Part shown: positions 1 to 53,820 of the stretch, piece after piece | How the letters are laid out: the number at the start of each line of letters is the position of its first letter | Numbering within the stretch: position 1 is the stretch's first letter | Assembly: GCA_902529795.1 (NCBI GenBank) | Contig: CABZXY010000004.1 | Span: 1-53,820, forward strand | DNA from: an uncultured Alphaproteobacteria bacterium | GTDB lineage: Bacteria; Pseudomonadota; Alphaproteobacteria; HIMB59 | Length of the DNA: 53,820 nt | Direction of reading: 5' to 3' | The notes under the pieces: model-generated | What the model was told of the DNA's origin: nothing | What the model saw: the letters and a program-made list of their open reading frames with translations, nothing else | The model's database searches: none | Position numbers and translations under genes: made by a program

Positions 1-33
1 AATACAATTGATATGAGTGGAAAGGTTAAATAA
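1..33 (+). CDS. rplW: Ribosomal protein L23, C-terminal end (partial)
   Basis: Only the last ten codons and a TAA stop are inside the window. The tail reads [10 protein letters not shown], which fits the short Ile-Asp-containing tail of bacterial L23. L23 is the gene immediately upstream of rplB in the S10 operon, so position is the main support. The stop lies two bases before the rplB ATG. Too little is present to judge more. Confidence 0.65.
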
Positions 34-35
34 AT

Positions 36-860
36 ATGGGTCTAATTACATATAAACCTACTACCCCCTCTTTTAGAAAGACCGTTAAAGTTGATAAATC
101 TGTTTTATTCAAAGGTAGACCAGAAAAAAATCTTATAGAAGAATTACAGCCTAATTCTGGTAGAAATAATACTGGAAAAATTACCATTAGACATAGATCT
201 GGTGGCCATAAAAAGAAATACAGAATTATTAATTTTAAAAGAAACACATTTGATAAAATCGGAACAGTTGAAAGAATTGAATATGACCCTAACCGAAGCG
301 CATTCATAGCGCTAGTTGACTATCAAGACTTAAAAGAATACATCATAGCTCCATCTGATATTAAATCAGGTGATAAAGTTATTTCATCTTCAAAGACTGA
401 GATTAGCTCTGGAAATGCTTTGAAAATCAAAAATATTCCAACTGGTACATCGATACATAATATTGAATTAAAGCCTGGTGCTGGGGGTAAATTATGCAGA
501 TCCGCTGGTTCTTTTGCTCAGGTTCTCGGCGTTCAAGATAAATATATCATGGTTAAGTTGTCCTCGAGGGAAACACGTCTTGTTCATGGAGAGTGTATGG
601 CTACCGTAGGTGTAGTATCTAATCAAGATAATAAAAATAAAAAAATTGGCAAGGCAGGAATTAAAAGACATTTAGGAATTAGGCCAACGGTTAGAGGTGT
701 TGTAATGAACCCTGTGGATCACCCACATGGTGGTGGTGAGGGTAGAACATCAGGTGGCAGACACCCATCTACTCCTTGGGGTATGAAAACTAAAGGTAAA
801 AAGACCAGAAAAATTAAATTTACATCCAAGATGATAATTTCAAGAAGGGCTAAGAAATAA
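36..860 (+). CDS. rplB: 50S ribosomal protein L2
   Basis: L2 helps assemble the large subunit and supports the peptidyl transferase centre. The 274-residue length is normal for the family. The N-terminal RNA-binding half contains [19 protein letters not shown]. The strongly conserved C-terminal stretch [14 protein letters not shown], with the histidine used near the catalytic centre, is intact. The TAA stop overlaps the next ATG (TAATG), which suggests translational coupling to rpsS. Confidence 0.98.
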
Positions 861-1144
861 TGGCAAGATCTGTCTGGAAAGGACCTTACTTTGATATAAC
901 TCTTTATAAAAAAGTAAAAAAATCTAAAGAAGAAAATTCAAAATCTCCAATTAAAACATGGTCAAGAAGATCTACTATAATTCCAGATTTTGTTGGCTTA
1001 ACACTCTCTGTATATAACGGTAAATCCTTTATTCCAGTATTCGTCACTGAAGATATGGTTGGCCATAAACTAGGAGAATTTTCTCCTACCCGAGTATTTA
1101 AAGGTCACTCTGGTGATAAGAAAGCAGTTCAAGGTAAAAAATAA
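860..1144 (+). CDS. rpsS: 30S ribosomal protein S19
   Basis: S19 sits in the head of the small subunit beside S13 and contacts the A-site region. The 94-residue protein has the signature [11 protein letters not shown] and the early motif [10 protein letters not shown]. It starts inside the rplB stop codon and ends inside the rplV start codon, so it is translated as part of a coupled chain. The order rplB-rpsS-rplV is the standard S10 operon order. Confidence 0.98.
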
Positions 1145-1485
1145 TGTCTAAAGAAGTTAAAGCTATAAATAAAATGATAAGAACTAGCTCTCAGAAGCTA
1201 AATTTAATAATTAAAGACATTAGAAAAAAAGACATCAATGCTGCTGTAAACATTTTAAAATTCTCAAATAAAAGAGTAAGTAAAGAAGTTTTAAAGACAC
1301 TTAACTCAGCCGTAGCAAACGCTGAAAATAATAATAATTTAGATATCGATAAACTAGTTGTTAAAGAAGCCTATGTAGGAAAAAGTCTAAGGATGAAAAG
1401 ATTTAGACCTATGAGTAAAGGAAGAGCATTCCAAATCATTAAACCTTTTTCAAGACTAACACTTGTTTTAGAGGAGAGGGCATAA
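1144..1485 (+). CDS. rplV: 50S ribosomal protein L22
   Basis: L22 lines the polypeptide exit tunnel. The 113-residue protein keeps the family pattern, including the N-terminal [13 protein letters not shown] helix and the C-terminal hairpin with [13 protein letters not shown]. Start and stop overlap the neighbouring genes by one base. There is no sign of truncation. Confidence 0.97.
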
Positions 1486-2150
1486 TGGGACAAAAAGTTA
1501 ATCCTAATTCATTAAGAGTAGGAATAAACAAATATTGGCAATCAACTTGGTTTGAAAAAAAAGATTACTCTAACTTTCTTAAAGAAGATCATAACATTCG
1601 TAGTTATATTGAAAAGAATTACGCGATTGCGGGCATAAGCTCAGTTATAATTGAAAGAGCTGCAGCTAACCTTAAAATTATTATTCACACATCTAAGCCT
1701 GGAGTTCTAATTGGTAAAAAAGGGGCAGATATAGAAAAACTAAGAAATAGCCTATCAAAGCTATCTAATAAAAATATATCACTTGATATTAAAGAGATTA
1801 AAAAACCTGAAACCGATGCCTCTTTAGTTGCCGACTCTATCGCAAGACAGTTAGAGAAGCGAATTGCCTTCAGAAAAGCAATGAAAAAGTCTGGAATGTC
1901 AGCAATAAAATTAGGCGCAAAAGGTATTAAAATCGTTTGTGGTGGTAGATTAGGTGGTACTGAGATTGCCAGATCCGAAAAATTTAGCGAAGGTAGTGTG
2001 CCGCTCCATACGCTGAGAGCAGACATTGATTATGCAACTGCTCGTGCCTTAACTACTTATGGAATTATTGGTATCAAAGTTTGGTTGTTTAAAGGTGAGA
2101 GTAAAAATACAAAAAAAAATGACAACTCTAATGAAAAGGTGAGTTCATAA
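1485..2150 (+). CDS. rpsC: 30S ribosomal protein S3
   Basis: S3 forms part of the mRNA entry channel. The protein starts with the diagnostic MGQKVNP. The KH domain carries [14 protein letters not shown] around residues 73-86. The C-terminal S3 domain has [14 protein letters not shown] near residues 152-165. The length is 221 residues, with a short Lys/Asn/Ser-rich tail. It is coupled by TAATG overlaps on both sides. Confidence 0.98.
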
Positions 2151-2563
2151 TGCTTTTACCAAAAAATACAAAATATAGAAAACAGCATAAAGGAAGAATT
2201 CATGGAAACGCTAAAGGTAACCACGAACTAACCTTCGGTTATTATGGATTAAAATCCTTAAATGCAGAAAGAGTCACAGCTAGACAAATAGAAGCTTCAA
2301 GAAGAGCTATTACAAGATTTTTAAAAAGAGCAGGCCGTCTATGGATAAGAGTATTTCCTGATGTCCCGGTCACAGCTAAACCAGCTGAAGTTAGAATGGG
2401 TAAAGGAAAAGGCTCAATAGATAGATGGGTATGTAGAGTAAAGCCTGGAACTATAATGTTTGAAGTTGATGGTGTTGATAAGCACCTTGCAAAAAAAGCA
2501 TTTGAACTTGCATCTGCAAAATTACCTGTTAAAACCACATTCGTTTCATTGGATCAATTTTAA
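2150..2563 (+). CDS. rplP: 50S ribosomal protein L16
   Basis: L16 contacts A-site tRNA on the large subunit. The 137-residue protein has the typical opening [16 protein letters not shown] and the motif [18 protein letters not shown]. The length matches the family. Its stop overlaps the ATG of the small downstream gene rpmC. Confidence 0.98.
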
Positions 2564-2718
2564 TGGCAGATAAAGATATAAACAGTTTAAAAAAAGAGTT
2601 ATTCAACCTTAAGATAATGAAGAAAAGTGGTCAACTTACTGATACTTCTCAGTTTAAGAAGGTAAGAAAACAAATCGCATCATTATTAACTAAGGAAAGA
2701 TTGGAAAAAAATGCCTAA
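2563..2718 (+). CDS. rpmC: 50S ribosomal protein L29
   Basis: A 51-codon gene fills the only gap between rplP and rpsQ, exactly where rpmC belongs. The protein begins [20 protein letters not shown] and continues with a second basic helix ([12 protein letters not shown]), matching the two-helix hairpin of L29. L29 binds near the exit tunnel and helps dock signal recognition particle and trigger factor. It is shorter than the usual 60-70 residues, mostly at the C-terminus. It starts in the rplP stop codon and overlaps rpsQ by 8 bases. Confidence 0.93.
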
Positions 2719-2938
2719 AAGAATTCTAAGCGGTAAAGTTGTCAAAAAATCAAGTGATAAAACAGTATCAGTTCTAGTTACTAGACAGACAACACACCCT
2801 ATTTACAAAAAAATTATAAGAGTTTCAAAAAAATATTTAGCTCATGACGCAGATAATTCTATTGCGGTAGGTGAGAATGTGAAAATTCAAGAAACAAAAC
2901 CATTATCAAAAAATAAATCATGGGAAATTATTAAATAA
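2711..2938 (+). CDS. rpsQ: 30S ribosomal protein S17
   Basis: S17 is a primary 16S rRNA binder with an OB fold. The 75-residue protein opens with [20 protein letters not shown] and holds the family element [14 protein letters not shown]. It overlaps rpmC by 8 bases in another frame and ends in a TAATG overlap with rplN. Confidence 0.96.
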
Positions 2939-3306
2939 TGATACAAGCAGAATCCAATTTACAAGTTGCAGATAATTCAGGCGCAAGATTAATCAGTTGT
3001 ATTAAAGTTATTGGTGGATCAAAAAGAAGATACGCTAGAATTGGAGATATAATTATTGTTTCTGTCAAGGATGCTATCCCAAGATCAAAAGTTAAAAAAG
3101 GTGAAGTTCAAAGAGCTATTATCGTTAGAACAAAGAAACCTTTAATTAGAGAAGATGGAACTTCAATTAAATTTGATACAAATGCAGCAGTATTATTAGA
3201 TAAACAAAATGAACCTATTGGTACGAGAATTTTTGGACCAGTTACAAGAGAGTTAAGAAAAAAGAATATGATGAAGATTGTAAGCTTAGCTCCAGAGGTG
3301 CTTTAA
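2938..3306 (+). CDS. rplN: 50S ribosomal protein L14
   Basis: L14 lies at the subunit interface. The 122-residue protein starts with the near-invariant [17 protein letters not shown] and ends with [10 protein letters not shown], both typical of L14. Its length equals the usual bacterial form. It is joined to rpsQ and rplX by one-base overlaps. Confidence 0.98.
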
Positions 3307-3614
3307 TGATAAAAAAATATAAAAAAGGTGATGAAGTTATTGTGAAAGTTGGTAAGGACAAAGGAAAAATTGGAAAAATCGCTAAAGTTTATAATTCCAT
3401 TGATAAGGTAATTATTTCTGGTGTTAATGTTAGTAAAAAGCATCAAAAGCCATCACAAGACTCAAAGGGCGGAATTGTAAATAAAGAAATGCCCATACAT
3501 ATTTCTAATGTCTTGGCCTATGACTCAAAAGCTAAAAAATCATCAAAAGTTGGATTTAAAGTCGAAGATGGTAAAAAAGTTAGAATTTTAAAGTCTTCTG
3601 GAGAAAAATATTAA
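3306..3614 (+). CDS. rplX: 50S ribosomal protein L24
   Basis: L24 is an assembly initiator for the 50S subunit. The KOW motif is visible at the N-terminus ([17 protein letters not shown]). The central NVSKKHQKP and [15 protein letters not shown] segments are family hallmarks. At 102 residues the length is normal. It starts in the rplN stop and ends in the rplE start. Confidence 0.97.
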
Positions 3615-4150
3615 TGAGTGCCTCTGTACAAGAATTATTTAATATTTCAGATCAATTAGCTAAAAATTTAGAAATACCTCATAAATTAGCAGTTCCTAAA
3701 ATGATAAAAATTATAGTGAATGCAGGTATTGGTAGCATCAAAGAAGACAATAAGGCTATCGAAAAAATGAAGAAAGATTTATCTCTAATAACAGGACAAG
3801 CACCTGTAGTTCGTTTATCTAAAAAAGCTATAGCTTCATTTAAAATTAGAAAAGGAATGCCTGTTGGTTTATCTGTCACTCTTAGAAAAAATATGATGAT
3901 GGAGTTTTATGACAGATTGGTCAATATAGCTATGCCACGAATTAAAGACTTTAGAGGTTACTCGAAGAAATCATTTGATGGTCAGGGTAACATAACTATC
4001 GGTATCAAAGATCATATTATTTTTCCTGAGATAAGTGTCGAAAATGTAGAAAATATTTTTGGCTTTGATATCACTATCGCAACTTCAGCAACTAATGATA
4101 AGGAAGGGTATGAATTGTTAAAGTTAATGAACTTTCCATTCTTGAATTAA
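3614..4150 (+). CDS. rplE: 50S ribosomal protein L5
   Basis: L5 binds 5S rRNA in the central protuberance and contacts P-site tRNA. The 178-residue protein holds the family motifs around KIIVNAGIG near residues 32-40 and [17 protein letters not shown] near residues 82-98. The C-terminal [21 protein letters not shown] stretch, seen in pieces, is typical. Two bases separate it from rpsN. Confidence 0.97.
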
Positions 4151-4152
4151 AT

Positions 4153-4458
4153 ATGGCAAAACAAAGCGCAATCCAAAAAAATATTAATAGAAAAACACTC
4201 ATTGATAGATTGAGTGAAAAAAGAGCAAAATTAAAAAAAGTTTTAATGAATAAAGAACTCCCTTTTGAAGAAAGAGTAAAAATTCAAATGAAACTAGAGT
4301 CTATGCCCAGAAATTCATCACGAATTAGATTTAGAAATAGATGTTTTTTATCTGGTAGACCGAGAGGAGTTTACTCAAAATTTAATTTATCAAGAATAGC
4401 AATCAGAGATATGGCTGGAAAAGGTCAAATCCCTGGTTTAACGAAAGCGAGTTGGTAA
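4153..4458 (+). CDS. rpsN: 30S ribosomal protein S14 (zinc-free form)
   Basis: S14 is a late-assembly protein of the 30S head. The 101-residue protein has the C-terminal [17 protein letters not shown] motif. It carries a single cysteine, not paired CxxC zinc ligands, so it is the long zinc-independent type usual in Proteobacteria. It sits between rplE and rpsH in the standard spc order, one base before rpsH. Confidence 0.97.
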
Positions 4459-4459
4459 A

Positions 4460-4846
4460 ATGAGTGATACTCTTGCAGATATGATTACAAGAATTAGAAA
4501 TGGCCAAAAAGCCAATAAAGTTTCTATAAAAGCAATATATTCAAAATTAAATGCGAATGTTTGTAATGTTTTAAAAAATGAAGGCTATATTGAAAGTTTT
4601 GAAGTAATTGGAGATAACAAAAAAGACTTATCTATTACTCTCAAATATTACAAAGGTAGCCCACTAATTAATAAAATAGAAAAGATCACTAAACAGGGAT
4701 GCAGAGTTTATAGTTCAGTTGAAGAAATACCAAAAACTATCGGTGGTTTAGGCACAACAATTCTGTCGACATCAAAAGGTGTTTTGTCTGACTCTGACGC
4801 AAGAAATCAAAAAGTAGGTGGAGAGGTGCTTATTAGCGTATTTTAA
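4460..4846 (+). CDS. rpsH: 30S ribosomal protein S8
   Basis: S8 is a central-domain 16S binder; in E. coli it also represses its own spc operon. The protein opens with DTLADMITRIRNGQ, diagnostic for S8. It ends with the conserved block GLGTTILSTSKGVLSD followed by GGEVLISVF. The length is 128 residues. No obvious S8-mimic hairpin was identified upstream by eye. Confidence 0.97.
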   Translation: MSDTLADMITRIRNGQKANKVSIKAIYSKLNANVCNVLKNEGYIESFEVIGDNKKDLSITLKYYKGSPLINKIEKITKQGCRVYSSVEEIPKTIGGLGTTILSTSKGVLSDSDARNQKVGGEVLISVF

Positions 4847-4848
4847 TT

Positions 4849-5364
4849 ATGTCACGTTTAGCTAGAAACCCTATCACCATACCATCAGATGTAAAAATAT
4901 CTGTTAATGACAATGTAATTAATTTTGAAGGTAAGCTAGGCAAGTCAAGCTCCACTTTACCAAACGGAATTGCCGTTGATATGAAAGATAATCTACTTCA
5001 TTTCTCAGGAGAAAATAAGGCACTTTTAGGCACTGTTTACGCTAATGTAAAAAATGAGATAGTTGGCAACTCCCAAGGTTTTGAAAAAAGACTAGAATTG
5101 GTTGGAACAGGCTATAAAGCAAATGTTAGTGGTAAAACATTAGTTTTGTCTCTTGGATATAGCCATGATATTAATTTTAAAATCCCAGAGGGAATTACAG
5201 CCAAGGTTGAAAAAAATATTGTTTCTATCTCTGGTACTAGCAAGCAGTTAGTTGGCCAAGTCGCTGCAGAAATTAAATCATTTAGAAAACCCGAGCCTTA
5301 TAAAGGCAAAGGAGTAAGATATGAAGGTGAAAGAATTTACAGAAAAGAAGGCAAGAAAAAATAA
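4849..5364 (+). CDS. rplF: 50S ribosomal protein L6
   Basis: L6 lies near the sarcin-ricin loop of 23S rRNA and is built from two similar halves. The first half opens SRLARNPITIPSDVK. The second contains LVGTGYKANVSGKTLVLSLG near residues 84-103. The C-terminal KPEPYKGKGVRYEGE motif is the family signature. The 171-residue length is slightly short of the usual 177. Its stop overlaps the rplR start. Confidence 0.97.
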   Translation: MSRLARNPITIPSDVKISVNDNVINFEGKLGKSSSTLPNGIAVDMKDNLLHFSGENKALLGTVYANVKNEIVGNSQGFEKRLELVGTGYKANVSGKTLVLSLGYSHDINFKIPEGITAKVEKNIVSISGTSKQLVGQVAAEIKSFRKPEPYKGKGVRYEGERIYRKEGKKK

Positions 5365-5711
5365 TGAATAACGATAAACTTAGATCCTTTAGAAGAAAAA
5401 CTAGAATTAGAAAAAAACTTAGTGCAGTTAAAAAACATAAGCTTTTAGTTTTTAGGTCTTCCAAACATATTTACGCATCTGTACTGACTGAACAAAATGA
5501 TAAGACACTATGCTCTTATTCATCAGTAAAAATTAATAAAACAGAAGGTCAAAAAAAACTTGATATTGCAAAATTGGTTGGAGAAAAAATTGCAGAAATG
5601 GCAATTGAAAAGGGCGTCAAAGAAGTAAAGTTTGATAAGGGCCCATATAAATATCACGGTAGATTAAAAGTTCTTGCTGATGCGGCAAGAGAGAAGGGCT
5701 TGTCATTTTAA
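5364..5711 (+). CDS. rplR: 50S ribosomal protein L18
   Basis: L18 binds 5S rRNA together with L5. The basic N-terminus ([10 protein letters not shown]) precedes the conserved core [15 protein letters not shown] near residues 28-42. The C-terminus has the diagnostic [20 protein letters not shown]. The 115-residue length is normal. It is coupled to rplF and rpsE by one-base overlaps. Confidence 0.97.
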
Positions 5712-6223
5712 TGCTTGAAAATAATACAAACAAAGAATTAATCGAAAAATTAATATCAGTTAGACGAGTTTCTAAAGTTGTTAAAGGTGGAAGAAGATTT
5801 GGTTTTGCCGCTTTAGTAGTTAGTGGAGATGGTCAGGGAAGAGTTGGATTTGGCTCAGGTAAAGCAAAAGAAGTCCCAGAAGCAATTCGTAAGGCATCTG
5901 AAGAGGCAAAAAAAACAATGGTTAGAATTCCTTTAAGAGAAGGCAGAACTATTCATCATGATATTAAAGCTAAGTTTTCATCTAGCACAGTGATTTTAAG
6001 ATCTGCACCTAAGGGTACGGGTATCATTTCAGGTGGCCCTTCAAGAGCAATTTTTGAAGCTTTGGGTATTTCTGATGTTGTATCAAAGGCAATTGGTACA
6101 AAAAACCCTCATAATATTGTTCGTTCTACTATCAAGGCTCTTAGAATGATCAATACACCCAAATCAGTATCTGCAAGAAGAAGCATAGAAATTAATTCAG
6201 TGATTAGTAAAAGAGAAAACTAA
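5711..6223 (+). CDS. rpsE: 30S ribosomal protein S5
   Basis: S5 helps set decoding accuracy and forms part of the mRNA entry helicase site. The dsRBD-like N-terminal half has [19 protein letters not shown]. The glycine-rich [17 protein letters not shown] follows near residues 44-60. The C-terminal half has [16 protein letters not shown]. The length is 170 residues. Its stop overlaps the rplO start directly, leaving no room for rpmD. Confidence 0.98.
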
Positions 6224-6657
6224 TGATTAATAAATTATCAAAACAAAGAACCACTAATAGAAAAAGAAAAGGTAAAGGAATAGGTTCAGGTCTGGGTAAA
6301 ACAGCAGGTAGAGGACACAAAGGCCAAAAGTCTAGATCTGGTGTTGCGGTTAGAAACTTTGAGGGCGGTCAAATGCCTATCTATAGAAAAACACCAAAAA
6401 GAGGTTTTAATTCTATCAAAAAACTAAGATCTAATAATCTTTCTATCTCACTTGTTAGCTTTAATAAATTTCAAGATGACTCAACTATTGATATGAAAAT
6501 GCTTGTAGAGTCAGGATTTCTAAAGAAAAAAGATCACAAAAAAAATATTAAAGTAATTGACTCAATTCAGTTTAAGAAAAAATTACAATTCAAAGATTTT
6601 AAATTCACTCCTGGTGCTAAGAAAAGAATAGAAGACTTAGGCGGTACTGCTTCTTAA
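6223..6657 (+). CDS. rplO: 50S ribosomal protein L15
   Basis: L15 is a late 50S assembly protein. The N-terminal glycine-rich arm is clear ([20 protein letters not shown]), followed by [17 protein letters not shown]. The 144-residue length fits. It begins in the rpsE stop codon, a position normally separated from rpsE by rpmD in other bacteria. Ten bases separate it from secY. Confidence 0.97.
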
Positions 6658-6667
6658 TACTTAAGTT

Positions 6668-7996
6668 ATGAACACCAAAGTTCCTAATATCGACTATAAC
6701 GAAGCAATCAAAAGCTCTGGTTTATTTAGAAAACTTGGCTTCGTGCTTTTCGCAGTAATTGTTTATAGACTAGGCACATATGTACCAGTTCCTGGTATCA
6801 ATTCAGCTGTCCTAGAACAAATATTTGCTCAACATCAAAATGGTATTCTTGGTATATTTGACATGTTCTCTGGTGGTGCTCTAATGAGAATGTCTGTTTT
6901 TACCCTAGGTGTTATGCCTTATATATCAGCTTCTATTATAATGACTTTGATGCAATCTTCTTTTGATAGCTTAAAAGCTCTTAAGGAACAAGGTACTAAC
7001 GGTAGGAAAAAGATTCAACAATATACAAGATACTTAACTATTCTTTTAGCTCTATTTCAAAGTTATGGTATTTCTAATGGAATTTTAAATCTCTCTGATA
7101 CAGTTGATCCTACGTTAGGAAGTGTAGGCTTCTTTCAATTGTCAGCAATTATTACCATGACCTCAGGTACTATTTTCCTAATGTGGTTAGGAGAACAAAT
7201 TACTGAGCATGGATTTGGTAGCGGAATTTCTATAATTATTTTTGCTGGAATTGTAGCAAATTTACCTTTTGCTATATTTAATACATTTGAGTTGGGTAGA
7301 ACAGGCGCCCTTTCTGCTATTGCAATCATTTCTATTATTTTCTTACTTTTAGCTTTGATAGTTGTAATTGTTTTTATAGAAAGAGGACAAAGAAGATTAT
7401 TAGTTCAGTATCCTAAGAGACAAGTAGGAAATAAAGTTTTTGGTGGACAGTCTTCTTATTTACCAATAAAGGTCAACATAGCCGGAGTTATTCCTGCAAT
7501 TTTTGCATCCTCTCTACTTTTATTTCCAAATACTATTTCTAATTTCTCGCCTGAAAGCACAGGATTTTTATCTAGCTTAGGTTTTTATTTATCTCACGGT
7601 AAACCTTTATACATGGCATTCTTTTTTGGACTTATTGTATTTTTTGCCTTTTTTTATACAGGTATTGTTTTCAACCCAAAAGAACAAGCAGATAATTTGA
7701 GAAATAATGGTGGTTTTGTTCTTGGATATAGGCCTGGTGAGCAGACTGCCCAACATTTAGAGCATGTAATTTACCGACTAACATTTGTTGGCGCGGTATA
7801 CTTAGGCTTGATTGCATTAATCCCAGAATTTTTAATTGCAAGACTTTCAGTTCCATTTTATTTGGGAGGAACAAGCTTATTGATAGTAGTTGTAGTAGCT
7901 ATGGATTTCTTTTCTCAAATTCAAACACACTTGTTCACATCTCAATATGAAAAAATATTAAGTAAAAATAAAATATATAAAAGTAAATGGTTATAG
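6668..7996 (+). CDS. secY: Protein translocase subunit SecY
   Basis: SecY is the channel of the Sec translocon and works with SecE, SecG and SecA in the inner membrane. The 442-residue protein has about ten hydrophobic segments. It carries the conserved YRLGTYVPVPGI after TM1, the plug-region DMFSGGALMRMSVF, and GVMPYISASIIM. The cytosolic loop used by SecA and ribosomes includes QRRLLVQYPKRQVG. The C-terminal segment has NNGGFVLGYRPGEQT. The last ten bases overlap adk. Confidence 0.98.
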   Translation: MNTKVPNIDYNEAIKSSGLFRKLGFVLFAVIVYRLGTYVPVPGINSAVLEQIFAQHQNGILGIFDMFSGGALMRMSVFTLGVMPYISASIIMTLMQSSFDSLKALKEQGTNGRKKIQQYTRYLTILLALFQSYGISNGILNLSDTVDPTLGSVGFFQLSAIITMTSGTIFLMWLGEQITEHGFGSGISIIIFAGIVANLPFAIFNTFELGRTGALSAIAIISIIFLLLALIVVIVFIERGQRRLLVQYPKRQVGNKVFGGQSSYLPIKVNIAGVIPAIFASSLLLFPNTISNFSPESTGFLSSLGFYLSHGKPLYMAFFFGLIVFFAFFYTGIVFNPKEQADNLRNNGGFVLGYRPGEQTAQHLEHVIYRLTFVGAVYLGLIALIPEFLIARLSVPFYLGGTSLLIVVVVAMDFFSQIQTHLFTSQYEKILSKNKIYKSKWL

Positions 7997-8541
7997 TTTT
8001 TATTGGTCCTCCAGGTTCTGGTAAGGGAACACAAGCCCAAGTATTAAAAGACTCAGTATTACCAAATTTACATATTTTAACTGTTAGCTCTTTATTAAAA
8101 GAAAAATCTTCTGATGGAAGTGTTCTAGGAAATGAAATTAAAGAAAAAATGGATAATGGCGATTTAATAGATGACACTATAGTTATATCAGTATTAAAAG
8201 AAAAGTCTGATAGTCTTGGCGATGAGCAAATATTAGTCGATGGTTTCCCAAGAAGTTCTGTACAAGCTGAGTCTTTAAAGGAAATTTTTACAAATAAAGA
8301 TCTTAATATAATTAATTTTACTGTAACAGATGAAGAACTCTTAACTCGTATAAAAAAAAGATCTCTCGAGGAGTCAAGAGCTGACGATAGCGTATTCGAT
8401 AAACGTTTGAAAATTTATAAGAAAACTCATAACGAAATTATTAACTCTTTGTCAAAAGATAATGTAGTTATTAATATTGACGCTAATGATCAAATTGACC
8501 ATATATCTAAAAAAATCATTGAAAAACTTAGTTTAAATTAA
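7987..8541 (+). CDS. adk: Adenylate kinase, short-LID form
   Basis: Adenylate kinase interconverts ATP plus AMP with two ADP. The P-loop GPPGSGKGTQ is at residues 7-16 and the DGFPR motif at 85-89. At 184 residues it is about 30 shorter than E. coli Adk. The missing part is the LID insertion: the chain passes straight from RIKKRSLEESRADD to the next helix (KRLKIYKKT), so it is the short, non-zinc form. The ATG lies inside secY, ten bases before the secY end, and adk follows secY in the usual alphaproteobacterial order. Confidence 0.95.
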   Translation: MVIVFIGPPGSGKGTQAQVLKDSVLPNLHILTVSSLLKEKSSDGSVLGNEIKEKMDNGDLIDDTIVISVLKEKSDSLGDEQILVDGFPRSSVQAESLKEIFTNKDLNIINFTVTDEELLTRIKKRSLEESRADDSVFDKRLKIYKKTHNEIINSLSKDNVVINIDANDQIDHISKKIIEKLSLN

Positions 8542-8552
8542 TGTATTTTATA

Positions 8553-8581
8553 TTGACTTTTAAAAGCTTTTTTACTACTTT
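8553..8581 (+). promoter_or_regulatory. Possible promoter for rpsM-rpsK-rpoA-rplQ
   Basis: TTGACT at 8553-8558 and TACTTT at 8576-8581 are spaced by 17 bases in the only real gap (61 bases) of the ribosomal block. The -10 matches consensus at only three of six positions, so this is weak. A perfect AAAAGCTTTT palindrome sits in the spacer. Confidence 0.3.
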
Positions 8582-8590
8582 CACCCATTC

Positions 8591-8595
8591 AGGAG
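8591..8595 (+). promoter_or_regulatory. Ribosome binding site fixing the TTG start of rpsM
   Basis: AGGAG lies seven bases before the TTG at 8603. Strong Shine-Dalgarno sites are rare here because most ribosomal genes start inside the previous stop codon. This site supports TTG as the real start. Confidence 0.8.
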
Positions 8596-8602
8596 ATCTC
8601 AA

Positions 8603-8980
8603 TTGGCAAGAATAGCAGGCGTAAATTTACCAGTCAATAAACGTGCATTAGTTTCACTAACATATATTCATGGTATTGGACCTAAATTTGCACTAGACAT
8701 TCTTAAAGCAAACGACTTGGATCATACCAAAAGGATTAAAGATTTTACTGAAGATGAAATTTCTAAAATAAGAAAATCAATAGAGGAAAGCTACACAGTA
8801 GAGGGTGATTTAAGACGCGTTGTATCTCAAAATATTAAGCGTTTAAAGGATTTAGGTTGTTATAGAGGACTCAGACATCGACGCCAATTACCTACTAGAG
8901 GTCAAAGAACTCATACAAATGCAAGAACAAGAAAAGGTAAGGCTGTAGCAATTGCAGGAAAGAAGAAAGTTACTAAATAA
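8603..8980 (+). CDS. rpsM: 30S ribosomal protein S13
   Basis: S13 lies in the 30S head and forms bridges to the 50S subunit. Starting at TTG gives [10 protein letters not shown], the correct N-terminus for S13. Next comes the helix-two-turn-helix region with [14 protein letters not shown]. The basic tail contains [19 protein letters not shown]. The 125-residue length is normal. It opens the alpha-operon portion (rpsM-rpsK-rpoA-rplQ); rpsD is absent, as is common in Alphaproteobacteria. Confidence 0.97.
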
Positions 8981-8982
8981 AA

Positions 8983-9381
8983 ATGGCAAAAACTGAAAAA
9001 AAATCATCAGATAAGAAAAAATCAAAAAAGAATTTTGGACATAATGGCATTGTTCATATTAAAAGTTCATTCAACAATACAATTGTCACCATCTCAGATG
9101 TAAGTGGAAACGCTGTATCTTGGTCATCTAGTGGCTCAATGGGCTTTAGAGGTTCAAAGAAATCTACACCTTATGCTGCTCAAATAGCAACTGATGCTGC
9201 TGGAAAGAAAGCATATGATGTTGGTTTGAGAAAACTTGATGTTCTTATGAAGGGTCCCGGTTCAGGAAGAGAGTCAGCTTTAAGAGCATTGCAAAATATA
9301 GGTTTCATAATTAATAACATTAAAGATGTTACACCGCTTCCACATAACGGATGCAGACCGAAGAAAAAAAGAAGAGTATAA
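8983..9381 (+). CDS. rpsK: 30S ribosomal protein S11
   Basis: S11 forms part of the platform near the mRNA exit. The protein has a Lys-rich N-terminal extension, then [18 protein letters not shown]. The conserved [13 protein letters not shown] is near residues 90-102. The tail [12 protein letters not shown] is diagnostic. The length is 132 residues, and it follows rpsM by two bases. Confidence 0.98.
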
Positions 9382-9390
9382 AATTTTAAT

Positions 9391-9395
9391 AGGAG
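9391..9395 (+). promoter_or_regulatory. Ribosome binding site fixing the TTG start of rpoA
   Basis: AGGAG lies six bases before the TTG at 9402, the same arrangement as at rpsM. It decides the start because TTG would otherwise be doubtful. Confidence 0.8.
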
Positions 9396-9401
9396 TATAA
9401 A

Positions 9402-10430
9402 TTGATCGAAAATAATTGGATAACCCTAGTTAAGCCAAACAAGGTTGACTATAAAATCAGTGAAAATAAAAAATTTGGCACAGTTGTAATTGAACCACTA
9501 GAAAAGGGCTTCGGTACTACTCTCGGTAATGCTTTAAGAAGAGTTTTACTTTCATCTTTACAGGGTACAGCCATTACTTCTATTAAGATAAACGGAGTTT
9601 TACATGAGTTCTCTACCATTGAGGGAGTCAGAGAAGATGTAACCGATATTATTATGAACTTAAAAAATGTTACTTTTAACTCAAAAAGTAATCATACCCA
9701 GAAGCTCACATTAAATGTCAAAGGTCCAAAAGAAGTATTATCCTCTGATTTTGATGAAAATCCTGAAGTTGAGATAGTTGATAAAGATGCCGTTATAATG
9801 AATGTTGACTCAAATAGAGAAGTCAATCTTGAAATATTTTTAGATGTAAATAAAGGTTATATTTCCTCCGAAAAAAATAAAGATAATGAAAACAAAAGTG
9901 TTGGGCAAATCATGTTAGACGCAACATTTAGCCCTGTAAAAAGAGTCTCTTTTAGTGTTGATAATTCACGTATTGGACAAGATACAGAGTTTGATAAATT
10001 AATTCTAGATATAGAAACTAATGGAACAGTATCTCCTGATGATGCCGCTGCATTGGCCGCTCGAATTTTACAAGATCAATTAAAACCATTCATCAATTTT
10101 GAGGAGCCAACAGAAGACGAAAGAAAAAAATTACAATCTTCAAAAGAACCTCAATTTAACAAAAACTTACTTAAGAAAGTAGACGAACTTGAGCTATCAG
10201 TTAGATCGGCTAATTGCCTAAAAAATGATAATATTTTTTATATTGGAGATTTGGTCCAAAAAACCGAAGGTGAGATGTTAAGAACTCCAAATTTTGGTAG
10301 AAAATCATTAGATGAAATTAAAGAAGTTCTTTTATCGATGGGTTTAAATATGGGAATGGATTTACCAGGTTGGCCTCCAGAGAATATTGAAGAACTCTCA
10401 AAAAAATATGAGGACCCATTCAAAGTCTAA
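9402..10430 (+). CDS. rpoA: RNA polymerase alpha subunit
   Basis: The alpha subunit dimer scaffolds RNA polymerase assembly and contacts activators and UP elements. The N-terminal domain has the dimerisation motif [18 protein letters not shown] near residues 32-49. The C-terminal domain (about 250-342) contains [19 protein letters not shown] and [16 protein letters not shown]. The length is 342 residues, close to other Alphaproteobacteria. It begins with TTG behind a strong AGGAG site, and its stop overlaps the rplQ start. Confidence 0.98.
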
Positions 10431-10786
10431 TGAAACACGGATTAAAACAAAGAAAGTTAAATAGGACTTCATCACATAGGCTAGCTTTGCTTAAAAATCT
10501 CTCTATTAGCCTTATTAAGCATGAAACTATTACTACTACTACTGAAAAAGCAAAAGAACTTAGACCTTTTATAGAAAAACTAGTCACTAAAGCTAAGAAT
10601 GATAATCTAAGCAATAGAAAATATATTTTATCAAAGCTTTTTAATAATAAAGAGGCATGCCAAAAACTTTTCTCTGAAATTTCTACTCATCAAAAAGACA
10701 GAAACGGCGGTTACACAAGAATTATTAAAAAAGGTAATCGTTTTGGTGATTTTGCTCACACCAGCATCATCCAGTTTGTAAAATAA
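10430..10786 (+). CDS. rplQ: 50S ribosomal protein L17
   Basis: L17 lies close to the exit tunnel. The N-terminus [20 protein letters not shown] is diagnostic, and GGYTRIIKKGNRFGD near the C-terminus is also conserved. The length is 118 residues. It ends the ribosomal superoperon; crcB follows after six bases with no visible terminator, so read-through into crcB-rluC is likely. Confidence 0.98.
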   Translation: MKHGLKQRKLNRTSSHRLALLKNLSISLIKHETITTTTEKAKELRPFIEKLVTKAKNDNLSNRKYILSKLFNNKEACQKLFSEISTHQKDRNGGYTRIIKKGNRFGDFAHTSIIQFVK

Positions 10787-10792
10787 AACTGA

Positions 10793-11149
10793 ATGCAATC
10801 CTATTTAGCTCTAATTTTAGGAGCTTCTATAGGTGCTAGTATTAGATACATTTTTTATTTATTTAATTTATCAGCTTTCGGGTTACCCTTATCAACTATC
10901 ATTGTGAATATAATAGGCTCATCGTTAGCCGGATTCTTTTATGGAAAGTTTCAAAATTCAGCATATGTATTTATGTATATCGGTATATTTGGAAGTTTAA
11001 CAACATTATCAGCTTTCAGTTTGGAATTATTTCAACTATTAGGTAATAAAGATTTTTTAAGAGCTATTATATATTTTCTTTTTAATATTGTCATAACATT
11101 GGCATTTTTTTATGCATTTCATGTTATTAGTTTAAAAATTGCAAGTTAA
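10793..11149 (+). CDS. crcB: Fluoride channel of the CrcB/Fluc family
   Basis: CrcB proteins export fluoride as dual-topology dimers in the inner membrane. The 118-residue protein has four hydrophobic segments. It carries GASIGASIRY near the N-terminus, TIIVNIIGS in TM2, and the family core GIFGSLTTLSAFSLE in TM3 with its polar serine/threonine track. No fluoride riboswitch is seen before it; it simply follows rplQ. It overlaps the next gene by 11 bases. Confidence 0.92.
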   Translation: MQSYLALILGASIGASIRYIFYLFNLSAFGLPLSTIIVNIIGSSLAGFFYGKFQNSAYVFMYIGIFGSLTTLSAFSLELFQLLGNKDFLRAIIYFLFNIVITLAFFYAFHVISLKIAS

Positions 11150-11948
11150 AATAAATCAATCATTTAATCGTTTAGACAAATTTTTATTTCAATATTTTGA
11201 GTCAATACCTTTGTCATTAATACAAAGGTTAATACGACAATATAAAATTAAAATTAATAATAAAAAATCTAAAGCTAGTTCTAATTTAGAAAAAGGTGAT
11301 ACGATTTTTATTTATTATAATTTTGAGTTTCATAATAAAAAAAATTTTACAATTAAAATTTCTGAAGAATTTAAAAAGACATTGAGAAAAAAAATAATTT
11401 TTGAAAATAATGATTTTATTATTATTAATAAACTCAGAGGCTATTCGGTACAAAGAGGTTCTAAAATAAAAATATCTATAAAAGATTATTATGAAAGCAT
11501 ATTGGGATATCCGCTCTATATAGTCCATAGATTAGACAAAGATACATCTGGTTTAATGATTTTAACCAAGAGTAGATTAGCAGCAAGTGGTATTTCTAAA
11601 CTTTTTTTATTAAATAAAATTCATAAATATTATTTAGCTAAAACTCATAAAAGTTTTGATAAAAATTCTGGATTACTTGAAAATATTAATAATGAAAAAA
11701 AGATATTAAAGCTATTTTATAAAAAAATAAATTCATCTAAAAGTGGTCATTCATATTTAATTAAACTTCTAACTGGTAGAAAACATCAGATCAGGCTTCA
11801 ATTTTTTCTTAACGACAACCCAATTATTGGTGATAAAAAATTTAGTAAAGATAAAAACAAAAATTTATTTCTTTGTGCTATTTCTATACATTTTTATTAT
11901 TTGAAAAAATTTTACAAATTTAAATTAAATTTAAATCAAATTGATTAA
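11139..11948 (+). CDS. rluC: RluA-family 23S rRNA pseudouridine synthase (RluC-like)
   Basis: Enzymes of this family convert specific 23S uridines to pseudouridine. An S4-like domain (residues about 8-58) precedes the catalytic domain. The motif HRLDKDTSG is at 130-138, with D133 as the expected catalytic aspartate. GRKHQIRLQF near residue 218 is the second family motif. The start is TTG inside crcB; no ATG is available in a suitable place. The 269-residue length is shorter than E. coli RluC (about 319). Assignment to RluC over RluD or another member rests on general resemblance. Confidence 0.85.
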   Translation: MQVKINQSFNRLDKFLFQYFESIPLSLIQRLIRQYKIKINNKKSKASSNLEKGDTIFIYYNFEFHNKKNFTIKISEEFKKTLRKKIIFENNDFIIINKLRGYSVQRGSKIKISIKDYYESILGYPLYIVHRLDKDTSGLMILTKSRLAASGISKLFLLNKIHKYYLAKTHKSFDKNSGLLENINNEKKILKLFYKKINSSKSGHSYLIKLLTGRKHQIRLQFFLNDNPIIGDKKFSKDKNKNLFLCAISIHFYYLKKFYKFKLNLNQID

Positions 11949-12564
11949 TAAATTCTTTTTTTAAGTCATTTACTAATTTTTTTTTATTATATTTTATATT
12001 TAATTCTTTTAAGCTACTTATTTGACCAGCATCTAGTCCACATGGATTAATTTTTCTAAAATCAACCAGTGGTAAACTTAAGTTAATAGATATTCCATGA
12101 TAAATCACTCCTTTTGAATATCTCAAACCTATAAAAATTATTTTTTTGTCAATTTTATTTTTCTCATCTTTTACCCAAAGTCCTCGATTTGTTTCTTTTT
12201 TGGTAAATAATGTAATTCTATTATTTTTAAATACTCTAATAACAACTTCTTCAATTATATTAATATATTCAATAATATTTAATTTTCTTTTTCTGATATT
12301 TAAGATTGGATAAATTATTAATTGTCCAGGCCCATGGAATGTAATTTTTCCACCTCTATTTATAAATACCACAGGAATATTGTTAATTTTTTTTTTATTA
12401 AAATTTTTGGGCGTAGAACTACCTGCGGTAAATACACTTTGGTGTTCTAAAAACCATATTTCTTCATTTTTAACATCTTCTGAAACTTCTAAAACCTTTG
12501 AGTTCATCTTATTTAGAGCTTCCACATAATTTATTCTTCCTTTTAGTTGTTTTATTCTTAACAT
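11920..12564 (-). CDS. lipB: Lipoyl(octanoyl) transferase
   Basis: LipB moves octanoyl from acyl carrier protein to the lipoyl domains of 2-oxoacid dehydrogenases and the glycine cleavage H protein. RGGKITFHGPGQ is at residues 70-81. The catalytic pair is visible as K141 (in KIIFIGLR) and C175 (in NPCGLDAGQISSL). The 214-residue length is normal. It converges on rluC with a 29-base overlap of the coding ends. LipA is not in the window. Confidence 0.95.
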   Translation of the reverse strand: MLRIKQLKGRINYVEALNKMNSKVLEVSEDVKNEEIWFLEHQSVFTAGSSTPKNFNKKKINNIPVVFINRGGKITFHGPGQLIIYPILNIRKRKLNIIEYINIIEEVVIRVFKNNRITLFTKKETNRGLWVKDEKNKIDKKIIFIGLRYSKGVIYHGISINLSLPLVDFRKINPCGLDAGQISSLKELNIKYNKKKLVNDLKKEFINQFDLNLI

Positions 12565-12589
12565 TGTTTATTAATTACATTTTAATAAT

Positions 12590-12677
12590 GCGGATGTGGC
12601 GGAATTGGTAGACGCGCAGCGTTGAGGTCGCTGTGGGATAATATCCTGTGGAAGTTCGAGTCTTCTCGTCCGCACCA
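12590..12677 (+). tRNA. tRNA-Leu (GAG)
   Basis: The acceptor arm GCGGATG pairs with CGTCCGC, and CCA is encoded at 12675-12677. The anticodon stem CAGCG/CGCTG encloses a seven-base loop with GAG at 12624-12626. A long variable arm follows, as expected for class II leucine tRNAs, and the T loop reads TTCGAGT. mgtE starts 15 bases after the CCA on the same strand, so the two may share a transcript. Confidence 0.96.
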
Positions 12678-12692
12678 TATTTAATATTATAA

Positions 12693-13991
12693 ATGGTTAA
12701 TTTTAATAAGAAAGAATACATTAAATCAATTAAGTCTCTGCATCCCGCAGATCAGGCTGATAGTATAGAAAATCTCAATGTTAAAGATCAAACTTCAGTT
12801 TTAAAAACTTCAACCAAAGATTTTCACCCTGATTTTATTGCCTATCTTAGAGAAGAGACAAGAGAAGAAATTTTAAACCTTATACCTAAAAAACAATTAA
12901 TTAATTTAATTAAGTACTTAGATTTAGATGATGCGGTGGAAATTTTAAGTGAATTTGAAACAAAAGACCTTGTTAATACTCTATCTAATTTAGGACAACT
13001 TCAACGTTCTAGAATTGAAGAAAACTTGAAATATCCTGAAGACTCAGCGGGTCGAATAATGAATAGAGATTTTCTTGCCGTCAAATCAACATTAACTGTT
13101 GGTAATTTAATTGATCAATTAAGAACCTCTCGAAGAGGCCCAAAAGATTTTTATAATGTATTTATTGTAGATGAAAATAATATCCCTATTGGATATATCC
13201 CATCTGGTAGAATTTTAAGATCAAAAAGAAGTAAAAAACTTAAAGATATGACTCTTAAAAATGTTCACTTGATTAAATCAAATGAGTCTGTTGAGGATAT
13301 TGCTTATACTTTTAGACAATATGGATTGGTATCGGCCCCAGTTGTTTCTGCTGAGAATAAGATTTTAGGTATTATAACTGTTGACGATGTTGTTGAAATA
13401 GATCATGAAGAGCTTGAAGATGATATTCAAAAATTAGGTGGATTGTTCGTCAACGACTTTTACAAGGGTGCGCTTACTTCTGCTTCCTCTAGATTTATTT
13501 GGCTTGGTCTAAACTTATTAACGGCAATTTTAGCATCTCTTGTTATAGATATATACTCAGATCAGTTACAACAAATGATCGCCATCGCAGTATTAATGCC
13601 AATAGTAGCTTCTATGGGAGGCAATGCAGGAACTCAGGCTATGACTATATATGTTCGTGCAATAGCTACTAAAGATATTGATAATTCAAATTATTTTAAA
13701 TTAATTATTAAAGAATTTTTGATTGGAAGTATAAACGGTTTAGCTTTATCTATGATAATGGGGCTTATAGCTTATTATTGGTTTGATAGTCTAGTGTTAG
13801 CCATTGCTATTTCTTTTGCGATACTAATTAATTTAGGTTTTGCTTGCCTAGTTGGTATAATTATACCTCTGTCAATTAATAAGTTAAAGATAGATCCAGC
13901 TCTAGCCTCTGGGATAGTATTAACTACTTTTACTGATGTCTTTGGTTTCCTGTCATTTTTATCAATCGCAACTTATATTTTGAATTTATAA
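12693..13991 (+). CDS. mgtE: Magnesium transporter MgtE
   Basis: MgtE is a magnesium-gated channel of the inner membrane. The 432-residue protein has the superhelical N domain (about 1-125), then two CBS domains (about 130-250, including GIITVDDVVEIDHEE). A C-terminal five-helix pore follows, with the signature MPIVASMGGNAGTQ near residue 302. Acidic residues along the N and CBS domains fit magnesium sensing. It lies just behind tRNA-Leu and four bases before the next gene. Confidence 0.95.
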   Translation: MVNFNKKEYIKSIKSLHPADQADSIENLNVKDQTSVLKTSTKDFHPDFIAYLREETREEILNLIPKKQLINLIKYLDLDDAVEILSEFETKDLVNTLSNLGQLQRSRIEENLKYPEDSAGRIMNRDFLAVKSTLTVGNLIDQLRTSRRGPKDFYNVFIVDENNIPIGYIPSGRILRSKRSKKLKDMTLKNVHLIKSNESVEDIAYTFRQYGLVSAPVVSAENKILGIITVDDVVEIDHEELEDDIQKLGGLFVNDFYKGALTSASSRFIWLGLNLLTAILASLVIDIYSDQLQQMIAIAVLMPIVASMGGNAGTQAMTIYVRAIATKDIDNSNYFKLIIKEFLIGSINGLALSMIMGLIAYYWFDSLVLAIAISFAILINLGFACLVGIIIPLSINKLKIDPALASGIVLTTFTDVFGFLSFLSIATYILNL

Positions 13992-13994
13992 GAA

Positions 13995-15389
13995 ATGATT
14001 AATTCAGAAATACTTAGAGAATATGATATTAGAGGAATATTTCAAAAATCATTTACTTTAGAGGATGTCAAAAAAATATCCTACAAGTTAGCTACAATTA
14101 TAAAAGAAACTAACGATCAAAAAATTATTATTGGCCATGATGGTAGAGCGTCTTCTTTAGAAATTAAAAATACATTAATTGAAAATTTTCTTAGTTTTGG
14201 AATTGATGTTTATGATATTTCATTAATTCCGACACCTATTAGTTATTTTGCAAATAAATATTTTCAAATTTCAAATCTAATTATGATTACAGGTTCTCAT
14301 AATCCTAAAGAATATAACGGGCTAAAGATAATTATTGATGGAAAACCTTTCTTTGGAGATCAAATCAAATCATTAAATGAAATAGTAAATTGTAATAAAA
14401 ACGATATTTTAGGAAATCTTTATTTTAAAAGTCCAATTGATCCATATACAAAAGAAATTTTAAACAGATTTAAAGAAATTAATAAGCTTAAAATAGTCTG
14501 GGATCCGGGTAATGGGGCAATATCTCCAATAATTCATAGAATTATTAGAACGATTGGTGGAAATAATATTATTTTAAATAGGTCAATTGATAGTAATTTT
14601 CCAAATCATCACCCAGATCCTACAATTAAAAAAAACATTATTCAAATTTCTGATTATGTGAAAAATCATTTATTTGATTTAGGTATTTCTTTTGATGGTG
14701 ACGGCGATAGGGTAGGTATTATTGATAACAATGGAGAATTGGTTTATTCAGATATAATTTTACTTTTATTAGTATTAGATTTACATGAAGAAAAAAAAGA
14801 TATTACCGCTGTTGCTGATGTAAAATGCAGCAAAGTTTTATTTGATACTCTTAAAGACAATGGAATTAATATTTTAATGTCTAAAACTGGCCACTCTTTA
14901 ATTAAAGAAATGATTACAAGTGAAAATGCTGACATAGCAGGGGAAATGAGCGGGCATATATTTTATAAACATCAATATTATGGCTATGATGATGCAATCT
15001 ATGCATCATTAAAAATCATCAACCTCCTTAATAAAAGTGATAAAAAATTAAGTGATATAATAAAACCTTATATAAAATCAAGTTCATCACCTGAAATTAA
15101 ACTTCACTGTGATGAAAAGGATAAATTTCAAATATTAGGTAATATAATTGATGAAATCAGAACTACTTATACTAGTGAAGTTGATATAATTGATATTGAT
15201 GGAGTAAGAGTTGAGAGTAAAGATTTTTGGTTTTTAATAAGGGCTTCTAATACTCAAAACTGCCTTGTTTTCAGATTAGAGCATTTTAATAAAGACAATT
15301 TCAAAAAAGAAATAAATAAACTAATAAAATTTTTAGAAAATTATAATTTAGACATATCTGAATTAACTAGCTTTAACAATACAATCTAA
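13995..15389 (+). CDS. Phosphomannomutase / phosphoglucomutase
   Basis: Enzymes of this family move phosphate between C6 and C1 of mannose or glucose, feeding sugar-nucleotide and lipopolysaccharide synthesis. The catalytic serine loop TGSHNPKEYNG is near residue 99, with S101 phosphorylated. The metal loop DGDGDRVG starts near residue 234. The sugar-binding region GEMSGHIF lies near residue 316. The 464-residue length fits the ManB/AlgC/CpsG type. Substrate preference cannot be read from the sequence. It ends in a 27-base overlap with the convergent carboxypeptidase gene. Confidence 0.9.
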   Translation: MINSEILREYDIRGIFQKSFTLEDVKKISYKLATIIKETNDQKIIIGHDGRASSLEIKNTLIENFLSFGIDVYDISLIPTPISYFANKYFQISNLIMITGSHNPKEYNGLKIIIDGKPFFGDQIKSLNEIVNCNKNDILGNLYFKSPIDPYTKEILNRFKEINKLKIVWDPGNGAISPIIHRIIRTIGGNNIILNRSIDSNFPNHHPDPTIKKNIIQISDYVKNHLFDLGISFDGDGDRVGIIDNNGELVYSDIILLLLVLDLHEEKKDITAVADVKCSKVLFDTLKDNGINILMSKTGHSLIKEMITSENADIAGEMSGHIFYKHQYYGYDDAIYASLKIINLLNKSDKKLSDIIKPYIKSSSSPEIKLHCDEKDKFQILGNIIDEIRTTYTSEVDIIDIDGVRVESKDFWFLIRASNTQNCLVFRLEHFNKDNFKKEINKLIKFLENYNLDISELTSFNNTI

Positions 15390-16412
15390 TTTCTCCTTTT
15401 TCATTTCATTGCATAAAAATTTGGCTTCAGATAGAGAGTTTATTTCAAAAAAACTAACAAAAAATCTCCCTCTTTTTTTGATATGATGATAGTGATCTCT
15501 TAAAAAAAACATCTTTTTTTTTAAGAAAGATATATGTTTTTTTGAGTCACTTATCTTTTTAAAAGAGGAAGTTTCGACAATATAATCATTTGAGGGGTTA
15601 CTAGAATTGTAAGTATTTTCATTTTTAGATTTTTTATTTTGATATTTATTCATTAAAAAATGAATCTTATTATTTCTTTCTTTAGCTGAATTTCCTCCAA
15701 AATATACACCAAGTAAATAATTTTCATTTATCTTTGAGAGTAATGATATTTGAAAACCAGATTTTCGAATATATCCAGTTTTCAAACCAACATAATAATC
15801 ATATTTATTTAATAGTGTATTATGGGTTTTATAAGTTTTACCATTGATAGTAACTTTCTTTCTTTTAAATCTATTTAGATATTCCGGATATAGTTTGATT
15901 AATTCAGAGCTTAAAATAAAAATATCATTAGCTGATGAAAGATTTGATTTATTAGGTAAGCCATGAGGGTTAGCAAAATTAGTATTTTTTAAGCCTATTT
16001 CTTTTGCTATCAAATTCATTTTTTTTACAAATGCTTTTTCAGATCCTGATATCTTTTCAGCAACCGCTATCGCTACATCATTAGCTGATTTTATTATTAA
16101 GGCATCTATAGCCTGATCAACTGTTATAGATTTTCCTTGGGAAATATCTAATTTTGAAGGTTGTTGTTGAGTTGCTTTTTTTGAAAATACTATTTTGTCA
16201 TTTAATTTAAGATTATTTTTATTTAGTTCATCAAAAACTATATAGAGTGTCATTATCTTAGTTAAAGATGCTGGGTAATTCCTCGTATTTTTGTTTACCT
16301 CAAAATATATCTCATTGGTTATAGGATTTCCCACTACACTGGCTATTTTAGCTAAACTTAAGTGTGATAAATTGACTATTACAAATGTAAAAATTAGTAT
16401 TATTTTGATCAC
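15363..16412 (-). CDS. D-alanyl-D-alanine carboxypeptidase (PBP5/6 type) with SPOR-like tail
   Basis: This enzyme trims the terminal D-alanine from peptidoglycan stem peptides in the periplasm. A signal peptide covers about residues 1-22. The active-site motifs are S49-L-T-K52, S109-A-N and K211-T-G. Residues about 311-347 look like a SPOR domain (FFVSFFEINSLSEAKFLC), which would target denuded septal glycan. The start is GTG. A minus-strand TATAAA ends six bases before that GTG, so the mRNA may be leaderless. The gene diverges from the NDUFA12-like gene with only 21 bases between starts. Confidence 0.9.
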   Translation of the reverse strand: MIKIILIFTFVIVNLSHLSLAKIASVVGNPITNEIYFEVNKNTRNYPASLTKIMTLYIVFDELNKNNLKLNDKIVFSKKATQQQPSKLDISQGKSITVDQAIDALIIKSANDVAIAVAEKISGSEKAFVKKMNLIAKEIGLKNTNFANPHGLPNKSNLSSANDIFILSSELIKLYPEYLNRFKRKKVTINGKTYKTHNTLLNKYDYYVGLKTGYIRKSGFQISLLSKINENYLLGVYFGGNSAKERNNKIHFLMNKYQNKKSKNENTYNSSNPSNDYIVETSSFKKISDSKKHISFLKKKMFFLRDHYHHIKKRGRFFVSFFEINSLSEAKFLCNEMKKEKLDCIVKAS

Positions 16413-16418
16413 TGATTT

Positions 16419-16424
16419 TTTATA
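16419..16424 (-). promoter_or_regulatory. Candidate -10 element for the carboxypeptidase gene
   Basis: TATAAA on the minus strand ends six bases before the GTG start. It overlaps the plus-strand TATAAT because AATTATAAAA is nearly palindromic. No good -35 was seen. Confidence 0.45.
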
Positions 16425-16426
16425 AT
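16421..16426 (+). promoter_or_regulatory. Candidate -10 element for the NDUFA12-like gene
   Basis: A perfect TATAAT lies seven bases before the ATG at 16434, which puts the expected transcription start on or next to the start codon. No -35 hexamer stands out. Confidence 0.5.
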
Positions 16427-16433
16427 TAGAAAA

Positions 16434-16742
16434 ATGTCATTAGGTTTTAAAATATATTCTTTTTTTAATGGTAGTCTTGTTCATCAAGATTCGCTAGGTA
16501 ATAAATTTTATAAAGACAAAAAAAACCCAAATAAAAGATGGATCATTTACGCTGATGGTTTAGGTCCTGAGTCTATACCTACCAATTACCATAATTGGCT
16601 ACACAATACTTCTGATGTATTAGATAAGAATATTCATGAGCTTGATGAACTTGTTAGCAACATCAAGGGACGTACTCAAAAACATATCACTACCCATAAA
16701 CCAAATGACACCAAAGGTTATAATAGTTGGCAGCCCAAATAA
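16434..16742 (+). CDS. NDUFA12-like NADH:ubiquinone oxidoreductase subunit
   Basis: This is the bacterial relative of mitochondrial accessory subunit NDUFA12 (B17.2), found in Alphaproteobacteria as a complex I accessory protein. The 102-residue protein shows the family pattern: DSLGNKFYKDKK, RWIIYADG near residue 35, and PESIPTNYHNWLH. The C-terminal THKPNDTKGYNSWQPK fits the family ending around a Pro-Trp-rich motif. Its place before mlaD is conserved in Alphaproteobacteria and supports the call. It overlaps the next gene by 16 bases. Confidence 0.88.
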   Translation: MSLGFKIYSFFNGSLVHQDSLGNKFYKDKKNPNKRWIIYADGLGPESIPTNYHNWLHNTSDVLDKNIHELDELVSNIKGRTQKHITTHKPNDTKGYNSWQPK

Positions 16743-17185
16743 AAATTGAGTTAGATAGTTTTTCTTCATCATATCATTTAAAAATAGGATTAATATTTCT
16801 ATGTGTTTTTTTAATTTTTTATTTTTTATTTAATTCTTTCAATCCTCAAACAAATCATTTTAAAGCTCACTTTAATTATGTTGAAGGTCTTGATATTAGA
16901 TCTGATGTCAAACTAGCAGGTATCACTATCGGAAAAGTAACAAATCTTGAAATAGATAATAATTTAATAGCAGTCACGGGATTTATAGATAAAGATTTAG
17001 ATATACCCAAAGACTCTATCGCATCTATAAGGTCAGAGGGTTTATTTGGAAAAAAATCTCTTCTTATCAATCCTGGTTTTGATATGCCTTTTGACTCTTC
17101 AAACAAAAATATTACATTTACAGATACAACAGACTCTTATTCTATAGATATGTTTTTAAGGTATTTGAAAAATATAAATGAATAA
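16727..17185 (+). CDS. mlaD: MCE-domain lipid transport protein, MlaD-like (first copy)
   Basis: MlaD-type proteins form periplasmic rings, anchored in the inner membrane, that pass phospholipids between the outer membrane and the MlaFE transporter. One N-terminal membrane helix (about 18-37) precedes the MCE domain, with the core VEGLDIRSDVKLAGITIGKV near residues 48-67. The length is 152 residues. The best start is TTG, within the NDUFA12-like gene; no ATG is available upstream of the helix. It ends eight bases inside the second MCE gene. Confidence 0.85.
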   Translation: MAAQIKIELDSFSSSYHLKIGLIFLCVFLIFYFLFNSFNPQTNHFKAHFNYVEGLDIRSDVKLAGITIGKVTNLEIDNNLIAVTGFIDKDLDIPKDSIASIRSEGLFGKKSLLINPGFDMPFDSSNKNITFTDTTDSYSIDMFLRYLKNINE

Positions 17186-17618
17186 AAAAATAAGTTTTGA
17201 ATTTATCATTGGGCTAATAATACTTATTATCACTTTAATATTTTTTTTTTATTTTTCTTTAAAGATCGATTACTTTAATGACTCAAAAAAAATAAATTTA
17301 AATTCAAATTTTTTTGATATAGGTGATCTTATCGTGGGAGCTGATGTTAAAACTAAGGGTGTTAAAATTGGTGAAGTTACAGAAATTTCTTTAGATAGAA
17401 ACTCTTACATGGCAATAGTAAAAAGCTCTCTTAATTATGATTTAAAAATTCCATTGGACTCGGAATTTAAAATAGCAAATAATGGTTTTATTGGTTCTCC
17501 TTACATAGAAGTAACAATGGGTATTAAAGAACAATATTATCAAAATAATGATTTGACGGAAAATAATGTTGATGCTGTATCTCTTGAAGAGATTATTAAT
17601 AGTTTTATTTTTAATTAA
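17178..17618 (+). CDS. MCE-domain lipid transport protein, MlaD-like (second copy)
   Basis: A second single-MCE protein directly follows the first. It has an N-terminal membrane helix (about 8-28) and the core IGDLIVGADVKTKGVKIGEV near residues 47-66. GFIGSPYIEVTMG near residue 103 corresponds to the usual glycine-rich turn. At 146 residues it is about as long as the first copy, but the two are clearly diverged. Hetero-oligomeric rings or a simple tandem duplication are both possible. No mlaE or mlaF lies in the window. Confidence 0.83.
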   Translation: MNKKISFEFIIGLIILIITLIFFFYFSLKIDYFNDSKKINLNSNFFDIGDLIVGADVKTKGVKIGEVTEISLDRNSYMAIVKSSLNYDLKIPLDSEFKIANNGFIGSPYIEVTMGIKEQYYQNNDLTENNVDAVSLEEIINSFIFN

Positions 17619-17925
17619 TAACTTTTCCTCTAAAGCTTTTTCTGAAAATAACAGAAATGTATCAATTTTAATTTTAGATAAATCAGCCTCTACAAAATAT
17701 GAACTTAATTTTTCAAAAGAAATTCAATTTCGTAACCTCTCTTTTGAATTGATAACATGTGAAAATATTAAATTTGATAAATATGTCGATGAAATAGCTT
17801 TGATTAAAATTTCTCAAGATGAAAATATTTTTATTGGCTGGTTTTTTTCAATTACTGATGAATTAAATTTATATTCAAATAAAATATATGAAGTTACTTT
17901 GAAATCTTGTTCTAATGAAAATTAG
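17566..17925 (+). CDS. DUF2155 family exported protein
   Basis: The function of this family is unknown. The pattern is recognisable: ILDKSASTKYELNF near the start, then F-x-L-x-I-x-x-C around residue 60, and the ending FIGWFFSITDELNLYSNKIYEV followed by a cysteine (shown in part). Residues 1-28 form a signal peptide. DUF2155 genes commonly sit next to mlaD and accB/accC in Alphaproteobacteria, as here. It starts inside the preceding gene, in another frame. An exact start within the first few codons is uncertain. Confidence 0.8.
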   Translation: MLMLYLLKRLLIVLFLINNFSSKAFSENNRNVSILILDKSASTKYELNFSKEIQFRNLSFELITCENIKFDKYVDEIALIKISQDENIFIGWFFSITDELNLYSNKIYEVTLKSCSNEN

Positions 17926-19255
17926 AAATATTTTTTTCAAGCCAATTAGTATTATATTGACCGTTAGTAAATATATTTTGTTTTAAAATCCATTTATGTA
18001 AATTGATGTTAGTATTTATACCTTCTATAATAATTTCATTTAAGGCTCTTTGCATAATGGATATAGCTTCATCTCTATTTTCGCCTCTTGAAATTAATTT
18101 TAAAATAAGACTATCATAATGCGGGTTAACTCGATAATTAGTGTATATAGCCGTATCTACTCTTACTCCTCGACCTCCAGGTAGGTTTATAAATTTAATA
18201 GTACCTGGGCTAGGGGAGAAATCTTTTGCATTTTCAGCGTTTATTCGGCATTCAATAGTATGAAATTTTTTATTAAAATCATCAAACTCTATTTTATACC
18301 CCGCAGCTACCATAATCTGATTTTTTACTAAATCTAAATCATAAGCCTCTTCAGTTACAGGATGCTCAACTTGTAGTCTTGTATTCATCTCAATAAAATA
18401 AATTTGATTATCTTGGTATAAAAATTCAAGTGTACCGACACCCTCATATTGACTGGATAATAGTAAGTTCTGAACATTATTTTCTAAATTTTCTAAATTA
18501 TTAATATCTACAAAATCTGATGGTATTTCTTCAATAATTTTTTGATTTTTTCTTTGTATAGAGCAGTCTCTTTGCCCAATTATTTTTGCTGTTTGGTGTT
18601 TGGGGTCAGAAATCACCTGAAATTCTATATGTTTCGCGTTAGTTAAAAACTTTTCTGCGTACATAGTATCATCTCCAAAATAGTTTCTAGCTTCTGTTTT
18701 TAATTGTTGGAAATATTGTTTGATTTCATTTTCATTATTGAAGACTCTCATTCCTTTGCCACCCCCACCATATGCAGCTTTAATTACAACCGGAAACCCA
18801 ATAGATTTAGCAATTTTTAGAGCATCAGCAGTATCTTTAATATTTTTAGCTTCTGGTTTGCCAAGTATTGGCAATTTGTATTCGTTAGCTAATTTCAGAG
18901 CATTACTCTTATTTCCTAGATCTAAGATTGACTTTGAAGATGGTCCAATAAATTTCACATCATGTTTTTGTAAAATATTTGCAAATTTATCATTTTCACT
19001 AAGAAAGCCATATCCGGGGTGAACAGCTTCAGCTCCAGTAATATTTATTGCACTCATGATATTAGGAATATTTAAATAACTACTAGAAGGAAGAGCTCCA
19101 CCAACACAGATACTTTCATCAGCAAGTTTTACATGCATGGCATCACTATCCACATCTGAGTGTATAGCTACAGATTGAATACCTAGTTCTTTACATGCAC
19201 GGATTATTCTAACAGCTATTTCACCTCTATTAGCAATTAGTATTTTTTTAAACAA
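17912..19255 (-). CDS. accC: Acetyl-CoA carboxylase, biotin carboxylase subunit
   Basis: AccC carboxylates biotin on AccB using ATP and bicarbonate, the first half of malonyl-CoA synthesis. The ATP-grasp glycine loop KAAYGGGGKGMRV is near residues 158-170. The catalytic-site stretch EMNTRLQVEHPVTEE is near residue 285. The N-terminus KILIANRGEIAVRIIRA is diagnostic. The 447-residue length is normal. It follows accB without a gap. Its 3-prime end overlaps the DUF2155 gene by 14 bases. Confidence 0.98.
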   Translation of the reverse strand: MFKKILIANRGEIAVRIIRACKELGIQSVAIHSDVDSDAMHVKLADESICVGGALPSSSYLNIPNIMSAINITGAEAVHPGYGFLSENDKFANILQKHDVKFIGPSSKSILDLGNKSNALKLANEYKLPILGKPEAKNIKDTADALKIAKSIGFPVVIKAAYGGGGKGMRVFNNENEIKQYFQQLKTEARNYFGDDTMYAEKFLTNAKHIEFQVISDPKHQTAKIIGQRDCSIQRKNQKIIEEIPSDFVDINNLENLENNVQNLLLSSQYEGVGTLEFLYQDNQIYFIEMNTRLQVEHPVTEEAYDLDLVKNQIMVAAGYKIEFDDFNKKFHTIECRINAENAKDFSPSPGTIKFINLPGGRGVRVDTAIYTNYRVNPHYDSLILKLISRGENRDEAISIMQRALNEIIIEGINTNINLHKWILKQNIFTNGQYNTNWLEKNISNFH

Positions 19256-19690
19256 TTAAGAAATTTCAAATAGTGGTTGGCCAAATTCAACAGCCTCGCC
19301 ATTTTTTACTAAGATAGATTTAACTACACCATCTTTATCTGATTTAATTTCATTAAAAGTTTTCATTGCTTCAATTAAACAAATAGTATCTCCTTTTTTA
19401 ATTTTTTGACCACTTTTTACAAAAGAAGGTGAGCTTGGTTTAGGAGTAAGATAAATTATACCTACCATCGGGCTATCAATACTTTGCATACTTGAAGACT
19501 TATTAGGTTGAGTATTAGAAACGTTTTGAGGCTGACTAGATACAGGACTTTGAACTACCTGAACAGAGCCTGAGCTATTAGCAATTTCAATGGAAATAGT
19601 TTTATTTGAAAATTTCAAAGATCCTAAATTTTCATCTTTAAGTTTTTTAATCAGAAGATTAATCGAATTTTCAGTTTTCTTATCAATCAT
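19256..19690 (-). CDS. accB: Biotin carboxyl carrier protein of acetyl-CoA carboxylase
   Basis: AccB carries the biotin used by AccC and the carboxyltransferase. The C-terminal biotinyl domain has EAMKTFNEI with K110 as the biotinylated lysine. A Ser/Pro/Gln/Asn-rich linker (about 40-68) joins it to a short N-terminal domain. The 144-residue length is typical. A TATATT on the minus strand lies six bases before the ATG, so accBC may have its own near-leaderless promoter. Confidence 0.97.
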   Translation of the reverse strand: MIDKKTENSINLLIKKLKDENLGSLKFSNKTISIEIANSSGSVQVVQSPVSSQPQNVSNTQPNKSSSMQSIDSPMVGIIYLTPKPSSPSFVKSGQKIKKGDTICLIEAMKTFNEIKSDKDGVVKSILVKNGEAVEFGQPLFEIS

Positions 19691-19696
19691 TTTCTA

Positions 19697-19702
19697 AATA
19701 TA
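19697..19702 (-). promoter_or_regulatory. Candidate -10 element for accB-accC
   Basis: TATATT on the minus strand is six bases from the accB ATG at 19690. It lies in the 50-base gap between accB and the dcd-like gene. The -35 region is not recognisable. Confidence 0.35.
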
Positions 19703-19740
19703 CCTCATCAATTAAAAAATAAAACTGTTAACATTAATAT

Positions 19741-20727
19741 TTATTTAAATTGTTTAGCTAATTTAAGTCTTTGATTATAGTAATTAGATTTGATTTTCTT
19801 CCCATAAATATTTTTTGAATTTTTCTCAATTTGATAATAGTTAAGCTGCCCAACTAATTGACCATCTTTAATCATAAAAGGAGTATCATAGGCTCTTAAT
19901 TCTAATACAGCAGGAACGCCTTTTAGAAGACCAAAACCAGGGTCAAAAAAACCTGCATAATGTACTCTAAAATTACCAAAGCTATCTTTGAACGGCTCTA
20001 GTTCTGCTGCAGTATTTTCGGGAATCACAATAGACTCTTTAGATCTCAGGATATAAAACTCGTCTTTTTCTATAATAAAAGAGTCACTCTTGGGAACTAT
20101 CTCTTCCCAATATTTTTCTTTTAGATAATGATTAATCTTATTTAAATTTATAGAGGATGTTATTTTTTTGGCGCGATAAGCAGATACTTTACCTTTTTGA
20201 ATTGAAACAGAAATTTTTAATTTTTTTTGAATATTTTCAGCAGATCCCTCAAAAAATCTTACTTGATTAAGTGATATATTTTTCTTTAATTTGATACTAA
20301 AAGACTGCGGTATGATTTCTAAATATAACTTACCAGAGTAGCCATGGTCTATTTCATCATACTCAGTTCCATATTCAGTAATTAATCTTGTAAAAATATC
20401 TAGTCTTCCAGTTGTACTTTTAGGATTAGCTTTGCCTTTTATTTTTTTTGGTAAATTCAAACTTTCATTTAATTCACATAAATAAATACAATTTTTTTCA
20501 AATAGATATTCCTTATTAAGGTCAATTTGAACTAGTGATAATTCATTAATGATTTTTGAAATTGGCTGTTTATTAGGAATAAAAGAAGCTTTTATTCTAT
20601 AACATTTAGATGAAAGACTTAGATCTAAAGATGCTGGTTGTATTTGATTTTTATTAAAAGAAGATGATGTTCTAATAGAATTTGCTTTTATTAAATGTTT
20701 GATATCTTTATTAATTAGATAGGGCAT
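19741..20727 (-). CDS. dcd: dCTP deaminase, long alphaproteobacterial form
   Basis: Dcd deaminates dCTP to dUTP on the route to dTTP. The motif QPASLDLSL is near residues 28-36. The second motif KANPKSTTGRLDIFTRLI, near residues 103-120, matches the substrate loop of this family. A second Dcd-like half follows, ending in FGLLKGVPAVLELRAYD. Typical Alphaproteobacteria carry this duplicated form of about 360 residues; here it is 328. It overlaps the M48 protease gene by 17 bases. Confidence 0.87.
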   Translation of the reverse strand: MPYLINKDIKHLIKANSIRTSSSFNKNQIQPASLDLSLSSKCYRIKASFIPNKQPISKIINELSLVQIDLNKEYLFEKNCIYLCELNESLNLPKKIKGKANPKSTTGRLDIFTRLITEYGTEYDEIDHGYSGKLYLEIIPQSFSIKLKKNISLNQVRFFEGSAENIQKKLKISVSIQKGKVSAYRAKKITSSINLNKINHYLKEKYWEEIVPKSDSFIIEKDEFYILRSKESIVIPENTAAELEPFKDSFGNFRVHYAGFFDPGFGLLKGVPAVLELRAYDTPFMIKDGQLVGQLNYYQIEKNSKNIYGKKIKSNYYNQRLKLAKQFK

Positions 20728-21907
20728 AAGAGTTGTCTAAATTTGAAATTTTATTTTTATCATAATTATTACAATAATAATCAATTTTTTGAGTTTGGTT
20801 TGTTGTTTTAAAAAATTGGCAAAAATAGAAATTTGATAAATTTAAATCATTTCGTTTTGCGTAATATTTTCCATAAATATAATGAAAGTAGTATTCTTTT
20901 TGTATTGCTTTATTTTCTTTATTTTTCTCTATTATTTCATAAAGATTAGATAGTTGATTATCTATAATATAATTAAAGTATTCTATCTTTAAAAAACTAT
21001 TATCGAGTAAAAAATACATTTCTTTAAATAGTTCTTCATTTTTTGATTTGCTAATACCTTTCTTAAATATTTCGTAATTAAAATAAGCTTTAGGTATGGA
21101 TTTTTCTTCAATTAGAGAAACTATACCTTTTTCTATATTTATAAAAAATTTATTAAAATCATTAATTTCAGAATTTTTACCATATTTTGCTTTTATCCAA
21201 TTAAATTCTGGTGAGTTAATAACTGACTCATTTCTAGAAAAATTTTTAAGAATATCTATTCTTTCTTTGTTTCTTGGATGAGTTGCAAAGTAAGCATTTT
21301 GATTTTCAGGTAAATCATCAATAAAATTGATTAATCCTTTTGTATTTAAATTTTGTTCTTTAATCATACTTATCATGAAATCATCAGCTTGAATTTCAAA
21401 TTTTATAGAATTATAGGAAAGATCATTTAATAATTGTTGATTTATTACTAAGCTAGATGCAATACCAATACTTGGATCACCTGATATAACTGCTAAACCT
21501 ATTGACAATAGATTATTCAAAGAATTAGATTTTTTAGTATCTATAACATTAATTTTTTTAGATGTATAATGGTTATGAACTATGTGTCCTAACTCATGGA
21601 AATATATTGACTTTAAACTATCCTCATCTTCAATTAATTTAATCAGTTCAGTTGTAAAATATATATTATTTTCTATTACAAAAGCATTAGGTTTGCTATC
21701 TAAGACAATATAGCTATTAAAATTCTCATCATTATTACTTAATCTTTGAAAATAATCTTCAGCAATTGGATCTCTAATGATCTCTAGTGAATTAGCATTG
21801 AAACATATGAAAAATAGAAAAAAATTAATTAATTTCTTCAGTAGATTTTTTCTTAATTTTTCTTCTATAAGATTTTTCAGATTTTTCTTCAATTGTATTT
21901 TTTTCAA
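20711..21907 (-). CDS. M48-family periplasmic metalloprotease (BepA-like)
   Basis: Proteases of this type act in outer-membrane protein quality control. The zinc motif HELGH is at residues 104-108 of the longest frame, and a downstream EIQADD supplies the probable third ligand. A hydrophobic segment, LINFFLFFICFNANS, looks like a signal peptide. The start is uncertain: the given 5-prime end is a TTG at 21907 within the rne gene, with another TTG at 21892. A CTG at 21841 would give the neatest signal peptide (MKKLINFFLFF). The C-terminal part (about 250-398) is probably helical TPR-like repeat. Confidence 0.83.
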   Translation of the reverse strand: MKKIQLKKNLKNLIEEKLRKNLLKKLINFFLFFICFNANSLEIIRDPIAEDYFQRLSNNDENFNSYIVLDSKPNAFVIENNIYFTTELIKLIEDEDSLKSIYFHELGHIVHNHYTSKKINVIDTKKSNSLNNLLSIGLAVISGDPSIGIASSLVINQQLLNDLSYNSIKFEIQADDFMISMIKEQNLNTKGLINFIDDLPENQNAYFATHPRNKERIDILKNFSRNESVINSPEFNWIKAKYGKNSEINDFNKFFINIEKGIVSLIEEKSIPKAYFNYEIFKKGISKSKNEELFKEMYFLLDNSFLKIEYFNYIIDNQLSNLYEIIEKNKENKAIQKEYYFHYIYGKYYAKRNDLNLSNFYFCQFFKTTNQTQKIDYYCNNYDKNKISNLDNSYALSN

Positions 21908-23486
21908 TATTTTCTCTAGATTTTATATTAATTTTTTCAAGTATTTTCTGATCTATTTCAAAAGTTTTGAATTCTAACTCTTTTTCAACTTGTATAAATT
22001 TAATTTTAAAAGACAATTTCAAAGAATTAATTCTCTTATTAATTTCATTTTCATTATCTTCGAAAAACTTGTTATCTATTCTAATATCATATGACTCATT
22101 CTCACTTAAAGAATTTAGGTTTTTGATTAAAGATAATAAATTATGTATTACAATTGATTTAGTTTTTCTTAATCCATTTCCATTACAACATTCACATTTA
22201 TGATAAAAGGTTTCATATATACTTTTACCAATTCTTTGTCTTGAAATCTCCATTAGTCCAAATTGTGATATTTTAGTCATTTGAACCCTTGCTCTGTCTC
22301 TGAAAAAGAGTTCTTTAATCTTTCTTTCAACTTTGTTGTTATTTCCAGAAATACTCATATCAATAAAGTCAATTACTATTAGACCAGCTATATTTCTAAG
22401 TTGAACTTGTTTGAAAATTTCATCACAAGCTTCTAAATTTGTATTAAGTGCTGTAATTTCTATATTTTTTTCTGAAGTAGATCTTCCTGAGTTAATATCA
22501 ATACTTGTTAATGCTTCTGTAGGATTTATTACTAGGTATCCTCCTGATTTTAAATAAATATTTTCTTCACTAAGAGAATTAATTGGATTTTTAATTCCAT
22601 AGCTTTCAAAAAGGGGAAATTTTTCTTTGTATAAGATAATTTTTTTATTTTTATTTACACTAAATTCATCTTCTAATTTCTTATATTCCTTAAGAGTTTT
22701 TGCTTCAGAAAAAATAATCTCATCAACAGATCTTTGATTTAAGTCTCTTGCTATTTTTATTAAAGGTGTATCTAATTCAGATATTAAATTTGGCGCCTTT
22801 GATTTAAGTGTATCTTCTCTAATTTTTGTCCATAATTTTCTGAGATATGTAAAGTCTGCAATTATATCATCATCTTCAGCAGAAATAGCATTTGTTCTTA
22901 TTATAATTGACATTCCTTCAGGTAAATTAAATCCATCATGAAGCTTTTTAAGTCTTTTTCTGTCATTGGGGTTTGATATTTTTTTTGAAACACCCCCATT
23001 TGAAGTGTTGTTAGGTAATAAAACACTATATCTTCCAGGTAGAGATATAAATGTAGTTATAGCAGCTCCTTTATTTCCTCTTTCTTCTTTTACAATTTGG
23101 ATCAATAAAACTTGATCTTTTTTTATAACATCTTGAATTTTGTATTTTCTGTAAAAAGATAAAAATTGTTTTTTTGTTTGTTTCTCATCTTCTACATCTA
23201 TGTTTTGATTATTCAAATTATCAATTACTTTTTCATTGTGAGGTATTTTAAAGTAGCTTGGATGAATTTCATCAAATGGCAAAAATGCTTTTTTTTCAGA
23301 ACCAAAATCAATAAAAGCAGCTTGTAAAGAAGGTTCTACTCTTGATACTATACCTAAATATATATTATTTTTTTTACTTGATATTAATTCATCAGAATAG
23401 TCGAAATAATTGATATCTTTTCCATCTGTGGCGATGATACATAGTTCTGAGTTGATGTTTCCATCAATAAAAATTCGTTTTGACAT
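21825..23486 (-). CDS. rne: Ribonuclease E/G
   Basis: RNase E/G cleaves single-stranded AU-rich RNA and starts mRNA decay and rRNA/tRNA processing. The S1 domain starts near residue 40 (IYLGIVSRVEPSLQAAFIDF). The catalytic DNase I-like region has D330 in SIDINSG and D373 in VIDFIDM. Cysteines in KCECCNGNGL (431-434) match the zinc-link position. At 553 residues it lacks the long C-terminal scaffold of E. coli RNase E, with only a basic, charged tail. It diverges from mrcA across 54 bases. Confidence 0.95.
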   Translation of the reverse strand: MSKRIFIDGNINSELCIIATDGKDINYFDYSDELISSKKNNIYLGIVSRVEPSLQAAFIDFGSEKKAFLPFDEIHPSYFKIPHNEKVIDNLNNQNIDVEDEKQTKKQFLSFYRKYKIQDVIKKDQVLLIQIVKEERGNKGAAITTFISLPGRYSVLLPNNTSNGGVSKKISNPNDRKRLKKLHDGFNLPEGMSIIIRTNAISAEDDDIIADFTYLRKLWTKIREDTLKSKAPNLISELDTPLIKIARDLNQRSVDEIIFSEAKTLKEYKKLEDEFSVNKNKKIILYKEKFPLFESYGIKNPINSLSEENIYLKSGGYLVINPTEALTSIDINSGRSTSEKNIEITALNTNLEACDEIFKQVQLRNIAGLIVIDFIDMSISGNNNKVERKIKELFFRDRARVQMTKISQFGLMEISRQRIGKSIYETFYHKCECCNGNGLRKTKSIVIHNLLSLIKNLNSLSENESYDIRIDNKFFEDNENEINKRINSLKLSFKIKFIQVEKELEFKTFEIDQKILEKINIKSRENIEKNTIEEKSEKSYRRKIKKKSTEEIN

Positions 23487-23515
23487 GTGTGTAAATCCTT
23501 TTGATATGATAAATT

Positions 23516-23539
23516 ACAAGTAAAATTTGAGTTACTTGT
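23516..23539. repeat. Inverted repeat between rne and mrcA
   Basis: ACAAGTAA at 23516-23523 and TTACTTGT at 23532-23539 form a perfect 8-bp inverted repeat with an 8-base spacer, one base before the mrcA ATG. It may be an operator or a leader hairpin that would cover the mrcA initiation region. Confidence 0.6.
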
Positions 23540-23540
23540 T

Positions 23541-25835
23541 ATGAAACTTTTTAAATTAATTAAATACATTTTCTTGCTTTTTATTTTAGGCATCTCAATC
23601 ATGATTATTTTTTTATGGAATATCCAAGAAGATTTGCCAAGTTCAAATATATCTGAATATTTCCCAAATGAAATAACTAAAATTTATGATAATGATTATA
23701 ATTTATTATATCATGTTGGTGCCAGAGATAGGTTTTATATAGAATACAACGATATTCCTACTGAAATGATTCAAGCAATCTTAGCTGCTGAGGATAAGAC
23801 ATTTTTTCAACACCAGGGATATGATATCAAAGGAATTATAAATGCTTTTTTAGTAAATTTAAAAAATATTTATTCTAAAACTAATAGTAACTATGTTGGA
23901 GCCTCTACAATTACCCAACAATTAGTTAAAAATATTTTGCTTAATAATGACCAAACAATTACAAGAAAAGTTAAAGAGTTAATCCTTTCAATTAGAATAG
24001 AGAATGAATATTCAAAAGAGTACATTTTAGAATTATATTTAAATGAGATTTATTTTGGCAGAAGATCATATGGAGTAGCTTCAGCTGCAAATAATTATTT
24101 TAATAAATCTATTTTTGACTTAGATATCCATGAATACGCTTATTTAGCAGCTTTACCTAAAGGTCCAAATAATTATGATCCATTAAAAAATTATCAAAAA
24201 GCTTTTGAACGAAGAAATTATGTTTTAAATCAGATGTATCTAAATCAATATATTAATGAAGAAAAATATGAAATTTACTCAAAGAAAGAAATTATCCTAT
24301 CTGAAAAGAATAATAAGAAATATAATCTTGATTACAAGACCGATTATATTCTTAAAACGTTATCACAAAATTCCATTAATGCTAATGCATACTATATTCA
24401 ATCGACTATTGATCAAAGTTTACAATCTATTGCTGAAAAATCTCTATTAGATAATTTATTATTTTTTGAAAGAAAATACAAAAACTGGTCTGGAAGCTTT
24501 AAAGATTTAAATAAAATTCAGGAACTAAATTATTCTCCTCACTGGAATATAGCTAAAGTTCAAAAAATTTTTAAAAATAAAGTTGAATTTAAATTATTAA
24601 GCAATGGAAATATCATAGAAATTACAAATGATTTAAATTTATTCGGACCTAATAAGGAAAAACCATCTTCTTTTTTAACTCCAGGTGAATATTTGTATTT
24701 AACATTTGTTGATGATCAATATTTTTTAGCACAGGATATAGATATAAATGGATCTGTTCTTGTCATGGACCCTTTCAATGGAAATATATTGGCAATGGTA
24801 GGAGGAACTAATTATAAAAAAAGTAATTTTAATAGAGTTACTCAAGCGTTCAGACAACCTGGCTCTTCAATAAAACCATTTATTTATGCAAGCGCTTTGG
24901 AAAATAAATTATATTCACCTAATACTTTGATTCTAGACTCAACCGTTCTATTGGATCAAGGCCCTAATTTACCTTTATGGGTTCCTAAAAACTATTCTGA
25001 CAAGTCCCATGGTGAAATGACATTTAGAAGAGCTTTAGAGAATTCAAACAATTTAATAACTTTAAAAATAGGATTAGATTTAGGCCTTAATAAAATTTCA
25101 AATTTTTTTGAGAAAATAAATTTATATGAGAATGATGCGGATAAAGATGTCTATTCATCTCTACTAGGTGCTATTGAAAATAATTTATTAAATATTACCA
25201 AATCATATTCAATTTTTATTAACGGTGGATATTTAGTTGAACCAAATATAATAAAAAAAGTTGTTTCTAATAAAGGTAATTTAATCCTCAATCAAAACTA
25301 CTTTTCTTGTAATTTCTGTGATTTTCAAATAACTGATCGTTCCTATAGAAAACCTCGAGTTCAAATTAATCAAGATAATTTAATATCACCACAAACTTCA
25401 TATCAAATACTAAGTATCCTTAGAGGTGCTATCGAAAGAGGTACGGGTAAATCTTTAAATAGTATAAAATATCCAATTGCTGGAAAAACTGGGACAACTA
25501 ATGATAGTAAAGACTTGTGGTTTTTTGGACTTACGCCTAAGTTTGTTGTTGGTGTTTACGTAGGTTATGATAGTCCGAAAAAGATTGGTTATAAAGAAAC
25601 TGGTTCGTCTGTAGCATTACCAATTTTTAAAAGTTTTATGGAGTCTTATCTTCAGGAAGATAATGATAAAGACATTGATTTTTTTATTCCTGATAATATG
25701 ATTTTAAAAAAAATAGATCCAAATACAGGTATTTTTGACACCAAAAATTCTTCCATAATGGAATATTTTACTAAAGATCAACTTGAAACTATAAATAATC
25801 TAAATAAAGTAAACTCTATTGGCGGTATAAACTAA
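23541..25835 (+). CDS. mrcA: Penicillin-binding protein 1A
   Basis: PBP1A polymerises and crosslinks peptidoglycan at the inner membrane. One N-terminal membrane helix is at about 6-28. The GT51 glycosyltransferase domain has AAEDKTFFQHQGYD with catalytic E84, and GASTITQQLVKN. The transpeptidase domain has S442-x-x-K445 in PGSSIKPF, the SNN motif in ENSNNLIT, and GKTGTTND near residue 648. An OB-like insertion lies between the domains. The 764-residue length is normal. Its stop overlaps the prfB start. Confidence 0.95.
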   Translation: MKLFKLIKYIFLLFILGISIMIIFLWNIQEDLPSSNISEYFPNEITKIYDNDYNLLYHVGARDRFYIEYNDIPTEMIQAILAAEDKTFFQHQGYDIKGIINAFLVNLKNIYSKTNSNYVGASTITQQLVKNILLNNDQTITRKVKELILSIRIENEYSKEYILELYLNEIYFGRRSYGVASAANNYFNKSIFDLDIHEYAYLAALPKGPNNYDPLKNYQKAFERRNYVLNQMYLNQYINEEKYEIYSKKEIILSEKNNKKYNLDYKTDYILKTLSQNSINANAYYIQSTIDQSLQSIAEKSLLDNLLFFERKYKNWSGSFKDLNKIQELNYSPHWNIAKVQKIFKNKVEFKLLSNGNIIEITNDLNLFGPNKEKPSSFLTPGEYLYLTFVDDQYFLAQDIDINGSVLVMDPFNGNILAMVGGTNYKKSNFNRVTQAFRQPGSSIKPFIYASALENKLYSPNTLILDSTVLLDQGPNLPLWVPKNYSDKSHGEMTFRRALENSNNLITLKIGLDLGLNKISNFFEKINLYENDADKDVYSSLLGAIENNLLNITKSYSIFINGGYLVEPNIIKKVVSNKGNLILNQNYFSCNFCDFQITDRSYRKPRVQINQDNLISPQTSYQILSILRGAIERGTGKSLNSIKYPIAGKTGTTNDSKDLWFFGLTPKFVVGVYVGYDSPKKIGYKETGSSVALPIFKSFMESYLQEDNDKDIDFFIPDNMILKKIDPNTGIFDTKNSSIMEYFTKDQLETINNLNKVNSIGGIN

Positions 25836-26927
25836 TGGACAAATTTGAACTTATTAATTTGATCAATGATATTCAAGATCTTCTTACAGTAACAAGGAGG
25901 GGTCTTTGACTATGATAACTCTGTCAAAAGAATTGAAGAAATCGATAAAATATTATCAAATCCAGATCATTGGGACAATATCGCTTTAATCAACAAATCT
26001 CAAACAGAGCTCAAATCATTAAATAAAAATATAAATAACTTTGATGATTTGAATAATTTATTTCATGATTATAAGGATTTTACAGATATTTACGAAAATC
26101 TAAATTTAGATGATAAAAATGATCTTATTAATAATCTTAAGCAACTTAATAGAAAATTAGAAAAACTCAAAATTCAATCGCTTCTGAATGGAGAAACCGA
26201 TGATTGTAATTGTTTTATTGAAATTCATGCTGGAGCTGGGGGAACAGAAAGTCAAGACTGGGCCGAAATGTTAATGAGAATGTATGAGAGATTTGCTGAG
26301 AAAAATGATTATAGATGTTCTGTAATTGACCATCAAAAAGGAGAAGAGGCAGGTATAAAAAATACTACATTATTAATTTCAGGCTTTAAATCTTATGGAT
26401 ATTTAAAAAAAGAGTCTGGCATTCATCGATTAGTAAGAATATCCCCCTTTGACTCAAATAAACGCCGTCATACTAGCTTCTCAAGTGTATGGGTATATCC
26501 TGAAATAGATGAAAATATCGAACTAGAAATTAACCCCAAAGATCTTAGAATAGATACCTACAGGGCCTCAGGTGCGGGTGGCCAACATGTTAATAAAACA
26601 GACAGCGCTGTAAGAATAACACATTTGAAATATAACGTCGTAGTTCAAAGCCAAAATGAACGCTCTCAACATCGAAATAGAGATACAGCTATGAAAATGT
26701 TGAAATCTAGAATTTATGAAATTGAACTTGATAAGAAAAATGAAGAAAAAAAGAAAGAAGAGAGCAATAAAAAAGAAATTGGATGGGGAAATCAGATAAG
26801 ATCATATGTATTACATCCATATAAAATGGTAAAAGATCTCCGTACAAATCATCAAACTTCTAATGCTGAGTCAGTTCTTGATGGAAGCATTTTTGATTTT
26901 TTAGAAGCAAGTCTTTTAGATGTATAG
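25835..26927 (+). CDS. prfB: Peptide chain release factor 2, with programmed +1 frameshift
   Basis: RF2 ends translation at UGA and UAA. Translation from ATG 25835 runs 24 codons to an in-frame TGA at 25907-25909. A +1 shift at CTT-TGA continues the frame to 26927, giving about 363 residues, close to the 365 of E. coli. The codon-recognition motif SPF falls at about 203-205, and GGQ at about 248-250 in SGAGGQHVNK. An AGGAGG sits just before the shift site. The last eight bases overlap the next gene. Reading only the downstream frame from 26049 would wrongly drop the first 71 residues. Confidence 0.96.
25895..25910 (+). promoter_or_regulatory. RF2 autoregulatory frameshift site
   Basis: AGGAGG-GGT-CTT-TGA-C reproduces the known RF2 frameshift signal: an internal Shine-Dalgarno sequence, a slippery CTT and a UGAC stop context, with E. 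coli-like spacing. Low RF2 would favour the shift and more RF2. Confidence 0.95.
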
Positions 26928-27948
26928 AAAACTTTTAGTTATAATTTTTTTTATATACTTACCAAAATATATATTTGCTTATGACTATGAATTTGTTTCA
27001 GATGATTTATCTATTAACCTTAAATTTAATGAAAGAAAAATTAGTGAAATAAAGTTTGAATTTACTAAAGATGATCTAAAACATTTTGGTATTATCAATT
27101 ATAATAATGATGAAATAAATATTAATTTAAATACTAATATAATTACATTTGATGAATTAAAAAGACTTTTCCCAAAACCTCAAAAAAATAATAAATTAAA
27201 CAAGATTATTAATTTTAATTGGGAAATTGCTGAATTGTTAGTCTCTAATGAATATTCACTTTATTCAAATAATTTAAATTTTGTATATGATAAAGGTTTC
27301 GAATTACTTACCTTTTATGACTCTAAAAAAGATTTTGAATTTTCAATTCTGCCTAATTTAAATGGAGATAAACAACTTTATCTTTCTGCCAGAAATGCTG
27401 GTCAATTTTTTTACGCCCAAAAAATAACAAAAGATATGATAGGTGGTGCATTAATTGGTAAAGGAAATTTTAGAAAGTTTGATGATTATGATTTAACAAT
27501 TAAAGTTAAGGACTTTAGAGTAAATAAAGAGTCTAAATTCTATAATCTTATTTTTACTTCACGCATACTTGACATTTTCTCAATTTTACAAAACAAACAA
27601 GATGAGTTCAATTATTTAGAGGTTCCTATACAAAAAAAAGGAAAAGTATTTGATTTTGATCATGCTATCATGCTTGGTGGAACAGTAGCTTTTTCTTTTA
27701 AGGGAGAGGCCAATCCAAGTGAAAAAACTGCTAATGTTAATGGGACTTATGGACCTCTTTACCTATTTGAAAAAAATTTTCAGAATGTTCCATTTTTAAA
27801 GGAATTATTTGGAAAAAATATAGAAGAAAGTCTTATTGCCGCTGATTTTAAAGTATTAAAAAATGGTAATAAAACAGATTTTATATTTAATCCCCTATCA
27901 GTTTTGACTCCTGGAAAAACAAGAAACTTTTTTGATATTTGGGAATAA
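26920..27948 (+). CDS. Exported AsmA-like C-terminal domain protein
   Basis: Function is unproven. Residues 1-20 form a signal peptide. The second half resembles the C-terminal region of the large AsmA-like (YhdP/TamB-related) proteins: a repeating beta pattern, VKDFRVNKESKFYNLIF near residue 190, and a NPLSVLTPGKTR ending near residue 325. Such proteins in other Alphaproteobacteria usually exceed 1000 residues; this one is 342, so it looks like the C-terminal module alone with a new leader. AsmA-like proteins are linked to phospholipid movement between membranes. It starts within the end of prfB. Confidence 0.6.
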   Translation: MYRKLLVIIFFIYLPKYIFAYDYEFVSDDLSINLKFNERKISEIKFEFTKDDLKHFGIINYNNDEININLNTNIITFDELKRLFPKPQKNNKLNKIINFNWEIAELLVSNEYSLYSNNLNFVYDKGFELLTFYDSKKDFEFSILPNLNGDKQLYLSARNAGQFFYAQKITKDMIGGALIGKGNFRKFDDYDLTIKVKDFRVNKESKFYNLIFTSRILDIFSILQNKQDEFNYLEVPIQKKGKVFDFDHAIMLGGTVAFSFKGEANPSEKTANVNGTYGPLYLFEKNFQNVPFLKELFGKNIEESLIAADFKVLKNGNKTDFIFNPLSVLTPGKTRNFFDIWE

Positions 27949-28395
27949 TCATTTTTGAATTTTTATATAATCTCCGACTGAAAGACTACCAGAGGTTAAT
28001 ATTTCTGCTCTTACTCCACTTTTATTTAATAACATTTTAACGAGGCCTGGTATTTTAAGTCTATCTTGTAAATATTTGCAAGGTTGACAAATTTCACAAA
28101 TTCTTAAAGTCACTTCATTAATTATAATTTTTTTATTAATTAATTTATTTAGATTTATCCCAGAGATAATAATGTTTCTTCTAAAATTTTTGGCATCTAT
28201 ATTCTGTTTAGTTTGATTATTAAAGTTATTAATTTCTTCTAGATTTATCAGAGTTACCTGTTCTTTTTTTTCTTTAAAATTGCCATAATACCTATCATTA
28301 ACTATTCCTTTTCCTTTTTCTAGAATTGCCTGATTTACGTAAAATGTATTTTTTTCACTTATATTTGTAATGTTGATTGCTTCAATTTTTCCCAT
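27949..28395 (-). CDS. MOSC domain protein
   Basis: MOSC domains bind sulfur carried on a cysteine and occur in molybdenum-cofactor sulfurases and related detoxifying proteins such as YiiM. The 148-residue protein consists almost entirely of this domain: NDRYYGNFKEKKEQVTLI near residues 32-49, FRRNIIISGINL near residue 68, and CEICQPCKYL near residue 105, which holds the likely active cysteine. The partner or substrate is unknown. It converges on the AsmA-like gene with no gap. Confidence 0.85.
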   Translation of the reverse strand: MGKIEAINITNISEKNTFYVNQAILEKGKGIVNDRYYGNFKEKKEQVTLINLEEINNFNNQTKQNIDAKNFRRNIIISGINLNKLINKKIIINEVTLRICEICQPCKYLQDRLKIPGLVKMLLNKSGVRAEILTSGSLSVGDYIKIQK

Positions 28396-28424
28396 TTTTC
28401 AATATATTTGCATTTTTATTTCAT

Positions 28425-28430
28425 TATAAT
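28425..28430 (+). promoter_or_regulatory. Candidate -10 element for the small membrane protein
   Basis: A perfect TATAAT ends six bases before the ATG at 28437. The surrounding TTCATTATAATTT recurs before the DUF1289 gene at 32958. This suggests a leaderless mRNA; no -35 stands out. Confidence 0.5.
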
Positions 28431-28436
28431 TTTATC

Positions 28437-28709
28437 ATGGACGATAACACTAATTTATACAACCAAAGAAATATCTTAATACGTAATTTTCTTATTTTTT
28501 CTCGTCTAGCCCCTTTAGTTACCAGTCTAATTGGTTCTATATTAATTAATAAAATTTTTATAAAGTCCACAAACTTGATTAATTTAGATTTCATTTTAAT
28601 CTTTTTATCCCTTTATTTAGTTTTGTACGTCTTTATTTCTCATACAAAGACTCTTTGTGAGCAATTAGCAATCGTTAATCAAAAAATAGATAATCATAAC
28701 GACTCATAA
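28437..28709 (+). CDS. Small membrane protein of unknown function
   Basis: I do not recognise this 90-residue protein. It has a polar N-terminus (MDDNTNLYNQRN), two hydrophobic segments (about 20-40 and 50-70), and a polar C-terminus ending QKIDNHNDS. The ATG at 28437 is preferred over an upstream in-frame start at 28377, which overlaps the divergent MOSC gene. A TATAAT lies six bases before the ATG. The umuD gene follows after 67 bases. Confidence 0.6.
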   Translation: MDDNTNLYNQRNILIRNFLIFSRLAPLVTSLIGSILINKIFIKSTNLINLDFILIFLSLYLVLYVFISHTKTLCEQLAIVNQKIDNHNDS

Positions 28710-28767
28710 ACCTATATATATTTAATTTAAATTTTTCTTCTTTTATAGAGCGTTATAGTTTATAAAA

Positions 28768-28782
28768 GAACAAAATATGAAC
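28768..28782 (+). promoter_or_regulatory. LexA (SOS) box overlapping the umuD start codon
   Basis: GAAC-N7-GAAC is present exactly, which is the direct-repeat LexA box known from Alphaproteobacteria (GTTC-N7-GTTC on the other strand). Its second half covers the last base of the ATG at 28777-28779. TATAGT at 28754 and TATAAA at 28761 are possible -10 elements just upstream, so bound LexA would block transcription. Confidence 0.8.
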
Positions 28783-29205
28783 AAAAATGATGGAGACATT
28801 GAGGGCAGTTTAAACCACATTCCTTATCTGTTATCTAGAATTTCCGCTGGTTTTCCTTCTCCAGCGGATGACTACATAGAAAATAATTTAAGCCTTTCAG
28901 AATTGTTGATTAGAAACCATTTATCAACTTTTTTGATGAAAACCAGCGGCGACTCCATGATGGATGTGGGAATTAATGATGGAGATATTTTAGTAGTTGA
29001 CCGTAGTATTGAGCCCAAAAACAGAGATATTGTTATTGCTATATTTGAAGGTAATTTAACAGTAAAGCGCTTACTTTTTAAAACGAATGGCCTAGTAGTG
29101 CTAAAATCAGAAAATACAGCATATCAAGATATCAAAATACCAGAGTCAGCAGATTTAGAGATATGGGGAGTAGTAACTAGTGTTATCCATCAATTTATTA
29201 AGTAA
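28777..29205 (+). CDS. umuD: UmuD-like SOS mutagenesis protein (S24 peptidase)
   Basis: UmuD self-cleaves with help from RecA filaments and then partners UmuC in DNA polymerase V. The cleavage region ISAGFPSPADDY puts the scissile A24-G25 at the same number as E. coli Cys24-Gly25. The catalytic dyad is S60 (SGDSMMD) and K97 (LTVKRLL), again with E. coli numbering. The 142-residue length is normal. A LexA box overlaps its start codon. umuC follows directly, with no gap. Confidence 0.95.
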   Translation: MNKNDGDIEGSLNHIPYLLSRISAGFPSPADDYIENNLSLSELLIRNHLSTFLMKTSGDSMMDVGINDGDILVVDRSIEPKNRDIVIAIFEGNLTVKRLLFKTNGLVVLKSENTAYQDIKIPESADLEIWGVVTSVIHQFIK

Positions 29206-30480
29206 ATGAATGTAGTTGCATTAGTAGATTGTAACTCCTTTTATGCTTCTTGTGAAACTATTTTTAAACCTTACCTAAAAAACCAACCTGTAGTGGTTCT
29301 TTCAAATAACGATGGTTGTGTCATTGCAAGGAGCTCTCTGGCAAAAAAAGTTGGAATTAAGATGGGAGTTCCTTTTTTTGAAGTTAAAAAAATAGTAAAA
29401 CAAAACAACGTAAAGGTTTTCTCTTCAAATTATACTTTATATGCAAATATTTCTTCTAGAGTAATGGGGGTACTAAAAAATTATTGTGATCAATTAGAAA
29501 TTTATTCAGTAGATGAGGCTTTTTTAATTTTAAATAGATACTCCGAAAGGAGTTTTTTTCAAAGAGCTATGCATATTAAAAAAACTGTTAAAAAATGGAT
29601 TGGAGTCCCGGTTAGTATAGGTATAGCAAATAATAAAACATTATCCAAAATAGCTAACCACTTAGCTAAAAAAGATGAACTAGGAAAGCAAGTAGTAGAA
29701 TTATTAGATCGAAGACAAATAGAAATAGCATTAAAAGTATTAGAGGTAGGAGATATTTGGGGAATTGGAAGTAGAATTTCAAAATTTCTTCAATCTAATT
29801 CAATACAAACAGCTTATGACTTATATTTTTCAGATCCACGATGGGTGCGACAACATCTAGGGGTGGTAGGGGAGAGAACCTATCGTGAACTGCATGGAGA
29901 GATGTGTTTTCCTATCATAGAGAACCCCGAGGCAAAAAAACAATGCCGTGTATCTAGATCATTTGAAAGTTATGTCGAAAATTTTAAAGAACTAGAGCAA
30001 AGAATTATTTCTTACGCAACACGTGCTTCTGAAAAAATAAGATCAGATCAATTACAGGCAAAAAGAATAACAGTTTTTATCCGTTCGAATAAATTTAATA
30101 AAAAAAATCAACCTTATTATGGAGATAAAACTTATAGCTTTATTTCACCAACTAATGATTTATTTGAAATAGTTCGATGGGCAGTTAAAGCATTAAACCA
30201 CATTTATAAGCCAGGAATAAAATACAAGAAAGCAGGGGTGTTGCTATCTGATTTAAGCAGTGAGGGTATCTATAATCGAGATTTATTCTTTCAGAGATCA
30301 GAAAAAGATCTTTTAAAAAAAATGAAGGTAAATAGGGTTTTTGATCGATTAAATAGTAGGTACGGTAGCGGGACTATTTGCATAGCAAAAGAGAACTATG
30401 AGAAATTCTATCTTACAAGAAGAAAGAATTTAAGTCCCGCTTACACCTCAAGTTTTTACGAATTGCCTACAGTTAATTAA
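29206..30480 (+). CDS. umuC: DNA polymerase V catalytic subunit UmuC
   Basis: UmuC is a Y-family translesion polymerase that copies damaged DNA with low fidelity. Catalytic acidic residues are visible as D8 (LVDCNSFYASCE) and D103/E104 (YSVDEAFL). The helix-hairpin-helix region has LEVGDIWGIGSR near residue 185. The little-finger domain contains QCRVSRSFE near residue 247. The length, 424 residues, matches E. coli UmuC (422). It forms an operon with umuD and ends in a shared palindrome with the convergent TrpB2-like gene. Confidence 0.96.
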   Translation: MNVVALVDCNSFYASCETIFKPYLKNQPVVVLSNNDGCVIARSSLAKKVGIKMGVPFFEVKKIVKQNNVKVFSSNYTLYANISSRVMGVLKNYCDQLEIYSVDEAFLILNRYSERSFFQRAMHIKKTVKKWIGVPVSIGIANNKTLSKIANHLAKKDELGKQVVELLDRRQIEIALKVLEVGDIWGIGSRISKFLQSNSIQTAYDLYFSDPRWVRQHLGVVGERTYRELHGEMCFPIIENPEAKKQCRVSRSFESYVENFKELEQRIISYATRASEKIRSDQLQAKRITVFIRSNKFNKKNQPYYGDKTYSFISPTNDLFEIVRWAVKALNHIYKPGIKYKKAGVLLSDLSSEGIYNRDLFFQRSEKDLLKKMKVNRVFDRLNSRYGSGTICIAKENYEKFYLTRRKNLSPAYTSSFYELPTVN

Positions 30481-31834
30481 CTGCAGGGATAGCCGATAGG
30501 GACTCTTCAAAGGCTTTAGCATCAAAAGAGTCTTCAGCTAACTCGCCGGAGAAATAATCCATATACGCCTGCATATCAAAGTGACCATGACCACAAAGAT
30601 TAAACAGAATGGATTTTGATTTTCCTTCCGCTTTACATTTTAAGGCTTCATCAACAGCACCTTTAATAGCATGTGTTGCTTCAGGTGCAGGCATAATACC
30701 TTCTGTTCTTGCAAACTGAATACCAGCTTCTAAACATTCCCTTTGACCATAAGCACGTGGCTCAACATGACCATGATGAACTAGGTGACTTAACATTGGT
30801 GCCATACCATGATATCTCAAGCCACCAACATGTGTAGGTGAAGGCATGAAATCAGATCCTAAAGTATGCATCTTCATTAAAGGAGTAGATTTCAAAGTGT
30901 CACCAAAATCATAAGAGTAGGTACCTTTAGTAAGTGAAGGACAAGATGAAGGTTCTACAGCAATAGCATGAACATCTTGTTCTCCTCTAAACTTCTTCCC
31001 AAGAAATGGATTACAAAGACCAGAGAAATTACTTCCACCACCAGTACAACCTACAACAATATCTGGATAATCATCTGCCATTTCCATTTGAAGTAGGGCT
31101 TCTTGACCAATAATAGATTGATGCATCAATACATGATTTAAAACACTACCAAGGGCGTATTTTGTATCATCATTTGTAGCAGCAACTTCAACCGCCTCAG
31201 AAATAGCAATACCTAGTGAACCAGAATTGTTAGGATCTTTTTCTAGAATAGCTTTTCCAGAATTAGTTAAATCAGAAGGACTGGCAACTACGCTACCACC
31301 ATAACCCTCTATTATCGCTTTTCTGTAAGGTTTTTGGTAAAAACTTACTTTTACCATAAAGACTTGAATTTCTATTCCAAATACTGCACCAGCATAAGAC
31401 AAAGCAGTACCCCATTGACCAGCACCAGTTTCAGTAGCAATTTTTTTTACGCCAGCTTCTTTATTAAAAAAAGCTTGAGCTAATGCTGTGTTTGGTTTGT
31501 GGCTACCAGAAGGACTAGCTCCTTCATATTTATAATAAATTCTAGCAGGAGTATCTAAGGCTTTTTCTAAAGCCCTAGCTCTTACTAATGGTGTACATCT
31601 CCAACGGCTATAAGCCTCCTGTACAGGTTTAGGAATATCTATATGCCTTTCTTGAGAGACTTCTTGCATAATCAGTTCCATAGGAAATAGGGGGGCTAAA
31701 TCATCGGGGCCAATTGGTTGTTTAGTTCCAGGATGTAAAGGTGGGCTCATGGGCTCCTTTAAATCCGCTACCAGGTTGTACCATTGTTTCGGCACATCAC
31801 TGTCTTTTAAAAAAAATTTACTATCCTCACTCAT
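30473..31834 (-). CDS. TrpB2-like tryptophan synthase beta chain
   Basis: TrpB2 proteins are PLP enzymes that make tryptophan from indole and serine or phosphoserine, usually without a TrpA partner beside them. The PLP lysine is K113 in GSHKPNTA. The catalytic glutamate lies in ETGAGQWG near residue 136, and the phosphate loop is GCTGGGSNFSG near residue 258. The 453-residue length with a long N-terminal extension separates it from ordinary TrpB (about 400). No trpA, trpC or trpF lies nearby. Confidence 0.88.
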   Translation of the reverse strand: MSEDSKFFLKDSDVPKQWYNLVADLKEPMSPPLHPGTKQPIGPDDLAPLFPMELIMQEVSQERHIDIPKPVQEAYSRWRCTPLVRARALEKALDTPARIYYKYEGASPSGSHKPNTALAQAFFNKEAGVKKIATETGAGQWGTALSYAGAVFGIEIQVFMVKVSFYQKPYRKAIIEGYGGSVVASPSDLTNSGKAILEKDPNNSGSLGIAISEAVEVAATNDDTKYALGSVLNHVLMHQSIIGQEALLQMEMADDYPDIVVGCTGGGSNFSGLCNPFLGKKFRGEQDVHAIAVEPSSCPSLTKGTYSYDFGDTLKSTPLMKMHTLGSDFMPSPTHVGGLRYHGMAPMLSHLVHHGHVEPRAYGQRECLEAGIQFARTEGIMPAPEATHAIKGAVDEALKCKAEGKSKSILFNLCGHGHFDMQAYMDYFSGELAEDSFDAKAFEESLSAIPAVN

Positions 31835-31879
31835 AATGAATGAATCTTAATATATTTTAATTTATTTATGTAGTTTTTT

Positions 31880-32791
31880 TTAATCCGTATAATAACGACT
31901 GGAGGCAGCTTCTTTGTTAAATAGCGGTATTAATTGAGCAGCCAACACACCAATTAAAATAAGAAGACAACCAAATATTTGAGTTATTGTTAAAAATTGA
32001 TAAAGAATTATCCAAGCAGCTAGTGCTCCAAATACACCCTCTAAGGAAAAAGTTATAGCTGCTGTTGAGGGTCTAACATATCTCTGACCTATTACTTGTA
32101 AAGTGTACGCGATACCTACAGACATAATTCCTACATACAATAATTCAAAGGACTCCTTATAAATTCCACTTAAAGTAGGATTTTCAAAAATGAACATAAA
32201 CGGAAAACTGTAGATAAAACAAAGTAAAAATTGCGCAGAAGCTAAACTAAATGGTGCATCGACAATTTCAAAATATTCATCGATTAAAATACAGTGAAGA
32301 GCAAAAAATAAAGCACAAACCACAACTAGAAAATCTGCAAATTGGGCTTCAAAGGAGTTTTCAATAGTTAAATAATATGATCCAACCAAGCATATACTTA
32401 CTGATAACCAAATACTCCAATGAATCCTTTTTTTAAGAATAAATCGAGAGATGATAGGTACAAAAGGAACATAGAGAATAGTTAAAAAAGCAGCATTGCC
32501 TATTTTTGTATACTGAAGCGCATACTGTTGTAAGTAAGAACCTAGTAATAAACATAATCCTGTTGCTAAAACTATTATTAAAAGTTTCTTTTTCTCTTTG
32601 ACTTTTTCTAATTTAGAAATTTCTTTGAATGCAAAAGGAAGAACTAAAAGACCTCCTATGATAAATCGAATATTAGTAAAAGTTAATGGACCCACATATT
32701 CCATGCCAGTGGTCTGTGCAACAAAAGCAGTACCCCAAATCAAAGCTGCACAAACTAAACATAAAGTAGATAAGAACTGTTTGGAAAACAT
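31880..32791 (-). CDS. EamA/DMT-family transporter
   Basis: The protein is a probable inner-membrane exporter of metabolites. At 303 residues it has about ten hydrophobic helices arranged as two EamA repeats. The first opens ALIWGTAFVAQTTGMEY and the second contains TFSLEGVFGALAAW near residue 243. The substrate cannot be deduced. It starts nine bases after the 3-prime end of tRNA-Asn on the same strand, so it is likely expressed from the tRNA promoter and freed by tRNA processing. Confidence 0.85.
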   Translation of the reverse strand: MFSKQFLSTLCLVCAALIWGTAFVAQTTGMEYVGPLTFTNIRFIIGGLLVLPFAFKEISKLEKVKEKKKLLIIVLATGLCLLLGSYLQQYALQYTKIGNAAFLTILYVPFVPIISRFILKKRIHWSIWLSVSICLVGSYYLTIENSFEAQFADFLVVVCALFFALHCILIDEYFEIVDAPFSLASAQFLLCFIYSFPFMFIFENPTLSGIYKESFELLYVGIMSVGIAYTLQVIGQRYVRPSTAAITFSLEGVFGALAAWIILYQFLTITQIFGCLLILIGVLAAQLIPLFNKEAASSRYYTD

Positions 32792-32800
32792 GAAGAAAAA

Positions 32801-32875
32801 TGGCTCCGCAGGTAGGATTCGAACCTACGACCTGTCGGTTAACAGCCGAATGCTCTACCGCTGAGCTACTGCGGA
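32801..32875 (-). tRNA. tRNA-Asn (GTT)
   Basis: Read on the minus strand, TCCGCAG pairs with CTGCGGA, followed by discriminator G and an encoded CCA. The D arm has AGCTCAGCGGTAGAGC. The anticodon loop CTGTTAA carries GTT (bases 32841-32843). The T arm reads GGTTCGAATCC. The DMT transporter gene follows nine bases downstream. Confidence 0.97.
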
Positions 32876-32957
32876 ACGTTGGAACAAACTACAATAATTT
32901 TTTGATTTTTCAATTGGCATTTTACTATTTATTACTCTTCAAAAGCTTAATTTTCAT

Positions 32958-32963
32958 TATAAT
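32958..32963 (+). promoter_or_regulatory. Candidate -10 element for the DUF1289 operon
   Basis: A perfect TATAAT lies eight bases before the ATG at 32972, within the same TTCATTATAATTT string seen at 28420-28432. Confidence 0.5.
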
Positions 32964-32971
32964 TTCTTAAA

Positions 32972-33229
32972 ATGAGCAATCCGATATCGCCATGTATTTC
33001 CGTATGCAAAACCGATCCTGAGACTGGCTATTGTTATGGTTGTGGTAGAACCAATGAAGAGAAAGTAATTTGGAAAAATGAAAATACTTCAATTGAATGG
33101 AAAAATGAAAATCTAGAAATAATTAAAGCTCGCCTTTCTGGCTGGCAACTTGAATCTTTTAATAAATCTTATGAATTTAAAATAAAAAATGGAATATCTT
33201 TGATTAAAAACAAATTAATAAACAAATGA
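32972..33229 (+). CDS. DUF1289 family protein
   Basis: Small proteins of this family have four cysteines and are often annotated as possible Fe-S proteins; their role is unknown. The N-terminus SPCISVCKTDPETGYCYGCG carries the full cysteine pattern, followed by RTNEEKVIW. The C-terminal part (about 45-85) is less conserved and basic. At 85 residues it is typical. It opens a tight operon; its stop overlaps the next start by four bases (ATGA). Confidence 0.85.
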   Translation: MSNPISPCISVCKTDPETGYCYGCGRTNEEKVIWKNENTSIEWKNENLEIIKARLSGWQLESFNKSYEFKIKNGISLIKNKLINK

Positions 33230-33651
33230 AAAAAATTAAAGGTTCTTGCCTCTGTAAAAATATAGTTTTTGAAATTTTTAATGAATGCCGATACTCAGTT
33301 CTTTGTCATTGCTCAATGTGCCAAAAGTCTAATGCAGAATTTAGTAATTACACCAAAGTAAAAAAAGAAAATTTTAAATTTACAAAGAAAAAAAATTTAA
33401 AATGGTTTAATTCTAGCAAAAATTTTAAGAGAGGATTTTGCTCTAATTGTGGTAGCTCATTATTCTTTCAATCGAGATTATCAAACTATGAAATTGCTAT
33501 CTCTTCCGGTTCTTTGGATAGTAAAGTCCCAGTCAAAGGACATATATTCTATAAAGATAAAAAATCAAATTTGACCTTTTCCAAGTTACATAAGAAATAT
33601 TCTCAATCAGCTCAAGGTTTTTTTGATAAATTTATTTATAAAATTAAATGA
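33226..33651 (+). CDS. GFA-family (CENP-V/GFA domain) zinc protein
   Basis: The family is named for glutathione-dependent formaldehyde-activating enzyme, but most members are uncharacterised. The zinc ligands are clear: GSCLCKNI near residue 5, LCHCSMCQKSNA near residue 28, and FCSNCGSSLFF near residue 72. The length is 141 residues. It overlaps both neighbours by four bases, so it is translated as part of the DUF1289 operon. Confidence 0.85.
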   Translation: MKKIKGSCLCKNIVFEIFNECRYSVLCHCSMCQKSNAEFSNYTKVKKENFKFTKKKNLKWFNSSKNFKRGFCSNCGSSLFFQSRLSNYEIAISSGSLDSKVPVKGHIFYKDKKSNLTFSKLHKKYSQSAQGFFDKFIYKIK

Positions 33652-34466
33652 ACATATCTTTATTTTTAAAAATAATTGGAATTATTATTTTCATATATCT
33701 GATTATAGTTTTTTACGTCTATTCTAAACAAAGATTTCTTTTATATGTCCCTAATATTGATAATTATGATGATGAAACTCTATCAATTAATGCGAATGAA
33801 GTTTTCATCGAAAATAGTGATGGAAATAAACTCCGTTCAGTTTTTTATGAAGCCCCAAAGACTACAAAAAATACATTATTAATGTTTCACGGCAATGCTG
33901 GGCCTATTGAAAATAGATTTTATAAGTTAAACAAATTATCAAAATATAATCAAAATATTCTTCTTATATCTTGGCGTTCTTATAGTGGTAACGAAGGCAG
34001 TCCTACCGAGGTGGGTCTCTATGATGATGCGAAAAGTGCCTTAAAATGGCTCGAAGATAAAGGGTATGAAAGTAAGGATATAATTGTTTATGGAGAGTCT
34101 CTTGGAACTGCTGTTTCAATTGAAATAACTCAATACAAAGCTTTTAAAGGAATAATTTTGGAGGCTCCTTTTACCTCAATGGTGGATGCTGCAAAATTCC
34201 ATTATCCATATTTACCTGTTTCATGGATGCTTAAAGATCGATATATGAGCAAAGATAAGATTAAGAATATAAATACTCCTTTATTCATTATGCATGCAAA
34301 AGGAGACTCGATAGTTCCTTTTTGGATGGGCGAGAAGATGTATGAATTAGCTAATGAACCTAAAATGAATTATTTTATTGATGAGAATGAGCATCTTGTA
34401 ACTTATGATGATGAATTAATGAAAAAGATGGATAATTTCTATAAATTAATTGGTGGAAATGAGTAA
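33648..34466 (+). CDS. Membrane-anchored alpha/beta hydrolase (ABHD13/BEM46-like)
   Basis: A hydrophobic N-terminal helix (about 5-25) is followed by an alpha/beta hydrolase domain. The oxyanion region is MFHGNAGPIENR near residue 79. The nucleophile elbow GESLG has S151. The likely acid lies in HAKGDSIVPF near residue 222, and the histidine in NEHLV near residue 253. The 272-residue length fits BEM46-like enzymes. The substrate is unknown, but placement before an acyl-CoA synthetase hints at ester or lipid hydrolysis. Confidence 0.83.
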   Translation: MNISLFLKIIGIIIFIYLIIVFYVYSKQRFLLYVPNIDNYDDETLSINANEVFIENSDGNKLRSVFYEAPKTTKNTLLMFHGNAGPIENRFYKLNKLSKYNQNILLISWRSYSGNEGSPTEVGLYDDAKSALKWLEDKGYESKDIIVYGESLGTAVSIEITQYKAFKGIILEAPFTSMVDAAKFHYPYLPVSWMLKDRYMSKDKIKNINTPLFIMHAKGDSIVPFWMGEKMYELANEPKMNYFIDENEHLVTYDDELMKKMDNFYKLIGGNE

Positions 34467-36162
34467 TTATCAAAATCTTCCAGAATTATTTTTTTCAAAA
34501 GCAATAGAAAATTTAAATAATCAGCATTTATTAAAAATTAATAATAGCACCAATGAAATAGATAGTTGGACATGGTCAAATACATATAGCTCAGTAAACA
34601 AAATATTTCAGTTTATAAACTCTCAAAACTTGAATAAAGAAGAGAGAATTTTATTAGTATCTGAAAACAGACCTGAGTGGATGGCAGCAGATATTGCTAT
34701 TATGTCCAATCAGTTAATTGCCGTTCCAAACTATATAACTTATACCTCAAGAGATTTTGAGCATATTCTTAATGACTCTAAACCCAAGGGCTTAATTGTT
34801 TCTAATAAAGATCTTCTTGAAACTGTTTTAATTGCGTCTAAAAAAGTAAACTTCGAATTACAATTGATTATTTGTTTTGACAAATTTGAAAATGCAAGTA
34901 TCCCTAATTTAACCTTTTATGATGATTTAATAGAAGATCCTTCTGTAAAACCAGATAAATACCATTCAATTCAAAGAAAAGACCCAGCTAGTATTATTTA
35001 TACTTCGGGCACCCAAGGTCTTCCCAAAGGTGTAATTTTAAGTCATGGCGGAATTCTAAGCAATTGTGAGGGCGCTTATGAATTATTACAAACTCTAAAA
35101 AGTCCAGATCTAACTTTTTTAACTTGGTTACCCTTGTCCCATTCATATGAACATGTAGTTCAATTTGTTACATTAATGATGGAAGCAAAAGTATTTTACA
35201 ATAAAAGCATTGAAACTCTTCTCCCTACAATTAAAGTTGCTAAACCTCATATTATGACTGCTGTTCCTCGTTTTTATAATAATCTTTTTGCCAAAATGCA
35301 GATTAATTTAAAAAATCAATCCCAGTTTAAACAAAATTTATTTAATAGTGCTATTTCATTAGGAACCAAAAAACTTCACCAACAAAAGCTATCTTTAAAA
35401 GAAAAGATTTTAGACTTATTGTTAGATAAATTGGTTAGAAAAAAAGTTAAAAATAACTTTGGTGGAAGACTAGAAGCTTTTGTATCGGGAGGAGGGCCTC
35501 TAGACAGCAGAGTGGGTGAGGCTCTTAATGCCCTTGGACTAAAGACGTTGCAAGGTTACGGTTTAACGGAAACATCTCCTGTCGTAAGTTGTAATCCTTT
35601 ACACAAAGTAAAAGTTGAAACGGTTGGGCCTATCTTTCCAGGAGTCGAGGTCAAGTTAGCCGAAGATAGCGAAATACTTGTAAAAGGTGAGAACTTAATG
35701 CTTGGGTATTGGAATAATCAAGAAGCTACAAATAAAACTATAATTAATGGATGGTTACATACAGGTGATATTGGGGAGTTTGATAAAGAAGGGTATTTAA
35801 AAATAACTGACCGAAAAAAAGATATTATTGTTTCTTTAGGTGGTGATAACATTGCACCTTCAAAACTTGAAAATTTACTAACATTATCTTCTGATATCGA
35901 ACAAGCCTGCGTTTTTGGAGAACAAAAAAATTATATTGCAGCGTTGATTATCCTGAGTTCAGACAGTAAAGCCACAAAAGAACAAATAGATCTCTATATA
36001 GAAAAGATGAATGCTGATCTAACACAACCTGAGAAAATTAAACGATATCATATTATCGATGAACCTTTTACGATTGAGAATAATTTGATGACACCCACAA
36101 TGAAAGTTAGAAGACACGAAGTTGAGAAAAAATATTCTGAGGTCATTAACGGAATGTTTTAA
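34459..36162 (+). CDS. Long-chain acyl-CoA synthetase (AMP-dependent)
   Basis: The enzyme adenylates fatty acids and couples them to CoA. Core motifs are present: YTSGTQGLPKGVILSHGG near residue 178 (ATP loop), GYGLTETSP near residue 367, HTGDIGEFDKEGYLKITDRK near residue 434, and the final catalytic lysine region TPTMKVRRHEV near residue 547. The length is about 567 residues from ATG 34459. In-frame TTG 34450 and GTG 34453 are alternative starts. It overlaps the hydrolase by eight bases and shares a TAATG with the next gene. Confidence 0.88.
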   Translation: MSNYQNLPELFFSKAIENLNNQHLLKINNSTNEIDSWTWSNTYSSVNKIFQFINSQNLNKEERILLVSENRPEWMAADIAIMSNQLIAVPNYITYTSRDFEHILNDSKPKGLIVSNKDLLETVLIASKKVNFELQLIICFDKFENASIPNLTFYDDLIEDPSVKPDKYHSIQRKDPASIIYTSGTQGLPKGVILSHGGILSNCEGAYELLQTLKSPDLTFLTWLPLSHSYEHVVQFVTLMMEAKVFYNKSIETLLPTIKVAKPHIMTAVPRFYNNLFAKMQINLKNQSQFKQNLFNSAISLGTKKLHQQKLSLKEKILDLLLDKLVRKKVKNNFGGRLEAFVSGGGPLDSRVGEALNALGLKTLQGYGLTETSPVVSCNPLHKVKVETVGPIFPGVEVKLAEDSEILVKGENLMLGYWNNQEATNKTIINGWLHTGDIGEFDKEGYLKITDRKKDIIVSLGGDNIAPSKLENLLTLSSDIEQACVFGEQKNYIAALIILSSDSKATKEQIDLYIEKMNADLTQPEKIKRYHIIDEPFTIENNLMTPTMKVRRHEVEKKYSEVINGMF

Positions 36163-36662
36163 TGCAGTTATTTGCTGCAATAGATTTTGAAACAGCCTCC
36201 AGTGAAAGAAACTCCGCTTGCGCTATCGGATATGTAATCTTTAATCATTCAAAAATTATTAAAAAAAAATCTTATCTTATAAAACCCCCTAAACCCGAAG
36301 TACAATTTACTGAAATTCATGGTTTAACATGGGATATGCTAAAAAAAGAAAAAACATTTGATAAGGTTTGGCGCTTAATTAAGGATGAATTACTTAGAGT
36401 TGATTATTTCTTTGCTCATAACGCACCTTTTGACAGGTCCGTTCTTCATTCTTGCTGTTATCATTATAATATCGATATTCCCTCACAAGAGTTTAAAGAC
36501 ACTGTTATTCTTGCACGAAAGTATTGGGATTTCGAAAATAATAAACTCAATACAGTCTGTAAAAATTTACGAATACCTCTAAATCATCATGATGCCCTCT
36601 CGGATGCTAAAGGATGCGCTTTGATTGCTATCGAGGCGTTTAAAAAAGGTTTTTCTATTTAA
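36162..36662 (+). CDS. DnaQ-like 3-prime to 5-prime exonuclease
   Basis: This is a DEDDh exonuclease, related to the proofreading epsilon subunit but stand-alone. ExoI is AAIDFETAS with D8 and E10. ExoII is FFAHNAPFDRSVLH with an aspartate near residue 91. ExoIII is HHDALSDAKG near residue 146 with the histidine and last aspartate. The 166-residue length covers only the nuclease fold. It ends an operon of five tightly spaced genes and overlaps the MFS gene by eight bases. Confidence 0.88.
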   Translation: MQLFAAIDFETASSERNSACAIGYVIFNHSKIIKKKSYLIKPPKPEVQFTEIHGLTWDMLKKEKTFDKVWRLIKDELLRVDYFFAHNAPFDRSVLHSCCYHYNIDIPSQEFKDTVILARKYWDFENNKLNTVCKNLRIPLNHHDALSDAKGCALIAIEAFKKGFSI

Positions 36663-37848
36663 ATTTATTAGCAAATAAAGCCAGAGAGGAAAATAAAGCT
36701 ATTAAAATTAAGCTTAAATAAATCAACATATCAATAGAGTTTGTTTGATCTATGATTATTCCGTAAAGAAAAGGTGAGGAGGCAGAAGCTAAAACACCAA
36801 AGAATGTCAAAAGAGCCTTAATCGAGCCAAGATTATTTACTCCATATATTTCAGCCCACAGTGAATTAGAGATATTTTCTGTAAACCCGTTAGATAAACC
36901 TAGTCCAGCCATATAGAGATATAAAATATAAACATGATCAGAAAACAACATCACCACTAAAATACTAGCCATTGGAATGAGGTGAAAAGGGACTAGTTTT
37001 CTCCCAGTAAATTTATCAACTAACATTCCGGATATGATTGATCCTCCAATACCACAAGAAGCATAAAAAATAAAACTTTGAGCCAAATTCATCATGGACC
37101 ATGATTTCATCTCAGCGATAAAAACTTGATGAAAAAGAAAACCAGTAACAGTAAATGACATTAGTAAAGTTAAAGGAAGGTAGAGATAAAATTTAAAATC
37201 TCTCAAAACATCTCTTCTTCTCCAAGAAACATCTTGATAGCTAACATGTTGTTCAAAACCATCTTCTTTTTGGAAATTGTTTCTTCTCAAAAGGAAATAA
37301 AAACTTCCGCCTAGGATGATGAATATAAATAGAAAAGAACTAAACCAAGTCAGTCTCCAGCCAATAGTGATTAACAAAACAACAACTATAGTTGGATAAA
37401 TCATTTCACCAATTGAAAAACCAAATCCAGAGATAGCCAATGCTTTGCCACGATTGATACTAAAGTACCTTGCCATTGTTGTTCGAGATGTATGGCCCAT
37501 TAAACCTTGACCAAATAATCTCAAGAAATAAATTGTCAAAAAAAGAAAAAAAATATTAAATACAATACTTGCCATTAAACAGGTCATCCCTAAGCCTAAA
37601 ACAATCACAAGCGTGTATTTCTTTAAAGATACCGTATCAATGAGTTTACCAGCCCAAATAATGGTAATAGCACTTAAAACGGTAGCGATTGAATATAAAC
37701 TCCCAAATTCTGTATTTGTTAATTTAAAAGTTTGTCTGAAATCATTGCTAAAAAGAGAAATAAAAAATGTCTGTCCAAAACCTGATGAAAAGGCAATCAA
37801 AAACCCAAAAAAAAGTAAGTGAATATTTCTATAAATAAAATTGATCAA
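36655..37848 (-). CDS. MFS transporter
   Basis: The protein is a major-facilitator transporter with about twelve membrane helices. The motif WAGKLIDTVSLKK between helices 2 and 3 corresponds to the MFS motif A. A related signal recurs in the second half as LVDKFTGRKLVP. The substrate is unknown. I chose TTG 37848, giving MINFIYRNIHLLFF, about 398 residues. An open frame extends upstream to 37971, but that stretch overlaps the divergent AhpD-like gene and adds an unlikely N-terminus. Confidence 0.8.
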   Translation of the reverse strand: MINFIYRNIHLLFFGFLIAFSSGFGQTFFISLFSNDFRQTFKLTNTEFGSLYSIATVLSAITIIWAGKLIDTVSLKKYTLVIVLGLGMTCLMASIVFNIFFLFLTIYFLRLFGQGLMGHTSRTTMARYFSINRGKALAISGFGFSIGEMIYPTIVVVLLITIGWRLTWFSSFLFIFIILGGSFYFLLRRNNFQKEDGFEQHVSYQDVSWRRRDVLRDFKFYLYLPLTLLMSFTVTGFLFHQVFIAEMKSWSMMNLAQSFIFYASCGIGGSIISGMLVDKFTGRKLVPFHLIPMASILVVMLFSDHVYILYLYMAGLGLSNGFTENISNSLWAEIYGVNNLGSIKALLTFFGVLASASSPFLYGIIIDQTNSIDMLIYLSLILIALFSSLALFANKFK

Positions 37849-37911
37849 AATTAGAGGGATATTATGATTTAATTCGATTTTAGCAATGAGTTTAAAGGAG
37901 AGTTTGAATTT

Positions 37912-38313
37912 ATGAGTACTATCAAAAAAACCACTAAAGAAGATGATCAAGTAGTTAAAGAAACATACCAAGATATTAGAGATACAAGAAATACTGATTA
38001 CATAGGTAATTTTTGGAAGTATTTAGCTTTTGATCCATCTCTACTAAAAGAAGTTTGGTCAGATGTAAAGAATCTCATGACCAAAGAGACATTAATTGAC
38101 AAAAAATCTAAAGAAATGATTTATATGGCTGTATCCATTACTAACAATTGTAGTTATTGCACACACTCTCATACTGCGTCCGCTAAAAAATTAGGTATGA
38201 CTGATGAAGAACATACTGAATTTTTAAAAATTGTTGCTTTAGCAGCTAAAACTAATCAATTAGTGAATGGACTGCAGGTTCCCGTCGATGAAATATTTGA
38301 TGCTGATAAATAA
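37912..38313 (+). CDS. AhpD-like / carboxymuconolactone decarboxylase family protein
   Basis: Proteins of this all-helical family include AhpD-type alkylhydroperoxidases that use a CxxC pair. Here NNCSYCTHSHTASAKKLGM shows C80 and C83 with two following histidines, the AhpD arrangement. The 133-residue length suits a small member. AAAGGAG lies 11 bases before the ATG, a better ribosome site than most here. It is followed after zero bases by a tiny membrane peptide gene. Confidence 0.88.
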   Translation: MSTIKKTTKEDDQVVKETYQDIRDTRNTDYIGNFWKYLAFDPSLLKEVWSDVKNLMTKETLIDKKSKEMIYMAVSITNNCSYCTHSHTASAKKLGMTDEEHTEFLKIVALAAKTNQLVNGLQVPVDEIFDADK

Positions 38314-38418
38314 ATGATTGATTTTTTAATTTGGTTTTGGAATGCGGGTGAATTATTGATGATTATTGGTATATCGATCATTATTATTGGTTTAATATTT
38401 TATAGAAAGAAAGAATAG
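38314..38418 (+). CDS. Small membrane peptide (34 residues)
   Basis: The sequence is MIDFLIWFWNAGELLMIIGI followed by a stretch of isoleucines and a basic tail FYRKKE. It is one hydrophobic helix with a positively charged end. The ATG follows the AhpD-like stop directly (TAA-ATG), so translation could be coupled. There is no known family I can name. The AT-rich composition could produce such an ORF by chance, so confidence is moderate. Confidence 0.45.
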   Translation: MIDFLIWFWNAGELLMIIGISIIIIGLIFYRKKE

Positions 38419-38462
38419 AGAGACATCAAGTAAATGTTGGCATTTATACTTTTTCTGTCTCT
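38419..38462 (+). terminator. Nested hairpin after the small membrane peptide
   Basis: AGAGACA (38419-38425) pairs perfectly with TGTCTCT (38456-38462). Inside it TAAATG (38431-38436) pairs with CATTTA (38441-38446) around a TTGG loop, followed by a T-rich run. It could be a terminator or an RNA element. The rest of the gap to 38523 shows nothing clear. Confidence 0.35.
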
Positions 38463-38523
38463 AAAAGGCACTTTATTTATTTATGTTAAAAGAAATTCTC
38501 ACAATATTGAATAAATTTAAATT

Positions 38524-38784
38524 ATGAGACTTTTATTAATATTTTCTTTTTTAATTTTTATTTCACTAAAAACATATGCTATTCAAATCGTAGGCAGTGA
38601 GAAACTCTGCCAAGATCTTATCATTCTTATGGGGAATAATGATGATGATTTAGAGGCGTTATATAGTGATCTTATAAGTGGCCAATTAGTTGAAGAAGAT
38701 CGGTTCAAAAAAATGAAAGAAATTGAAAACTATGTTTTAAAGATTTCTACTCTTTATCATAATTTATGCACTCCTCATCAATAA
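38524..38784 (+). CDS. Small exported protein of unknown function
   Basis: I do not recognise this 86-residue protein. It has a clear signal peptide (MRLLLIFSFLIFISLKTYA) with a cleavage site after the alanine near residue 19. The mature part is acidic and probably helical. Two cysteines remain in the mature protein (near residues 29 and 82), which could form a disulfide in the periplasm. There is no strong ribosome binding site. Confidence 0.55.
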   Translation: MRLLLIFSFLIFISLKTYAIQIVGSEKLCQDLIILMGNNDDDLEALYSDLISGQLVEEDRFKKMKEIENYVLKISTLYHNLCTPHQ

Positions 38785-38809
38785 TATTTGATAAAAAATT
38801 TTGTTAATT

Positions 38810-38815
38810 TAATAT
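38810..38815 (+). promoter_or_regulatory. Weak candidate -10 element
   Basis: TAATAT lies six bases before the ATG at 38822, matching the spacing of the other near-leaderless candidates. It agrees with the consensus at four of six positions only. Confidence 0.25.
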
Positions 38816-38821
38816 TTAAAA

Positions 38822-39007
38822 ATGGATGTCGAATTAGTAATAAATTCTTTTTGGTTTTTAACAATAATCACGGCTGCCCTATATATTGCTAAAAAAAGAT
38901 ATATTGGAAAAAAAGAATATAATTTATTGGATCGTTCTTTTAAAATTTGTTTTATATTTTCAATAGTAATGATTATTTTTGGGTTTATTAGCTTAATAAT
39001 TAAATAA
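38822..39007 (+). CDS. Small two-helix membrane protein of unknown function
   Basis: The 61-residue protein has two hydrophobic stretches (about 8-24 and 41-59) separated by a basic loop, KKRYIGKKEYNLLDR. This topology supports a real small membrane protein, but no family is recognised. It points toward tRNA-Cys on the opposite strand, ending 10 bases before the tRNA 3-prime end. Confidence 0.5.
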   Translation: MDVELVINSFWFLTIITAALYIAKKRYIGKKEYNLLDRSFKICFIFSIVMIIFGFISLIIK

Positions 39008-39017
39008 ATAGTTTTGT

Positions 39018-39091
39018 TGGAGGCCCACCCCGGAATCGAACCGAGCTACAAGGATTTGCAGTCCTCTGCATAACCAATCTGCCAGCGGGCC
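39018..39091 (-). tRNA. tRNA-Cys (GCA)
   Basis: On the minus strand GGCCCGC pairs with GTGGGCC, with encoded CCA (39018-39020). The D arm is TGGCAGATTGGTTATGCA. The anticodon loop carries GCA (bases 39057-39059). The T arm reads CTCGGTTCGATTCCGGG. It is the only tRNA in its neighbourhood and diverges from the glutamine synthetase-like gene. Confidence 0.96.
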
Positions 39092-39157
39092 AGAGTTAGA
39101 ATTATTACTATATAAGCTCTAAAATATCTATAATAATCATACTCGAAATTTTAATAG

Positions 39158-40555
39158 ATGAGTAATTTAAAGAAAAAAGTCGTACCAGTTGAAGAACCAA
39201 AAAAGTTCTTAAAAAAACATCCTGAAATTAAGTCTTTTGATATTGTTATGCATGACTGTAATGCAATTGGAAGAGGAAAGATAATCAGAAGACATGAACT
39301 TTTAAAACTTTATGAGTCTGGTAGACAATTTCCTCTGTCATTACTTGGAATGGATATCACTGGAGAAGATGTTCCAGATACAGGTTTAATTTTAGAACAA
39401 GGAGATGGAGATATCAAAGCTTGGCCTATATCTTCTTCTCTTAAGCTTATCCACAATAGTAAACCCCCTAGAGGGGAACTTTTTATGACTATGTCAGATA
39501 TTGAGGGGAATAAGCTTAATATAGATCCAAGAAATGCTCTTGAGACCAAAGTCAAATCATTTGAAAAAGATGGAATTAAATTATGTGGTGCTTTTGAATT
39601 AGAGTTTTTTCTAGTATCCAATAATTTAGATCAATATGGAAAACTTCAGCCCGCAAAATCTATCATAGGAAAAAAAAGATCTCATAGAAAAACAGATGTT
39701 TACTCAGTTGATAACCTTCATGGAATGCTTCCGCTATTAAATGATATTTATGAGGCAACTAGCCTAGCAGGCATAGATGCTGAGACAATTATTTCTGAAT
39801 ATGCCCCTGGTCAATATGAATTAACTCTCCAGCATCAAAATGATTTATTGAAAGCAGCAGATGATATAATTCGATTAAAAAGAATAATTCGATCTCAAGC
39901 ACGAAACCATGGATTGACCGCATGCTTCATGGCCAAACCTATGGAGAATGTATCTGGTTCTGGAATGCATTTTCATATTTCAATGTATGATAAAAAAGGA
40001 GCAAATTTATTTGCTGAAAAATCAAAAAATACAATCAATCAAAATCTTCTTTACGCTCTTGGTGGATTGACCAAAACCATGGGGGAGAGCATGCTAGTAT
40101 TTGCTCCTCATGCAAATAGTTGGAGAAGACTCGTTTTGGGATCTTATGCTCCTGTAACTCCAAATTGGGGATTAGATAATAGATCGGTAGCTTTTCGTAT
40201 TCCCTCAAGTAATTCTAAAAATAGAAGAATAGAGCACCGAGTATCGGGCGTTGATGCAAATCCATACCTAGTAGCTCTTACCGTTATCTCAGCAATGAGA
40301 TATGGAATGAAAAATAAAGTAAAAGCGCCTCCACAAACTAAAGGCAATGCTTATGAGCAAAAATTTAATTCGAAAATTAAAATGCCTCACGATTGGAGTT
40401 CAGCTATTCTATCCGCAAAAAAATCCAAATTTTTAAAAGAAACCTTAGGACCAGATCTTCATAAGGCTTTTATAGCGATTAAAAATATGGAATATCAAAA
40501 AGTAGCAAGTACAGTTTCAGAATTAGATATCGATTTATATTTAAATGCTATTTAA
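39158..40555 (+). CDS. Glutamine synthetase-family enzyme, PuuA-like gamma-glutamylpolyamine synthetase
   Basis: The enzyme probably joins glutamate to an amine using ATP. It follows E. coli PuuA closely: MDITGEDVPDTGL near residue 65, the metal-binding ELEFFLVS near 145, YSVDNLHGMLPLL near 186, SEYAPGQYELTLQH near 215, FMAKPMENVSGSGMHFHIS near 254 and RIEHRVSGVDANPYLV near 360. The 465-residue length fits. Relatives such as GmaS act on methylamine, so the amine is uncertain. The other puu genes are absent. Confidence 0.8.
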   Translation: MSNLKKKVVPVEEPKKFLKKHPEIKSFDIVMHDCNAIGRGKIIRRHELLKLYESGRQFPLSLLGMDITGEDVPDTGLILEQGDGDIKAWPISSSLKLIHNSKPPRGELFMTMSDIEGNKLNIDPRNALETKVKSFEKDGIKLCGAFELEFFLVSNNLDQYGKLQPAKSIIGKKRSHRKTDVYSVDNLHGMLPLLNDIYEATSLAGIDAETIISEYAPGQYELTLQHQNDLLKAADDIIRLKRIIRSQARNHGLTACFMAKPMENVSGSGMHFHISMYDKKGANLFAEKSKNTINQNLLYALGGLTKTMGESMLVFAPHANSWRRLVLGSYAPVTPNWGLDNRSVAFRIPSSNSKNRRIEHRVSGVDANPYLVALTVISAMRYGMKNKVKAPPQTKGNAYEQKFNSKIKMPHDWSSAILSAKKSKFLKETLGPDLHKAFIAIKNMEYQKVASTVSELDIDLYLNAI

Positions 40556-41333
40556 TCTTCTCTTGAAATTTTTCAAATTCAATTGAGTCCATTTTAATTT
40601 CGTGTTTGCTCTCGGGGTAACCGCCATTATTCATATCTTCTACAAACATTCGAAAACCTTTTTCGCGGAGAGCTTGTAACTTTTCTTCTTCTGTTTTTAA
40701 ATCAACATATTTTTTTGCGTGTCTGGGATAGTGGCCAATATTGGTTCCTAAAATATCATTACAAAATAAATATTGAGTATCACATACATTACCACAACCC
40801 ATTCCCATAGTGATCATTTTTGTATTCTTAGTGATAAAATCTGCTAATTCTAAAGGCACCACCTCAACTTCAACACAAGCCGCCCCAGCATTTTCTAAAT
40901 CTTTAACATTTTGATAAACTTTTAATGCTTCATCAGCTGTTTTACCTACTGCACGGTAATTAGTCCAAGTAGCTCTATTAGGGACTAGTCCTACATGAGC
41001 TGTTATAGGAATACCTTCTTTGGCCATTGCCTCAATCCAGTCAATAGAATGAGAGCAATAAACAGCATCGCCGCCCATTTCCAAAATTTCAAACCCTTTT
41101 TTAATCGCCTCTTGTTTGGAACTAACCGTTCCGTGTTTTAATCCAACGGATAAAAAAGCACCAGATGCTACTTCTCTTACTATTGGAAAATAATGATCAG
41201 GTTCACAAGAGATAATTTCAATTCCTGCTTTGAATGCCGCCTCAGCTTCTTTATCAGTATCGATATGAGTTTGAGCCCACTTTCTTTTTCCTTTTTGACT
41301 CCATAAATCGTATACAGTTATTTTTTTAGACAA
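40548..41333 (-). CDS. PanB-like (ketopantoate hydroxymethyltransferase family) protein
   Basis: The 261-residue protein has the TIM-barrel layout of PanB: TVYDLWSQKGKRKWAQ at the N-terminus, GGDAVYCSHS mid-way, then ITAHVGLVPNRATW near residue 131. GAACVEVEVVPLELA is near residue 170, where PanB has its catalytic glutamate, and MGMGCGNVCDTQYLFCNDIL near residue 197. The usual N-terminal YD and VGDS metal-site motifs of true PanB are not seen. It may be a paralogue with a different substrate. Its end overlaps the synthetase gene by eight bases. Confidence 0.72.
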   Translation of the reverse strand: MSKKITVYDLWSQKGKRKWAQTHIDTDKEAEAAFKAGIEIISCEPDHYFPIVREVASGAFLSVGLKHGTVSSKQEAIKKGFEILEMGGDAVYCSHSIDWIEAMAKEGIPITAHVGLVPNRATWTNYRAVGKTADEALKVYQNVKDLENAGAACVEVEVVPLELADFITKNTKMITMGMGCGNVCDTQYLFCNDILGTNIGHYPRHAKKYVDLKTEEEKLQALREKGFRMFVEDMNNGGYPESKHEIKMDSIEFEKFQEKIK

Positions 41334-41338
41334 AATCT

Positions 41339-42319
41339 CTATTGAGGCACAGCCACTTTAAGCTCGTAACTCGGATCCTTGGCCTGTTTGAGAATTGTAG
41401 GTATAATTTCAGAATAAGCTCCCCATAAACCTTTTTTTGCAGGAGGCATTTGATCTTTAATCAATTCATGTAACCTGGGTAAATTATGAGAGGGGACAGT
41501 TGGGAACATGTGATGTTCAATATGATATTCCATTTGCCAATATAAAAAGCTGAAAATCGGATTTAAATGCATAGTTCGAGTACTGTAACGATGATCCTTG
41601 ATGTTATCTTTTAAGCCTGTGTGTTGGGTTAGACCAAAAAGTCTTTTTAGAGTAATTCCGTAATAATTAGGTAAAACAAAATAAAGAACAGGCAACCATG
41701 ATTGAAATACTATGGAAACAAGTATGACAAATAACCAAATTCCAACATGCAGTCTTGAAGAGTTAATACATTTTTGGTGTTCTTTTTCTGGAATAACTTG
41801 CTTCATAACTTCGGTTTTAACACCTAAGGCATGAAGTATAGTTTCATACTGAGTAGTTTTTTTAAAATTTATAAAATCATAAAATGGAATAAATAAACTA
41901 AAGAAGTAAAAAACATCAGCAGGTTTTCTAATAGCTATTTCAAAATCAAGAGGATCATCAAAGAAAGTGTAACCGTGGTGGCGAAAATGAGACCATCTCC
42001 AACGTACAGGTTCAAAGCCATTCATATAGCTTCCTATCTGATAAAAAAAGTTATTCCAAAAATTCGATTTAAAAGCTGTTTTATGTCCTGTTTCATGCCA
42101 TATTGGATCAGCACAATTCCATATGTTTCCATAAATAAAAAAGAATAAAATAGTCCACCAAGTCCCCCAAGACGCATAAGCTAAATATCCAAAAAAAACC
42201 AAAGAGCCAAAAAAAATAAACATATGTTTAAATCCTTGGTAGTCAGACTTTTGAAGTAATTTCACAAATTCTTGCTTGTCAACATTACAATGATGCCATT
42301 TATCAAGATTTACCTGCAT
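41339..42319 (-). CDS. Membrane fatty acid desaturase
   Basis: The enzyme is a di-iron membrane desaturase, probably acting on lipid acyl chains. The three histidine boxes are present: HETGH near residue 75, HFRHHGYT near residue 111, and EYHIEHHMFP near residue 263. About four membrane helices surround them. The 326-residue length is usual. Position and substrate specificity cannot be told. It lies five bases upstream of the PanB-like gene on the same strand, so the two may be cotranscribed. Confidence 0.87.
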   Translation of the reverse strand: MQVNLDKWHHCNVDKQEFVKLLQKSDYQGFKHMFIFFGSLVFFGYLAYASWGTWWTILFFFIYGNIWNCADPIWHETGHKTAFKSNFWNNFFYQIGSYMNGFEPVRWRWSHFRHHGYTFFDDPLDFEIAIRKPADVFYFFSLFIPFYDFINFKKTTQYETILHALGVKTEVMKQVIPEKEHQKCINSSRLHVGIWLFVILVSIVFQSWLPVLYFVLPNYYGITLKRLFGLTQHTGLKDNIKDHRYSTRTMHLNPIFSFLYWQMEYHIEHHMFPTVPSHNLPRLHELIKDQMPPAKKGLWGAYSEIIPTILKQAKDPSYELKVAVPQ

Positions 42320-42355
42320 AAATTTAAGTTAGCATAATTTTAAAAAAATTAAATA

Positions 42356-42778
42356 TTACGCGAATGTCCAAATTGCACCACCCAGCGCCAACAAAAATCC
42401 AAGTCTTCCTGCAGAAGCGCAGTATTTCATTGTATTTTGATTTGGTGGTGTTTGTTTTTGGGCAGATTTTTTTAAGTGAATATTGATTATTAAGCTCGCA
42501 ATCAAAATAAAAGTTGCACCTAAAAGCTTAACATGAAAAGACCAACCCAAATTAAAACCTCCATAAATAACTAAAGTTTGAATTACTCCAGTTACCCACA
42601 TGATGAGTATGGCTAAAAGTGAGAGAAAAGCCAAAACCCTAAATCCTTTAGCTAAATGAGGTTCGGGAGTCTTTCCTTCTTTTTTGTAAATGGATTGAAT
42701 AACAGCAACGCCTATAACTCCTCCACCAGCCAAAAGCAAAGAAAATAAATGTAAAAATTTACTGATAAAAATTAACAT
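42356..42778 (-). CDS. Four-helix membrane protein of unknown function
   Basis: From ATG 42778 the protein has 140 residues and four hydrophobic helices. Features include KFLHLFSLLLAGGG in helix 1, MWVTGVIQ in helix 2 and WSFHVKLLG at the start of helix 3. The histidines in helices 1 and 3 recall CopD/HemJ-like heme or copper proteins, but I cannot confirm membership. A longer frame reaches 42847, though it would overlap the divergent Rieske gene. It is on the same strand as the desaturase, 36 bases upstream. Confidence 0.6.
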   Translation of the reverse strand: MLIFISKFLHLFSLLLAGGGVIGVAVIQSIYKKEGKTPEPHLAKGFRVLAFLSLLAILIMWVTGVIQTLVIYGGFNLGWSFHVKLLGATFILIASLIINIHLKKSAQKQTPPNQNTMKYCASAGRLGFLLALGGAIWTFA

Positions 42779-42817
42779 AATTAAGATTAACACAAATTCG
42801 ATAAAATAGGATAAATT

Positions 42818-42823
42818 TATAAA
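42818..42823 (+). promoter_or_regulatory. Candidate -10 element for the Rieske oxygenase gene
   Basis: TATAAA lies eight bases before the ATG at 42832, a near-leaderless spacing. No -35 is apparent. Confidence 0.35.
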
Positions 42824-42831
42824 AATTCTAA

Positions 42832-43974
42832 ATGACATCAAATTCACTAAAGAAACCAGAAAGATCTCTTCCTTTTCATTGGTATTATAACCCCAAGGTT
42901 TTTCAAAAAGAAATTGATAAAATTTTTAATGATGAGTGGATTTATGTTTGCCATGTTAATTCAATTGAAAAAAATCATTATAGAACACTTAATATTAATA
43001 ATAAAAATATTGTTTTAGTTAAAAGTAAGTCTGAAAATATTTCTGTATTTTATAACACCTGCCTACATCGTGGATCTCAAATTTTTGAGGACCAAGAAGG
43101 AAAAATGAAATCTCCTGTTATTATATGTCCATATCATCAGTGGTCCTACGATGCCATTAGTGGATCCTTAATAAATACAACATCTATTAAATTAAATAAC
43201 TTTGATAAAAAAAATTATAACCTTCAAAAAGTTAATTTTCATATCTGGAAGGGTTTAGTTTTCATTAATCTTAAATCGAACAAGAAATTTAAGATTCAAT
43301 CTATATTCCAATACTACGATAAAACAGTTGAAAAAATTGATTTAGAAAATTATGCAGTTGGTCATATTTGGAAAAAGAAAGTTCAATGTAATTGGAAAAT
43401 TTATTGGGAGAATTATAGTGAGTGTTTACATTGTCCAAACATTCACCCAGAATTATCTGAATTAGTTCCTCTCTATCAAAGAAGACTTGTAGATATACAA
43501 GATCATCCGGAATGGGAAATTCTAAAAAAAACTGAATCACATACAAAATATCATGGTGGATTAAAAAATGGTGCACAAACTTGGTCTTCAGATGGCACTT
43601 CACAAGGCCATACAATTGAGGAGGTCCAATCTGAGTTGGAGTCAAGAGGGCAGGTGTATATTTCAACATGGCCTACAATGTTTCTAGGGATATATGGGGA
43701 CCATATTCGAATAGTAAGGCTTATTCCCATTAATTCTGAAGAGGTAGAGTTAACCGCAGAGTGGTTATTTCCAGAGTCAACTCTAGCTGATCGTGATTAT
43801 AAAATGAGTAACGTGGTGGATTTTGGAATATTAGTTATGAACCAAGATGCGCGGATATCTGAGGTTAATCAACGAGGTGTTTACAATTTAGGAGAGTCTT
43901 CCGGGGTTCTAATGCCTGAAGAGTACATAATTAAAAATTTTCATAAATATATTAAAAATAAAATTAAAATTTAA
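42832..43974 (+). CDS. Rieske non-heme iron oxygenase, alpha subunit
   Basis: The enzyme hydroxylates or demethylates a small substrate using a Rieske cluster and a mononuclear iron. The Rieske ligands are C77 and H79 (CLHRG), then C99 and H102 (CPYHQW). The catalytic site has NYSECLHCPNIHPEL with H200 and H205, and a later aspartate in MNQDARISE near residue 334. The 380-residue length and overall pattern resemble betaine/carnitine-type (GbcA/CntA) oxygenases. No reductase gene lies beside it. The natural substrate is unknown. Confidence 0.85.
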   Translation: MTSNSLKKPERSLPFHWYYNPKVFQKEIDKIFNDEWIYVCHVNSIEKNHYRTLNINNKNIVLVKSKSENISVFYNTCLHRGSQIFEDQEGKMKSPVIICPYHQWSYDAISGSLINTTSIKLNNFDKKNYNLQKVNFHIWKGLVFINLKSNKKFKIQSIFQYYDKTVEKIDLENYAVGHIWKKKVQCNWKIYWENYSECLHCPNIHPELSELVPLYQRRLVDIQDHPEWEILKKTESHTKYHGGLKNGAQTWSSDGTSQGHTIEEVQSELESRGQVYISTWPTMFLGIYGDHIRIVRLIPINSEEVELTAEWLFPESTLADRDYKMSNVVDFGILVMNQDARISEVNQRGVYNLGESSGVLMPEEYIIKNFHKYIKNKIKI

Positions 43975-44018
43975 AAGAATGGCTTACCAAAGTTATGGAC
44001 AATGGTAAGTCCATTCTT
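43975..44018 (-). terminator. Strong hairpin with U-rich tail on the minus strand
   Basis: Read on the minus strand the long H1 stem ends in CCATTCTT and runs into TTTTAAATTTTAATTTT. This looks like an intrinsic terminator for a minus-strand transcript, either the 44215 gene's 3-prime region or a separate small RNA. Confidence 0.5.
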
Positions 44019-44048
44019 TGTATACACATCTTGGCTGGTGCCAAGATA

Positions 44049-44074
44049 TCCTCTTATAGAAAGAGGAAATTTTT
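44049..44074 (+). terminator. Possible terminator after the Rieske gene
   Basis: TCCTCTT and AAGAGGA form a 7-bp stem with a five-base loop, followed by AATTTTT. It fits an intrinsic terminator for plus-strand transcription coming from the Rieske gene. Confidence 0.45.
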
Positions 44075-44090
44075 GTAAAGTTACGTTATG

Positions 44091-44117
44091 TTAACTTAAC
44101 AACTTTGGTGGCGTCAT
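44091..44117 (-). CDS. Possible 8-codon leader peptide
   Basis: On the minus strand GGAGG (44126-44130) lies eight bases before ATG 44117. The frame reads MTPPKLLS and stops at 44091. It lies within the structured region. Nothing proves translation, and the chance of an SD next to a short ORF is not negligible. Strong SD sites are rare here, however. Confidence 0.2.
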   Translation of the reverse strand: MTPPKLLS

Positions 44118-44214
44118 CTTTGTAACCTCCGACCTTATACCTATCCTTATAGGTAATTTAAGGATACCAAAAAAAAGTAAAAAGAAAACTATTAAAAAAA
44201 AATATTGTGGAAAA

Positions 44215-44796
44215 TTAACTTGGGCAATTTTCTATTTCCCAAAATTTATTTACTTTAGGCATTATTAAGGGAAGTTTTGCAATGACCAAGGGCCCAAATT
44301 TTTCAATATCTCCTGTAGCTAAAACATACTTACCTTGATTATCGATATTGAAAACTCTAATTAAATACTCTCCTGCTTTATAAACATTCGTGCTTTTAAA
44401 TTCAGCCCCATACTCTGGACCTATCCAATAAAACTTTTTACCATATGGCTCATACCACTCCCACCATTCATGATTATTGCCATCTAATTCAAATAAAGTT
44501 TCTTGCATTCCATTAGAGACATTTATTACATCAACAGAAAATTTATCAAAAGAATCACAGCCATTAATTTTTGGTGTGGTAATACCAACATAAAAGTTAA
44601 AGTCTATTTCTGACTTAATTGTATAGTAATGTGCATCACCCTCTAAAGTTCCATATATAGCTTTTGATATTTCTGGTTTTTCAATTAAATAAGCGTTATC
44701 AGGAGAGTTGGTGTTTTCTTCATTCAAAGCAGGTTGGTGAGAAGATGCATTGAATATTGGGAGAGCAATTAATAAGAATAGATATAAATATTTCAT
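44215..44796 (-). CDS. Exported protein of unknown function
   Basis: I do not recognise this gene. From ATG 44796 the protein has 193 residues, with a signal peptide (MKYLYLFLLIALPIFNASS). An in-frame ATG at 44817 would add seven residues. The mature part begins with an acidic NEENTNSPDNAYLIEKP stretch. It then looks beta-rich, with aromatic-rich segments around WWEWYEPYGKKFYWIG near residue 104. The pattern GTLEGDAHYYTI recalls beta-sandwich domains of secreted proteins. Two cysteines, one near the C-terminus, could pair. Its 3-prime end faces the structured region. Confidence 0.65.
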   Translation of the reverse strand: MKYLYLFLLIALPIFNASSHQPALNEENTNSPDNAYLIEKPEISKAIYGTLEGDAHYYTIKSEIDFNFYVGITTPKINGCDSFDKFSVDVINVSNGMQETLFELDGNNHEWWEWYEPYGKKFYWIGPEYGAEFKSTNVYKAGEYLIRVFNIDNQGKYVLATGDIEKFGPLVIAKLPLIMPKVNKFWEIENCPS

Positions 44797-44872
44797 ACTA
44801 TTTTTACTTTTATTCAACTCTGATGGATTGACGTATCTGAGGCGATAAGGGTCTTTGAAAAGTCAATATTTT

Positions 44873-44881
44873 TGCTATAAA
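44873..44881 (+). promoter_or_regulatory. Possible extended -10 promoter of the pcm-like operon
   Basis: TGCTATAAA (TGn plus TATAAA) lies 13 bases before the ATG at 44895. TTGAAA at 44855-44860 could act as a -35 with a short 15-base spacer. Confidence 0.4.
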
Positions 44882-44894
44882 TCAAAATCTAATC

Positions 44895-45557
44895 ATGAAT
44901 TTTGAACAAGCTAGATCTAATATGGTTTTAAATCAATTAAGAGCAAATCGTATTAGAGATATCGATTTAATTGAAAAAATTGAAGACTTTCCTCGAGAAG
45001 ATTTATACCCAAAAGAACTAAAGCACTTATCTTATTCTGATCAAATCATTACATTAGATCAAGGAAGATTTATCTTACCTCCACTAACATCAAGTCATTT
45101 AGTTCAATGTCTTGACTTAAAAAGCGATGATAAAGTATTGGAAGTTGGTTCTGGAATAGGAACTATCACTTCAATTATTAATCAGTACACAACCTCTATT
45201 GATTGTATCGAAAGCTCACCAACAATGATTGATATCTTTAAAAGAAGTTTAAGTGAAAACTTATTTCAAGCTAATCTTTTAAAAACCTCAATTGAAAGTT
45301 TTTTTTCAAACAAGAATCCGAATATCAACAAATATAATAAAATTGTTATTAATGGCTCTCTTGATGTTGAGCCCTCTCAAATTATTAAAAAAGCATCAGA
45401 AAATGCAATTATAGTTTGTGTTATAGATAATTTGGAAATTAAGCATAAAATTGTAAAATATGTAAAAGTTAATAATAATTGCAATCGTTTTATTGTCGAA
45501 GAAGCTTTATCTCATTACCTCTATAAGTTTATTACTAAAGAACCTTTTGTTTTTTAA
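44895..45557 (+). CDS. Protein-L-isoaspartate O-methyltransferase-like protein
   Basis: The SAM-binding motif VLEVGSGIGT is near residues 80-89, in the setting typical of Pcm-family methyltransferases. The N-terminus (ARSNMVLNQLRANRI) matches the alphaproteobacterial relatives. The normal Pcm loop around GQTISQP is replaced by DQGRFILPP, so the true isoaspartyl repair activity is doubtful. The length is 220 residues. It precedes valS by five bases and is probably cotranscribed with it. Confidence 0.8.
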   Translation: MNFEQARSNMVLNQLRANRIRDIDLIEKIEDFPREDLYPKELKHLSYSDQIITLDQGRFILPPLTSSHLVQCLDLKSDDKVLEVGSGIGTITSIINQYTTSIDCIESSPTMIDIFKRSLSENLFQANLLKTSIESFFSNKNPNINKYNKIVINGSLDVEPSQIIKKASENAIIVCVIDNLEIKHKIVKYVKVNNNCNRFIVEEALSHYLYKFITKEPFVF

Positions 45558-45562
45558 TTTTC

Positions 45563-48166
45563 ATGGATGATCTCCAAGATAAAAAAAAATATGAAAGTGA
45601 AATTTATCAAAATTGGATAGATCAAGGTTGTTTTAAACCTTCTTATAACTTTGATAAAAATTTTTCTATCTGTATCCCCCCTCCGAATGTTACAGGTTCT
45701 TTACACATGGGCCACGCTCTTAATAATACCATCCAAGATATTTTAGTTCGTTACCATCGCATGAATGGTTTTAATACTTTATGGCAACCGGGTACTGATC
45801 ACGCTGGTATTGCTACACAAATGGTTGTTGAAAGAAATTTAGAAAAAGAAAATATTTTTCGAAAAGACCTTTCTCGTGAAGAATTCATTGAAAAGATTTG
45901 GGAATGGAAAGAATACTCAGGTTCTACCATCATCAATCAGTTAAAAAGACTTGGTAGTTCTTGTGATTGGTCAAGAGAACGTTTTACAATGGATGAAGGT
46001 CTTTCAGCAGCCGTTAGAAAAGTTTTTGTCTCTCTTTATAAAGAAGGATTAATTTATAAAGGACAATCTTTAGTAAACTGGGACACCAAATTTAAAACTG
46101 CTATTTCAGATTTAGAAGTTGTACCCACTGACGTAAGCACACAAATTTACTATATTAAATATCCTGCATCTAATGGCAGTTCTATTACTGTAGCTACTGT
46201 GAGACCCGAAACGATATTTGGTGACACCGCTATAGCAGTCAACCCAAGTGATGAACGTTATCAATCAATGAAAGATGTTACTTTCACAATTCCTTTAACG
46301 AATAGATCTATTCCATTAATTTTTGATGATTATTCTGATCCGGAGATGGGCAGTGGTGCTGTTAAGATTACTCCCGCTCATGATTTTAATGATTTTGAAG
46401 TAGGCAAAAGACATAATTTAGAACTTTTAAATATTTTAAATGATGATGGTTCATTGAATGAAAATTGTCCTGCTGAGTATCAAGGAATGGATCGTTTTGA
46501 TGCAAGAAAACAGGTTGTTAAATCTCTAAAGGAAAATGGTTTTATTGAAAAAATTGAAGATTACAAAACAACAATCCCTTATGGCGATCGATCAAATACA
46601 ATTGTTGAGCCATACTTAACTCACCAATGGTTTTGTAATGCGGAAGAACTAGCCAAACAAGCTATGAAAGTAGTGAATAATGGAGAGACTAAATTTTTTC
46701 CTCAGAATTGGGAAAAAACATATTTTCAGTGGATGGAAAATATCAGACCTTGGTGTATTTCTCGTCAAATTTGGTGGGGACATCAAATTCCTGTTTGGTA
46801 TGGCCCAGATGGAAAAGAATTTTGTGCTGAAACAGAAGAAGAAGCAAGAGATCAAGCTATTGATTATTACAAAGCCGATAAAATTATATTAAAGCGCGAT
46901 CAAGATGTGTTAGATACGTGGTTCTCATCTGCTTTATGGCCTTTTTCAACATTGGGATGGCCAGAAAAAGAAAAAACACTTGAAAACTTCTACCCAAATT
47001 CAGTTCTTGTAACAGGCTTTGATATCATTTTCTTTTGGGTTGCTCGAATGATGATGATGGGCAACAAGTTTATGTCACAAACTCCATTTCATACTGTCTA
47101 TGTTCATGCCCTTGTAAGAGATGAAAAAGGACAAAAAATGTCAAAATCAAAAGGGAATGTCATCGATCCGCTTGAGATAATTGATAAATACGGCGCTGAT
47201 ACTCTTCGTTTTACCCTAACTTCACTCAATACTCCTGGCCGAGATATTCGATTAAGTGAGCAGAGAATTGCTGGTTATCGTAATTTTGTCACTAAAATTA
47301 CAAATGCATATAAATTTGCTGAATTTAAGAAGGTTTATCCTTTAAATGATGATCCTAATCAATTGGTTCCAAAACATATTTTTAATCAATGGATTATCAA
47401 TGAATTTCAAAATCTTTATAAAAACGTTCAACTTAATTATCAAAACTACTATTTTCATGAAGTTGCAAATCAACTTTATCATTTCACATGGCATAGTTTT
47501 TGTGATTGGTACATCGAACTTTCAAAAAATTTATTAGACTCAGATGAATATCGAAAGGAAACAACTTATACGTTTCATTTAATTTTTAATTCTCTTCTTC
47601 AGTTATTGCATCCAATTATACCATTTATTACTGAGAAATTATGGTCATATAACAACCAAAACATTTTGATGACAAATCAATGGAACTATCAAGATATTAA
47701 AATTGATAATCAATCCATTGAATCGGCCAATAACTTTATTGAGTTCATTGAAGAATATAGATCTATTGAGAAGCTCTTTGATATAAAAAAAGAACATGAG
47801 GTATTGATTTATTCTTCTAGTGAAAACTTACAAAAATTATTTTTGGGAAACCAAGAAGTTTTTGAATTTTTAACCCGAAAAAAATTATCCTTAAAGTCTT
47901 TATCAAATGGTGTTTTTTTACCTTTTAAAAACTTTGATTATGAAATTGAAACTGATCAAATCAATAAAGATAAGATTATAAAAAAATTAAGTGAAAATTC
48001 TGAAAATTTGAAAAAAGAAAAAATAGGTATTGATAAAAATTTGAATAATCAAAATTTCGTTGACCGTGCTCCTAAGGATTTAATTGAACAAAATAAAAAT
48101 AGGCAAAATGCTATTAGTCTGGAATTATCAAAAATTGATAGTATATTAAGTAATCTAAATGGTTGA
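45563..48166 (+). CDS. valS: Valyl-tRNA synthetase
   Basis: ValRS charges tRNA-Val and edits threonine. The HIGH-type motif is in PPNVTGSLHMGH near residues 40-51. The editing domain includes VATVRPETIFGDTA near residue 209. The KMSKS motif KMSKSKGNV starts near residue 525. The anticodon-binding domain contains WHSFCDWYIELSK near residue 643. A C-terminal coiled coil lies at about 800-867. The 867-residue length is normal. It overlaps ilvD by eight bases. Confidence 0.97.
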   Translation: MDDLQDKKKYESEIYQNWIDQGCFKPSYNFDKNFSICIPPPNVTGSLHMGHALNNTIQDILVRYHRMNGFNTLWQPGTDHAGIATQMVVERNLEKENIFRKDLSREEFIEKIWEWKEYSGSTIINQLKRLGSSCDWSRERFTMDEGLSAAVRKVFVSLYKEGLIYKGQSLVNWDTKFKTAISDLEVVPTDVSTQIYYIKYPASNGSSITVATVRPETIFGDTAIAVNPSDERYQSMKDVTFTIPLTNRSIPLIFDDYSDPEMGSGAVKITPAHDFNDFEVGKRHNLELLNILNDDGSLNENCPAEYQGMDRFDARKQVVKSLKENGFIEKIEDYKTTIPYGDRSNTIVEPYLTHQWFCNAEELAKQAMKVVNNGETKFFPQNWEKTYFQWMENIRPWCISRQIWWGHQIPVWYGPDGKEFCAETEEEARDQAIDYYKADKIILKRDQDVLDTWFSSALWPFSTLGWPEKEKTLENFYPNSVLVTGFDIIFFWVARMMMMGNKFMSQTPFHTVYVHALVRDEKGQKMSKSKGNVIDPLEIIDKYGADTLRFTLTSLNTPGRDIRLSEQRIAGYRNFVTKITNAYKFAEFKKVYPLNDDPNQLVPKHIFNQWIINEFQNLYKNVQLNYQNYYFHEVANQLYHFTWHSFCDWYIELSKNLLDSDEYRKETTYTFHLIFNSLLQLLHPIIPFITEKLWSYNNQNILMTNQWNYQDIKIDNQSIESANNFIEFIEEYRSIEKLFDIKKEHEVLIYSSSENLQKLFLGNQEVFEFLTRKKLSLKSLSNGVFLPFKNFDYEIETDQINKDKIIKKLSENSENLKKEKIGIDKNLNNQNFVDRAPKDLIEQNKNRQNAISLELSKIDSILSNLNG

Positions 48167-49871
48167 TAAAAAGAATTTACCTAGCCGTCATGTCTCTGTA
48201 GGTCCTAATAGCGCTCCTCATCGTGCATTTTATTACGCGATGGGCATGACAGAAAAAGATATCAGTCAGCCTTTTGTTGGCGTTGCTACTACTTGGAATG
48301 AGGCGGCGCCATGTAATATTTCACTATCAAGACAGGCACAGGCTGCAAAAAAAGGTGTCAAAGATGCTAATGGAACACCTAGAGAATTTACTACTATTAC
48401 TGTTACTGATGGTATTGCTATGGGTCATGAAGGAATGAAATCATCTCTGACTAGCCGAGAAATAATTGCAGACTCTGTCGAATTAGCTGTTCGAGGTCAT
48501 TGTTATGATGCTTTGGTAGGACTCGCAGGTTGTGATAAATCTCTGCCTGGAATGATGATGGCAATGGTCCGTCTCAATGTTCCTTCCGTCTTTATGTACG
48601 GTGGATCAATATTACCAGGTGTCCATAAAGGTAAAGATGTAACCATCGTTGATGTTTTTGAAGCAGTTGGAAAGCATTCTAGTGGCAATATGACAGATGA
48701 AGAGCTTCACGAATTAGAATGTGTTGCTTGTCCTTCTGCTGGTTCCTGTGGCGGCCAATTTACTGCTAACACCATGGCTTGTGTCTCAGAGACGATTGGA
48801 CTAGCACTTCCAGGATCAGCGATGACGCCTGCTCCATTTGAAAGTAGAGATCAATACGCTTACGAAAGTGGCAAAGTTGTAATGGATTTAATTGAAAAAA
48901 ATCTAAGACCTAGAGATATAGTTACTAAACAATCTTTAATAAATGCCGCAATTGTGGTTTCTGCATCAGGTGGTTCAACGAACGCTGGTCTTCATTTACC
49001 TGCTATTGCTCATGAAGCAGGAATCGATTTTAACTTAGAAGATGTTACAAAAATTTTCCAATCCACACCATATATAGGTAACCTTGCTCCTGGTGGTAAG
49101 TATGTTGCTAAAGATCTTTATGAAGTAGGGGGAGTTCCTGTTTTGATTAAAACTTTGATTGATGGAGGACTCATAGATGGCTCATGTATAACTGTGACAG
49201 GTAAAACACTTGCAGAAAATTTAAAAGACGTTGAGCTTCCAAAAAATCAAGATGTTATCTATCCTATCTCTAATCCCATTAGCAAGACAGGTGGTGTTGT
49301 TGGCTTAAAAGGTTCACTAGCTCCAGAAGGTGCAATTGTTAAGATAGCTGGTCTTAAAAAATTACAGTTTAAAGGTAATGCGATTTGTTTTGACCGAGAA
49401 GAAGAAGCTTTATCAGCCGTGCTTGAAGGAAAAATTAAACCAGGTAACGTTTTAGTCATTCGTTATGAAGGTCCAAAAGGTGGCCCTGGGATGCGGGAAA
49501 TGCTTTCCACAACAAGTGCTATCTATGGACAAGGTATGGGTGAAGAGGTTGCCTTAATTACAGATGGTCGATTTTCAGGAGGTACTCGGGGATTTTGTAT
49601 CGGTCATGTTGGCCCTGAAGCTTATGATTGTGGTCCGATAGCTTTAATTGAGGATGGTGATGAAATTCAAATTGATGCAGAAAAAAATACTCTTGATTTG
49701 AATGTTTCACCAGAAACTCTTGAACAACGAAAAGCAAAATGGAAACCTAGGGAGCCTCATTTTCAATCGGGAACACTTTGGAAATATGCTCAAACAGTTG
49801 GTCCAGCATATTTAGGTGCCGTTACACACCCCGGTGGCAAAAAAGAGAAAAGAACTTATTCAGATATTTAA
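48159..49871 (+). CDS. ilvD: Dihydroxy-acid dehydratase
   Basis: IlvD makes the 2-oxo acids that precede valine, leucine and isoleucine. Fe-S cluster cysteines are visible in AGCDKSLPGM (C125) and CPSAGSCGGQFTANTM near residues 193-208. The Mg-binding stretch VTDGIAMGHEGM is near residue 82. The C-terminal YEGPKGGPGMREM and LITDGRFSGGTRG are conserved. The 570-residue length is typical. It is base-overlapped with valS upstream and converges on xth. Confidence 0.97.
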   Translation: MVDKKNLPSRHVSVGPNSAPHRAFYYAMGMTEKDISQPFVGVATTWNEAAPCNISLSRQAQAAKKGVKDANGTPREFTTITVTDGIAMGHEGMKSSLTSREIIADSVELAVRGHCYDALVGLAGCDKSLPGMMMAMVRLNVPSVFMYGGSILPGVHKGKDVTIVDVFEAVGKHSSGNMTDEELHELECVACPSAGSCGGQFTANTMACVSETIGLALPGSAMTPAPFESRDQYAYESGKVVMDLIEKNLRPRDIVTKQSLINAAIVVSASGGSTNAGLHLPAIAHEAGIDFNLEDVTKIFQSTPYIGNLAPGGKYVAKDLYEVGGVPVLIKTLIDGGLIDGSCITVTGKTLAENLKDVELPKNQDVIYPISNPISKTGGVVGLKGSLAPEGAIVKIAGLKKLQFKGNAICFDREEEALSAVLEGKIKPGNVLVIRYEGPKGGPGMREMLSTTSAIYGQGMGEEVALITDGRFSGGTRGFCIGHVGPEAYDCGPIALIEDGDEIQIDAEKNTLDLNVSPETLEQRKAKWKPREPHFQSGTLWKYAQTVGPAYLGAVTHPGGKKEKRTYSDI

Positions 49872-50627
49872 CTGCATCATTATAGGACAATGATCAGAGG
49901 GTCTTTCCATTTCACGATACTCTTTTAATACTTTTACTTTCATAACCTTGCTTTTTAAAAAGGGGGAAGTTAAAAAGAAATCAATTCTTATACCTTCCTC
50001 TTTTCCAAATTTATAAGTTTTATAATCAAAAAATGTATAACTTTGATTTTTGGGTTGATTTTTAAATACATCTAATAAATCTAGATTTAAATATTTATAA
50101 AATTCTTTACGTGATTCTGGTTGAGCCAATGCATCTTTTTTATATTTCTTGATATCATGAGCATCATCGTCTTCAGGGATAACATTAAAGTCTCCAGTAA
50201 TAATAATTTCATATTTCTTTTTTAAATTTTTGACCTCATTGTACAGTTCATCCATCCATTGCTTTTTAAAATCAAATTTTTCTGAGTCGATGGGATTTCC
50301 ATTAGGAAAATAATTATTAAGTAGGACGATATTCTTATCCTGAAAAATAACTGTATTATTTCGAGCTTGGTGGTCATTCAATTTTGAAAGTTTTAATTCT
50401 TTAAAATTATTTTGATTTTTAATAGAAATACTTACCCCATTATAACTTTTTTGTGTTTGAGAAATTGTTTGATAATCATAGCTGGTAAAAAAATTATCAA
50501 TGTATTCCCCGTCATTTATTTTTAGCTCTTGCACACAAAGAATGTCAGGATTTTCTTTTTCAATCAGTTTTTGAACCAAAGGTTCTCTTGCTCTCAGAGA
50601 GTTTACATTCCAAGAAATAAGCTTCAA
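49860..50627 (-). CDS. xth: Exodeoxyribonuclease III
   Basis: Exonuclease III is an AP endonuclease of base excision repair. Starting at TTG 50627 gives MKLISWNVNSLRARE, aligning with the family N-terminus. The catalytic acid motif is in LCVQELKIND near residue 34. NNYFPNGNP and TGDFNVIPEDDDAHD hold the next catalytic residues. SDHCPIMM near the C-terminus supplies the histidine. The length is 255 residues. An upstream in-frame ATG at 50672 lies inside the erpA-like gene and is unlikely. The xth stop overlaps ilvD by 12 bases. Confidence 0.93.
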   Translation of the reverse strand: MKLISWNVNSLRAREPLVQKLIEKENPDILCVQELKINDGEYIDNFFTSYDYQTISQTQKSYNGVSISIKNQNNFKELKLSKLNDHQARNNTVIFQDKNIVLLNNYFPNGNPIDSEKFDFKKQWMDELYNEVKNLKKKYEIIITGDFNVIPEDDDAHDIKKYKKDALAQPESRKEFYKYLNLDLLDVFKNQPKNQSYTFFDYKTYKFGKEEGIRIDFFLTSPFLKSKVMKVKVLKEYREMERPSDHCPIMMQLNI

Positions 50628-50628
50628 T

Positions 50629-50955
50629 TTAGATACTAAAGGAACTCCCGCATCCACAAGAATTTTTGGCATTGGGGTTGGAAATACTAAAACTAGAACC
50701 TATTAATTCATCTTTATAGTCTAGCTCAGCTTGATCAATGTATTCGATTGAATTTTTGTCTACAAGTATTTTAAGGTCCTTAAAGTTAAAAATTATATCT
50801 TTTTCTGAATTAAGCTGATTATCACTTTTAAAGATATATTGAAAACCAGAACATCCTCCTCCTTTAACTTTAATTCTAAAGTATTTCATTCCTTGACTGG
50901 CAAGTACTTCTTGAATTTTACTTATAGCTTTATCTGTTATATTAATATTTCCCAT
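50629..50955 (-). CDS. erpA: A-type iron-sulfur cluster insertion protein (ErpA/IscA family)
   Basis: A-type carriers deliver Fe-S clusters to client proteins. The three cysteine ligands are present in GGGCSGFQY and NSCGCGSSFSI. With ATG 50955 the protein has 108 residues; an in-frame ATG at 50964 would add three. ErpA, IscA and SufA are hard to tell apart by eye. Its ATG abuts the divergent dgt ATG (CATATG). xth begins one base after its stop. Confidence 0.85.
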   Translation of the reverse strand: MGNINITDKAISKIQEVLASQGMKYFRIKVKGGGCSGFQYIFKSDNQLNSEKDIIFNFKDLKILVDKNSIEYIDQAELDYKDELIGSSFSISNPNAKNSCGCGSSFSI

Positions 50956-52059
50956 ATGTTTCATAATTTATCAGCTTTAAATGAAAATTCAAAAGGAAGA
51001 CTTTTTCCAATAGATGAAGATCATCGTCTTCCTTATGAGAGAGATAGGGATCGAATTTATCATTCTACTGCCTTTCGAAAATTAAAGGATAAAACTCAAG
51101 TCTTTATGTTTGAAAAAGGTGATTATTATAGAAATCGTCTAACACACACCCTAGAAGTTTCTCAAATAGCTCGCTCTGTAAGTCGGCGATTTTCTTTAAA
51201 CGAAGACTTAGCTGAATGTATAGCTTTATGCCATGATTTAGGTCATAGTCCTTTTGGACATGTAGGTGAGGATATAATCAGTCAGGAAATTGATCAAAAT
51301 TTTAATCATAATTTCCAATCTTATCGCCAAGTCACACTTTTAGAAAAAAAATATATAAGCTATGAAGGTTTAAATCTGACTTGGGAGACTTTAGACGGTT
51401 TAATAAAACATAATGGAAAAATAGTTGAAACCTCATTTCATTATGATTTATCAAATAACTTTTCATTCAATTTGAATAAAAATCCTTCACTTGAGGCACA
51501 AATTGCCTCTCTATCTGATGACATAGCCTACATAGCTCATGATTTTGATGACGGACTTAGAGCAGAAATATTAGATATAAAAAAGATAGCTAATTTAAGT
51601 AGCTTATTCGATTTTATTGATTTTGAATATATGCAAACTCTGGATAAAAAAGTTGCAAGGAACTATTTTACAAGAAGCACTATTAATTTCTTCGTTAAAG
51701 AATTGATAGCTCAAACAGAACAGAACTTAAAAAACAAGAGTCTTAAATTTTATCAAGATGTAATTAACCAGGAGAATTTTTTAGTTTCTTTTAGCCCTAA
51801 AACACTAAGTAAAATTAATTTAATCAAAAAATATCTATATGAAAATTTTTATACATCTAACTTTGTATATCAAAGTAGAACTAAAGCAGAGCAAATCCTG
51901 TTATTTATCATAAAATTTCTTGAAAAAGATCAAACTCCACTGCCTAACACTTGGAGGTCTAAAATTCAGGATGAAGATAGTAAAAAACAAATTATAGTTG
52001 ATTATATCTGTGGTATGACTGACCAGTACGCAATAAATTTTTATAACCATTATGCTTAA
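50956..52059 (+). CDS. dgt: dGTPase-like deoxynucleotide triphosphohydrolase
   Basis: Dgt-family enzymes hydrolyse dGTP or other dNTPs to the nucleoside and triphosphate. The conserved N-terminal part includes LPYERDRDRIYHSTAFRKLK. The HD-domain residues are seen in YRNRLTHTLEVSQIARSV and LCHDLGHSPFGHVGE. A third motif, SLSDDIAYIAHDFDDGL, is near residue 178. The length is 367 residues from ATG 50956. The frame is open to 50839, but that would overlap the divergent gene. It overlaps argS by eight bases. Confidence 0.9.
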   Translation: MFHNLSALNENSKGRLFPIDEDHRLPYERDRDRIYHSTAFRKLKDKTQVFMFEKGDYYRNRLTHTLEVSQIARSVSRRFSLNEDLAECIALCHDLGHSPFGHVGEDIISQEIDQNFNHNFQSYRQVTLLEKKYISYEGLNLTWETLDGLIKHNGKIVETSFHYDLSNNFSFNLNKNPSLEAQIASLSDDIAYIAHDFDDGLRAEILDIKKIANLSSLFDFIDFEYMQTLDKKVARNYFTRSTINFFVKELIAQTEQNLKNKSLKFYQDVINQENFLVSFSPKTLSKINLIKKYLYENFYTSNFVYQSRTKAEQILLFIIKFLEKDQTPLPNTWRSKIQDEDSKKQIIVDYICGMTDQYAINFYNHYA

Positions 52060-53704
52060 TCAAATTAAAAGCTCTTTAAAAGTTTGTCTTAACAGTATTG
52101 ACCCTAGTATTGATATTTCTGCTGATGAGATAGAAGTTTCACTTCTTTTTGATGAAAAAGGTGACTTTACAACTAATATCGCCTTAAAATTTTCTAAAAT
52201 TTATAAACAAAAACCATCAGATTTAGCAAAATTAATTATTAATAGTTTTCCTTCTCAAGATTTTGAAAAAATAGAAATAGCGGGACCTGGATTTATTAAT
52301 TTCTTTTTAAAAGATCAGTTCTTTTTCAGACTTCTAAATTTTCAAAATAATCGTTTCCAGGATCAATCATCTGTAAACATAGAATTTGTTTCTGCTAATC
52401 CAACTGGCCCTCTTCATTTAGCTCATGGTAGGGGCGCCATTGTAGGTGACGTTCTTTCAAACCTTTACCAATTTTACGGTCATATTGTGACAAGAGAGTA
52501 TTATGTCAATAATACAGGAAATCAAATTAATGAATTTTTATCTTCAATCCTTTTTCATATCTCTTCAAAGCATAATTTAAATTTACCTTATCAACAATTT
52601 TATAAAGGTGATTATATCCAAGAATTAGCAGAAAAATGTTTTGAGAATTTCAAAAATATATTCGACTCACCCAAGTTATCTAAAGATGAAGAATTGCAAA
52701 TTGTTAACTTTGCTATTGAAAATTTAGTTAACCAATCTTTAAAAACACTAAAGCACTCTGGAATCAATTTTGATCAAATTACTTATGAAACCTCAATAGT
52801 TGAAAAAAAACTTCTCCCTGAGATCATTAAAGAACTAGAAAAAAAAGGTCTTGTTTACCATGGACAACTCCATGACCCTAAAGATTTCCAAGGTACGAAA
52901 AAAGATAATGAGATAACTATTTTTAAATCAACTAACTTTGGTGATGACGAAGACCGAGCTATTACTAAAAATGATGGCACACCTACTTATTTTGCAAATG
53001 ATATTGCTTATCATGTAGATAAATACCAAAGACAATATTCAAAATTAATAAATATTTGGGGTGCAGACCATTTAGGTTATTTAAAAAGACTATCTTCTGC
53101 ATTAGTTTCTCTTTATCCAGAAGTAAATTTTTCTGTTGTTTTTTGCCAAATTGTTAACTTAAAGAGAAATAATGAAATTCAAAAGATGTCAAAAAGAGAA
53201 GGCACTATCTTTGAGTTAGATGAACTAGTTAAAGAAATTGGCATAGAAAATTATCGCTATTTTATGTGCTATCGAAAAAATGATACCCACATGGATTTAG
53301 ACATTGATTTGATTAAAAAAGAAAACAAAGAAAATCCTATTTATTATATTCAATATTCGTTTGCACGATCACAATCTGTGTTAGAAAAAACAAATAATGT
53401 GATTTCGAGTAATATTGAACTTTCATTTGAATTAAAAAATTTAATAAAAAAGATACATGAGTGGGATTTAGTTGTGTTTAATTCTTATAAAAGAAATGAA
53501 GTGCATTTAATTGCTCATTACTTAGAGTCTGCAGCTTCAATGTTTCATTCATTATGGTCATCAGCTAAATCAAATCCTAATTCAAAATTTTTAGATGATA
53601 ACAATAATCTATCTGAAGATGCTCAATCATTGTTAAAAAAATATCAATTAGTAATTTCTGAAGGTTTAGGTATTTTAGGGATCAAACCTAAATTAAAAAT
53701 GTGA
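52052..53704 (+). CDS. argS: Arginyl-tRNA synthetase
   Basis: ArgRS charges tRNA-Arg. The N-terminal Arg-S domain covers about 1-90. The HIGH-type motif is in NPTGPLHLAHGRGA near residues 114-127. KMSKREGT, in the KMSKS position, is near residue 376. The C-terminal DALR domain includes YYIQYSFARSQSVLE near residue 430. The 550-residue length is close to that of other proteobacterial enzymes. It follows dgt with an eight-base overlap. Confidence 0.97.
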   Translation: MLNQIKSSLKVCLNSIDPSIDISADEIEVSLLFDEKGDFTTNIALKFSKIYKQKPSDLAKLIINSFPSQDFEKIEIAGPGFINFFLKDQFFFRLLNFQNNRFQDQSSVNIEFVSANPTGPLHLAHGRGAIVGDVLSNLYQFYGHIVTREYYVNNTGNQINEFLSSILFHISSKHNLNLPYQQFYKGDYIQELAEKCFENFKNIFDSPKLSKDEELQIVNFAIENLVNQSLKTLKHSGINFDQITYETSIVEKKLLPEIIKELEKKGLVYHGQLHDPKDFQGTKKDNEITIFKSTNFGDDEDRAITKNDGTPTYFANDIAYHVDKYQRQYSKLINIWGADHLGYLKRLSSALVSLYPEVNFSVVFCQIVNLKRNNEIQKMSKREGTIFELDELVKEIGIENYRYFMCYRKNDTHMDLDIDLIKKENKENPIYYIQYSFARSQSVLEKTNNVISSNIELSFELKNLIKKIHEWDLVVFNSYKRNEVHLIAHYLESAASMFHSLWSSAKSNPNSKFLDDNNNLSEDAQSLLKKYQLVISEGLGILGIKPKLKM

Positions 53705-53820
53705 GTAAAAAATTAATTTTTATTCTATTAATACTTTTTTTGATTTTTATTTTATCATACGCTTTGTTTGATAATTATTTGAAGTATCTATTTTTTGATC
53801 ATTTTATAACTATAGAACCA
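53701..53820 (+). CDS. N-terminus of a membrane-anchored protein (partial)
   Basis: The frame opens with GTG 53701, overlapping the argS stop by four bases (GTGA), and stays open to the window end. The 40 codons encode a basic start, SKKLIFILLILFLIFILSY, which is a membrane anchor, then a polar segment. In many Alphaproteobacteria a SPOR-domain protein follows argS, and this start would suit one. Only the anchor is visible, so the identity is a guess. Confidence 0.4.
   Translation, partial: MSKKLIFILLILFLIFILSYALFDNYLKYLFFDHFITIEP

Follow-up and report, generated by a model that had tools for sequence, protein, structure and literature searches.

Small, intergenic RNAs of the NfeR1/ar14 type in Alphaproteobacteria carry an anti-Shine-Dalgarno CCUCC sequence. 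Non-coding DNA is scarce in streamlined ocean bacteria, and neither Hfq nor CsrA was found in the genomes searched here, which raises the question of their post-transcriptional regulation. Bacterial minigenes or mini-ORFs, like the two-codon axe-txe minigene, act through ribosome occupancy in cis, as leaders of downstream genes, and the toxicity of their over-expression is linked to peptidyl-tRNA release (PMC8708949). The short RNA rnTrpL of Sinorhizobium meliloti derives from the trp attenuator and its small ORF codes for peTrpL, a peptide described to act in trans (PMC7298713). An RNA sponge is described in Caulobacter (PMC12559287), and candidate structured RNAs of Ca. Pelagibacter ubique, among which the rpsB and ffh motifs, are reported mostly upstream of genes (PMC2704228).

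The window, the whole stretch of 53,820 nucleotides that was analysed, comes from a genome of the HIMB59 genus (AEGEAN-169, 'SAR11 subclade V'), a clade with two cultured strains, HIMB59 and LSUCC0245 (PMC10308909). The gap at 43975-44214 separates a Rieske oxygenase gene from a convergent protein gene without Pfam match (Table 1). An initial annotation of the DNA placed five strong stems there and recognised no RNA family. All the stems and motifs are present at their coordinates. Folding of 221 nt gives minimum free energies (MFE) of -65.6 kcal/mol on the plus strand, where shuffles average -39.0 (z -6.1), and of -67.2 kcal/mol on the minus strand (z -6.7); none of 200 shuffles is equally stable on either strand. 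Rfam 15 covariance models run over the window find only tRNAs elsewhere and nothing at gathering score at the locus, where permissive matches are noise. The region is a composite in which a conserved minus-strand RNA core is mixed with ordinary terminator hairpins. The main find, the 58-nt core, lies partly outside the stems first named, and by comparison of related genomes the locus does hold something undescribed and conserved, as had been proposed.

Table 1. Features of the intergenic region and its neighbouring genes (window coordinates).
Feature	Position	Strand	Description
Rieske/ring-hydroxylating oxygenase alpha subunit	42832..43974	plus	convergent gene; Pfam PF00355 and PF00848
H1	43974-44019	minus	16 pairs, one bulge; U-rich tail follows on the minus strand
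ACCAAAGTT	43986-43994		motif, plus letters
H2	44028-44047 (entry 44027..44048)		perfect 8 bp, AUCUUGGC/GCCAAGAU
H3	44049-44067 (with AAUUUUU tail 44049..44074)	plus	perfect 7 bp
H4	44074..44101	minus	hairpin after the mini-ORF, AAGUUA/UAACUU core
AAAGTT	44077-44082		motif, plus letters
Mini-ORF MTPPKLLS*	44091..44117	minus	putative Met-x-Pro-Pro-Lys frame
Conserved RNA core	44101..44158	minus	58 nt; one strong copy in each genome with the core
AACTTTGGT	44101-44109		motif, plus letters
Shine-Dalgarno GGAGG	44126..44130	minus	7-8 nt before the invariant ATG; from alignments
CCTCC	44126-44130		motif, plus letters
5' hairpin UACCUA/UAGGUA	44138..44155	minus	loop with AAGG (GAGGA loop in clade I); from MFE and alignment
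Extended -10-like element	44161..44169	minus	TGGTATCCT in the window; position kept in all clades
Convergent protein gene	44215..44817	minus	upstream of the RNA; no Pfam match

Conservation in related genomes, which the initial annotation had put forward as a check, is found: a covariance model of the core gives strong matches (E below 1e-13) in 33 of the 52 genomes that represent the genus. Most of these genomes are single-cell or MAG assemblies, and some absences may be due to gaps in them. The sister family gives only weak matches (best E 0.1). A tighter model run on 385 genomes sampled from the class also gives only weak ones outside the genus, in 17 genomes (E 2e-5 to 0.05); these are judged to be chance, the core of Shine-Dalgarno, ATG and Pro-Pro-Lys codons not being intact in their best 10 alignments. 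Among the genomes searched, sequence matches thus confine the core to the HIMB59 genus. Searched at its full 241 bp, the region has matches in two relatives (88%, and 83% over 200 bases); the shorter core has many more and is 93-100% identical within clade II. Its borders are sharp. Between clades Ia and Ib, identity rises from 0.45-0.56 upstream to 0.70-1.0 in the stretch that extends from the -35 region to CCAAAGT, and beyond it is 0.25-0.44, conservation dropping from about 0.9 to about 0.3 directly after CCACCAAAGT. Loci L001 and L010 are 93% identical in the core, while their neighbouring PCMT proteins are 66% identical and third codon positions 50%. Repeats of the region in its own genome are limited to short A/T-rich matches, the viral contigs searched have no match, and no second copy of the translation start, a possible source, is found within 3 mismatches, trivial 3-mismatch matches excepted. 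Weak second matches to the core in genomes G016, G019 and G121 were discarded because they lie within protein-coding frames or border on them.

The core keeps a constant position in the loci inspected, upstream of the PCMT-valS gene pair. It is independent of gene context, the RNA staying while the flanking genes change: it neighbours the Rieske gene in clade II and a different oxygenase-like gene in clade I, and the gene at 44215 is present in clades II and Ia and absent in Ib. The swapped neighbour is a 399-aa oxygenase-like protein in loci L011-L029 versus the Rieske oxygenase in L001, L009 and L010, with PCMT and valS unchanged. The 44215-44817 gene, which codes for a protein of about 200 aa with a signal-like N-terminus followed by HQPxxN, occurs in 5 of 18 genomes searched, all of clades II and Ia. 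Six clade Ib genomes retain the RNA and have no detectable 44215 gene, which is therefore not needed for it; identity of the element as primarily the 3' UTR of that gene was rejected on the same ground. On the minus strand the sequence downstream of the RNA is the 3' end of the convergent plus-strand gene in those loci of clades I and II that were inspected; a riboswitch, cis leader or attenuator was discarded since no gene lies downstream on that strand. Further along, at 44834-44885, upstream of the PCMT-like gene, the block TCTGAGGCGAT(TATGAT)CTTTGAAAA...TATAAATC is found in several loci of the genus, including RNA-less ones; it resembles a promoter of PCMT-valS to which a further conserved half has been added upstream.

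The element is dispensable, because it is absent from three genomes and decayed in G031. The three genomes, of another lineage, were inspected at their PCMT locus, where the Rieske and PCMT genes adjoin. Their neighbours in the PCMT tree are clade Ib loci in which the element is weakened (GGAGG changed to TGAGG; stop lost in G031), which suggests decay followed by loss in that lineage, on branches that are poorly supported. The G031 copy (L121, 1721-1830) looks decayed: its frame, MEPPKNYLKNTT*, has lost the usual stop, the 5' stem is shifted to AACC/GGUU and the Shine-Dalgarno sequence is only GAGG.

Read on the minus strand, the region presents in order a promoter-like block, the 5' hairpin, GGAGG, a spacer and ATG. 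The -10-like element is TGGTAACAT in HIMB59 and TGATAAGAT, TGATAAAAT or TGATAATAT in clade I; the pattern across clades is TGnTAnnnT, clear in clade I. Within clade I, conservation sets in about 35 nt before the 5' hairpin; comparison of two gene contexts there gives 70-96% conservation for the stretch from about -60 (AATACAAAA) to this hairpin and 45-56% for the sequence immediately before it. Clades I and II share an identity of only about 0.5 in the -10 stretch. A scan with the sigma-70 consensus makes no promoter call at the -10-like site, and the -35 is weak. The -35/-10-like block, of the kind by which an independent sRNA gene would have its own promoter, is conserved in clade I and weak in the window. 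The pairs of the 5' hairpin are kept in nearly all genomes.

Between GAGG (counted with T) and the ATG lies a spacer of 8 nt. GGAGG is reduced to GAGG in L023, L027-L029 and L121, GAGG remaining after mutation. With an alphaproteobacterial-type 16S 3' end, taken from general knowledge, the GGAGG forms give duplexes of -10.7 to -12.5 kcal/mol, and GGAGG-N4-9-ATG is expected by chance in 57 nt with a frequency of 0.2-1%. GGAGG is partly paired with GCCACC of the ORF (unpaired probability of GAGG 0.2-0.5) and the ATG is mostly open in the clade I fold. The frames tallied in 26 distinct loci are MKPPK* (19, clade I), MTPPKLLS* (3, including the window), MKPPKYIS*, MKPPKSKS*, MEPPK* and the G031 form, 5-8 codons long and 12 in one genome. 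A TAA or TAG stop comes immediately after PPK in 20 of the 26 loci; between Ia and most of Ib its form differs, yet it remains a stop. Codon 2 varies in amino acid. The ATG and CCA-CCA-AAG are invariant, silent sites included, in these loci, which were gathered by a pattern fixing those bases; the covariance-model matches of the 33 genomes, in which the bases are not required, bring no new variant in the loci inspected. Same-residue codons of PCMT are identical at only 52-65% between these clades. Since CCA-CCA-AAG stays unchanged even silently while PCMT codons drift, the constraint is at least partly on the RNA. The sequence traits of a minigene or mini-ORF RNA are found together: proper Shine-Dalgarno spacing, AUG, a very short ORF and conservation.

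The best reading of these data is a free-standing small RNA made of a strong translation start and a mini-ORF of 5-8 codons, which would work by ribosome engagement and/or by pairing. An independent minus-strand RNA, one of the options of the initial annotation, is favoured by the conserved promoter-like flank and by GGAGG before an invariant ATG. We privilege, at about even chances of being right, the hypothesis of a stand-alone minigene-type RNA that loads ribosomes, whose transcription, start site, translation and function we infer from the DNA. Transcription from its own promoter would begin at about 44158 and proceed along the minus strand towards a point near 43960, giving an RNA of about 90-200 nt depending on the lineage. 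A short 5' hairpin would expose an AGG-containing (usually AGGA) loop, and GGAGG with AUG would be presented for a Met-x-Pro-Pro-Lys mini-ORF, on which a 30S or 70S ribosome would be loaded and perhaps slowed by Pro-Pro-Lys. Partial pairing of GGAGG with GCCACC could tune access. In the window's clade the RNA would end at the long hairpin H1. Ribosome loading is proposed because the conserved block has about the size of an initiation footprint (about 40 nt before and 16 nt after the AUG). If true, a regulator of this design, an RNA conserved genus-wide and centred on a ribosome-binding site with a frame of five codons and no gene after it, would be out of the ordinary.

The main rival is also a minus-strand regulatory RNA, one that would act by base pairing or protein binding, GGAGG and AUG forming part of a pairing or sponge sequence (soaking up, for example, C/U-rich anti-Shine-Dalgarno-type RNAs) and the mini-ORF being incidental. 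Three purine-rich Shine-Dalgarno-like motifs within 35 nt (the GAGGA/AAGGA loop, an AAGG linker and GGAGG) speak for it, as do the three CCA-CCA-AAG wobble positions that never vary, hinting at constraint at the RNA rather than the peptide level, and the precedent of the sponge described in Caulobacter. It does not account for the ideal spacing to the ATG, the retention of GAGG and ATG in mutated sites or the stop kept after PPK in two forms, and no second site closely like the core is found in the genomes searched. Two possible protein partners were looked for in the hosts: CsrA was found in none of five genomes searched (E. coli, B. subtilis and T. maritima controls positive), and neither was Hfq (four of the five at 92-99% completeness; Caulobacter and other controls positive). 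The RNA has GGA motifs, a feature of the CsrB/RsmZ type, but with neither protein detected in these five genomes a CsrA sponge of that type and an Hfq-dependent sRNA are both unlikely. We regard the pairing or sponge RNA as possible but somewhat unlikely.

Transcription of the opposite strand would either extend the Rieske mRNA by a conserved 3' UTR or yield an sRNA rich in C and U, whose CCUCC and UCCUC loop would block ribosome-binding sites. The plus strand also folds strongly, its CCTCC is partly unpaired, the Rieske stop codon is immediately followed by H1-H3, and H1 adjoins Rieske genes wherever it is present. The core, though, remains where the Rieske gene is replaced, and the plus reading has no conserved promoter-like stretch at its 5' side, where conservation stops abruptly at ACTTTGG, and no U-run after its 3' hairpin; Hfq is not found in the five genomes. 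CCTCC, likened by the initial annotation to anti-Shine-Dalgarno loops, is the complement of the minus-strand GGAGG 7 nt before the invariant ATG, and the promoter-like flank is on the minus strand too. Single changes that give G-U pairs favour the minus strand in three of four cases, which is weak evidence (in L025 an A to G change in the 5' hairpin makes G-U on the minus strand and A-C on the plus). The conservation profile, the GGAGG-ATG arrangement and these changes lead us to prefer the minus strand, which is quite probably the functional one; a plus-strand RNA seems to us rather improbable.

The hairpins beside the core have different origins. H1 is 96-100% identical, loop included, in five related genomes of clade II, the only ones in which a search across the genus finds it, and the comparisons of H1-H4 rest on these five sequences. 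Its minus-strand tail is U-rich in all five and is the clearest such tail of the region, towards 43960, suggesting that H1, the last stem of a minus transcript, is probably the terminator-like 3' end of the minus RNA. In the most distant member, L010, identity of H2 and H3 falls to 50-62% (H2 62%) with pairing kept. Compensatory changes occur in both, two H2 pairs of L010 covarying from G-C to A-U and from C-G to U-A. The covariation looked for is present in H2 and H3 only; the core hardly varies and shows minimal covariation. H3 and its T run are an ordinary intrinsic terminator of the plus-strand Rieske gene: the stem is called by a terminator scan and kept through sequence change, and the stretch has two plus-strand terminator-like sites against 0.2 expected in shuffles. 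H4 is conserved in the five clade II genomes and unrelated hairpins take its place in clade I. In L014, L020 and L021 uncompensated changes break the 3' hairpin of clade Ia, which leaves the 3' end uncertain in that clade. That ordinary terminators and hairpins at the ends of the two convergent genes make up the whole region, the fallback of the initial annotation, is true of one stem in five at the least (H3, a textbook plus terminator) and is in line with the U-rich tail of H1 and with H2 and H3 keeping structure over sequence. As a full account it is very unlikely and disfavoured by the conservation profile, leaving unexplained the near identity of H1 down to its loop and a core that is conserved in sequence in three gene contexts and lies for the most part outside strong hairpins.

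A mutually exclusive switch had also been proposed between these elements. The pairings exist on paper: AACUUUGGU in H1 is a 9-nt complement of ACCAAAGUU in the core, and a core-H1 complement of this length arises by shuffling in 17 of 2000 cases. Folded on the minus strand, the RNA loses 6 kcal/mol when H1 pairs with the core (-58.8 versus -64.8) and 2.8 kcal/mol in the local alternative (-62.0). Eight clade I loci, checked for ACTTTGG downstream of the core, do not have it there, and no H1 is found in the rest of the genus, so the switch is confined to the window's clade, as a clade-specific addition at most. The most complete version of the ribosome-loading hypothesis, a stand-alone minigene riboregulator that would capture ribosomes on Met-x-Pro-Pro-Lys and, in the window's clade, free the Shine-Dalgarno sequence by AACUUUGGU/ACCAAAGUU pairing, in hosts apparently without Hfq and CsrA, is rather improbable as a whole.

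Among known systems, the NfeR1/ar14 type shares with the locus a small size, an intergenic position and CCUCC on one strand; here the evidence favours the opposite strand, Rfam gives no match and Hfq was not found in five genomes. Like the candidates of Ca. Pelagibacter ubique, the core is a conserved intergenic RNA candidate of a streamlined marine alphaproteobacterium; it differs from the motifs described in PMC2704228, which lie mostly upstream of genes, and no sequence related to it was found outside the HIMB59 genus in the genomes searched. The rnTrpL RNA, as described in PMC7298713, is likewise a short alphaproteobacterial RNA with a small ORF; the present one is unrelated to it in sequence and has neither an attenuator nor trp codons. 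Minigenes resemble the present RNA in their Shine-Dalgarno sequence and very short ORF and, should the proposed mechanism hold, in acting through ribosome occupancy (PMC8708949). They differ in that no gene follows here on the minus strand, the ORF has 5-8 codons, or 12, and the whole initiation region is conserved throughout the genus.
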